Shown here piece after piece: positions 1 through 36,364 of a stretch of 36,364 nucleotides of DNA (position 1 is the stretch's first letter; every line of letters begins with the position of its first letter). Below the pieces are notes generated by a model. It was given only the letters and a program-made list of their open reading frames with translations. It was not told where the DNA came from and did not search any database. The stretch spans positions 1-36,364 of the forward strand of contig JANWWK010000071.1 of the NCBI GenBank assembly GCA_025056175.1. The letters are read 5' to 3'. The DNA is from Anaerolineales bacterium. GTDB lineage: Bacteria > Chloroflexota > Anaerolineae > Anaerolineales > Villigracilaceae. The position numbers and the translations under genes were made by a program.

Positions 1-366
1 ATGCTGGAGTTCGTCATGCGCCAGAAAGGCTATCGCCTGTTGAGCGAGGCGGTGCTGGTACGGCTCAATGGCGAGGTAGATGCCGCGCTGAAGGCAGTCT
101 CACCCGAAGGCGAGCCGGTTTCGGTGGTGATGGAATCCAAAGCGCGGCTGGGCGCCAGGGATGTGATACGCTGGTCGCAGCGGATGCGCTCTGCCGATTT
201 TCAGAAACGGCTGGCCAAGGCTGGCTACCCGGCGCCGTATCTGGTGTATGCGTATGGGATACGGGTAGATGCCGCCGCGCGCCAGGCGGTGCAGGAAGCT
301 GGAATCGGACTGATACGCGGTGAAGGCGAAGTGTTTCCCCCGCGTGGTTGGCTTCAAGACGCATAA
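1..366 (+). CDS. Possible PD-(D/E)XK nuclease-like protein, probably partial at window edge
   Basis: The open frame begins at the first base, so the protein very likely starts upstream. The visible 121 residues contain GEVDA (Asp27), a hydrophobic strand, then MESKARLG (Glu45, Lys47). This spacing resembles the D...ExK core of PD-(D/E)XK folds seen in uncharacterised DUF3782-type proteins, which often have a coiled coil N-terminal to the nuclease-like domain. The rest is mixed alpha/beta and ends WLQDA. No partner gene is visible. It is convergent with the following glycosyltransferase, and a long hairpin fills the gap. Function and activity are unknown; the fold call is inference from a short motif. 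Confidence 0.5.
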   Translation: MLEFVMRQKGYRLLSEAVLVRLNGEVDAALKAVSPEGEPVSVVMESKARLGARDVIRWSQRMRSADFQKRLAKAGYPAPYLVYAYGIRVDAAARQAVQEAGIGLIRGEGEVFPPRGWLQDA

Positions 367-402
367 ACACATGCGCGCGTGAAACGTGCGTCGGATGTGT
401 TT
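365..402. terminator. Hairpin between convergent genes
   Basis: Between the two convergent stop codons is a long inverted repeat: an 8-bp outer stem (AAACACAT with ATGTGTTT), a 3-nt bulge, an 8-bp inner stem with two G-U pairs, and a GAA loop. It is symmetrical and can act on either strand. There is no long T run, so classical intrinsic termination is uncertain, but the placement fits a shared terminator. Confidence 0.45.
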
Positions 403-1382
403 CAGATGCATTCGGTTTTGTCAGCGGTGCTGGAGCGGGTACGCCCCAGCACTTTTCGTACCGTATATGTTGGCTTTTGTTGCGATTCGTGATAGGTGCG
501 TACCAGCAACTCCGCCATCAATCCCAGCAAGATGGTTTGGAAGCCGAGCAGGGTGAGCAGAACGGAAAGCGTAAAGATAGGGGAGGTGAGAATATCTACA
601 TTGAGCAGAATCTTGCGGACGAGCAGAAAAACCATTCCCACAATACCCAGCGCCCCCATCAGAAACCCGCCGCCACCGAACAGGTAAATGGGCTTGGCCG
701 CGTAGCGCGTTAGAAATTGCACCGCAATCAGGTCGAGAATGACTTTGATGGTACGCTCCAGGCCGTATTTGCTCTTGCCGAACTTGCGGGCATGGTGACG
801 CACAGGCATTTCGTAGATTTTCGCACCGACGGCGCTGGCATAAACCGGAATAAAACGGTGCATTTCGCCATACAGGCGAAAGCCGGTGATAACTTCACGG
901 CGATAGGCTTTGAGCGTGCAGCCGTAATCGTGCAGGTGTACCCCGGTGACGTGCGAAATCAGCCAGTTTGCCAGATGAGAGGGCAGGTTGCGCGTCAGGG
1001 CGTCGTCTTCCCGGTTCTTGCGCCAGCCGCTGACCACATCATAGCCCTGCTCGAGCTTTTCCAGCAGGAGGGGAATGTCTGCCGGGTCGTTTTGCAAATC
1101 GGCATCGAGGAAGACAATCACCTCGCCCTGTGCGTGGTCAATACCGGCGGCAATGGCGGTCGTTTGCCCGAAGTTGCGACGAAATTCCACCACGCAAACA
1201 TGCTCCGGGTCTTCGGCTGCCAGGCGTTCCAGCACCTCCATCGAGCGGTCGCGGCTGCCATCGTTGACATAAATCACCTCCCATGTGCGCGAAATGCCTT
1301 TCAGCGCAGCGTGGATGGCCGCGTGCAGGTGCGGAAGGCTTTCTTCTTCGTTGAAGACGGGAATGACAATAGACAGGTTCAT
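402..1382 (-). CDS. Glycosyltransferase family 2, polyprenyl-phosphate sugar transferase type
   Basis: The 326-residue product opens NLSIVIPVFNEEES, the classic GT2 start, and carries the metal/nucleotide-binding DAD motif at residues 93-95 (FLDADLQND). Two hydrophobic segments near residues 228-252 and 265-290 place the C-terminus in the membrane, as in DPM1/ArnC/GtrB-like enzymes that load a sugar onto a polyprenyl phosphate. The ATG at 1382 is chosen because the GT2 fold begins right there; an in-frame GTG at 1397 adds only five residues, and neither has a clear Shine-Dalgarno. It is the last gene of the minus-strand polysaccharide series, 33 bp after gmd. The sugar donor cannot be read from sequence. 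Confidence 0.88.
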   Translation of the reverse strand: MNLSIVIPVFNEEESLPHLHAAIHAALKGISRTWEVIYVNDGSRDRSMEVLERLAAEDPEHVCVVEFRRNFGQTTAIAAGIDHAQGEVIVFLDADLQNDPADIPLLLEKLEQGYDVVSGWRKNREDDALTRNLPSHLANWLISHVTGVHLHDYGCTLKAYRREVITGFRLYGEMHRFIPVYASAVGAKIYEMPVRHHARKFGKSKYGLERTIKVILDLIAVQFLTRYAAKPIYLFGGGGFLMGALGIVGMVFLLVRKILLNVDILTSPIFTLSVLLTLLGFQTILLGLMAELLVRTYHESQQKPTYTVRKVLGRTRSSTADKTECI

Positions 1383-1415
1383 TGGCAACATTCGCACCCA
1401 AAAGCAGGGTTGCGT

Positions 1416-3825
<2,410 letters not shown>

Positions 3826-3838
3826 GGTGAATAAGGGA

Positions 3839-4984
3839 TTAGGAGTTTCCCGCAAATCCTTCCAGAATCCGTTTTGCTCGTTCGGTCCAGGCGTAGCGGG
3901 CGGCATTGGTGCGCGCCTGGCAGGCCAGTGCCTGACGACGCTGCGGGTCATCGAGCAGGGCGCGGATGGCGCCTTCCCATGCGCCGGGGCGTTCGGGCGG
4001 ACAGAAGACGGCATTGGTCTCGTTCAGGACTTCGTGAAAGACGGGCAGGTCACTGGCAATGATGGCACGTCCGGCAGCCAGGTATTCGAACATCTTCATC
4101 GGGCTGGCAACCTGCGCCGAATGGCCTGCCCCGCTGGAAATGCCGATTTCGCGCTCGTAGGGCATCAGCAAAATATCTGCCGCCGCCTGATACAGCGGCA
4201 GCTGTGCGTTGTGAACGAAGCCAGTGAACAAGACGTTGTTCAGTGCGCGCGCCTGAGCTTTGGCCTGCCATGTTTCTACGTCTCGGGGGTTGCCGCCGAC
4301 CCACAGGAAGCGCACGCCTGGCAGGCGTGCGGCCAGGTCGAGGAACAATTCCGCCCCGCGCCCGGCGTATAAATGTCCGGCACAGACCAGCGTGGGGGCT
4401 TCGGGCAGGTTCAGCAGGCGGCGGGCGATTGGCGGGTCGGGCAGGTGAGCGAAGCGTTCGATTTCGACTCCGTTCGGGGCAAGGACGACTTCTCCGTCCG
4501 AAAAACGCCCATATTCGGCTTCCAATGCCTGTTTGAGCGCACCGGTGATGATGGCCTGGCGCTTTTTGCCGCCGAGAGCGCGAAATGTGCGGTACCAGAG
4601 CGGGCCAAACGTGCCGGAAGGCAGGTCGTGCATCTCCAAAATCACTGGCAGGCCTGAAAGTAAACCCAGCACCGCCGATTGCAGCGGCCAAACGTAGAGC
4701 AAATCTGGCTGGTGCTGACGTGCGCGCCATACGGCAGAAGCAAAGAACAGACGGCGCGAGGCGACCGGCAGGTATTCGAGATGAAATTCGGTGTGCAGGC
4801 CGTAGAAGGTGGCAAGCTCCGGCCAGGTGGGCCGTTTGCGGTCTTCTTCAGCGTTTTCCGCATCTGGCACAATCAGCGTTACGTCATGCCCGTTATGCGC
4901 CAGCGCATGAACAGCCTTGAGTGCCTGGATGCTGTTGGCGGCTTTGGATGGAACCTGCGAGGCGGAAATGGCAACAATTTTCAT
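3839..4984 (-). CDS. Glycosyltransferase family 4
   Basis: A GT-B fold retaining transferase of 381 residues. The N-terminus MKIVAISASQVPSKAANS is the acceptor domain. LVCAGHLYAGRGAELFL starts the nucleotide-sugar domain, and SPMKMFEYLAAGRAIIASD is the conserved C-terminal donor site, with MPYEREIG supplying the acidic residues before it. Cytosolic or membrane-associated, it would add a hexose from a nucleotide sugar to a lipid-linked glycan. It sits between the flippase and the GT-C-like gene in the same orientation. Donor and acceptor cannot be deduced. Confidence 0.9.
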   Translation of the reverse strand: MKIVAISASQVPSKAANSIQALKAVHALAHNGHDVTLIVPDAENAEEDRKRPTWPELATFYGLHTEFHLEYLPVASRRLFFASAVWRARQHQPDLLYVWPLQSAVLGLLSGLPVILEMHDLPSGTFGPLWYRTFRALGGKKRQAIITGALKQALEAEYGRFSDGEVVLAPNGVEIERFAHLPDPPIARRLLNLPEAPTLVCAGHLYAGRGAELFLDLAARLPGVRFLWVGGNPRDVETWQAKAQARALNNVLFTGFVHNAQLPLYQAAADILLMPYEREIGISSGAGHSAQVASPMKMFEYLAAGRAIIASDLPVFHEVLNETNAVFCPPERPGAWEGAIRALLDDPQRRQALACQARTNAARYAWTERAKRILEGFAGNS

Positions 4985-5025
4985 GGGCGTATGCTGCGTG
5001 AGAAATCACCTGCGAACACAATCTG

Positions 5026-6366
5026 TTATGACCTGGGGAGCAAATTCCAACCGCGCCAGGCTGTCAGGCCAATCGAAAGGATGAAATAGCCCGAAAAAAT
5101 GGTCGAGAGCAGGAGCATCGAATCGGCAATTGGGACGAGCGTGAACATCAGGAGAAGTTCCAGACAGCCCGTCAGCAGGGCAATCAGCACCGGGTAGCCG
5201 GGTTTGCCGAGCGCCAGAAAAAGCGGGCGGTTCCACTGAAAGGTGCTGGCGAAGCCGTAACCAGCCAGCAAAACAAGCAGAATCGGGTAGGCCGGTGCGG
5301 CTTGCGGCCCATAAACGAGCGGGAGCAAGAACCAGCCTGTGAGTGCCAGCCCTGCTCCCACCATCAACACGAGACTGCCAGTGAGCAGGCTGACGCGGCG
5401 CAACAGGCGGCGAGTGGCTGCCCAATTTTTTTGTGCCACGGTTTGGGTGATTTCTGCGTAAGTCGGCCAGATGAGCGGGTCGAGCGGCAAAATGATGAAG
5501 TTAATCAGCATTTGCGCCAGACGGTAGTAGCCAACTTGTTCGCTGTTCAACAGCCAGGCCGCATAGAGCGGGAAATTATCCCGTGTGAACAGATTGACCG
5601 TGCCGTTCAGGTTGGTGTTCAGCAAAAAAGTGACCAATGCTCGTTTTTGGGGCAGCGCCTGGAGAGGCGTTCGCCACCAATTTGCGCCGAGAAGCCGGCG
5701 TAATTCGACTTGCGCCAGGAAGGCTAGCCCCAATCCGTTGATGCTTTTGCCAATCACATACGCCAGCACCACTTCGGAGACGCCGCGCCGCAGGAGAAAA
5801 GCGGCCAGGATGACAACCGCTGTGGTAAGGCTTTGTAAGATGCTCAGGCGCGCAATCCACGCAAAGCGGCGGGCAGCCTGCAAGATGCCGGTGGAGGTTT
5901 CGGTGACGAAATTGGTCAGCAAAATGAGACCGTAGAACCGGAACAGGTCTGCTGTCAGAGGGTTACTGCGAAAATCGGCAGCAAAGGTTTGCACTGCCCA
6001 ACCTGCAAGCGCCAACAGGATGAGATAGGCGGCAAGCGAAGTGATGCTTTCGATGAGCAGAGCCGCTTTAACCGCCGCTGCACCTTCGTGCGGCCTGTCT
6101 TCGGCCAGGGCGCCGTTCAGGCGTTTGACCACCATTTCGCTCATGCGAAAGGTGAGCAAGCGGTTGACATTCGATACGAACGTGATGATGGTTGTCACCA
6201 GCCCCAGTGCCGGAATGCCTATCAGCCGGGCCACCAGGATGCCCTGAGCGAAACTGACCCCGGCGCCAATTGTGCTGCTGGAGAGCAGGTGGCTGCTGTT
6301 TTGCACCACGCGCCGCAGGAGCGGGTCGGTGCGCCAGGCGGTGTTCAGGCGGTGGAAGAAGGACAT
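5026..6366 (-). CDS. Polysaccharide flippase, Wzx-like (MOP superfamily)
   Basis: The 446-residue polytopic protein has about twelve to fourteen hydrophobic helices and the charged N-terminal stretch typical of Wzx/RfbX transporters, which move undecaprenyl-linked glycan units across the membrane. Characteristic early text is SSTIGAGVSFAQGILVARLIG, followed by the first cytoplasmic loop with basic residues (RMSEMVVKRLNG). The start at 6366 is chosen because the upstream in-frame extension would overlap the preceding epimerase gene (stop at 6419) and has no membrane-protein character. No Shine-Dalgarno is evident. Its presence indicates Wzx/Wzy-type export, although no Wzy polymerase is recognised nearby. 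Confidence 0.87.
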   Translation of the reverse strand: MSFFHRLNTAWRTDPLLRRVVQNSSHLLSSSTIGAGVSFAQGILVARLIGIPALGLVTTIITFVSNVNRLLTFRMSEMVVKRLNGALAEDRPHEGAAAVKAALLIESITSLAAYLILLALAGWAVQTFAADFRSNPLTADLFRFYGLILLTNFVTETSTGILQAARRFAWIARLSILQSLTTAVVILAAFLLRRGVSEVVLAYVIGKSINGLGLAFLAQVELRRLLGANWWRTPLQALPQKRALVTFLLNTNLNGTVNLFTRDNFPLYAAWLLNSEQVGYYRLAQMLINFIILPLDPLIWPTYAEITQTVAQKNWAATRRLLRRVSLLTGSLVLMVGAGLALTGWFLLPLVYGPQAAPAYPILLVLLAGYGFASTFQWNRPLFLALGKPGYPVLIALLTGCLELLLMFTLVPIADSMLLLSTIFSGYFILSIGLTAWRGWNLLPRS

Positions 6367-6418
6367 GCAGCGAGGGTAATGCGGAATGTGTTCGCCGTAA
6401 AGGAGGAAAAGGGCAATT

Positions 6419-7396
6419 TCAGAGTGTGAGAATGTCTTTTGCCCATTCTCGCTCCTGCATATACCAGGCAATCAGTTGTTCGACGCCGCGGCGCATTTCA
6501 TATTCGGGAGACCAGCCGAGCAGTTCGCGGGCTTTGGTTACATCGGCCCAGTTGGTATACATATCGGCCAGGTTGGGCGGGCCATATTGCACAGTGGCTT
6601 TTTTGCCGGTCAGCTCTTCAATGAGGGTGACCAGGCCGTTGATGGTGATGACTTCATGTCCGCCGAGATTGATGATTTCGTAGCCCAGCGGTTTGAGCGC
6701 AGACAGAATTCCGCGGACGATGTCGTCAATATACGTGAATCCGCGCGATTGTGTGCCATCGCCGTTAATGCGCACCGGGCGGCCTTCGACGATCCACTGC
6801 ACAAAGCGAAACAGCGCCAGGTCGGGGCGTCCGGCTGGCCCATAAACGGTAAAGAAGCGCAGAACGGTGGTATCTATTCCGTACAGGTGGTGGTAACTGT
6901 GTGCCAGCACTTCGGCACTTTTTTTGCTGGCGGCATACGGTTGGAGCGGTTCACTGCTGGAGGCCGTTTCGGGCGTCGGGTAGGGTGGGTTGGCCCCGTA
7001 AATGCTGGAGGTGGATGCCAGGATAAATTTGCAGTTGCCATTTGCACGCGCCAGTTCGAGCATGTTGAGCGTGCCGATGACGTTCGATTCCAGGAAGACC
7101 CAGGGATTTTCGACGCTGTAGCGCACACCCGCTCGCGCCGCGAGATGAATGATGCCGTCGAAACGGACATGGCGCAGGCGTGCTTCTTCCAGGATTGCTT
7201 TTTGGGCAATATCGGCGCGCACGAAGGTAAATCCTGGTAAGGCAACCAGTTTTCGCAGACGATATTCCTTCATGCGCGGGTCATAGGCGTCGTTCAAGTT
7301 GTCTATGCCAGTTACGGCATGACCCTGCGCCAGAAGTGTTTCGGCGGTGTGTGCGCCGATGAAGCCGGCCGCTCCGGTCACCAGGTAGTGAGACAT
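6419..7396 (-). CDS. NAD-dependent epimerase, UDP-glucuronate 4-epimerase type
   Basis: Extended SDR of 325 residues with the NAD motif TGAAGFIG (residues 7-14), the catalytic Tyr154/Lys158 (YAASKKS) and ASTSSIYG before it. GIDNLNDAYDPRMKEYRL is typical of UDP-glucuronate 4-epimerases and close UDP-hexose epimerases, which provide UDP-galacturonate. The C-terminal substrate region includes RGFTYIDDIVRGI. It fits with the adjacent UDP-GlcNAc dehydrogenase in making acidic sugars for the surface glycan. Three copies of a 7-bp repeat lie just before its start. Exact substrate is inference. Confidence 0.85.
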   Translation of the reverse strand: MSHYLVTGAAGFIGAHTAETLLAQGHAVTGIDNLNDAYDPRMKEYRLRKLVALPGFTFVRADIAQKAILEEARLRHVRFDGIIHLAARAGVRYSVENPWVFLESNVIGTLNMLELARANGNCKFILASTSSIYGANPPYPTPETASSSEPLQPYAASKKSAEVLAHSYHHLYGIDTTVLRFFTVYGPAGRPDLALFRFVQWIVEGRPVRINGDGTQSRGFTYIDDIVRGILSALKPLGYEIINLGGHEVITINGLVTLIEELTGKKATVQYGPPNLADMYTNWADVTKARELLGWSPEYEMRRGVEQLIAWYMQEREWAKDILTL

Positions 7397-7398
7397 TG

Positions 7399-7419
7399 CA
7401 GTAATCAGTGTTCAGTCAA
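7399..7419. repeat. Short heptamer repeat array, three units
   Basis: Three consecutive 7-bp units (CAGTAAT, CAGTGTT, CAGTCAA) lie immediately before the epimerase start. They match the consensus of the larger arrays at 30444, 32467 and 33660, so this is a distant, minimal member of the same dispersed family. The copy number is low enough that chance cannot be excluded for this one alone. Confidence 0.5.
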
Positions 7420-7443
7420 TGGTGCGATTAGCGGAATACAGCC

Positions 7444-8772
7444 TCACAGCCGAACCACCTTGTGACTCTCTTTGCCCGCTTTGCCCAGTGCGTTGCGGGT
7501 ATCAAAGATGAACTGGGCAGCGTTCAGAATGGCCGGGTAATCGTAGATTTTGTGGTTGGTGATGATGACCACCGCATCGGCAGCGGCAACGTGCGCCAGC
7601 AGGTCAGCATCGGAGACGCTATGCATTTCCCAGCCTTCATATTCGTGGTGTAAATGCGGGATGTAGGGGTCGTGGTACTCAACCAATGCACCTTTTTTCT
7701 TCATGAGTGCAATCACATCAAAGGCTGGTGATTCACGCACATCGTCAATATCGGGCTTGTAGGCCGTGCCCAGCACCAGAATTCGGCTTCCTTTCAGCGT
7801 TTTTCCGCGTTCATCGAGGGCCTCCATCACGCGCGTCACCACGTAGCGGGGCATGTTGGTGTTGATTTCGCTTGCCAGTTCAATGAAGCGGGCGTTGTAG
7901 TTCATCTCCTTGAGTTTCCAGGAGAGGTAGAGCGGGTCAATCGGGATACAATGCCCGCCCAGACCCGGCCCCGGCGTGAATTTCATGAACCCGAAGGGTT
8001 TGGTTGCGGCGGCCTCGATGACTTCCCAGACATCAATTCCCAACCGTTCGCAAATGATGGCCAGCTCGTTTACCAGACCGATGTTAATCATCCGGAAGGT
8101 GTTTTCGAGCAATTTCGCCATCTCTGCTGCTTCGGGCGAGGAGACCGGCACGACCGTTTCCAGCGCGCCGCCATACCAGGCCGTAGCCACTTCAACGCAG
8201 GCAGGGGTCATCCCTCCCATCACTTTAGGGGTGTTGTAGGTCGTCCAGTCGGTGCGGCCCGGGTCTACGCGCTCCGGCGAGAAGCAGACGAAGAGGTCCT
8301 GGCCCACCTTCAGGCCCGATTTTTCCGTCAACATCGGGACGAGCAGTTCGCGCGTTGTGCCGGGGTAGGTGGTGGATTCCAGCACGATGACCATGCCGGG
8401 GTGGACGTATTTCGCCAGTTGTTCTGCCGCCGAGACGATGTAGGACATATCCGGGTCGCCGGTTTTGCGCAAAGGGGTGGGGACACAAATGGAAACAGCG
8501 TCCATTTCGGCCAGGGCTGAAAAATCGGCGGTCATCTTCAAGCGTCCCTCGCCCCGCAGGCGGGCAACGGTTTCGGAGGGAACATCTTGAATGTAAGAAA
8601 TGCCTTTATCGAAGGTTTCGACTTTGCGTTTGTCGGGGTCAATGCCCAGCACATCGAAGCCTTTTTCGGCGAAGACGACCGCCAGCGGCATACCAACATA
8701 TCCCATGCCGAGAATGCCAATTTTCGCGGTCTTAGTGGTGAGTTTTTGAATGAGGGTTTCTTTGGTGGTCAT
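7444..8772 (-). CDS. wbpA: UDP-N-acetylglucosamine 6-dehydrogenase (WbpA-like)
   Basis: A UDP-sugar dehydrogenase of 442 residues that performs a two-step NAD-dependent oxidation of the C6 hydroxyl to a uronic acid. The NAD motif is GILGMGYVG (Gly22, Gly24, Gly27). FSPERVDPG and the active-site GPGLGGHCIPIDP (Cys275) are the family signatures, and this version of the Cys loop resembles WbpA/TviB enzymes acting on UDP-HexNAc more than UDP-glucose dehydrogenase. The ATG at 8772 is favoured by AAGGAAACC just upstream; the frame extends further, but that part lies inside the glycosylase gene and is low-complexity. Product is probably UDP-GlcNAcA for the surface polysaccharide. Confidence 0.9.
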   Translation of the reverse strand: MTTKETLIQKLTTKTAKIGILGMGYVGMPLAVVFAEKGFDVLGIDPDKRKVETFDKGISYIQDVPSETVARLRGEGRLKMTADFSALAEMDAVSICVPTPLRKTGDPDMSYIVSAAEQLAKYVHPGMVIVLESTTYPGTTRELLVPMLTEKSGLKVGQDLFVCFSPERVDPGRTDWTTYNTPKVMGGMTPACVEVATAWYGGALETVVPVSSPEAAEMAKLLENTFRMINIGLVNELAIICERLGIDVWEVIEAAATKPFGFMKFTPGPGLGGHCIPIDPLYLSWKLKEMNYNARFIELASEINTNMPRYVVTRVMEALDERGKTLKGSRILVLGTAYKPDIDDVRESPAFDVIALMKKKGALVEYHDPYIPHLHHEYEGWEMHSVSDADLLAHVAAADAVVIITNHKIYDYPAILNAAQFIFDTRNALGKAGKESHKVVRL

Positions 8773-8785
8773 GGTTTCCTTGTTT

Positions 8786-9442
8786 TTAGAACAATCGCAT
8801 CTGTTTGGGTGTTTCGTCTTTGGGCGTCGGGGTTGGGGGTGATGGTTCGGGGGTGGATGGGAGAGAAGTTTTTGCCAGTTCCCGACGCGCGGTTTCGAGC
8901 AGTTGGGGGAGTTGGGCGAAATCCTGTTTGATGAGCGGCAAATAGGTGGGATTGTGAAGCGCGGCTGCCGGATGGAACATCGCAATTACGAAACGGTCTC
9001 CTACGCGGCGCATCTGACCGTGAATGGCGCTGATGCGGGCGGTAGGGAAGAACTTGCCCATCGAAAACCGTCCGAGCGTGACGATGATTTTGGGGTTGAT
9101 GACGGCAATTTGCCGCTCCAGGTAAGCATGACAGGCCTGCAATTCTTCGGGCATTGGGTCGCGGTTGTTTGGCGGGCGGCATTTTACCACGTTCCCAATC
9201 CACACATCGGAGCGTTTCAGCCCGGCCAGGGCCAGCAGCTGCTCCAGAAATTGCCCGGCCTGGCCGACAAAGGGGCGTCCTTGCTGGTCTTCGTTGAAGC
9301 CGGGGCCTTCGCCAATCAGCATGATTTCGGCGTTTTGCGGCCCTTCGCCGGGGACGGCGCGGGTGCGGGTTTTGTGCAAGGCGCAGCGGGTACAGGCGGC
9401 AACTTCGCTGGCAATCTGGTCGAGAGAATCGGAAGTGGGCAT
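8786..9442 (-). CDS. Type-4 uracil-DNA glycosylase (4Fe-4S)
   Basis: Removes uracil from DNA to start base-excision repair. The four iron-sulfur cysteines of the type-4 family are present: Cys17, Cys20, Cys88 (NVVKCRPP) and Cys104 (LQACHAYL). The catalytic/uracil-binding segment is MLIGEGPGFNEDQQGRPFVGQAG (residues 41-63), and the second motif is MFHPAAALHNP. A Pro/Thr-rich tail of about 30 residues follows the core and ends in QMRLF, which resembles a beta-clamp-binding pentapeptide. GGAGG precedes the ATG. It lies 13 bp before the sugar dehydrogenase and is probably cotranscribed with unrelated neighbours. Confidence 0.93.
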   Translation of the reverse strand: MPTSDSLDQIASEVAACTRCALHKTRTRAVPGEGPQNAEIMLIGEGPGFNEDQQGRPFVGQAGQFLEQLLALAGLKRSDVWIGNVVKCRPPNNRDPMPEELQACHAYLERQIAVINPKIIVTLGRFSMGKFFPTARISAIHGQMRRVGDRFVIAMFHPAAALHNPTYLPLIKQDFAQLPQLLETARRELAKTSLPSTPEPSPPTPTPKDETPKQMRLF

Positions 9443-9470
9443 GGATTCCTCCGGGTCTTCGGTAAACTGG

Positions 9471-9989
9471 CTACGCAGAAAACTGGACGGTTGCGGACAT
9501 TAATATCGCATCTTCGCCGTTTGAGTAATAGTGTGGACGGCGGCCATCTTCTATGAAACCAAAGGAACGGTAGAGCTGTTGTGCTGCATGGTTGCTGGCG
9601 CGTACTTCGAGCAAAATGCGTTTGAGACCCAACGCTGCGGCCTGATGAAACGCCGTCTGTAAGAGCGCGCGCCCTACGCCTTGCCGCCAAAAGCGCGGAT
9701 GTACGGCCAGGTTAGCAATTTCTCCTTCGCCGGCAGTGTCCCAGAGTGTAATTGAGCCAATGACGGCCTGGGCGCCCGACGGATACGATACGCTTTCTAC
9801 CGATAGGGGCAGGGGCGAGGCATATTCCAGTGGTTCGGGCGTCTGTATTTCCGCAACCCAGCAAAAGGAAGTCGGTTTGCGCAGTTCGCCAGCGTAAGCA
9901 GCGGGTGACCAGGGCAGTAAAATTCCGGCCAGGGCGTCTATTTGTATGACGGCGGGAATATCCGCCAGAGTCATGCGGCGGATGTTCAT
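9471..9989 (-). CDS. rimI: Ribosomal-protein-alanine N-acetyltransferase RimI
   Basis: GNAT-family acetyltransferase of 172 residues. It begins MNIRRMTLADIPAV, has acetyl-CoA motif A at EIANLAVHPRFWRQGVGRALL, and ends with ASNHAAQQLYRSFGFIEDGRR and YYSNGEDAILM, the usual RimI signature. RimI acetylates the N-terminus of ribosomal protein S18 in E. coli. The ATG overlaps the tsaB stop codon (ATGA), the common tsaE-tsaB-rimI arrangement. An insert near residues 52-75 (between CWVAEI and AVIGSITLWD) is longer than usual. Confidence 0.92.
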   Translation of the reverse strand: MNIRRMTLADIPAVIQIDALAGILLPWSPAAYAGELRKPTSFCWVAEIQTPEPLEYASPLPLSVESVSYPSGAQAVIGSITLWDTAGEGEIANLAVHPRFWRQGVGRALLQTAFHQAAALGLKRILLEVRASNHAAQQLYRSFGFIEDGRRPHYYSNGEDAILMSATVQFSA

Positions 9990-10645
9990 AGTGGTTCGCC
10001 AATGTGCAGGTAGCGCGGCGCCAGGCGGTGCAGGTCATCGCTTGCGCCGGCTTGCAGACGCTGCCAGGCCAGTTCGGCCAGCACACCCGGTCGGCGCGTT
10101 GAAAGGGCGGGGGAGACCAGCCGAAGGAGAGGGTTGTTTTGTAGCATAGACCGCTCGGCAGCGGTCAGGTCGCCGGCCACGAGAGTTTCCTGCGTGATGG
10201 AGGCCGATAACGCTTCGGCGGTGGTGATGTGCGGGTCGCTGCTGGCCTGCCAGCCGGTTTCGTGCGCGCGATACCACCCCAGGGCAAGGCGTCCCCGTCC
10301 GGCGGGCAGCAGGCAGGCCAGCGGACGGGAATCCCGTGCCACCGGCGCGGCCACCACGTCCAGGGTCGGGATGCCGACCAGCGGCAGGTTTCGGCTCATC
10401 GCCAACCCCTTTCCAAACGATAACCCGACGCGCAGGCTGGTAAACGAGCCGGGGCCGATGGCGATGCCCAGCCCGGTGAGAGCAGAGATGGATGCGCCGG
10501 TTTGCCGAAGCATTTGTTCGACCATCGGAGCCAGTTCGACGGTATGCCGCGCCGGGCTGACCCACAGGTGTTCGGCCAGCACGCGCGCGCCATCGTAGAG
10601 GGCGACGCCGATTTGCGGGGTGGACGTATCAATGGCCAGGAGCAT
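9986..10645 (-). CDS. tsaB: tRNA t6A biosynthesis protein TsaB
   Basis: The partner of TsaD in the complex that attaches threonylcarbamoyl to A37 of ANN-decoding tRNAs. The 219-residue product starts MLLAIDTSTPQIGVALYDG, the ASKHA phosphate-1 motif of TsaB/YeaZ, with GIAIGPGSFTSLRVGLSFGKGLA in the middle. The start at 10645 is clear because the family begins here; the longer frame runs through tsaE. It overlaps tsaE by 17 bp and rimI by 4 bp, indicating one transcript. TsaD and TsaC are not in the window. Confidence 0.94.
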   Translation of the reverse strand: MLLAIDTSTPQIGVALYDGARVLAEHLWVSPARHTVELAPMVEQMLRQTGASISALTGLGIAIGPGSFTSLRVGLSFGKGLAMSRNLPLVGIPTLDVVAAPVARDSRPLACLLPAGRGRLALGWYRAHETGWQASSDPHITTAEALSASITQETLVAGDLTAAERSMLQNNPLLRLVSPALSTRRPGVLAELAWQRLQAGASDDLHRLAPRYLHIGEPL

Positions 10646-11105
10646 GGGGCGAGGGAAGTTGCGCCAGAATTTGTTGAGGCCGCCGACCGGTGGCCTCAAC
10701 CACAATCTGACGGCGGGTGTCATCCAGCAGGGTGAGGGCAATCCAGAGATGTTCGAATGGCAATACCGGCTGGATGCGTTCGGGCCATTCGACCACCAGC
10801 GGCCCTTGTGTGAGCATGGAGTCCAGGTCGAGCTCTTCGGCTTCGGCGGGCGATTCGATGCGGTAGGTATCGAGGTGGAACAGGCGCTGGTTATTTTCGC
10901 CGCGATAGACGTTGACCAGGACGAATGTAGGGCTGGAGACTTCATCGTGTGCGCCCCAGCCGGCGGCTATCCCTTGTACCAGGGTGGTTTTGCCTGCGCC
11001 CAAATCACCTTGCAGGCAGATGCAATCACCAGGGCGCAACAAAGCGCCCAGAGATTGTCCCCATTGACGGGTTTGTTCGGGAGAGTGGCTGATGAAGGAA
11101 AGCAT
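10629..11105 (-). CDS. tsaE: tRNA t6A biosynthesis ATPase TsaE
   Basis: P-loop ATPase of 158 residues supporting the TsaBD t6A complex. Walker A is QGDLGAGKTT (residues 32-41). SPTFVLVNVY and the HLDTYRIESPAEAEELDLD segment are the YjeE/TsaE hallmarks, followed by VVEWPERI. It is the first gene of the long minus-strand series. A TATAAT box lies only about 7 bp before the ATG with no room for a Shine-Dalgarno, suggesting a leaderless message. Confidence 0.94.
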   Translation of the reverse strand: MLSFISHSPEQTRQWGQSLGALLRPGDCICLQGDLGAGKTTLVQGIAAGWGAHDEVSSPTFVLVNVYRGENNQRLFHLDTYRIESPAEAEELDLDSMLTQGPLVVEWPERIQPVLPFEHLWIALTLLDDTRRQIVVEATGRRPQQILAQLPSPHAPGH

Positions 11106-11112
11106 TGGCGAG

Positions 11113-11141
11113 ATTATACCGTCAGGCAGGGGTTTTCTGAA
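11113..11141 (-). promoter_or_regulatory. Candidate tsaE promoter giving a leaderless mRNA
   Basis: On the minus strand, TATAAT occupies 11118-11113 and TTCAGA (four of six matches to TTGACA) lies 17 bp upstream at 11141-11136. Initiation about 7 nt downstream of the -10 box falls on the tsaE ATG at 11105. The boxes are seen directly; promoter activity is inferred. Confidence 0.45.
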
Positions 11142-11177
11142 AGTTGATTGGAAGGGGGAGGACAGGAAAAGCTGGAT

Positions 11178-11219
11178 AATAAAAACTCCCGAAGTCGGGC
11201 GACGTTCGGGAGGTCTTTT
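11178..11219 (-). terminator. Intrinsic terminator after the Roadblock gene
   Basis: An 8-bp stem, CTCCCGAA (11186-11193) with TTCGGGAG (11205-11212), is followed on the minus strand by TTTTTATTATCC. It lies 24 bp beyond the Roadblock stop and separates that gene from tsaE. The plus-strand side also has a short T run (GTCTTTT), so it may work both ways. Confidence 0.8.
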
Positions 11220-11236
11220 GTGGGGGTGGAGAAAAA

Positions 11237-11611
11237 TTACCCGACAAGCTTGAGCAGGTCTTCGGCGGCGCGGCGCATTTCCAGGAAGACCAGCCCCAGT
11301 TTGCCTTCCTGCCGCGCCAGTGCGGTCAGAACGGCTTCCTCGCCAATTGAAATGAGGACGATGAAGCCGCTGTTGCCTTTGATGTAAACCTGCTCCAGCT
11401 GGCCGCGTCCTAATTCTTGAGCAATGCGCTCACCCAGCGAGAGCATTGCCGCAGACATGGCCGAAACGCGGTCTTCTTCTGCACCTTGCTGCAAGGCGGA
11501 GGCCATAATCAGGCCGTCTACAGAGACAATGGCAGAGGCTTCGATGTCGGGAGCGGCGGCCTGCATTGCGCGCAGGCGTTCGACCATCAACTGGCTGCGG
11601 TTTTTGCTCAT
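11237..11611 (-). CDS. Roadblock/LC7 domain protein
   Basis: A 124-residue single-domain protein: a helix with RLRAMQAAAPDIEASAIVSVDGLIMAS, then AMSAAMLSLGERIAQELGRGQLEQVYIKG and NSGFIVLISIGEEAVLTALA. This is the alpha-beta pattern of the MglB/Roadblock family, whose members act as regulators or scaffolds of Ras-like GTPases such as MglA. No small GTPase gene is adjacent, so the partner is unknown. It is probably monocistronic, having a candidate -10 box upstream and an intrinsic terminator directly after it. Confidence 0.85.
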   Translation of the reverse strand: MSKNRSQLMVERLRAMQAAAPDIEASAIVSVDGLIMASALQQGAEEDRVSAMSAAMLSLGERIAQELGRGQLEQVYIKGNSGFIVLISIGEEAVLTALARQEGKLGLVFLEMRRAAEDLLKLVG

Positions 11612-11655
11612 GGGGCATTCTCCAGGCGTAAAAGTCTGTCAGAGTTTACCATGAA

Positions 11656-11661
11656 ATTATA
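11656..11661 (-). promoter_or_regulatory. Candidate -10 box for the Roadblock gene
   Basis: TATAAT on the minus strand, about 45 bp before the start codon at 11611. No good -35 box is seen at 16-18 bp (TGCAAA is the best), so the call rests on the -10 match and position. Confidence 0.35.
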
Positions 11662-11788
11662 AGACAAAGCGGACTTTTTTTGCAGGCTCTTTTGGCAGGT
11701 TCTTTCCGCGTTTTTGTAAGTGGCACGTTTGTTCACGAAAAATGCGGCGTGCGAGGGAAAGATGGTGGCTCGAAATGCGGGGCAGGTC

Positions 11789-12073
11789 TTACAGTGTGTC
11801 GAGCCGTTCTTCCAGCCAGCGATAGACGCGGTAGATGACGAAGGCGTTGAACGCCAGGGTTGTCAGGCAACCGGGCAGGGCCAGCAGCAGCAAAATCCGC
11901 CGGGAAAGGTAGCGGAACGTTTCCTGTTGCAGGAAATCGTACAGCCAGAATGCGCTGGAGAGTGTAAGTATCAGGCACGCTGCCAGCAGGGGCAGAGAAA
12001 CCGCAATTGTTCCGGCATAAACCAGCAAAAAGCGCAGTGCGCGAGGAAAACGCAGGATGTCAGGGGAGGTCAT
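11789..12073 (-). CDS. Small integral membrane protein, unknown function
   Basis: A 94-residue frame encodes two long hydrophobic segments (about residues 15-44 and 59-81), basic loops (SRR) and an acidic C-terminus (WLEERLDTL). It begins 27 bp after guaB in the same orientation, and its frame fills the space between guaB and the Roadblock promoter, so it is probably translated as the distal gene of a guaB transcript. I recognise no family. It may be a minor membrane protein with no link to purine metabolism. Confidence 0.55.
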   Translation of the reverse strand: MTSPDILRFPRALRFLLVYAGTIAVSLPLLAACLILTLSSAFWLYDFLQQETFRYLSRRILLLLALPGCLTTLAFNAFVIYRVYRWLEERLDTL

Positions 12074-12100
12074 GCCAGGTGCGTGGTGTTTTCAAACAGG

Positions 12101-13582
12101 TTAACGCGGAATCTGGTAGTTGGGCGCTTCTTTGGTGATGATAACATCGTGGGGATGGCTTTCGATGAGGCCGGCGTTGGTGATTTTGACCAGCCGGGTG
12201 CGGTTGTGCAGGTCATCGAGCGTTTTGGCGCCGGCGTAGCCCATGCCAGAGCGCAACCCGCCCACCAGTTGATAGACAAAATCGCGTAACAGGCCTTTGT
12301 AGGGGACACGGCCTTCGATGCCCTCCGGCACGAGTTTGCCGAGCGTGCTTTGACCGGTGCCGTAACGGTCTTTGCCATAACCTTGCAGTGCGCCCATCGA
12401 GCCCATGCCGCGATATTCTTTGAACCGGCGGCCTTCGTAGAGAATGGTATCGCCAGGTGATTCCTCCAGCCCGGCCAGCAGCGAACCGAGCATGACCGTA
12501 TCGGCCCCGGCCACAATCGCTTTGACGATGTCGCCCGAATATTTGATGCCGCCATCGGCAATGATGGGAGTGTTGGTTTTGCGGGCTTCTTGCGCGCAGA
12601 CGTAGATGGCTGTCAACTGCGGCATACCGGCGCCGGCGACGATGCGCGTGGTGCAAATGGAGCCGGCACCGACGCCCACTTTGACGGCATCGGCGCCGGC
12701 TTCGATGAGCGCGCGCGTGCCTTCGGCGGTGACCACATTGCCGGCGATAATTGGCAGGTTGGGGAACGCCGTCCGCACGCGCCGAATGGCGGTCAGCACG
12801 CCCTTGGAGTGGCCGTGCGCGGTATCTATTGCAATCACATCCACGCCTGCTTCGTAGAGTTTTCCAACTCTTGTTTCCAGGTCGGCGCCTACACCAACGG
12901 CTGCTCCCACGCGCAGACGTCCGCGCTCATCCAGCGCCGCGTGCGGGTGTTCGATTTCGGTCAGAATGTCTTTGACCGTCAGCAATCCCTTCAGCCGCCC
13001 GGACTCGTCTACCAGTAACAGTTTTTCGATACGGTGCTTTTGGAGCAGCGCCCTGGCTTCGGCATTGGAAATGCCTACCGGTGCGGTCACCAGGCGCTCG
13101 CGGGGGGTCATAAATTCGTGAATGGGGCGCTGAAAATCGGCAGGTTCAACGAAGCGAATGTCGCGGTTGGTCAGAATGCCCGTCAGATGCCCTTCGTGTG
13201 TGACGATTGGGACGCCGCTGATTTTGTAGCGTGCCATGATGGTTTCAGCGTCTTGCAGGGTGGCTTCTGGGGGCAGGGTGACGGGGTCGGAAATCATGCC
13301 GGCTTGCGAGCGTTTGACCTTGTCCACTTCGGCGGCCTGTTCATCGGGAGAGAGATTGCGATGAATGATGCCGATGCCGCCTTCGCGCGCGAGCGCAATC
13401 GCCAGGCGCGCTTCGGTGACGGTATCCATCGCTGCCGACAGGATGGGAATGTTGAGGGGAATGTCGCGCGTCAGACGGGCGCGCACATCCACATCGGCGG
13501 GCAGGGTTTCGGTATAGCCCGGCACCACCAGCACATCATCAAAGGTCAGGGCTTCAGACGAGCGGAAGAGTTCTTCGTTCAT
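12101..13582 (-). CDS. guaB: IMP dehydrogenase
   Basis: Oxidises IMP to XMP with NAD, the committed step of guanine nucleotide synthesis. The 493-residue protein shows the usual order: N-terminal [17 protein letters not shown], a CBS pair at roughly residues 98-212 ([21 protein letters not shown] and a second repeat), then the barrel with the catalytic loop [11 protein letters not shown] (Cys310), [15 protein letters not shown] and the mobile flap around [15 protein letters not shown] lies upstream of the ATG. It is divergent from the IMP cyclohydrolase gene, so both enzymes handling IMP share a 186-bp control region. Confidence 0.97.
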
Positions 13583-13634
13583 TTTTCTCCAGGCAGGGAA
13601 TGAGAGGCGGGCTGATGCGTTCTGTTTTGGTGAA

Positions 13635-13658
13635 ATTATACCCGCACATGTTTAAACA
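13635..13658. promoter_or_regulatory. guaB/purH divergent control region: -10 box and 10-bp palindrome
   Basis: A minus-strand TATAAT at 13640-13635 could start guaB with a leader of about 45 nt. Just upstream of it, 13649-13658 reads TGTTTAAACA, a perfect palindrome suited to binding a dimeric regulator. No convincing -35 box is seen, and I find no purine riboswitch features. Regulation by a common factor is inferred from placement. Confidence 0.4.
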
Positions 13659-13768
13659 ACATAACCAGGAGACGCGGGATAATCGCTGCTGAAAGTGGTA
13701 TTTTGCTCTGTGCTGGCAGCAGCGAATCGGGTAAACTTGTCTAGAACACCATTCAACAGGAGGCGATT

Positions 13769-14341
13769 ATGCCTGTGGCGATTCTTTCCGTCTATGATAA
13801 AACCGGCCTGGTGGAGTTTGCTGAGGGGCTGGCCGGGTTGGGATGGCGGTTGCTGGCTTCGGGCGGCACCGCGCGGCTGCTGAGCGAACACGGTTTGCCG
13901 GTGACCGAAGTGGCGGCTTATACCGGCTCGCCGGAAATTTTGGGTGGGCGGGTGAAGACTCTGCACCCGGCCATTCATGGCGGGTTGCTGGCGCGCCCCA
14001 CCGAAGCCGACCGCCAGGAATTACGCGCGCTCGGCTGGGACTTTCTGGATTTGGTCGCCGTCAATCTTTATCCCTTCGAGGCCACCATTGCCAGGCCGGG
14101 CGTTTCTTACGAAGAGGTCATCGAAAATATAGACATCGGCGGGGTGACGTTGATTCGTGCCGCTGCCAAAAATCACGCCCGGGTGACGCTGGTTTGCGAC
14201 CCCGCCGATTACGCGGCGGTGCTGGATGCGCTCAAGCAGGGGGAAGTTCCACCGGAGATGCGCAAGCGTCTGGCGGTGAAGGGCTTCCGCGCGACGGCGC
14301 ATTACGATACGGTGATTTCCGATTACCTGTCCAGGCTGTGA
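13769..14341 (+). CDS. purH: Stand-alone IMP cyclohydrolase (PurH N-terminal domain only)
   Basis: The product is 190 residues and matches only the MGS-like IMP cyclohydrolase half of PurH, which closes FAICAR to IMP. It starts [20 protein letters not shown], has SGGTARLL, and the active-site run [18 protein letters not shown] (Arg61, Lys63, Thr64, His65), then [18 protein letters not shown] and the terminal [14 protein letters not shown]. Bifunctional PurH is usually 510-530 residues; here a stop follows directly, and no AICAR transformylase sequence is found in any frame before the tRNA. The gene looks intact rather than frameshifted, so transformylation must be encoded elsewhere. AGGAGG lies 6 bp before the ATG. 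Confidence 0.92.
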
Positions 14342-14447
14342 GAGGGGGCCGCGTGTCTGCGCTTTGAAACCCAGGCGGAAAGACCGCTGCAAAAAGAGTT
14401 TGACCACCAGGACCCCGTCGAAGTCTGTGAGAAATTCCCAAATTTCG

Positions 14448-14476
14448 TTGACTTCAGACGGCGCGGATGATACAAT
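14448..14476 (+). promoter_or_regulatory. tRNA-Glu promoter
   Basis: TTGACT at 14448-14453 and TACAAT at 14471-14476 are separated by exactly 17 bp, a near-consensus housekeeping promoter. Transcription would begin around 14483, about 16 nt before the mature tRNA. Confidence 0.75.
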
Positions 14477-14498
14477 ACAGCCCGCTTTTCGGCATATT

Positions 14499-14571
14499 GC
14501 CCCCATCGTCTAGCGGTCCAGGACGGAGCCCTCTCAAGGCTCAAACAGGGGTTCGAGTCCCCTTGGGGGCA
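14499..14571 (+). tRNA. tRNA-Glu (anticodon CTC)
   Basis: The cloverleaf folds cleanly: acceptor stem GCCCCCA with TGGGGGC, D arm containing the TCTAGCGGTCCAGGA loop, anticodon stem GAGCC/GGCTC closing the loop CTCTCAA (anticodon CTC, reading GAG), and T arm AGGGG-TTCGAGT-CCCCT. The discriminator is A and the CCA end is not encoded, so a nucleotidyltransferase must add it. Promoter and terminator flank it as a single-gene unit. Confidence 0.97.
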
Positions 14572-14610
14572 CTCCCACATGTGGTTTTTGTTCCGGTTGT
14601 GTAGAACAGT

Positions 14611-14648
14611 GAAAAAATGCCTGTCCATTCGCGGCAGGCGTTTTTTTA
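14611..14648. terminator. Bidirectional terminator after tRNA-Glu
   Basis: A stem of GCCTG(T)CC with GGCAGGC (14619-14639) has TTTTTTT on the plus side and, on the minus side, ATTTTTTC. It can end both the tRNA transcript and the convergent dehydratase transcript, whose stop codon is at 14710. Confidence 0.8.
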
Positions 14649-14709
14649 TTCCAATTCGCATCACTCACAGAACACGAAACGAGCGGATTTTCACATTGTC
14701 CGCAAGGCG

Positions 14710-15654
14710 CTATTGCCAGGGCAGCTTCGATAAATCCACGTTTCCGCCGGAGAGGATGACTCCTACCCGCAGGCCGCTCAGGTTCACTTTGCGCTCCAGC
14801 AGCAATCCCAGCGGCACAGCAGCAGACGGTTCGATGATGATTTTGAGCCGTTCCCACGTGAAACGCATGGCCTGGATGATGGCGGCTTCGCTGACGGTGA
14901 CAATTTGTTCTACCCGCTGGCGGATGATGGGAAAGGTGAGTGTGCCGAGCGAGGTCAGCAGGCCATCGGCCACCGTTTTGGGGTTGTGCGAGGGCAGAAT
15001 CTGCCCGGCCTGCATGGAACGATAGGCGTCATCGGCCTGTTCTGGCTCGGCGCCCAGCACGCGCAGCCTCGGGCGGGTTTCGGTGGCGGCGATGGCGGTG
15101 CCGCTTAACAAGCCGCCGCCCCCCACCGGTGTGAGAATCACATCCAGGTCGGGGACGTCTTCCAGCAGTTCCAGCGCGGCGGTGCCTTGTCCGGCGATGA
15201 CTTTTTCGTTGTTGTAGGGATGGATTTCCACCGCGCCGGTGCGGGCGATGACTTCGTTCTGGGTTTGTTCACGCGCCTCCAGTGTGGGCGCGCAGAAGGT
15301 GATTTGCCCGCCGTAGCCCTGTACAGCATCTTTTTTGACTTGTGGAGCGGTGTGGGGCATGACGATATAGGCCGGAATGCCGCGCAGACGCGCCGCCAGC
15401 GCCAGCGCCTGGGCATGGTTGCCCGAAGAGTGCGCCACCACGCCGCGCGCGGCCTGCGCTTCGGGCAGGGAGAAGACGGCGTTGGTTGCGCCGCGAAACT
15501 TGAACGCGCCCACTTTTTGGAAGTTTTCGCACTTCAGGAACACCTGTGCGCCCACGCGCTGGTTCAAACTGGCACTTGTCCAGACCGGCGTGCGGTGAAT
15601 GTATGGGCGGATGCGCTCCGCTGCTTCGAGAATGTCGGACAGAGTGACGGTCAT
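14710..15654 (-). CDS. PLP-dependent threonine/serine ammonia-lyase or serine racemase
   Basis: Fold-type II PLP enzyme of 314 residues. The Schiff-base lysine is Lys52 in GAFKFRGA, the substrate loop is SSGNHAQA (residues 76-82), the phosphate-binding loop is PVGGGGLLSG, and SGGNVDLSKL closes the protein. There is no C-terminal ACT regulatory domain, unlike biosynthetic IlvA, so it is the short catabolic type. Members of this group include catabolic threonine dehydratase, serine racemase and hydroxyaspartate dehydratase, and sequence alone does not separate them. It is divergent from the YjbQ gene. Confidence 0.88.
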   Translation of the reverse strand: MTVTLSDILEAAERIRPYIHRTPVWTSASLNQRVGAQVFLKCENFQKVGAFKFRGATNAVFSLPEAQAARGVVAHSSGNHAQALALAARLRGIPAYIVMPHTAPQVKKDAVQGYGGQITFCAPTLEAREQTQNEVIARTGAVEIHPYNNEKVIAGQGTAALELLEDVPDLDVILTPVGGGGLLSGTAIAATETRPRLRVLGAEPEQADDAYRSMQAGQILPSHNPKTVADGLLTSLGTLTFPIIRQRVEQIVTVSEAAIIQAMRFTWERLKIIIEPSAAVPLGLLLERKVNLSGLRVGVILSGGNVDLSKLPWQ

Positions 15655-15772
15655 GGTCGTTTCTCCAGGTGTGGGGGTGATTGTGCCATAACGGGCGTAT
15701 TTTGCCCAGACTGGCGGGCCGGCAAACCCGTGCTACAATTTGCGCATCTCGAACAGAAGTGAGGCATGTCGG

Positions 15773-16192
15773 ATGAAATCGTATCGCAAAGAATTGTGGT
15801 TTAACATCCCCGCGCGGCGCGGGTTTGTCAACATTACTCCGCAGGTGGAGGCCTGTCTGCGCGAGAGTGGTATTCGGGAGGGGTTGTGTCTGGTGAATGC
15901 GATGCACATCACTGCGTCTGTTTTTATCAATGATGATGAGAGCGGATTGCATCACGATTACGAAGTCTGGCTGGAGCAGCTGGCCCCGCACGAGCCGATT
16001 GGTCAATACTGGCACAACCGCACTGGCGAGGACAATGCCGATGCGCATCTCAAACGGCAGGTGATGGGGCGCGAGGTGGTGGTGGCCGTAACCGGCGGAA
16101 AGCTGGATTTTGGCCCCTGGGAGCAGATTTTCTATGGGGAGTTCGATGGCCGCCGCCAGAAGCGGGTGCTGGTGAAGATTATTGGCGAGTAA
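15773..16192 (+). CDS. YjbQ/UPF0047 family protein
   Basis: A 139-residue single-domain protein of the YjbQ family. Seen are [20 protein letters not shown], the [12 protein letters not shown] segment, and the C-terminal [26 protein letters not shown], which matches the family pattern G-W-Q-x-I ... E-x-DGxR. Some members have weak thiamine-phosphate synthase activity, but the natural function is not settled. The ATG at 15773 is chosen because GTGAGG lies upstream and the family starts about here; an in-frame start at 15740 is possible. It is convergent with the PxpC-like gene, 18 bp apart. Confidence 0.87.
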
Positions 16193-16210
16193 AACGCAAC
16201 GCAGAAGGGG

Positions 16211-17152
16211 TCAGGCGAGAGGCCAGGTTTCTTCAGGATATTCGATGGCTGTTTTCAGGCGCGCGACCCATTTGCGCAGCGCGTTTTGTGCTTCTTCGAT
16301 GGTGGTTTCCACGAAGCGGATTCGCCCCGTCCCGATGGGTGCTTGCGCCAGGAGCGGCTGGTCGGCGGTGATGACGGCGCCGATTTTGGGATAGCCGCCG
16401 GTGGGCGGACAATCGGCCTGCATGACGATGGGTTGTCCATCCGGCGGGATTTGGATACAGCCGCGCGTCAGGCCTTCGGAGAGCAATTCGCCGGGGCGCA
16501 GAGGTTCGAGCGGGGGGCCGTTCAGCCGATAGCCGGTGCGGTCGGAGGTAGGGGAGAGGCTGTATTCGGCAGCGTAGAAGGCGTTTTTGGAAAAGGAATC
16601 GGCCTGGGGGCCAGGCAGGACGCGCAGGGTGGGGTTGAGGGCGTAGTTAACGGGGAATTTCAAAGCGCGCGCAGCGAGGTCCGGCAGGGGGGCGCGGGCG
16701 GTGCCGAGGGGCAGCCGGTCGCCGGGGGCCAGGGGCGGCGCGCCCAGGCGGGCAGGGATATACGATGAACGGGAGCCAAGCGTCAGTGGAGTCTGAATCC
16801 CGCCATGGGCGGCCAGATATGCCCAATTGCCGGGTCCCTGCTTTTCGAGCCGAATCCGCCCGTTTTTTCTCACAAAAATTGAAGCTTCCATTCGCATCGG
16901 GCGGTCGTTGATGAAGAGCGCAAAGCCGGGGCCGGCGGCGGCTATCAGGCAGTCGTCCAAAGCCAGAAATTCTGCCGAAGTGTAGCCGATTTCGAGCGCG
17001 GCGGCTTCGGGCGGGTTGGCGGCCAGCAGGTTGGCGGCGCGGTGGGCGAACCAGTCCATTGGCCCGCCGCGTGGAACGCCAAAGGCCTGCCAGCCGAACC
17101 GTCCGCTATCTTGAACGGTGGTCAGGAGGGAGGGGGTAAGAACTTGAAGCAC
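16211..17152 (-). CDS. Biotin-dependent carboxyltransferase family, PxpC/KipA-like
   Basis: About 313 residues matching the subunit C/allophanate hydrolase subunit 2 family: LTPSLLTTVQDSGRFGWQAFGVPRGGPMDWFAHRAANLL at the start, then YLAAHGGIQTPLTLGSRSSY in the middle, and PTSDRTGYRLNGPPL with GYPKIGAVITADQP near the end. The GTG at 17152 is proposed because family homology starts there; the upstream frame lies inside the GH31 gene and is low-complexity. It therefore overlaps the GH31 3' end by 47 bp. In bacteria PxpC normally works with PxpA and PxpB to cleave 5-oxoproline, but neither is present in this window. The role beside sugar genes is unclear. Confidence 0.85.
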   Translation of the reverse strand: MLQVLTPSLLTTVQDSGRFGWQAFGVPRGGPMDWFAHRAANLLAANPPEAAALEIGYTSAEFLALDDCLIAAAGPGFALFINDRPMRMEASIFVRKNGRIRLEKQGPGNWAYLAAHGGIQTPLTLGSRSSYIPARLGAPPLAPGDRLPLGTARAPLPDLAARALKFPVNYALNPTLRVLPGPQADSFSKNAFYAAEYSLSPTSDRTGYRLNGPPLEPLRPGELLSEGLTRGCIQIPPDGQPIVMQADCPPTGGYPKIGAVITADQPLLAQAPIGTGRIRFVETTIEEAQNALRKWVARLKTAIEYPEETWPLA

Positions 17153-18995
17153 CGGATACGAAGAGCGGCAGGGTTTCGAGCGGGGCGGGGAAGTTGCGCA
17201 GGGTGGTTGGGCCTTCGTAGAGCGCGCCCGTCCAGTAGTCGCGCCATGCGCCGGGGGGCAGGGTGATGTCGCGGCTGCGCTGGCCGGGGCGGACGACCGG
17301 GGCGACGAGGATGTCCTCGCCGAGCAGGAACTGGTCATCGCAGGCGAGGGCGTTTTCATCGATTGGGGCCAGCCACCACAGGGGGCGGATGATGGGCGCG
17401 CCGGTTTGCGCGGCTTCGCGGGCGAGTTCCAGGATGCGCGGGGCGAATTGCAGGTGCAGTTCGGCGTAGCGGCGGCACAGTTCGGTGCAGTCTGCGCCGT
17501 AATCCCACGGGGCCAGGCTGAACTGCATGGCGGGCAGGAGCGCGTTCAGTTGTGTCCAGCGAATCAGGAGTTCGGCGTCGGGCAGGCAGTCGTAGGCGTT
17601 GCCGCCAATCATATCGGGCAGGATGAACGGGTAGCCGCACAGCCCCAACGAAAGGATGCCGGTCAGAACGGAATGCAGGCCGTTGTCCAGCCCCCAACTG
17701 GATTCCTTATCCCACTGGCGGAAGAAGATGGGCGCGCGCTGGTTGTTCCAGGCGGAACGGACTTCGGTGAGGCGGAAGTTTTGTGCCACGAATTCGATGT
17801 AGCGGTGGGTGTATTCGTTGGGCGGGAGGGGGTTGGCGCTGTGGGCATCGGGCGGGATGAAGGCGGCTTCGCCGGCGTCGAATTTGAAGCCATCCAGGCC
17901 GGTTTCGCGCTGGAAGCGGCGCAGGCGTTCGCCGAACCATTCCAGCGCGGCGGGGTTGCTCATATCGAGCAGGCCGCCCACGCCCTGCCACCAGCGCACC
18001 GGGTAAGGTTCGCCATTGGCCTGACGCAGCAGGTAGCCCTGCGCTCTGGCTTCCGCAAAGGCTTCGGATTCGGGGTCGAAGAAGGGGATGACCCAGGCGG
18101 TGACCTGGAAACCCTGCTCGTGCAGGCGGGCAATCATGCCCTGAGGGTCGGGGAAGCGGCGGGGGTCGAAGGCCAGGTCGCCGTAGTGCATTTGCCAGCG
18201 GTCGTCAATTTCCAGCACGCCGTAGGGGTAGCCGTGCCGGAGGATTTCTTCGGCAAAGTTCAGAATGGTTTCCTGGGTGATGAACATTTTGTAGCGCGCC
18301 CAGGTGGTCCAGGTGGGCAGGGTGAACAGGCGTTCGGGCGGAATTTGGGCGGGGTGGCCGAAGCGTTCGGTCAGGTAGTGGTAGGCGGCGCGGGAGTTTT
18401 CGCTCAGGTGGATGGAAAGGTGCAGGCCTTGCCCGCTGAAGGTCAGGCGGCCATCGCCAATGCCGCCGGGGTCGGCGAAGGGGCGGTGGGCGAAGGGGCC
18501 TTTGTCGGCGCCCAGGCTCCAGGCGTAGCGCGGGTAATGCGCGGGCGGCTGGTTGATGCCGACGGAGACCGGTGTGTGCGCGATGATGGAAATGCCATTG
18601 GAGGAGAACCAGGCCGGGTGGGGTTTGCAGCTTTGTCCGGCGGGGCCGTTATCGAAGGAGTGGAAGGGGCTTTCGGGCAGCATCACGCGGTTGAGCGGGT
18701 ATTGCTGGTGAACCAGTTCGCCGTGTCCGTACCAGTGGCCGGTCATCTCGAAGGAGAGCGAAAAGTGCGCTGTTTCGGGATGAACGCGCAGGTCGCAGCC
18801 GTGTCCTTGTGGGGTGATGGAGAGGGTGCAGGAGGGGAATTCCACCTCCAGGCCGGTATCGGTCTGGCGGAGGGCGAGAACCGGCTGGGGGTGAGGGGCC
18901 GAGCGCAGGCAGATGTTTCCGGCGCGGCAGCCGGTGAGCCGAAAGTGCGGCTCGCGCTCGATGGAGAGCAGGCAGTTTTCAATTTCCAGCAGCAT
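17106..18995 (-). CDS. Glycoside hydrolase family 31
   Basis: A 629-residue alpha-glycosidase. An N-terminal beta domain precedes the barrel beginning around LFTLPTWTTWARYKMFITQE, and GVLEIDDRWQMHYGDLAFD is the typical second strand. The catalytic nucleophile is Asp373 in DGFKFDAGE; the likely acid/base is Asp437 in SSWGLDNGL. DMIGGN and RPLWW follow, as does a C-terminal beta domain with LLGEDILVAPVV. The motif forms resemble the MYORG and sulfoquinovosidase side of GH31 more than maltase, so the substrate may be an alpha-galactoside, alpha-xyloside or another unusual sugar. No signal peptide, so probably cytoplasmic, acting on sugar imported by the adjacent GPH transporter 3 bp upstream. 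Confidence 0.92.
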   Translation of the reverse strand: MLLEIENCLLSIEREPHFRLTGCRAGNICLRSAPHPQPVLALRQTDTGLEVEFPSCTLSITPQGHGCDLRVHPETAHFSLSFEMTGHWYGHGELVHQQYPLNRVMLPESPFHSFDNGPAGQSCKPHPAWFSSNGISIIAHTPVSVGINQPPAHYPRYAWSLGADKGPFAHRPFADPGGIGDGRLTFSGQGLHLSIHLSENSRAAYHYLTERFGHPAQIPPERLFTLPTWTTWARYKMFITQETILNFAEEILRHGYPYGVLEIDDRWQMHYGDLAFDPRRFPDPQGMIARLHEQGFQVTAWVIPFFDPESEAFAEARAQGYLLRQANGEPYPVRWWQGVGGLLDMSNPAALEWFGERLRRFQRETGLDGFKFDAGEAAFIPPDAHSANPLPPNEYTHRYIEFVAQNFRLTEVRSAWNNQRAPIFFRQWDKESSWGLDNGLHSVLTGILSLGLCGYPFILPDMIGGNAYDCLPDAELLIRWTQLNALLPAMQFSLAPWDYGADCTELCRRYAELHLQFAPRILELAREAAQTGAPIIRPLWWLAPIDENALACDDQFLLGEDILVAPVVRPGQRSRDITLPPGAWRDYWTGALYEGPTTLRNFPAPLETLPLFVSGASSSYPLPPDHRSR

Positions 18996-18998
18996 GGC

Positions 18999-20402
18999 TC
19001 ACCCACGCTGGCCTGCTTCGGCCAGTTCGCGCATTTCGGCCAGGAGACGGGCTTCCTGGTAGCGGGTGAAGATGACGCCTGCCGAGAAGCACAGCAGGAA
19101 GCCGACCAATCCGCTCAGGCGGATGCCCAGGTCGTTGCCGGGGTCTTTGCCGAGCGTGAGCAGGATGGCGAAGACGAAGATGCCCAGAGTCTGTCCGACT
19201 TTTTGCATGAGGGTGCGGGCGGCAAAGTACATGCCTTCTTTGGCTTCGCCGGTTTTGAGGGCGTCGTGTCCGGCAATATCGGCCAGGATGGCGTTGGGCA
19301 GCACGCCCAGAAAGGCCAACGGCACGGCGTAGAACAGGACGAGCGCGTAGGCTTGCGTTTGCGCAGGCAGGGGGAAGCGCCCCAGGAAATAGACGCCCAC
19401 GAAAACTACGCTCATCGCCAGGAAAGAGACGACCACCAGGATTTTCTTGCCCACTTTGCGCGCCAGCACGTTGACCAGCGGGTAGAACACGAAGGAACTC
19501 AAGACCATGATTGCCAGCAGGCTGCCCACCAGGGCCTCTGGCTGGCCGAGCAGCACGGTGATATAGAAAAGCAGGCCGGTGTTGATGATTGCCAGCCCCA
19601 TGAAGTAGGAGAAATCGGCGATAACGTAGTAAATGAAGTGCGGGTTGCGGAAGGTCTCACGCAGAGCCTGGAAGAAGGGGACGCTGGTGGGTTTGCTGCG
19701 GCAGTAGCGGCGCTCATCAATAAACAGGATGGGGATGAGCATGAGCAGGAAGGCCAGCACGGCCAAGACGCCGATGGCGACCTGGATGGCGGTCATGCGG
19801 CTGGAAAGCCCCAGCGCCGATTGGAACACATCGGCCAGCAGCGGGGTTTGAGCGGCGACGATGATGCCCAGGGCATAGGTGATGGAAATCCAGGTAGAGA
19901 GGTTGAGCCGCTGGTTGGAGGTGTGGCCGAGTTCGGGCAGCAGGGCAAAGTAGGGGGTGACGTAGGCGGTCAGGAAGGTGTAGAAGAGCGCCTGTACCAC
20001 CACCACCCAGACGATGTTCCAGACGCTGATTTCTCCCACCGGTGGGACGAACATGAGCAGGCAGAAGAGCGCCGCCGGGAAGGCGCCCGCCAGCATAAAG
20101 GGGATGCGCCGCCCGCGCGGGTGAGTGGAGCGGTCGCTCAGGGAGGCTATCAGCGGGTCGGTGATGGCATCTACCAGGCGGCCCGAGGCGGCAATCAGCG
20201 AGACGGCGTTGAGGATGCCCAGAAAGACGACCTGCGTTATCAGAAAGGGGATACCGGCGTCTTCGGGCGGGACGTAGAAATAGACCAGCATCAGGCCAAT
20301 GATGTTGACCAGGGTAGACCAGCCCAGTTGTCCGATGGCGTAAGCCATTTGACGGCCAAACGGGAGGTCTTCGACCGGGTGGGCGGAGGCAGAGAGGCTC
20401 AT
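18999..20402 (-). CDS. GPH-family sugar:cation symporter (MFS)
   Basis: A 467-residue transporter with about twelve membrane helices. It begins with [26 protein letters not shown] and has the loop [27 protein letters not shown], the characteristic GPH motif (MelB/YihO/XylP type) with its cation-site aspartates. Family members import glycosides with Na+ or H+. The adjacent GH31 gene makes transport of an alpha-glycoside likely. A near-complete overlap of stop and start spacing (3 bp) to GH31 suggests translational coupling. It is the first gene of the three-gene operon. Confidence 0.9.
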
Positions 20403-20606
20403 GGCGGCTCCTTGGGAAGCGGATGGGGTGGAGGACGCGGAGAAATGAAGGGGGAGCGGCGCGTTGGCAGAAAAAGGGAGGCTGCGCCAAGCGGTGACCG
20501 GAATGTGCGGTTGGTGTTTGCCCGCACGGTGGCCAGTCAGGTTTTACCACAATTTTGGGTTTCTGGAAAACTTTGTGTGGCGCGCTGCTGCATAGCATCG
20601 CTGGTG
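20403..20606. other. Intergenic region before the GPH operon
   Basis: 204 bp between the TPR gene end and the transporter start. The only structure seen is an inverted repeat, CATAGCA (20591-20597) and TGCTATG (20605-20611), overlapping the TPR stop codon. It lacks a T run, so it is a weak terminator candidate. I see no convincing promoter for the operon. Confidence 0.4.
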
Positions 20607-22088
20607 CTATGGACGGGGCGTGGGAGTAGCAGATGCGGCGGGAGCGGCAGGGGTTTCGGCAGGCAGGGGCGCTTCGCCGGTGGGGGTGATGGTAGGGGTT
20701 CGTAAGGCCAGGATGCCTCCCTGGTCTACGATGCGGCAGATGTTTTCGTTTTCGGCCAGAATTTGCTGGACGACCGGGTCGGTGCCGTAGCCGGCATCAA
20801 GAATCAATTTCATAATTCGCCGGGCGTTGGGGCAGTAATTTTCCTGTGGGCGGCTGAGGGCGGCCAGGTTGGATGCGTAGGAGTAGTAGTAAACAAGGGT
20901 GTTGGGAGTCAGCGGCAGGGGTTCAACCCAAACGCCTTCTTCTCCATATTTTGCAATACACTCGCGCCCGTAGCGGCCAAGGCAGCTTTCTTCGGGGTTG
21001 CAGCCTTCGATGGCGCATTTGAAGGCCAGGTTGGAGCCTTCAAAATTGCGCGATTTGCGGAAGACGATGCCCAGCTGGCCGTAAATATCGGGGTCGGCGG
21101 GTTTGTAATCGAGCGCTTTCTGGATGTTGAGAGCGGCGGCGAAGTAGTCACCGGTTTGGGAGTAGGTGCGGGCAATCGAAAGATAGGGGAAGGGCAGGCG
21201 CAGGCCGAGCTGTTCGTTGATGTTGGCGGCGCGGGCAAAGTATTCGAGCGAGCGTTCGTAGAATTGGGTTTGTTGTTTGGATTTGGGGGGACTGGCAAAG
21301 GCCAGCTGGCGGTAGTTTGCGCCTGCGTAGATGTAGAGGAAGGTCATATTGGGAGCCAGGGCAATGGCGCGGTCGTAGGCTTCGATGGCGCGGCTGTAGG
21401 CACCCTGGGTTTCCAGATAGTAGGCATAGACACGGTGCCAGTCCCATAAATCGGCGGCGCTTTCGCGCGATTGGGTGAGGTATTGTTCGCCCTGGCTCCA
21501 TTTTTGCTGGTCAATCAGCACTTCGGCATAGAAGACCAGGGCCAGGGTGTTGCCCGGGTCGAGTTGTAAGGCGCGGGCGGCTTCTTTTTCGGCCTCGAAG
21601 AGCAGGTTGGCGCGTTCTTCGGCATCGAAGGTGGCGGAAGCTTTCCAATCGAGCGCGAAGGCACGGATGGCAGCGACGGTACTGTTTTCAGGGTCGAGTT
21701 CTTTGGCGCGGTTGACGGCCTGTAGTGCGCTTTCCAGGGCGGCCATGCGTTCGCTATCGGTGGTGGTGAGGGCCGAGGCGTAGGTCTGAATGCGCGCCAG
21801 GCGCGCCCAATGTTCCGCGTTGTTGGGTTCAATTTGGGTGGCCAGGCGGTAGGCTTCGACGGCGCGCGGGATGGCGCCGGCAGCGAAGTGTGCTTCGGCT
21901 TCGGCGGCATACGATTGGGCAGAGCGCGTAGCGGTGGGGGTGGGCAAGCCCATCGGCTTGACTGTGCCGCGGTCTACGCCGTAGACGAGCCACAGCCCGG
22001 CGATAATGAGAAGGGTGTAGAAGAAGATACGGTAGATGTTGTTTTGGGCCGGGCGGTGAAACAATCGTTTGCGTGGAGAGACGTCCAT
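20607..22088 (-). CDS. Membrane-anchored TPR protein (paralogue A)
   Basis: A 493-residue protein with a basic N-terminus, one membrane segment at about residues 20-38, a short linker with PTPTATR, then at least five TPR-type repeats (for example AIPRAVEAYRLATQIEPNNAEHWARLARI and YSRAIEAYDRAIALAPN). It ends in a Pro/Thr/Ala tail. The TPR domain should lie outside the membrane (N-in/C-out). It has six cysteines, four clustered (FKCAIEGC ... SC ... EC) and a pair 31 residues apart (NYC...NIC) in a C-terminal module shared with the neighbouring paralogue. TPR domains mediate protein contacts; the partner is unknown. Confidence 0.8.
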   Translation of the reverse strand: MDVSPRKRLFHRPAQNNIYRIFFYTLLIIAGLWLVYGVDRGTVKPMGLPTPTATRSAQSYAAEAEAHFAAGAIPRAVEAYRLATQIEPNNAEHWARLARIQTYASALTTTDSERMAALESALQAVNRAKELDPENSTVAAIRAFALDWKASATFDAEERANLLFEAEKEAARALQLDPGNTLALVFYAEVLIDQQKWSQGEQYLTQSRESAADLWDWHRVYAYYLETQGAYSRAIEAYDRAIALAPNMTFLYIYAGANYRQLAFASPPKSKQQTQFYERSLEYFARAANINEQLGLRLPFPYLSIARTYSQTGDYFAAALNIQKALDYKPADPDIYGQLGIVFRKSRNFEGSNLAFKCAIEGCNPEESCLGRYGRECIAKYGEEGVWVEPLPLTPNTLVYYYSYASNLAALSRPQENYCPNARRIMKLILDAGYGTDPVVQQILAENENICRIVDQGGILALRTPTITPTGEAPLPAETPAAPAASATPTPRP

Positions 22089-22094
22089 AATCCC

Positions 22095-23378
22095 TCAGGG
22101 GGTGGGAGGCACCGTGGAGGGGGTGGCGGTTGCAGTGGTCGAAGGTGTGCCGGCCGCCTCGGCGCAGCGCTGGTAGATGGCGTTGGCGTTGAAGACGGCG
22201 ACTTCGTTGCCTGGAATTTTGTCCATGATGCGCTGGGCAACGGGCAGAGCCAGGTCGCAGCGGGGAGGGATGAGCCGGGTAAGCGCCAGCCCGTAGGTGA
22301 AGTGGTATTCGATGTTCCGCAGCGAGTTAGGGTCGAGCGGGGAGGCAGGCAGTTCGTAGCCGTCTTCGGTGACACCGCCGTTGACGTAATAGCCCAGTTC
22401 CTGTACGGCCTCGGGGTATTTGAAGTTTTTGTAGTACATCAGGCCGAGGTTGGCGTGCAGGTTGGGGTCGCCGGGAGAATCGCGCAGGGCTTGCTGGGCG
22501 TATTGCTCGGCTTTGGTGAATTCACCGGTGGTGTAGTAGATGCGGGAGATGATAAGGTCGGGCGTGGGGTCGGCCGGGTTGAGGGTATCGGCTTTGGAGA
22601 GGGCATCTACCGCCAGGTCATACACGCCGGCCAGGCGGTAGGAACGCCCAAGCGCCAGGTAAATTTTGGCGATGTTGGGATTGATGGCGATGGCAGCCTG
22701 GTATTCCTGGATGGCTTCCTGGTAGTTGCCGGTAGCTTCCAGCACGTAGCCGCGCGCGTAATGGGCTTCGAGGCTGCCGGCGCCGAGCCGCAGGGCTACC
22801 CGCGATTCTTCACTCATGCGTTCGACGATGTTGGGGCCGCCCTGGTTTTCAAAGTATTGGTCTACCAGCAGTTCGGCGTAGTAGGCGTGCGCCAGGGCGT
22901 TGTTGGGGTCAAGTTCGAGGGCGCGCTTGATGGCTGATTCGGCGGTGAGGAATTCGCGCTGGTTGGCGAGCGCCCATCCGCGCACAGCGTGGGCGATGGA
23001 GCTGTTTGGGTTGAGCAGCAAGGCGTTTTCGGCGTTGGCCTGCGCTTCTTTGTATTGCCCGGCCCACACCTGCGCCCGCGCCATGTTGATATACAGGGCG
23101 GCATTGGCCGGGTTGTTGGGAGCGGCTGCAATGGCTTGCTGGTAGGCCTGTACCGCCTGGCTGAGTTTACCCTGTGCCAGCAGTTGTTCGGCTTCGGTTA
23201 CGAACGATTCTGGCGGGCGGGTGGGGGTGGGAGTGGGGTTCCATGGGGTTTCGACGGTGCTTGCGAAAGGCGCCAGATATATGCTGACCAGCACCAGCAC
23301 GGTCAGCACCGTCAGGTTAAAGTAATTCAGCGGCCTGCGCCGGCGGGTCATTGTCCATTTGCTTCCACGAAGGTACAT
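22095..23378 (-). CDS. Membrane-anchored TPR protein (paralogue B)
   Basis: A 427-residue protein with RRRRP before a single membrane segment (about residues 20-37), a linker WNPTPTPTRPP, and at least six TPR motifs (such as SQAVQAYQQAIAAAPN, YKEAQANAENALLLNPN, YQEAIQEYQAAIAINPN). The C-terminal module carries a Cys pair 30 residues apart (RCDLALPVAQRIMDKIP...YQRC), aligning with the pair in paralogue A, including the shared RIM core, and a Thr/Pro tail. It is 6 bp upstream of paralogue A and cotranscribed, clearly a tandem duplication. Start 23378 is used; Met at 23351 is the alternative. Divergent from mreB. Confidence 0.8.
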   Translation of the reverse strand: MYLRGSKWTMTRRRRPLNYFNLTVLTVLVLVSIYLAPFASTVETPWNPTPTPTRPPESFVTEAEQLLAQGKLSQAVQAYQQAIAAAPNNPANAALYINMARAQVWAGQYKEAQANAENALLLNPNSSIAHAVRGWALANQREFLTAESAIKRALELDPNNALAHAYYAELLVDQYFENQGGPNIVERMSEESRVALRLGAGSLEAHYARGYVLEATGNYQEAIQEYQAAIAINPNIAKIYLALGRSYRLAGVYDLAVDALSKADTLNPADPTPDLIISRIYYTTGEFTKAEQYAQQALRDSPGDPNLHANLGLMYYKNFKYPEAVQELGYYVNGGVTEDGYELPASPLDPNSLRNIEYHFTYGLALTRLIPPRCDLALPVAQRIMDKIPGNEVAVFNANAIYQRCAEAAGTPSTTATATPSTVPPTP

Positions 23379-23589
23379 ATTTTCATCTTACCACTCCCGC
23401 TAAATCAGCGTCAAGCCACGTGTGGAATGGTTAAGGCTTCTCTTATTGAGAAGCTGGCGGCAGTTTTGCGCGCTGTCTGCCTGGTGTGGGCAGATGTCTT
23501 CGAACCGGCGTCATTCGCTGGTTGTCCTGTGCTTTCGGCGCGTTTTGCGGTCTCATAACTCCGCGTCAAAATGCTGCTCAAAGAACTGT

Positions 23590-23624
23590 AAGTTCTCCTG
23601 CGGCCTTGTGTGAGAACTTTTTTG
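23590..23624 (+). terminator. Terminator-like hairpin upstream of mreB
   Basis: An 8-bp stem AAGTTCTC (23590-23597) with GAGAACTT (23612-23619) is followed by TTTTG, giving an intrinsic-terminator shape on the plus strand. The left arm can instead pair with AGAAC at 23582-23586. The two structures are mutually exclusive, which is the logic of an attenuator, but no upstream transcript is known. Confidence 0.4.
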
Positions 23625-23667
23625 CGCACACCCGTTTGCCGCCCTGAATGCTGGAGGGCTTTCCCAA

Positions 23668-23676
23668 TGGTATAAT
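23668..23676 (+). promoter_or_regulatory. mreB extended -10 promoter
   Basis: TGGTATAAT is a perfect extended -10 element (TGnTATAAT). The hexamer 17 bp upstream (ATGCTG) is a poor -35, consistent with extended -10 promoters. The predicted start around 23683 leaves a leader of about 33 nt to the proposed TTG start of mreB. Confidence 0.6.
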
Positions 23677-23715
23677 TTCACGTTGCAATTATTGTTCAAT
23701 GTCGAGGAGCGCTGC

Positions 23716-24783
23716 TTGGCTTTCAATCCGCTCAACTGGCTGTTGGGAATGTTTTCGCTGGATATTGGCATTGACCTGGGGACGGCGAACACGCTGGTCT
23801 ATGTCAAGAATCGAGGTATTGTCATCAACGAACCTTCGTGGGTGACAATTGATAAGCGCACCCGCGAGCCGCTGGCCGTGGGGCAAAAGGCCAAAGATAT
23901 GATGGGCCGCACTTCGAGCAATTTAATTGCCGTGCGTCCGGTGCGTGATGGCGTCATCTCGGAGTTTAATGTCACTCAGGAGATGTTGACGTATTTCATC
24001 GGGCAGGTTCATGCGCAAAGTGTGGTACCGCTGCCGCGTCCGCGCGTGGTGATTGGCATTCCGGCAGGGGTGACGGAGGTGGAAAAGCGTGCGGCGTATG
24101 ATGCGGCCATGTCGGCAGGGGCGCGCGAGGCGTACCTGGTGGAGGAGCCCGTCGCAGCGGCGCTAGGGGCTGGCTTGCCGGTGGGCGATGTGAAGGGTTC
24201 GATGGTGGTGGACATCGGCGGCGGGACGACCGAAGTGGCTGTGCTTTCGATGGGCGGGGTGGTGGTCTCTCGTTCGCTGCGCGTGGCCGGTGATGAGATG
24301 GACCAGGACATCGTCCAGTATATTCGTAACAAGTATAATTTGTTGATTGGGGAGAGCGTGGCTGAACAGGTGAAGATGAAAATCGGTTCGGCGTATCCCT
24401 TGCCGCAGGAGAAGACCGCCGAAGTACGCGGGCGCAATCTGGTGACCGGCCTGCCCGAAGCGATTGAGGTCTCTTCGATTGAAATCCGTGATGCGCTTTC
24501 GGTTTCGGTGCAGGTGATTATTGATACGATTCGAGATGCGCTGGATGAGGCCCCGCCAGAAGTGATTGCCGACCTGATGGATAGCGGAATTTGTCTGGCT
24601 GGGGGCGGCGCGCTTTTGCAAGGGCTGGCCGACCGGATGTCGGACGAGCTGAACCTGCGGGTGTGGCAGGCCGAAGACCCGTTGACGTGTGTGGTGCGTG
24701 GGACGGGAGTGATTTTGAGTGACTTTGAAGCGATGAAGGGGTATCTGGTGAGTCTGGAGCGTGGCTCAACCCGTCATCGTTAA
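23716..24783 (+). CDS. mreB: Rod shape-determining protein MreB
   Basis: Actin homologue of about 355 residues organising lateral wall synthesis at the inner membrane. Phosphate-1 motif IGIDLGTANTLVYVKNRGIVINEPS, phosphate-2 VVDIGGGTTEVAVLSMGG, and GICLAGGGALLQGL are all present. A TTG start at 23716 is proposed because GAGGAG sits 6 bp upstream; the ATG at 23749 lacks a comparable site. The resulting N-terminus AFNPLNWLLGMFS aligns with the N-terminal amphipathic membrane helix of MreB before the conserved MFS. It heads the mreB-mreC-mreD-mrdA series. Confidence 0.95.
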   Translation: MAFNPLNWLLGMFSLDIGIDLGTANTLVYVKNRGIVINEPSWVTIDKRTREPLAVGQKAKDMMGRTSSNLIAVRPVRDGVISEFNVTQEMLTYFIGQVHAQSVVPLPRPRVVIGIPAGVTEVEKRAAYDAAMSAGAREAYLVEEPVAAALGAGLPVGDVKGSMVVDIGGGTTEVAVLSMGGVVVSRSLRVAGDEMDQDIVQYIRNKYNLLIGESVAEQVKMKIGSAYPLPQEKTAEVRGRNLVTGLPEAIEVSSIEIRDALSVSVQVIIDTIRDALDEAPPEVIADLMDSGICLAGGGALLQGLADRMSDELNLRVWQAEDPLTCVVRGTGVILSDFEAMKGYLVSLERGSTRHR

Positions 24784-25093
24784 AATATCCCGTGAACCTT
24801 CCGCGTACCCTTGCCTTCGGCGCGCTTCGCAGTCCCATAGGGCGAGGGGAAGTTGCCAGGATATCTGCCGTTTGTGGCAGCGAAATCGCCGATGTGCGGC
24901 CGTTTCCCTTTCCCGCTTTTCTGGAGGCGGTGGAAGCCTGGAGACGAAATGCTGCTCCCTTACCGCCCGCCGCAGATAGCGCTGCGCGGGCAGTAGCCCG
25001 TTAAACCGGCGCTACAAAACAACGGTGTAAATCAATAATCCCGCAATTCCCCAATCCTTTACGCCCTCGTTGGAATCTGGTAGGCTTAAGATT
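24784..25093. other. mreB-mreC intergenic region
   Basis: 310 bp without a supported gene, an unusually large gap inside an otherwise tight shape operon. A 70-codon frame from GTG 24792 to 25004 has proline- and alanine-rich content, no clear Shine-Dalgarno and no recognised family. GC-rich partial inverted repeats occur near 24965-25010. I see no clear terminator or promoter. Confidence 0.4.
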
Positions 25094-25927
25094 ATGAAGA
25101 ATTCGCTTTCCGATACCCTGCAAACCACTGTTTTGTTCCTGGTGGTGGCGGGCATTCTGGCGCTGGCGTTGAGTGGTTCGCTGGGCTTTATCTCGAATGG
25201 TGTGAACGCCTTTCTGGTTTCGGCGCAGACGTGGGTTTCGAGTCGTTTCGTTGCCATTCAGGACTTCTTAACCGCGCCGCGCGATGTGGCAGCCCTGCGT
25301 CAGCGCAATGCCGAACTGGAAGCCGAAGTGGCACGTTTGCAGGCGCAAATCGTCCAGCTCCGCAGCCAGGCGTCCGAGATGCAGGCGCTGGCGGCGCTGG
25401 TCAACTTTTCGCGCGCCAACCCGGAAAATGTGTACACCGCTGCGACCGTCATCGGGCGTGACCCCAGTCCGTTTTTACACTACCTCATTATAGACAAAGG
25501 ATCGAACGATGGTTTGCGCCGCGGTATGCCGGTCGTTACCGAGCAAGGGCTGGTGGGGCGGATAGATGCTGTCATCGGCAGCGCTGCGCGTGTGCAGTTG
25601 ATTACCGACCCCACTTCGGCGGTCAACGCACGGCTCGAACGCGCCGACCGCGAAGCCGTTCTCACTGGCGCTATCACCGGTGACCTGACGTTGGAAATGC
25701 TGCCCCAAGACGCTGCGCTCGAAATCGGCGATGTTGTGCTGACTTCCGGGCTGGGAGGCAGCTATCCGCCAGACCTCATCATCGGGCAGGTGGTCAGCAT
25801 TCGCCGGCGCGATTCCGACCTGTTCCAGCAGGCGTTTGTGCAACCGGCGGTCGATTTGACGCAGTTGAAACTTGTCCTGGTCATCACCGATTTTCGCCCG
25901 GTTAACATTGCTCCCCTTCTGCCCTGA
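25094..25927 (+). CDS. mreC: Rod shape-determining protein MreC
   Basis: A 277-residue bitopic protein: a membrane helix at about residues 9-31, then a coiled coil (AALRQRNAELEAEVARLQAQIVQLRSQ) and the two beta domains, with TAATVIGRDPSPFLHYLIIDKGSNDGLRRGMPVVTEQGLVGRI the strongest family segment. MreC links MreB to periplasmic/extracellular wall synthases. The ATG at 25094 is preferred over the TTG at 25070, since MKNSLSDTL directly precedes the helix. Its stop overlaps the mreD ATG by one base. No cysteines. Confidence 0.93.
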   Translation: MKNSLSDTLQTTVLFLVVAGILALALSGSLGFISNGVNAFLVSAQTWVSSRFVAIQDFLTAPRDVAALRQRNAELEAEVARLQAQIVQLRSQASEMQALAALVNFSRANPENVYTAATVIGRDPSPFLHYLIIDKGSNDGLRRGMPVVTEQGLVGRIDAVIGSAARVQLITDPTSAVNARLERADREAVLTGAITGDLTLEMLPQDAALEIGDVVLTSGLGGSYPPDLIIGQVVSIRRRDSDLFQQAFVQPAVDLTQLKLVLVITDFRPVNIAPLLP

Positions 25928-26427
25928 TGAAAAATCTGGTCGCATTTCCGGTGTTGGGGTTTGCGCTTGTTGTGCAGACGGCTGTTCTGAGCCGTATGCC
26001 GCTTCTTTCTGGCACTGCTGACCTGGTGTTGCTTATCCTGGTGGCGTGGGCGTTGCAGGCGCAGGTACAATCGGCCTGGCAATGGGCCGCTTTGGCCGGG
26101 TTAATGACGGCGTTTGTTTCTGGTTTGCCGCCGTATGTGCCGGTGGTGGGCTATCTGCTCGTAGTGGGGCTGGCACGCTTTTTTTTGCGGCAAATCTGGC
26201 AGGCGCCGCTGCTGGCCTTGTTCAGTGTGACCTTTTTTGCTACCCTGTTAATGCATCTGGTCACGTTTAGTGGCTTGTTTCTCAGCGGAACGCTCTTGCC
26301 CGTGGAAGAAGTGCTTTCCGTCATCACCCTGCCGGGCATTTTTCTGAATTTACTGTTCATCTTGCCGGTTCACGCCATCATTCGTGACCTGGCTTTATGG
26401 GTATACCCTGTGGAGGATTTTGAATGA
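25927..26427 (+). CDS. mreD: Rod shape-determining protein MreD
   Basis: A 166-residue membrane protein with about five hydrophobic helices, the length and topology expected of MreD, located between mreC and the PBP2 gene. Primary-sequence conservation in MreD is low, so the call depends mainly on position; the C-terminal PVHAIIRDLALWVYP fits. ATGA overlaps link it with both neighbours, indicating translational coupling. Confidence 0.88.
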   Translation: MKNLVAFPVLGFALVVQTAVLSRMPLLSGTADLVLLILVAWALQAQVQSAWQWAALAGLMTAFVSGLPPYVPVVGYLLVVGLARFFLRQIWQAPLLALFSVTFFATLLMHLVTFSGLFLSGTLLPVEEVLSVITLPGIFLNLLFILPVHAIIRDLALWVYPVEDFE

Positions 26428-28610
26428 CCACTTCTGCTGCTTCGCGCGCCTGGTTTGAGGCCTGGCGTGCACTGGTTTTATATGTAGTGTTGGGCCTGGC
26501 GTTCTCGTTTATGGTGGCCCGACTGTTCGTTTATCAGGTCATCGAACACCCGCTTTGGGTGGCGCAGGCCGAAGAAAACCGCACGCGTGTCATCAGTGTT
26601 CCGCCCTCGCGCGGCATCATTTATGACCGCAACGGCTACATTCTGGCGAGCAATGTGGCCTCCTACAACATTATCATCATCCCTGCTAATTTGCCAGATA
26701 GCGAGGGGGATGTGCAGGCCATTTACCGCCAACTCTCGGCGCTGACGGGTGTGCCGGTGAACAAAGGCACCGTAGAAGATGCCAAACTGGTCTCACCGTG
26801 TGTGCCAGGACCGGGCATTGCCCAAATTGTTGAGCTGCAACGCACGAATGCGCCGTATAGCCCGGCCAAAATTCAGTGCAACGTGAGCGAAGAGGTTGCA
26901 CGTATCGTGCGCGAAAAGGCGGTAGATTGGCCGGGTGTGAGCATCGAAATCGAACCGGTTCGCAACTACCCCACTGGTTCCCTCACGGCTAACATTATCG
27001 GGTTTCTCGGTCCCATCCCGGCATCACAGGAGCAGACCTACCGTGAACAGGGCTTTCAGCCCAACCGCGACAAAGTGGGTTATGCCGGGGTAGAAGTGTA
27101 CTTTAACGACCTGTTGATGGGCAAGCCCGGACGTCGCGTGGTGGAAGTGGATGTGGCCGGGCAGGAGTTGCGGAATCTGGAGCCGCCGATTGCTCCCGTT
27201 TCCGGGTATAACCTGCACCTGACGATTGATACGCGCCTGCAAAAGGCGATGGAATCCGCGCTGGTGGGTGAAATCAACTCCTGGAATCAGTTCTTTTATG
27301 GCGGCACAGGGCAACAGCGCATCTCCAGTGGTGCCATGATTGCCATTAACCCCAAGACGGGCGAAATTCTGGCGATGGTCACTTACCCCACCTTCGAGAA
27401 CAACCGGCTGGCACGCTTCATCCCGGCCTATTACTACAACCAGCTGGCGCAGGACCCGCGCAAGCCCCTGTTGAACTACGCCGTCTCAACCGAATATCCA
27501 CCCGGCTCGGTCTTCAAACTTTCCACTGCGCTGGGAGCCTTGAACGAGGGTGTGGTCACTCTCAACCAGATTCTCGAATCGCCGCCCGAACTGGTGGTGC
27601 GCGAATCTTTCTCGCCCAACGACCCTGGCTTTGAGCGCACATTTGTAGATTGGAACAAGAACGGTTTTGGTACCATTTCCTTTCTGCGCTGCATTGCCTA
27701 TTCCAGCAACGTGTGTTTTTACAAACTTGGCGGCGGCTATCGGGAAGAAGTCCGCGAAGGGCTGGGCATTTTGCGCCTGAAGGAGTATGCCCGCGCGCTG
27801 GGATATGACCAGGTAAGCGGCATCGAATTGCCGGGCGAAGCCGATGGGCTGATTCCCGACCCGCGTTGGAAACGCATCTTTCAGGGCGAGAACTGGTCTA
27901 CTGGGGATACTTACATCGCCAGCGTGGGGCAAGGCTACGTGTTGGCGACGCCGCTTCAGGTGTTGCTCTCTGCGGCGACGATCGCCAACAACGGACGGCA
28001 CATGCAAGCCACCATCATCAAAGAATTGACCGATAACAACGGCACGGTCATTCCGCTCTGGCGTGACCAGGATGGCAATTTCTACTTTGAGCCGGGCCCC
28101 GGCCGCTGGCAGATTTCTCCCAACCAGGGGCATGTCAAGTGGGATATGACGATAGATGCCGTTATCAAGGATTACTTCTGCGAGAACAGTTATTGTACGG
28201 AAACCGGAAATCTCAAGACGGTAGACCCCTTCGTCATTCAAAAAGTTCAGGAGGGCATGCGCCTGGCGGTGACCGACCCCACCGGCACGCTGCACAAAAT
28301 CTTCGTTCAGCCTTCGCCACAGTTTCCCAAACCATTTCCGATTGCGGTGGCCGGCAAAACCGGCACTGCTGAATACTGTGACGACGTGGCGCGTGCGGCC
28401 AATCGCTGTCGTTTTGGGGAGTGGCCGACCCATTCGTGGACGGTGGCCTATGCTCCTTACGAAGACCCCGAAATTGCTGTGGTGGCTTTTGCCTACAACG
28501 GCGGTGAGGGTGCCAGTGTGGCCGCACCGATGGTGCGCCTGGCGTTAGAAGCCTATTTTTGCCTGAAGACGCTGGACTCGAACCCCGGTAGTTTTGCCGG
28601 ATGCAACTGA
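26424..28610 (+). CDS. mrdA: Penicillin-binding protein 2, elongasome transpeptidase
   Basis: A 728-residue class B PBP cross-linking peptidoglycan during elongation. A membrane helix at about residues 15-34 is followed by the dimerisation domain (SVPPSRGIIYDRNGYILASN) and the transpeptidase. The three catalytic motifs are S-x-x-K at Ser362/Lys365 (PGSVFK), S-x-N at Ser427/Asn429 (YSSNVC) and KTG at Lys645 (GKTGTAEY). It is longer than the usual 600-650 residues and has ten cysteines, all outside the membrane, arranged as close pairs (for example Cys either side of the SxN motif, FCENSYC, and a pair just after KTG). This suggests disulfide stabilisation. No rodA follows. Confidence 0.95.
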   Translation: MTTSAASRAWFEAWRALVLYVVLGLAFSFMVARLFVYQVIEHPLWVAQAEENRTRVISVPPSRGIIYDRNGYILASNVASYNIIIIPANLPDSEGDVQAIYRQLSALTGVPVNKGTVEDAKLVSPCVPGPGIAQIVELQRTNAPYSPAKIQCNVSEEVARIVREKAVDWPGVSIEIEPVRNYPTGSLTANIIGFLGPIPASQEQTYREQGFQPNRDKVGYAGVEVYFNDLLMGKPGRRVVEVDVAGQELRNLEPPIAPVSGYNLHLTIDTRLQKAMESALVGEINSWNQFFYGGTGQQRISSGAMIAINPKTGEILAMVTYPTFENNRLARFIPAYYYNQLAQDPRKPLLNYAVSTEYPPGSVFKLSTALGALNEGVVTLNQILESPPELVVRESFSPNDPGFERTFVDWNKNGFGTISFLRCIAYSSNVCFYKLGGGYREEVREGLGILRLKEYARALGYDQVSGIELPGEADGLIPDPRWKRIFQGENWSTGDTYIASVGQGYVLATPLQVLLSAATIANNGRHMQATIIKELTDNNGTVIPLWRDQDGNFYFEPGPGRWQISPNQGHVKWDMTIDAVIKDYFCENSYCTETGNLKTVDPFVIQKVQEGMRLAVTDPTGTLHKIFVQPSPQFPKPFPIAVAGKTGTAEYCDDVARAANRCRFGEWPTHSWTVAYAPYEDPEIAVVAFAYNGGEGASVAAPMVRLALEAYFCLKTLDSNPGSFAGCN

Positions 28611-28700
28611 AGCCTTCAACCTGCACCCGTCTGCGCTGAGGGTGCGCCAGGCGCGAACTGCTCAGAAGGGGGCTTGACCGGCAACGCTTCTCTTTGGACG

Positions 28701-28740
28701 ATAAAAACAGCCTTCTCCACCGGCGAGAGGGCTGTTTTTT
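28701..28740. terminator. Strong bidirectional terminator after mrdA
   Basis: A 9-bp outer stem, AAAACAGCC (28704-28712) with GGCTGTTTT (28730-28738), continues into TTCTC/GAGAG with a G-U pair. T runs flank it on both strands. It terminates the shape operon and the convergent lipoprotein gene. Confidence 0.9.
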
Positions 28741-28768
28741 CTGACATTTGCTGTTTGTTGCGCTGGCT

Positions 28769-29866
28769 TTATCCGGGAATGCACACGCAGTAAGGCGCAT
28801 CTGCCCAGCCGTAGGGACAGTTCCCCGGGTTAGGCCGCCCAATTGAAGTGCAATAATCGGGGGTAATTGTTGGGCCAGGGCCGGATGGTTGTTTCTGCGC
28901 TGCCTGGGTGGGCGGAACAATGACGGGGCAGATTTTCGGCTCGAAACCTGTGGGAGCGAACCCAAAAGCCTGATAGCAGGTGTTATCTACGGCAAACAAG
29001 GCCCGGAGCGGGTAGAACTGGTTTTTCTTGTCGGGGGAGCCGGCTTCTTTTTCGGTGAAAGCATCTACATAATCCAGTTTGGTCACATCACGCAACCCGG
29101 CATCGGCCAGGACGCCATACAGGAAAGTGGTGCCAGCCCAGTCTTTCTTGAACGCAAATTCTAAAACGGAGGAACTCTGGGGGCTGATTCGCACCCAGGC
29201 CAGGTCGGGGTCGGCGCCGAGCCGTTCGGATGGGCTGTGAATTAATTTATCGAAACCATTGCCGCCATATGGCGCGTCGGATTGTTTGGGAGAGCTTCCG
29301 GCGGTATCACGGTTGGTATCGGCGTAGATTTTGATGTTCTCGGCAGACCAGGTTTCCGAAAATGGCGGCAGGGCGGTGATGAGGAAATCTCCAAAGCCGT
29401 CACGGTCGCGGTCGAGTTCGACAGCATACATGATGCCAATGTCGTTGTTGGGGTTTCCGCCCACCAGCCGAATCGAAACGTAATACCACTTGTCATCCTG
29501 ACTGATGCCGAAATCGAAGATGTCGAGGTCAGGGAGGTAGGTCATGTCTTGCGTGAAAGGACGCTCGAGCCGGTTGATTTTGTACGAATCGCCAAAAGGC
29601 ACACGCTTTTCGGCAGCGGTATCTTTGGAGGTCACATCGGGGTATGATTGCGGCTGGAGAGCGGCTACGGGAAACATTTGATGGTTCAACCCAGGGGTTT
29701 CTGTGGGGGGCATGGTTGGGGTCAGCGGGGGCGCCGTTGGCGGCGCTTGCGTCGGTGGGTTCGATGTGGGGGGAGCGGTGGCAGGCGGCGGGGATGCTGG
29801 CAGAAAGGAGCAGGCCTGGAGCAGCACGGCGAGGGTGAGCAAGAAGGACAATTTTGAAGACTTCAT
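28769..29866 (-). CDS. Exported lipoprotein, unknown function
   Basis: The 365-residue product begins with a lipoprotein signal: MKSSKLSFLLTLAVLLQACS, with lipobox LQAC and acylated Cys19. A Pro/Thr linker (about residues 24-60) leads to an exported domain with DFGISQDDKWYYVSIRLVGG and an acidic run ELDRDRDGFGDF that could bind calcium. Six further cysteines occur, four in the last 35 residues (DYC, GNC, YCVC). The start at 29866 is fixed by the signal peptide; an in-frame extension upstream has no such character. I do not recognise a family with known activity; the domain looks like beta-rich proteins reporting changes in numeric data, but that is not a function call. Confidence 0.82.
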   Translation of the reverse strand: MKSSKLSFLLTLAVLLQACSFLPASPPPATAPPTSNPPTQAPPTAPPLTPTMPPTETPGLNHQMFPVAALQPQSYPDVTSKDTAAEKRVPFGDSYKINRLERPFTQDMTYLPDLDIFDFGISQDDKWYYVSIRLVGGNPNNDIGIMYAVELDRDRDGFGDFLITALPPFSETWSAENIKIYADTNRDTAGSSPKQSDAPYGGNGFDKLIHSPSERLGADPDLAWVRISPQSSSVLEFAFKKDWAGTTFLYGVLADAGLRDVTKLDYVDAFTEKEAGSPDKKNQFYPLRALFAVDNTCYQAFGFAPTGFEPKICPVIVPPTQAAQKQPSGPGPTITPDYCTSIGRPNPGNCPYGWADAPYCVCIPG

Positions 29867-30134
29867 ACGTATCTCTCTTTCTTTTGGGGTAAAAATTGTG
29901 CGTGGAGACGGATGGGGGAATCTCCGAAAACCTTTACTTGCATTGTAATAGTTAAGCGTCCTCCAGGCGTCCTCGAAGGGCTGATACAAATAGGATAAAA
30001 GAACTATTGTTTTCTATTCTGGAAATATCTGGAATGGCGAAGGTGAAGAATGGTCAAAAACGCGCCGGTTGAGCAGGTCTTATCTCTCAAACCGACGTTA
30101 CGCGGACGTGTTTTCCAGCCCCGGAATGTCTCCA
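29867..30134. other. Intergenic region between lipoprotein and MoaD-like gene
   Basis: 268 bp upstream of the lipoprotein gene and downstream of the MoaD-like gene. It is AT-richer than its surroundings and contains a minus-strand TACAAT (29947-29942) as a possible -10 box for the lipoprotein, without a good -35. No terminator or RNA is evident. Confidence 0.3.
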
Positions 30135-30365
30135 CTACCCCCCGTTGACTGCCGAAAACACTTTCACCTGGTCTTCGTCACGCACGATGGCCGTTTCGGC
30201 TTCCACCAGTTCGCCGTTCAGGGCGGTGAGCGCCACTTCGGGCAGAGGAATGCCGAGCTGCGCCAGAATCTCCCGCAGCGGCGTGGGTTCGCGCAGAGAG
30301 ATTTCCAGGCTGTGCTTGCGCCCCGGCATGTAAAAGGTCAGGTGCCCGCCGGCATATAGTTTCAT
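30135..30365 (-). CDS. MoaD/ThiS-like sulfur carrier protein
   Basis: A 76-residue beta-grasp protein ending in the diagnostic Gly-Gly (AVNGG), which is adenylated and thiocarboxylated to donate sulfur. ILAQLGIPLPEVALTALNGELVEAETAIVRDEDQVKVFSAV is the typical C-terminal half of MoaD/ThiS proteins. It follows the aldehyde ferredoxin oxidoreductase gene in the same orientation, suggesting a dedicated carrier for the dithiolene of its metal-pterin cofactor. The entire upstream leader is tandem repeat, so no Shine-Dalgarno is seen. Confidence 0.9.
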   Translation of the reverse strand: MKLYAGGHLTFYMPGRKHSLEISLREPTPLREILAQLGIPLPEVALTALNGELVEAETAIVRDEDQVKVFSAVNGG

Positions 30366-30369
30366 CGAA

Positions 30370-30441
30370 TTTGGTGATTGGGTGATTCGGTGATTTGGTG
30401 ATTTAGTGATTTAGTGATTGGGTGATTGTAGGATTGGTGAG
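30370..30441. repeat. 8-bp tandem repeat array
   Basis: Seven good and two degenerate copies of an 8-bp unit with consensus TTNGGTGA (plus strand) lie directly before the MoaD-like start codon. The array adjoins, but differs in period and sequence from, the heptamer array that begins three bases later. It occupies the position where the ribosome binding site would be. Confidence 0.85.
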
Positions 30442-30443
30442 CC

Positions 30444-30576
30444 CACTGTTCACTGATTACTGCTCACTGATGACTGTTCACTGTTCACTGCTCACTGATT
30501 ACTGTCCACTGTTCACTGCTCACTGCTCACTGCTCACTGATTACTGTCCACTGTTCACTGCTCACTGATGACTGAA
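30444..30576. repeat. 7-bp tandem repeat array, nineteen units
   Basis: Nineteen consecutive 7-bp units without a phase break, each (C/T/G)ACTG followed by two variable bases, mostly CACTGTT, CACTGCT and CACTGAT. The array runs into the 3' end of the aldehyde ferredoxin oxidoreductase gene: the last codons (SVISEQ) and its stop codon are made of repeat units. No spacers, so it is not a CRISPR. Confidence 0.92.
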
Positions 30577-32450
30577 ACCGCCCAATCCAGCCCCAACTGG
30601 CGCAGTTTTTCGGCGGTGGGGAGGCCGGTTTGGGGGTCCCAGCCCTTTTTCTGGTAGAGAATGGTCAGGGCTTGCTCGAACTCGTCGCGAGGCATGGCCT
30701 GTCCCTGTAACGCACCGTTTTGCAGGCCGGTAAAGAGGCGTTCGGGCAGGGTGTCGTCTTTGCGCGTAAATCCCTCGCGGGCGTTGAACAGCCGTGCCAG
30801 GTTGGTGGCGCGCTCGCCGATGGTCAGGGCTTCTTCCATCGTCAGGTTCCAGCCGGTGGCCGCGTTGATGGACAGAAGCACGTCTTCTGGCGGGATGAAG
30901 GAGCGCGGCGCCGGGCCGAAGAAGCAGAAGCCGGTCACTTTCTCCAGACTGTTCCACTTTTCCAAAATATAGAACATCTCCATCTTCTCTTCGCCCAATG
31001 AGCGCGGCGGCAGAGCCTGGGTGATGCCCAGCGGCGCGGCGGCCTTGAGTTGGATGGCCTCCGGCCTGGCGAAGGCGGTATCGTGCGCCACCACCAGGTG
31101 GTCGGCGCCGATTTCGGAGACCGCGTAGCCGATGCCGACGTTGTATTTGCCGCGCGGCTCGTGCATGGCGAGTTCCTGCCCTTTGACCTGCATGGCAAAG
31201 TAGGGCGCGTCGCCGCCGATTTTTTCCGCCGCGCGTTTGCTGCCCTCGGCCAGCAGGTCGCCGATGCCCTCGCGGCGGCCAATCAGTTCAATCACCTTGA
31301 GCATGGCCTCGGCGTTGCCGAAGCGCAGGTCGAGGCCGCCGGTGTCTGCGAGCGTGAGCAGGCCGTGTTCAAAGCATTCCATCGCAAAGGCAATCGTCGC
31401 GCCGCACGAGATGCTGTCGAGCATGTAGGCGTTGCACAGTTCGTTGGCTTTGGCAATTGCGTGGATGTCGCTAATGCCGCAGTTCGGGCCAAACGCGCCG
31501 ACGGTTTCGTATTCCGGGCCGCCGTAGGGCGATTCGCGCCCGTCCACTTTCACTTCGCGCTTACAGCGCACGGCGCAGGCGTAGCAGGTGCGCGAGGCGG
31601 TGAAGATTTCGCGCTCATAGGCTTCCCACTTCACCTCGTCCACATTCTCGAACGCGCCTTGCAGGAAGTTGCGCGTGGGCAGGATGCCGCCGGTATTGAG
31701 CGGCTCCACCAGGCCGGGCGTGCCGCGTTGCTGCAAATCCCAACTGAGCGGGTTTTCTTTGACCATTTTTGCCAGCTTGCCGCCGATGCCCATCAGCGTT
31801 TTGGCGTCGTAGGCCAGGCTTTGGTAACGCTGATTGCCGCGCACGGCGATGGCGCGCAGGTTTTTGCTGCCCATCACCGCGCCCAGCCCGTTGCGCCCGT
31901 TGAAGTGTCGCAGGTCATTCGTGATTCCGGCAAAGCGGACACGTTTTTCGCCCGCCGGGCCAATTTGCAGCACGCGGATTTTGTCATCGCCCAGCTCGCG
32001 GCGGATTTCTTCCTGCACCTCGGCGGTGAACCTGCCCCACAGATGACCGGCAGGCCGGATTTCCACCTGGTCACCGTTAACCCACAGATAGACCGGCGTG
32101 GGGGCTTTGCCCTTGACGACAATCGCTTCCCAGCCGGCCATCTTGAGTTCCGGCCCCCAGAACCCGCCCGCTTCCGATTCGCCGTAGCCGCCGGTCAGCG
32201 GGGAGCGCGCCGAGACGACGTAGCGCGTGGCGGTGGAGACGGGCGCGCCGGTCAGCAGACCGTTGGCAAAGACCAGCACGTTTTCCGGCGCGAACGGGTC
32301 GGTGCGCGGCGGAAGTTCGGTGAGCAGGATGTAGCCCGCCAGCGCCTTGCCGCCAGGGTACAGGCGGTAGAAGTCTTCGCTCAGGGTTTGGGTTTCGATG
32401 TTTCCGGTGGTCAAATCAACACGCAGGATTTTGGCTGTTGTTCCGTACAT
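30555..32450 (-). CDS. aor: Aldehyde ferredoxin oxidoreductase, tungsten-pterin family
   Basis: A 631-residue oxidoreductase of the AOR family, which oxidises aldehydes to acids with ferredoxin, using a tungsten or molybdenum bis-pterin and one 4Fe-4S cluster. N-terminal signature: AKILRVDLTTGNIETQTL and YPGGKALAGYIL. The cofactor-binding region is GFWGPELKMAGWEAIVVKG, and NDLRHFNGRNGLGAVMGSKNLRAIAVRG is a further signature. Cluster ligands are Cys289, Cys292, Cys296 (CYACAVRC) and Cys509 (GFCFFGP). GGAG precedes the ATG. The length is normal, but the last six residues and the stop are supplied by the heptamer array, so the native end may have been replaced. The metal and aldehyde cannot be read from sequence. 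Confidence 0.95.
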   Translation of the reverse strand: MYGTTAKILRVDLTTGNIETQTLSEDFYRLYPGGKALAGYILLTELPPRTDPFAPENVLVFANGLLTGAPVSTATRYVVSARSPLTGGYGESEAGGFWGPELKMAGWEAIVVKGKAPTPVYLWVNGDQVEIRPAGHLWGRFTAEVQEEIRRELGDDKIRVLQIGPAGEKRVRFAGITNDLRHFNGRNGLGAVMGSKNLRAIAVRGNQRYQSLAYDAKTLMGIGGKLAKMVKENPLSWDLQQRGTPGLVEPLNTGGILPTRNFLQGAFENVDEVKWEAYEREIFTASRTCYACAVRCKREVKVDGRESPYGGPEYETVGAFGPNCGISDIHAIAKANELCNAYMLDSISCGATIAFAMECFEHGLLTLADTGGLDLRFGNAEAMLKVIELIGRREGIGDLLAEGSKRAAEKIGGDAPYFAMQVKGQELAMHEPRGKYNVGIGYAVSEIGADHLVVAHDTAFARPEAIQLKAAAPLGITQALPPRSLGEEKMEMFYILEKWNSLEKVTGFCFFGPAPRSFIPPEDVLLSINAATGWNLTMEEALTIGERATNLARLFNAREGFTRKDDTLPERLFTGLQNGALQGQAMPRDEFEQALTILYQKKGWDPQTGLPTAEKLRQLGLDWAVSVISEQ

Positions 32451-32466
32451 GGGGGACTCCGTGGGG

Positions 32467-32525
32467 CAGTTGTCAGTTATCAGTGATTAGTGAACAGTTA
32501 TCAGTGAACAGTGAGCAGGGAGCAG
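32467..32525. repeat. 7-bp tandem repeat array, inverted orientation
   Basis: Eight units of CAGTNNN (plus strand) plus a partial one, in the opposite orientation to the arrays at 30444 and 33660. It fills most of the junction between the M24-like gene and the oxidoreductase. Bases 32495-32512 form a perfect 18-nt inverted match with 33675-33692. Confidence 0.85.
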
Positions 32526-32558
32526 TTTCTGGTTGTCTGTTGCGGGTGGAGGGCGGTT

Positions 32559-33632
32559 TTAGCGCTCCAGAATGAGGGGGCATGGCACGGGCGGCAGACC
32601 GGGCGTTTTGAGCCATTCTACCGGCCAGAGCGGGGTGGAGGTCAGGATTTGGTTTTCCGCTGCGCCGAGCAAAATCGTATCTTCCATCTTCGCGCCCTGC
32701 ACGGTGGGATTCCAGGCCAGGGCTTGCCCGGCGACCAGGACATCCGTTCCGCCGGGGGTGGCGAGGTACTCGCGCGGCTCGTAACCGGTTACCCCGCCCT
32801 GGTGGTGATGCTGCCATTCACCGGGGAAACCGGCTTCGGCGTAGGCGGCCTGGCCGATTTCGAGCAGTTCGCCGAGCGTTTTTCCGGGCCGCGTATGGGC
32901 GATGAATGCCGCATTGACGCGCGCTGCCGCGTGGGTTTTCTGCTCCAACTCGGCGGGGATTTTGCCAAAGTGTACCATGCGCGAGACCGAACAGACCAGC
33001 CCGAGCCAGCGTCCGCTCAGCACCAAAAGGGCATAGCGTTCCAGTGGTTTGGAGGTCGGCAGCGGGTGGCGGTAGCGGCGCTCATCGGTGGCAACCAGGT
33101 TGACAATCGGCTGGACGCCGCGTTTTTGGGCTTCACTGCCGAGCAGGGCTGCGATTTCGTATTCACTCATGCCCGGCTGGATGCCCTGCGCCGCGGCTGT
33201 GATGGCTTCCGCGCACAGACGGCCTAACGTCCGAAGGCGTTCTCCCTCCTGCGGCGTGAGATGCGCCCGCAGGCGGGCCATTTCGGCGCTCACGTCCTTC
33301 GCCGCGCCGAACGGCACATCGCTCACGATTGTTTTGCCAGCCAACAGGTCATTCAGTCCCTTGAGCGGGGTTTCCCAGGGCGAGATGACGAACTCCCAAC
33401 CTTGTTCAGCCAGATTTTCTTCTTCACGCAAGCGCGGGGCTTCGATGTTGTTGGTGGCAAGGTACGCTTTTTCGCGCGTTACGACCAGCGAAGCCGCGCC
33501 CTCGCTGGTGGCCGTGTTGACGTAGGAGGCTGCGCCTTCGGTGGCCCAGGCGAAACTGCTCACCCGCCGCAATAACAGGGCTTCGGCGTTGTGTTTTTCG
33601 AGCAGGGCGCGGAGCAGGAAGAGTTTGGACAT
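32559..33632 (-). CDS. M24-fold (creatinase/aminopeptidase P-like) protein, probable non-metallo form
   Basis: A 357-residue protein with an N-terminal creatinase-like domain (to about residue 120) and a C-terminal pita-bread domain: GIQPGMSEYEIAALLGSEAQ, then LVLSGRWLGLVCSVSRMVHFGKIP and HTRPGKTLGELLEIGQAAYAEAG. In metal-dependent M24 peptidases five ligands (Asp, Asp, His, Glu, Glu) are conserved. Here the stretch holding both Asp (residues 203-217) has neither, and the first Glu is replaced around Asn308 (LAWNPT). A His (275-277, HHHQGG) and the last Glu (Glu317, KMEDTIL) remain. It may be a metal-free hydrolase like creatinase or a binding protein. It lies between the racemase and oxidoreductase genes. 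Confidence 0.78.
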   Translation of the reverse strand: MSKLFLLRALLEKHNAEALLLRRVSSFAWATEGAASYVNTATSEGAASLVVTREKAYLATNNIEAPRLREEENLAEQGWEFVISPWETPLKGLNDLLAGKTIVSDVPFGAAKDVSAEMARLRAHLTPQEGERLRTLGRLCAEAITAAAQGIQPGMSEYEIAALLGSEAQKRGVQPIVNLVATDERRYRHPLPTSKPLERYALLVLSGRWLGLVCSVSRMVHFGKIPAELEQKTHAAARVNAAFIAHTRPGKTLGELLEIGQAAYAEAGFPGEWQHHHQGGVTGYEPREYLATPGGTDVLVAGQALAWNPTVQGAKMEDTILLGAAENQILTSTPLWPVEWLKTPGLPPVPCPLILER

Positions 33633-33659
33633 GGGAGACAGGTAGACAGGGAAAGGGGG

Positions 33660-33694
33660 AACTGGTTACTGATGACTGTTCACTGATAACTGAC
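33660..33694. repeat. 7-bp tandem repeat array at the larA 3' end
   Basis: Five units (AACTGGT, TACTGAT, GACTGTT, CACTGAT, AACTGAC) overlap the 3' end of the LarA-family gene. The final codons (SYQ) and stop are repeat sequence, as for the oxidoreductase. Same orientation as the array at 30444. Confidence 0.8.
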
Positions 33695-34942
33695 GTAGGG
33701 AATCGTCGAAACCGCATGTGGCAAGATGCCGACCGGCTCGCCGCGCGGCAGGGCGGCCAGGGTTTGGTCAATCATGGCCTGCAAATCGGAGATGGGGTTG
33801 AGCAGCAGGGCGCGCGCCAGGTCGTGATTCATGTCGGTATACAGATAGTAGTTCACAATCGCGCCATCGCGGGCAAATTGATAGGCTTTGTGCGGCCCAA
33901 TGCGGAAACCCTCGGCCTTGAACTTCTCGCGCACTTCAGCCAGCGACTTTTTGCCCAAAGTCCAGGCTTCGTAATGGTCGCTGCCACTCCCTTCGGGGCA
34001 GGCCGCTGTGATGATGACCGTCCCGCCGGGGCGGGCAATCAGAATGGCGTGGCCGAGGGCTTTTTGGGATTGGTAGACGTTAATGTCTTTGGGATGCCCG
34101 CCCGGCGAGGTGATGAGGAAGGCGTATTTCTGCGGCACGGCCACCTGACAGGCGCGGCGCGAATGCTCCAGCCCGGCGCGCACCACCAGGCGCGGGTCAC
34201 CGGCCAGGGCGGTGACGATGCGCCGCTGGTGGTTGAGAATGGCGTTCAGGGCCAGATGCACGCCGATTTTCGCGCCAATTTCCTCGATGTCCTGCCGCAC
34301 GGGGTTGGTCTCGTATTCGCCCAGTTGCGCTTCGGGCAGGCTCATCATGGCGTGGTTGGGGGCAATTGTCTTCATGCACGAGAGACCGATGGCTGCCGTC
34401 TTGACTCCGCCCGAAAACCCGGCGAACTGATGCGGTTCGACGTTGCCGACCACGATTTTGAAATCGGATTCGGCATAGGCGCGGTTGACCCAAACCGGCG
34501 TGCCGCGCGAGGTCTCGCCCAGAAAGGTGAGCAGGCTATCGTCTTGCGAATCGTGCGAAACCACGCGATAGCGGGCGAGAATCTCCGCCGGTAAAATGCC
34601 GGGGAACTCGTCTGGCGTCATCGGTGGGTGGGTGCCGACGGCGATGTAGAAGGTAATGGCCGAATCGGGGATGCCGAGGGCGGCCAGCTGCTCCATCAGC
34701 GGCGGGAGCAGGTGTTCGTGCGGAACGGGGCGAGTCTTATCGTTTACGGCAATTGCTACGCGCTGCGCGCCGCGAAAATCGTCCCAGCGAATCTCACCGA
34801 GCAGATGGTCGAGCGCGTCTTCCACCGCCCGGCGCGGGTCGGCGGCAGGGGCCGGGTTGGGGGCTTCGATGATGTGGACGGGGTATTCGTCGGGGATGTG
34901 GGCGGTGAGGGTGGTTTTGCCGTAAGGAATGTGGATTTGCAT
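33680..34942 (-). CDS. LarA-family nickel-pincer racemase/epimerase
   Basis: A 420-residue protein of the lactate racemase family, which uses a covalently bound nickel-pincer nucleotide to racemise 2-hydroxy acids. All key residues are seen: His105 (GTHPPMT), His171 and Lys181 (EPHQFAGFSGGVKT) and His197 (APNHAMM), at nearly the same positions as His108, His174, Lys184 and His200 of Lactobacillus plantarum LarA. NDKTRP in the N-terminal domain is also conserved. The substrate may not be lactate, since family members act on other hydroxy acids. The cofactor genes larB, larC and larE are not in the window. The start at 34942 is two bases after the vapC stop; an upstream GTG-VI extension is possible. 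Confidence 0.9.
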   Translation of the reverse strand: MQIHIPYGKTTLTAHIPDEYPVHIIEAPNPAPAADPRRAVEDALDHLLGEIRWDDFRGAQRVAIAVNDKTRPVPHEHLLPPLMEQLAALGIPDSAITFYIAVGTHPPMTPDEFPGILPAEILARYRVVSHDSQDDSLLTFLGETSRGTPVWVNRAYAESDFKIVVGNVEPHQFAGFSGGVKTAAIGLSCMKTIAPNHAMMSLPEAQLGEYETNPVRQDIEEIGAKIGVHLALNAILNHQRRIVTALAGDPRLVVRAGLEHSRRACQVAVPQKYAFLITSPGGHPKDINVYQSQKALGHAILIARPGGTVIITAACPEGSGSDHYEAWTLGKKSLAEVREKFKAEGFRIGPHKAYQFARDGAIVNYYLYTDMNHDLARALLLNPISDLQAMIDQTLAALPRGEPVGILPHAVSTIPYVSYQ

Positions 34943-34944
34943 AA

Positions 34945-35343
34945 TCACACCCACAGGATGCTGATGTCTTTTTGTAAAGACTCGAACTCTTTGTCACCGG
35001 TCACCAGGGGCGCATGGTAGAGAGCGGATAGTGCGGCAGCAAAGCAATCGGCATAAGAGAGCTTGCCCCTGACCTTGAAAATTGCCGCCTGGCGGGTCAG
35101 CGCCCAATCGGGGTTGATGATTTCGATGCCCATCCGGTGAATTTCCTCTACATATCGGTCAGCGACTTCGGGGGAGTTGGAGCGCGCAATCGCGTACCAG
35201 ACTTCGCCTAAATTCACAACAGACATCATCAGCGCATCACCTTTCTCGAGGGCGCTCTCCATGATTTGGCGGATGGTGTCTGCGCCAGGTTCGTCTTCAA
35301 AAAAAACCATTAGCGCGTAAGCATCGAGGACATGGGTGGTCAC
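34945..35343 (-). CDS. vapC: VapC-type PIN-domain toxin
   Basis: A 132-residue PIN-domain ribonuclease. The acidic residues of the active site are present: Asp7 (VLDAYALM), Glu47 (NLGEVWYA), Asp99 (YADCFAAAL) and Asp117 (TGDKEF). VapC toxins cleave RNA, often tRNA, when the antitoxin is lost. It starts 4 bp after the antitoxin gene. The following LarA gene begins 2 bp after its stop, so read-through from the toxin-antitoxin promoter into the metabolic genes is likely. Confidence 0.9.
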   Translation of the reverse strand: MTTHVLDAYALMVFFEDEPGADTIRQIMESALEKGDALMMSVVNLGEVWYAIARSNSPEVADRYVEEIHRMGIEIINPDWALTRQAAIFKVRGKLSYADCFAAALSALYHAPLVTGDKEFESLQKDISILWV

Positions 35344-35346
35344 AGT

Positions 35347-35577
35347 TCAGCTTTCCTTTTCGCGCTCTCTGGCGCGTTCTTGCTGCAAAATCTTGAGGCC
35401 GCCTTTGCCTTTGAGCGAACCTTGCAGATTTTTAAGATATTCTTCTGTGACCGGTTTGAGCAAGATGCCATCTTCGGTATCGGTGACAATGATTTTCGTG
35501 CCGCTTTTGATGCCGTATTTGTGCCGCAGAGCAGCTGGAATGACGATTTGTCCCTTGACGGTTGCGTAAGTTTCCAT
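35347..35577 (-). CDS. vapB: VapB-type antitoxin, AbrB/MazE fold
   Basis: A 76-residue protein with the SpoVT/AbrB swapped-hairpin DNA-binding domain at the N-terminus (TVKGQIVIPAALRHKYGIKSGTKIIVTDTEDGILLKPV) and a charged C-terminal tail that would wrap the toxin. It precedes vapC, as usual. The promoter and an inverted-repeat operator directly upstream support autoregulation. Confidence 0.9.
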   Translation of the reverse strand: METYATVKGQIVIPAALRHKYGIKSGTKIIVTDTEDGILLKPVTEEYLKNLQGSLKGKGGLKILQQERAREREKES

Positions 35578-35600
35578 AGGGTTTATCCTTTCGCAACCAA

Positions 35601-35629
35601 ATCTTACATCACTGGTAAATGTAAGTCAA
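35601..35629 (-). promoter_or_regulatory. vapBC promoter
   Basis: Minus strand: TTGACT at 35629-35624 and TAAGAT at 35606-35601 with a 17-bp spacer. The predicted start is about 17 nt before the vapB ATG, with a GGA Shine-Dalgarno element between. Confidence 0.65.
35603..35625. promoter_or_regulatory. vapBC operator inverted repeat
   Basis: CTTACAT (35603-35609) and ATGTAAG (35619-35625) form a perfect 7-bp inverted repeat with a 9-bp spacer. It lies across the promoter, between and overlapping both boxes, where binding of an AbrB-type dimer would block polymerase. The repeat is seen; its use by VapB is inferred. Confidence 0.6.
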
Positions 35630-35642
35630 TCATCAAAAAGTA

Positions 35643-36364
35643 TTACGCGCCCAGCGGCGAATACAGAATCAGCGCCAGACTGAGCGCAGCCAGCAGGACG
35701 GCGACCGAGGTGCCAACCAGCAGTGGTTTCAGCCCCAGGCGACGCAGGCTGGCCAGGTTGGTGTTCAGACCGACGCCGGTGAGCGCCATAAGAATCAGAA
35801 ATTTGGAGACTTCATCTGCGCCTTTCAAGAAAGAAGCCGCCGCCTGGAGATTGCCCGGGTGCGAGACGCTCTGTGGTAGGAGGCCGGCGGCCACGCCCAG
35901 AGTGCGGAGGAGCGCCATCGCCAGGAAGCCCAGCACAAAGCCGGGCATGAGTTTGCGCCAGGCAAAGCGGGCAGCGGAATCGCTCATCGGGCGGCTTGGG
36001 GCGCGGGAAGAGACCCATCCAAACAAAAAGATGAGCGGGGCCATCAGCGTGTTGCGGGTCAGTTTGACGACGGTGGCGACATCCAGTGAGAGTTGGCTGT
36101 AGATGGCGCTGACGGCCACAACCTGCGAGGTGTCGTTGACCGCCGTGCCAGCCCACAGACCAAAGGCGCGCTCCGACAGGCCAAGCGCGTGTCCAATCAA
36201 CGGGTAGAGCAGGACGGCCAGCAGACCGAACAGGGTGATGGTGGCAACGGCAAAGCCCATCTCTTCCTCGTCGGCTTTCAGGACGGGCGCAGTGGCAACG
36301 ATAGCCGTGTTACCGCAAATGGCCGTGCCGACGCCAATCAGCGCGGCCAGTTTGGGCGGAACGC
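35643..36364 (-). CDS. YeiH-type putative sulfate exporter, partial
   Basis: The gene continues past the right edge; the frame is open to the last base. The visible C-terminal 240 residues contain GVGTAICGNTAIVATAPVLKADEEEMGFAVATITLFG, the signature segment of the YeiH/UPF0324 family, then about seven hydrophobic helices including LWAGTAVNDTSQVVAVSAIYS. Some members are associated with sulfite or taurine metabolism, but transport activity is mostly inferred. It ends 14 bp before the vapBC promoter. Confidence 0.85.
   Translation of the reverse strand, partial: VPPKLAALIGVGTAICGNTAIVATAPVLKADEEEMGFAVATITLFGLLAVLLYPLIGHALGLSERAFGLWAGTAVNDTSQVVAVSAIYSQLSLDVATVVKLTRNTLMAPLIFLFGWVSSRAPSRPMSDSAARFAWRKLMPGFVLGFLAMALLRTLGVAAGLLPQSVSHPGNLQAAASFLKGADEVSKFLILMALTGVGLNTNLASLRRLGLKPLLVGTSVAVLLAALSLALILYSPLGA

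Follow-up and report, generated by a model that had tools for sequence, protein, structure and literature searches.

Outward-pointing CAGT heptamer arrays at gene junctions of an Anaerolineales genome as possible arms of small convergent inverted inserts

Heptamer arrays in the spacers of bacterial genomes have so far been separate curiosities (STRR, TAACTGA, and GGGAATC), each with its own functional guess. The cyanobacterial STRR heptamers form arrays in spacers and are patchily distributed. To our knowledge, STRR and other long simple sequence repeats are direct arrays for which no polarity or pairing rule is known. The long simple sequence repeats of Mrazek, as relayed in two later papers (PMC4679880; PMC4692102), likewise include heptamer arrays in spacers with a patchy distribution. 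The closest known systems are the TAACTGA repeats (MacGregor, 2015) and the outward GGGAATC heptamers (Rehm et al., 2015). TAACTGA direct repeats of Beggiatoaceae, cyanobacteria, and some Bacteroidetes are tandem and mostly intergenic, and have the ACTG sense before start codons and show 7-nt length steps between two Cyanothece strains (MacGregor, 2015; PMC4679880). That study searched for one exact unit, reported main-genome sets of two to six copies, and described one inverted repeat. TAACTGA also surfaces in Thiomargarita papers. The GGGAATC and GGGGAYT heptamers of Xanthomonas and Nostoc are G-rich and quadruplex-forming, with heterogeneous units; of the two neighboring ORFs, the one 5' on the repeat strand is the nearer, regardless of gene direction (mean 28 vs. 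160 nt), convergent pairs number 70 in one species and 75 in another, and divergent sites are few (Rehm et al., 2015; PMC4692102). REP/REPIN palindromes (GTAG and CGTC families) are dispersed intergenic hairpins and oriented dimers, with reports from Chloroflexi as well (PMC3733652). The outward and convergent heptamer pattern was reported earlier only in pieces.

The window, meaning the whole 36,364-nt stretch of DNA that was analyzed, contains the following features.

7399-7416, minus strand: 3-unit array in the ACTG sense on the coding strand, 2 nt upstream of where the gene at 6419-7396 starts; follows the polarity rule given below
30135-30365, minus strand: ThiS/MoaD-like small gene downstream of AOR (PF02597, E 3.6e-9)
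30366-30554, minus strand: AOR-MoaD spacer of 189 nt, almost wholly repeats
30369-30437, minus strand: octamer array ACCNAATC (coding strand), the right part of that spacer
30445-30574, minus strand: 19-unit heptamer array, CAGTNNN on the AOR coding strand (ACTG at period 7 on the forward strand)
30555-32450, minus strand: AOR, aldehyde ferredoxin oxidoreductase (PF01314, PF02730), with an array-coded C-terminus ..SVISEQ
32467-32526, minus strand: heptamer array, coding-strand sense ACTGNNN, with some of its cores broken; 16 nt separate its end from the AOR start codon
32559-33632, minus strand: M24 metallopeptidase-like gene (PF00557)
33661-33692, minus strand: 5-unit array, CAGTNNN on the coding strand, which gives the LarA-like gene its last codons and stop
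33680-34954, minus strand: LarA-like gene (PF09861), whose end ..STIPYV|SYQ lies in the 5-unit array

The four arrays that an earlier note on this DNA had described as ACTG-core heptamers are real, with 19, 5, and 3 units in three of them and 7 cores in the array at 32467. The latter is composed of 3+3 exact CAGT cores (32467-32484 and 32495-32512) and reaches 7 over 32467-32526 once single missing units are bridged. The common ACTG core was correctly read at 30445 and 33661, whereas the arrays at 7399 and 32467 bear it on the other strand. The unit was also said to vary at two positions; in fact three vary, with 24 of 64 triplets used in the sampled arrays of this genome, and the 32467 array has broken cores as well. 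The commonest unit, ACTG-ATA (TAACTGA by rotation), accounts for 33 of 175 units. These period-7 arrays (19, 7, 5, and 3 units) are far above chance: 400 windows simulated with matching dinucleotide content gave 0.005 runs of at least 3 units per window and no run of at least 4. TRF detects the three larger arrays and, within the 19-unit array, scores a 42-bp period (six units) better than the 7-bp period. At the gathering score, the sole Rfam match in the window and seven loci was a tRNA at 14499-14571, and the arrays had no match. Like the TAACTGA repeats, the arrays are tandem, mostly intergenic ACTG-core heptamers, and the open peptide LSVISYQ given by the CAGT sense is common to both systems (PMC4679880). 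The differences are that the triplet varies here (24 triplets instead of one exact unit), that stop codons carry CAGT arms just as often, and that opposite arms converge.

Across the genome, a 4-unit pattern has 116 matches and the reversed pattern has none. All four window arrays sit at gene junctions, as the earlier note had stated; its broader statement that arrays avoid coding cores holds as a tendency. Among 34 arrays found in 33 stretches covering 405 kb, 30 lie between genes or at gene ends, but four are intragenic, two of them within domains and two in inter-domain linkers (between HHH and BRCT of LigA, and just before the GATase domain of CarA). Runs of at least 4 exact units show the same bias, with 28 touching 41 kb of spacer and 4 inside 364 kb of coding sequence. 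The proposed enrichment at 3' ends did not emerge: for the 28 arrays with both neighbors called, the nearest gene end is a 3' end in 15 and a 5' end in 13, and neither is specially favored. Arrays are rare in divergent spacers. Arms are paired across the spacer in 4 of 27 armed spacers (odds ratio 9.1, p 0.004). Gene cassettes, in which arms would flank one gene, numbered 1 of 28 and did not exceed chance (p 0.54). The distribution among genomes is uneven: this genome has 79 matches of a 5-unit pattern, and any such match occurs in one of ten genus mates (two of which are only about 62% complete). In a set of 61 genomes, 1263 pattern matches (both strands) in 27 genomes compare with 98 of the reversed control in 14; part of the latter are CAGTCAN units, which contain GTCA, and part are other heptamer families.

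The main feature of the arrays, missed by the earlier note, is their polarity. At 5' and 3' ends alike, the CAGT strand points from the gene into the spacer in 26 of the 28 testable arrays of this genome (34 less 4 intragenic and 2 with one neighbor). The arms that obey this rule comprise 11 at 5' ends, where the ACTG sense ends 1-17 nt ahead of the start codon, and 15 at 3' ends in the other sense. The rule also held for 23 of 25 arrays in three relatives (G054, G041, and G038) whose arrays were not picked for pairing, 2 intragenic arrays and 5 without a neighbor being excluded. In all 19 relatives fetched, most of them picked for having pairs, it held for 59 of 69 arrays (16 intragenic arrays and 6 without a neighbor excluded), and among the matches listed in a wider contig scan (77 of 80 loci) for 56 of 80, with 7 intragenic and 19 without a neighbor. 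The arrays thus share with the GGGAATC type the position nearer to the 5' ORF of the repeat strand as well as convergent inverted pairs. However, the CAGTNNN units found here have no G runs and are not quadruplex-capable, which excludes quadruplex formation as a shared cause.

The order of paired arms is near-absolute in the phylum. In 301 genomes, CAGT-then-ACTG gave 190 matches in 17 genomes and the reverse order 1 match in 1 genome, the two-armed sites being fewer than these counts because matches overlap. In 50 genomes chosen for long arrays and mostly from other phyla, the order is strong in most, with 368 matches in 24 genomes vs. 16 in 7 for the reverse. All of these exceptions are cyanobacteria; the two orders are equal in three of them, and the reverse is commoner in one. 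The fetched pairs also include 7 in divergent spacers and 6 intragenic cases, most of which were fetched for having this order; the reverse was sought over the same 301 genomes regardless of neighbors and found once. Because the order is kept in divergent spacers and inside genes, and the reverse is almost absent, stop or start codons of the neighbors are unlikely to set it, and selection for stop codons was set aside as the source of polarity. Pair patterns with the backward core GTCA match as well (18 matches in 3 and 7 in 2 of the 301 genomes; 103 in 8 and 15 in 4 of the 50), and therefore other cores pair too.

Two window junctions could be compared with relatives. The first 20 nt of the 19-unit array code for the AOR C-terminus and supply its stop codon, and the octamer array at the far side of the spacer, whose 4-unit pattern has no other match in the genome, comes within 3 nt of the MoaD-like start. 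The two genes were found side by side and read at four loci of same-genus relatives, and at three of these the spacer is missing and the genes overlap, the AOR stop and MoaD start sharing ATGA (L204 and L213, the latter a second copy in its genome) or TGATG (L205). The remaining locus (L203) has a spacer without arrays. Intermediate changes are not seen here because the AOR copies compared are only 69-78% identical in protein sequence. At the other junction, the LarA-like protein ends ..STIPYV|QE in a relative (L206) where the window has ..STIPYV|SYQ.

The spacer between pdhA and pdhB is orthologous among relatives and differs in repeat content. Tandem arms occur in 18 of 28 of these spacers and belong to seven repeat families (grouped by eye), each with one polarity, such that several families share this architecture at one orthologous spacer. 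Different repeats look as if they replace one another at the same junction in related bacteria. Of the 28 spacers that are 30 nt or longer, 26 had folding z-scores (200 shuffles) below -2 and 19 below -3, whereas among other co-directional spacers that lack arrays, taken from ten family relatives (60 shuffles), 17 of 53 were below -3 (Fisher p 0.0025). One pdhA-pdhB spacer of 73 nt (G015) has no hairpin, and another (G036) is only 18 nt long.

The best explanation for these patterns, to which we assign a probability of about 0.5, is that gene junctions hold small inverted inserts with convergent arms, and that the arrays are these arms. Such an insert would have the form 5'-(CAGTNNN)n - filler - (NNNACTG)m-3', where either n or m would often have shrunk to nothing, and the polarity of a lone arm would reveal the side of the spacer from which it came. 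The inserts may arise or land at random at junctions and persist wherever they are tolerated by the final codons of a gene, by its start region, or by a protein linker, probably for the most part in co-directional spacers. The arms could then grow and shrink by 7-bp steps and larger blocks through slippage or recombination, and one-armed arrays would be derivatives of two-armed inserts. Inserts would provide stop codons for altered C-termini, and those that retain both arms would place a hairpin in the operon mRNA. The window arrays are explicable without any regulatory role. Against this reading, one-armed arrays could be independent objects, few array spacers of this genome form strong hairpins, the arms of a pair are not simple copies of each other, and the order has exceptions in 7 of the 50 genomes.

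Part of this evidence would also be expected if the arrays were ordinary long simple sequence repeats that grow by 7-bp replication slippage from chance seeds and are cleared from genes by purifying selection. Enrichment in spacers and the 42-bp block period agree with this, as do the Cyanothece length steps and the rank of heptamers as the commonest long repeats, both as related by MacGregor (2015; PMC4679880). Yet slippage predicts no polarity and needs a prior spacer, which conflicts with the 190-to-1 order and with the AOR-MoaD overlaps. It also predicts that every one of the seven positions of a mutated unit drifts, but the observed units keep ACTG and confine their variation to three positions with a limited vocabulary, although the conservation of ACTG is partly selection of data because arrays were found by their intact cores. 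Slippage in its simple form is disfavored by the polarity and is unlikely as a full account, but it survives as a mechanism of length change; the turnover by slippage or recombination suggested earlier fits the 42-bp block duplication to this extent. A dedicated REP/MITE-type element, mobilized by a transposase of the tyrosine (Y1) or another type, would accommodate a fixed polarity, dispersal, and abundance in some species with near-absence in genus mates. REP dimers are likewise oriented pairs (PMC3733652), and 4-unit words common to loci are somewhat above chance. The number of arrays is weakly correlated with that of Y1_Tnp matches (rho 0.27, p 0.036; 61 genomes, kinship uncorrected), but there is one Y1_Tnp match in this genome and one in the richest relative (452 five-unit matches). 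Among 47 insert sites, GTAG adjoins the left arm at 2 and its complement CTAC the right arm at 5, against an expectation of about 1.3 for either side, and CGTC/GACG occurs at none. Flanking duplications are absent at 38, 2 nt long at 8, and 4 nt long at 1, and insert interiors are hardly shared (longest shared word 5.15 vs. 4.28 shuffled in 40 pairs; one pair shares at least 8). A classical mobile element or MITE is thus unsupported, duplications being mostly absent and interiors little shared, and the sites differ from REP/REPIN in lacking the tag at most sites, in having tandem arms, and in showing no clear RAYT link. This origin is quite improbable, and no clear support was found for a REP/RAYT source in particular.

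Selection for mRNA hairpins offers another view, in which a junction requires a stem-loop for processing, stability, or attenuation and any repeat family serves. The pdhA-pdhB spacer, which folds beyond chance despite differing sequence and exceeds other co-directional spacers, and the scarcity of arrays in divergent spacers speak for it. However, the two exceptional pdhA-pdhB spacers do not fit, the polarity is unchanged inside genes and in divergent spacers, and z is below -3 in only 3 of the 23 array spacers of this genome, a fourth locus (L181, z -3.95) having been assigned to the other class on account of an array that extends into the gene. The folding role raised earlier would thus apply to a few two-armed spacers and fails for most arrays here; a hairpin function for all of them was rejected given the 20 that stay above this threshold, and as a general cause mRNA hairpins have low probability. 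Finally, the arrays might be translational control sites bound by a protein (S1, Csp, or Csr), a role that has been suggested for TAACTGA ahead of start codons. The close approach of rule-obeying ACTG-sense arms to start codons (1-17 nt) would suit such sites, but opposite-sense arms are as frequent at stop codons and occur between convergent genes, some arrays lie inside proteins, and genus mates are almost without arrays, making this very improbable.

A bolder form of the insert reading, which we consider improbable, is that one widespread class of tandem-armed convergent inserts exists in many dialects and is written by a sequence-specific, two-ended process that builds out from the flanking gene on either side of a gap and joins the two extensions without Ku, junctions being repeatedly overwritten by the current dialect of the genome. 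The dialects here would be CAGTNNN, ACACAAAGG, ACAGGTAN, AGAGNNN, GACNNNN, ATTCGAT, and GATTAGGN, with TAACTGA and GGGAATC elsewhere, and the process might lay down short repeats with a fixed core and loose remainder, for example by a repeat-synthesizing polymerase or reverse transcriptase. Polarity and convergent pairing across unrelated cores, together with the varied pdhA-pdhB families, make a common origin testable and argue against single-sequence explanations, for example quadruplexes or binding by one protein. Finding the maker would reveal a general origin for new spacers, C-termini, and domain linkers. Ku itself was found in 2 of 61 genomes, both array-poor, and is absent from this genome; a Ku-dependent end-joining scar was therefore rejected. 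Searches of the open literature found nothing on CACGAAGGACACGAAG and, among the matches listed for Chloroflexi heptamers or small inverted repeats, no title describing these arrays; among those listed for ACTG/CAGT strings or the GTCATTGCGAGG hairpin, no title concerned bacterial genome repeats.

Several properties of the arms bear on how they are copied. Facing triplets of paired arms match perfectly in 19.6% of cases vs. 13.6% when shuffled (9 of 500 shuffles as high), and facing single bases in 57.5% vs. 51.1% (3 of 500). Fold-back copying of one arm from the other was discarded, the facing triplets being only modestly above chance. Between loci, shared 3-unit words show no excess (6 vs. 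7.9 with within-array shuffles or 5.4 with pooled ones), and shared 4-unit words show a weak to moderate one (4 vs. 1.5, 35 of 500; or vs. 0.2, 1 of 500), such that copying of whole arrays was also set aside. A general rule of purine-rich left arms was dropped, as CAGT arms are not clearly purine-rich (purine fraction above 0.5 in 20 of 36, under in 14); in arms of other families, this fraction is above 0.5 in 16 of 21 and under in 3.

Tandem arrays of period-7 units with an ACTG core (CAGT on the opposite strand) and three variable positions are present in the window at all four sites claimed in the earlier note:

Heptamer arrays in the window
30445-30574: ACTG array, 19 units
33661-33692: ACTG array, 5 units
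32467-32526: CAGT array (other strand), 7 cores with gaps
7399-7416: CAGT array (other strand), 3 units

Simulation of 400 windows with matched dinucleotide content yielded runs of at least three units at a rate of 0.005 per window and none of four or more. The observation is real, and the arrays are not limited to this window: in the whole genome (3,571,847 bases in 95 contigs), four ACTG cores at period 7 gave 83 forward and 33 reverse matches, and the same pattern read backward gave none. Contig ends or starts lie within about 150 bases of arrays at L169 (contig C2, bases 5-50), L285, L289, L292, and L294, also in the relatives G054 and G041. Assemblies may thus break at arrays, and the number of arrays may be underestimated. 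Rfam gave no match at the arrays; a tRNA gene was found at 14499-14571 of the window (forward strand; RF00005, 62.6 bits).

The gene calls come from a purpose-written hexamer gene finder applied to the window plus 32 fetched stretches, 405 kb in all and 90% coding; these take in the 100 listed of the 116 genome matches, together with eight control contig starts. With arrays counted from four units and single missing units bridged (n = 34), 30 lie outside genes, so that the proposed location at gene junctions holds for most arrays but not for the four inside genes. A random 35-bp piece was wholly non-coding in 8% of draws. Among exact runs of at least four units, 28 touch spacer (41 kb) and four fall within coding DNA (364 kb). 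Two of the in-gene arrays fall in inter-domain linkers. In LigA the array codes residues 617-625, with the HHH domain ending at 601 and the BRCT domain starting at 626; in CarA it codes residues 178-188, just ahead of the GATase domain (from 195). The remaining two lie within a methyltransferase domain and a molybdopterin oxidoreductase domain. In the relative G213, residues 160-171 of the E2 subunit are coded by an array and lie between its E3-binding domain and the catalytic one. The pdh region of G173 (L312) has AAAGTCG heptamers just downstream, apparently in the E2 gene, where the G213 linker has CAGT heptamers; linkers may therefore be overwritten by different repeat dialects, as spacers are. 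Arrays occupy 22/134 co-directional, 1/19 convergent, and 0/28 divergent spacers in this genome, and 37/125, 2/23, and 1/18, respectively, in relatives.

A single rule covers both gene ends: read along its CAGT strand, an array leads away from the gene and into the spacer. Gene-strand CAGT arrays at stop codons often include the stop, and then extend 20, 13, or 6 nt into coding sequence, or start 1-4 nt past it, and gene-strand ACTG arrays end 1-17 nt ahead of start codons. Both neighbors are called for 28 of the 30 non-genic arrays, and 26 of these obey the rule, 15 near a 3' end and 11 near a 5' end; the exceptions are L171:1026 and L178. Three order-level relatives, with arrays not picked for pairing, give 23 that obey and two that break it (seven set aside), and all 19 relatives fetched give 59 and 10 (22 set aside). 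For other organisms, with crude gene calls on 8-kb pieces, 56 obey and 24 break the rule, with seven in genes and 19 without a neighbor counted apart (77 of 80 loci, three being too short, from at least 118 stretches).

Two-armed arrays keep a near-absolute order within this phylum; elsewhere the order is strong, except in some cyanobacteria, where it is weak. Among 301 genomes of the phylum, CAGT-then-ACTG gave 190 matches in 17 genomes vs. one reverse-order match in one genome, although matches overlap and exceed the number of sites, and 115 come from the single genome G222, a distant phylum member (loci L271-L275; 74% complete). Backward-read controls with a GTCA core gave 18 matches in three and seven in two genomes. 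In 50 genomes picked for arrays of at least eight units, mostly from other phyla, the forward order gave 368 matches in 24 genomes vs. 16 reverse-order matches in seven; the controls gave 103 in eight and 15 in four genomes, 64 of them in one. All seven genomes with the reverse order are cyanobacteria (G375, G379, G381, G386, G387, G388, and G414), often with ACTGTTG/ACTGTTA units; the orders are equal in three and the reverse is commoner in one. Cores other than CAGT pair too, and some cyanobacteria are rich in GTCA-core pairs (64 in G422). These cyanobacterial pairs suggest further families with other cores. Among fetched two-armed loci, mostly chosen for forward order, that order occurs in 30 co-directional, two convergent, and seven divergent spacers and, six times, within genes. 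Because it persists between divergent starts, the neighbors' stop and start codons are an unlikely cause. The arms of this genome pair across the spacer more often than chance predicts (4/27 armed spacers, p = 0.004) but not across a gene (1/28, p = 0.54).

Comparison with relatives revealed the same sites without arrays. Five-unit matches number 79 in this genome, whereas only one of ten genus mates has any; completeness is about 62% for two of those ten, and the reversed control matched 11 times in one. A MoaD-like gene adjoins a close AOR (69-78% identity) in four loci. The AOR stop overlaps the MoaD start in three of these (ATGA in L204 and L213, TGATG in L205), and L203 has an array-free spacer; here, the two genes are separated by 189 nt of repeats. 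L206, with ATGA likewise but no MoaD match, and L215, which adjoins a 55% paralogue, were left out of this count. The LarA-like protein ends in STIPYV followed by SYQ here, its last codons being array, vs. QE in L206. The peptidase-AOR spacer measures 108 nt here vs. 17 nt in L207; those of L203 and L206 are longer and array-free.

The picture is one of arms that would have been built largely independently under one rule and later altered by slippage. In 37 arrays (175 units), 24 of the 64 possible triplets are used, eight of them accounting for 146 units, and triplet position 2 is a pyrimidine in 162 units. Three-unit words common to arrays at different loci show no excess over chance; shared four-unit words number four, vs. 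1.5 in within-array shuffles (35/500) or 0.2 in pooled shuffles (1/500). Adjacent units are identical in 36/138 cases (as many in 33/500 shuffles), and the 19-unit array repeats itself at a six-unit lag (6/12). Perfect matches between facing triplets of paired arms make up 19.6%, vs. 13.6% when shuffled. Interiors of two-armed sites are hardly shared. At G292:C236:31448 and C262:3623, two such sites of one genome, the word GCTAATTCCTTA is common to both interiors, on opposite strands; among 40 other interior pairs, one has a common word of eight or more. Flanking duplications and REP tags are absent at most of the 47 sites surveyed, Ku is absent from this genome and present in 2/61 genomes, and Y1 transposase number correlates weakly with arrays (rho 0.27).

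Only 3/23 array spacers of this genome (L184, L172, and L192) have a folding z below -3, and the AOR-MoaD spacer has -0.47; this scarcity speaks against a hairpin role here. L181 (-3.95) was counted as array-free since its array extends into the gene. Other heptamer-armed hairpins of this genome occur at L183:4216-4320, L187:7137-7173, and L190:3091-3134 (families CGTAANN, CAGAATN, and AATGCAG).

At the orthologous pdhA-pdhB spacer, architecture is kept while sequence differs. From the best 30 of 44 matching genomes (61 searched), 29 spacers were read, the thirtieth genome lacking the start motif, and the 18-nt spacer of G036 was set aside. Folding z falls below -2 in 26 of the remaining 28 and below -3 in 19; G372 (-1.45) and G015 (-0.33) do not reach -2. 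Tandem-repeat arms occur in 18/28, in seven families assigned by eye:

Arm families in pdhA-pdhB spacers
CAGTNNN: 2 genomes
9-mer ACACAAAGG: 4 genomes
Octamer ACAGGTAN: 4 genomes, including G372
AGAGNNN: 3 genomes, two identical
ATTCGAT: 3 genomes
GACNNNN: 1 genome
GATTAGGN: 1 genome; resembles the window octamer

Every family holds to one polarity, and AGAGNNN and GACNNNN recur in two further genomes. The other spacers comprise five with a long GTCATTGCGAGG hairpin, four with another hairpin (this genome included), and one with none. The GTCATTGCGAGG hairpin, starting with that sequence or near it, is found in L326, L323, L334, L335, and L320 (five genomes, three genera), and no fitting title appeared among the literature matches listed. 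Comparison spacers (array-free, co-directional, 50-180 nt, from ten family relatives; fewer shuffles and partly other genomes) fold below -3 in 17/53 vs. 19/28 (Fisher p = 0.0025). The pattern may be explained either by selection for a hairpin or by repeated occupation of a tolerant site. Downstream of pdhC, a short palindrome (AAACTTCCGAAGTC..GACTTCGGAAGTTT, L258:7195-7265) has further matches on both strands in 6/7 genomes searched, and is probably a dispersed terminator-like hairpin.

The arrays belong to an already known kind of spacer repeat, which also takes in the STRR heptamers of cyanobacteria. In Beggiatoaceae, cyanobacteria, and Bacteroidetes, arrays of TAACTGA have been described, mostly in the ACTG sense ahead of start codons (MacGregor, 2015; PMC4679880). 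GGGAATC heptamers lie closer to the 5' ORF irrespective of gene direction and form convergent pairs with few divergent sites, their function being unknown (Rehm, 2015; PMC4692102). CAGTNNN has the same anatomy; however, the GGGAATC core is quadruplex-capable and CAGTNNN is not, which removes quadruplexes as a shared cause of both heptamer kinds. Related literature includes a REP paper (PMC3733652), a DNA-structure survey (PMC4060949), and a Thiomargarita paper (PMC4853749). The form described here is a new one, with a variable triplet, convergent polarity, presence of arrays where relatives' genes overlap, and other repeat families at the same place in one orthologous junction. Finally, an octamer array (GTGATTNN / ACCNAATC) at 30369-30437 of the window adjoins the heptamers; its four-unit pattern has no match elsewhere in the genome, and the GATTAGGN arms in the pdh spacer of G104 look like the same family.
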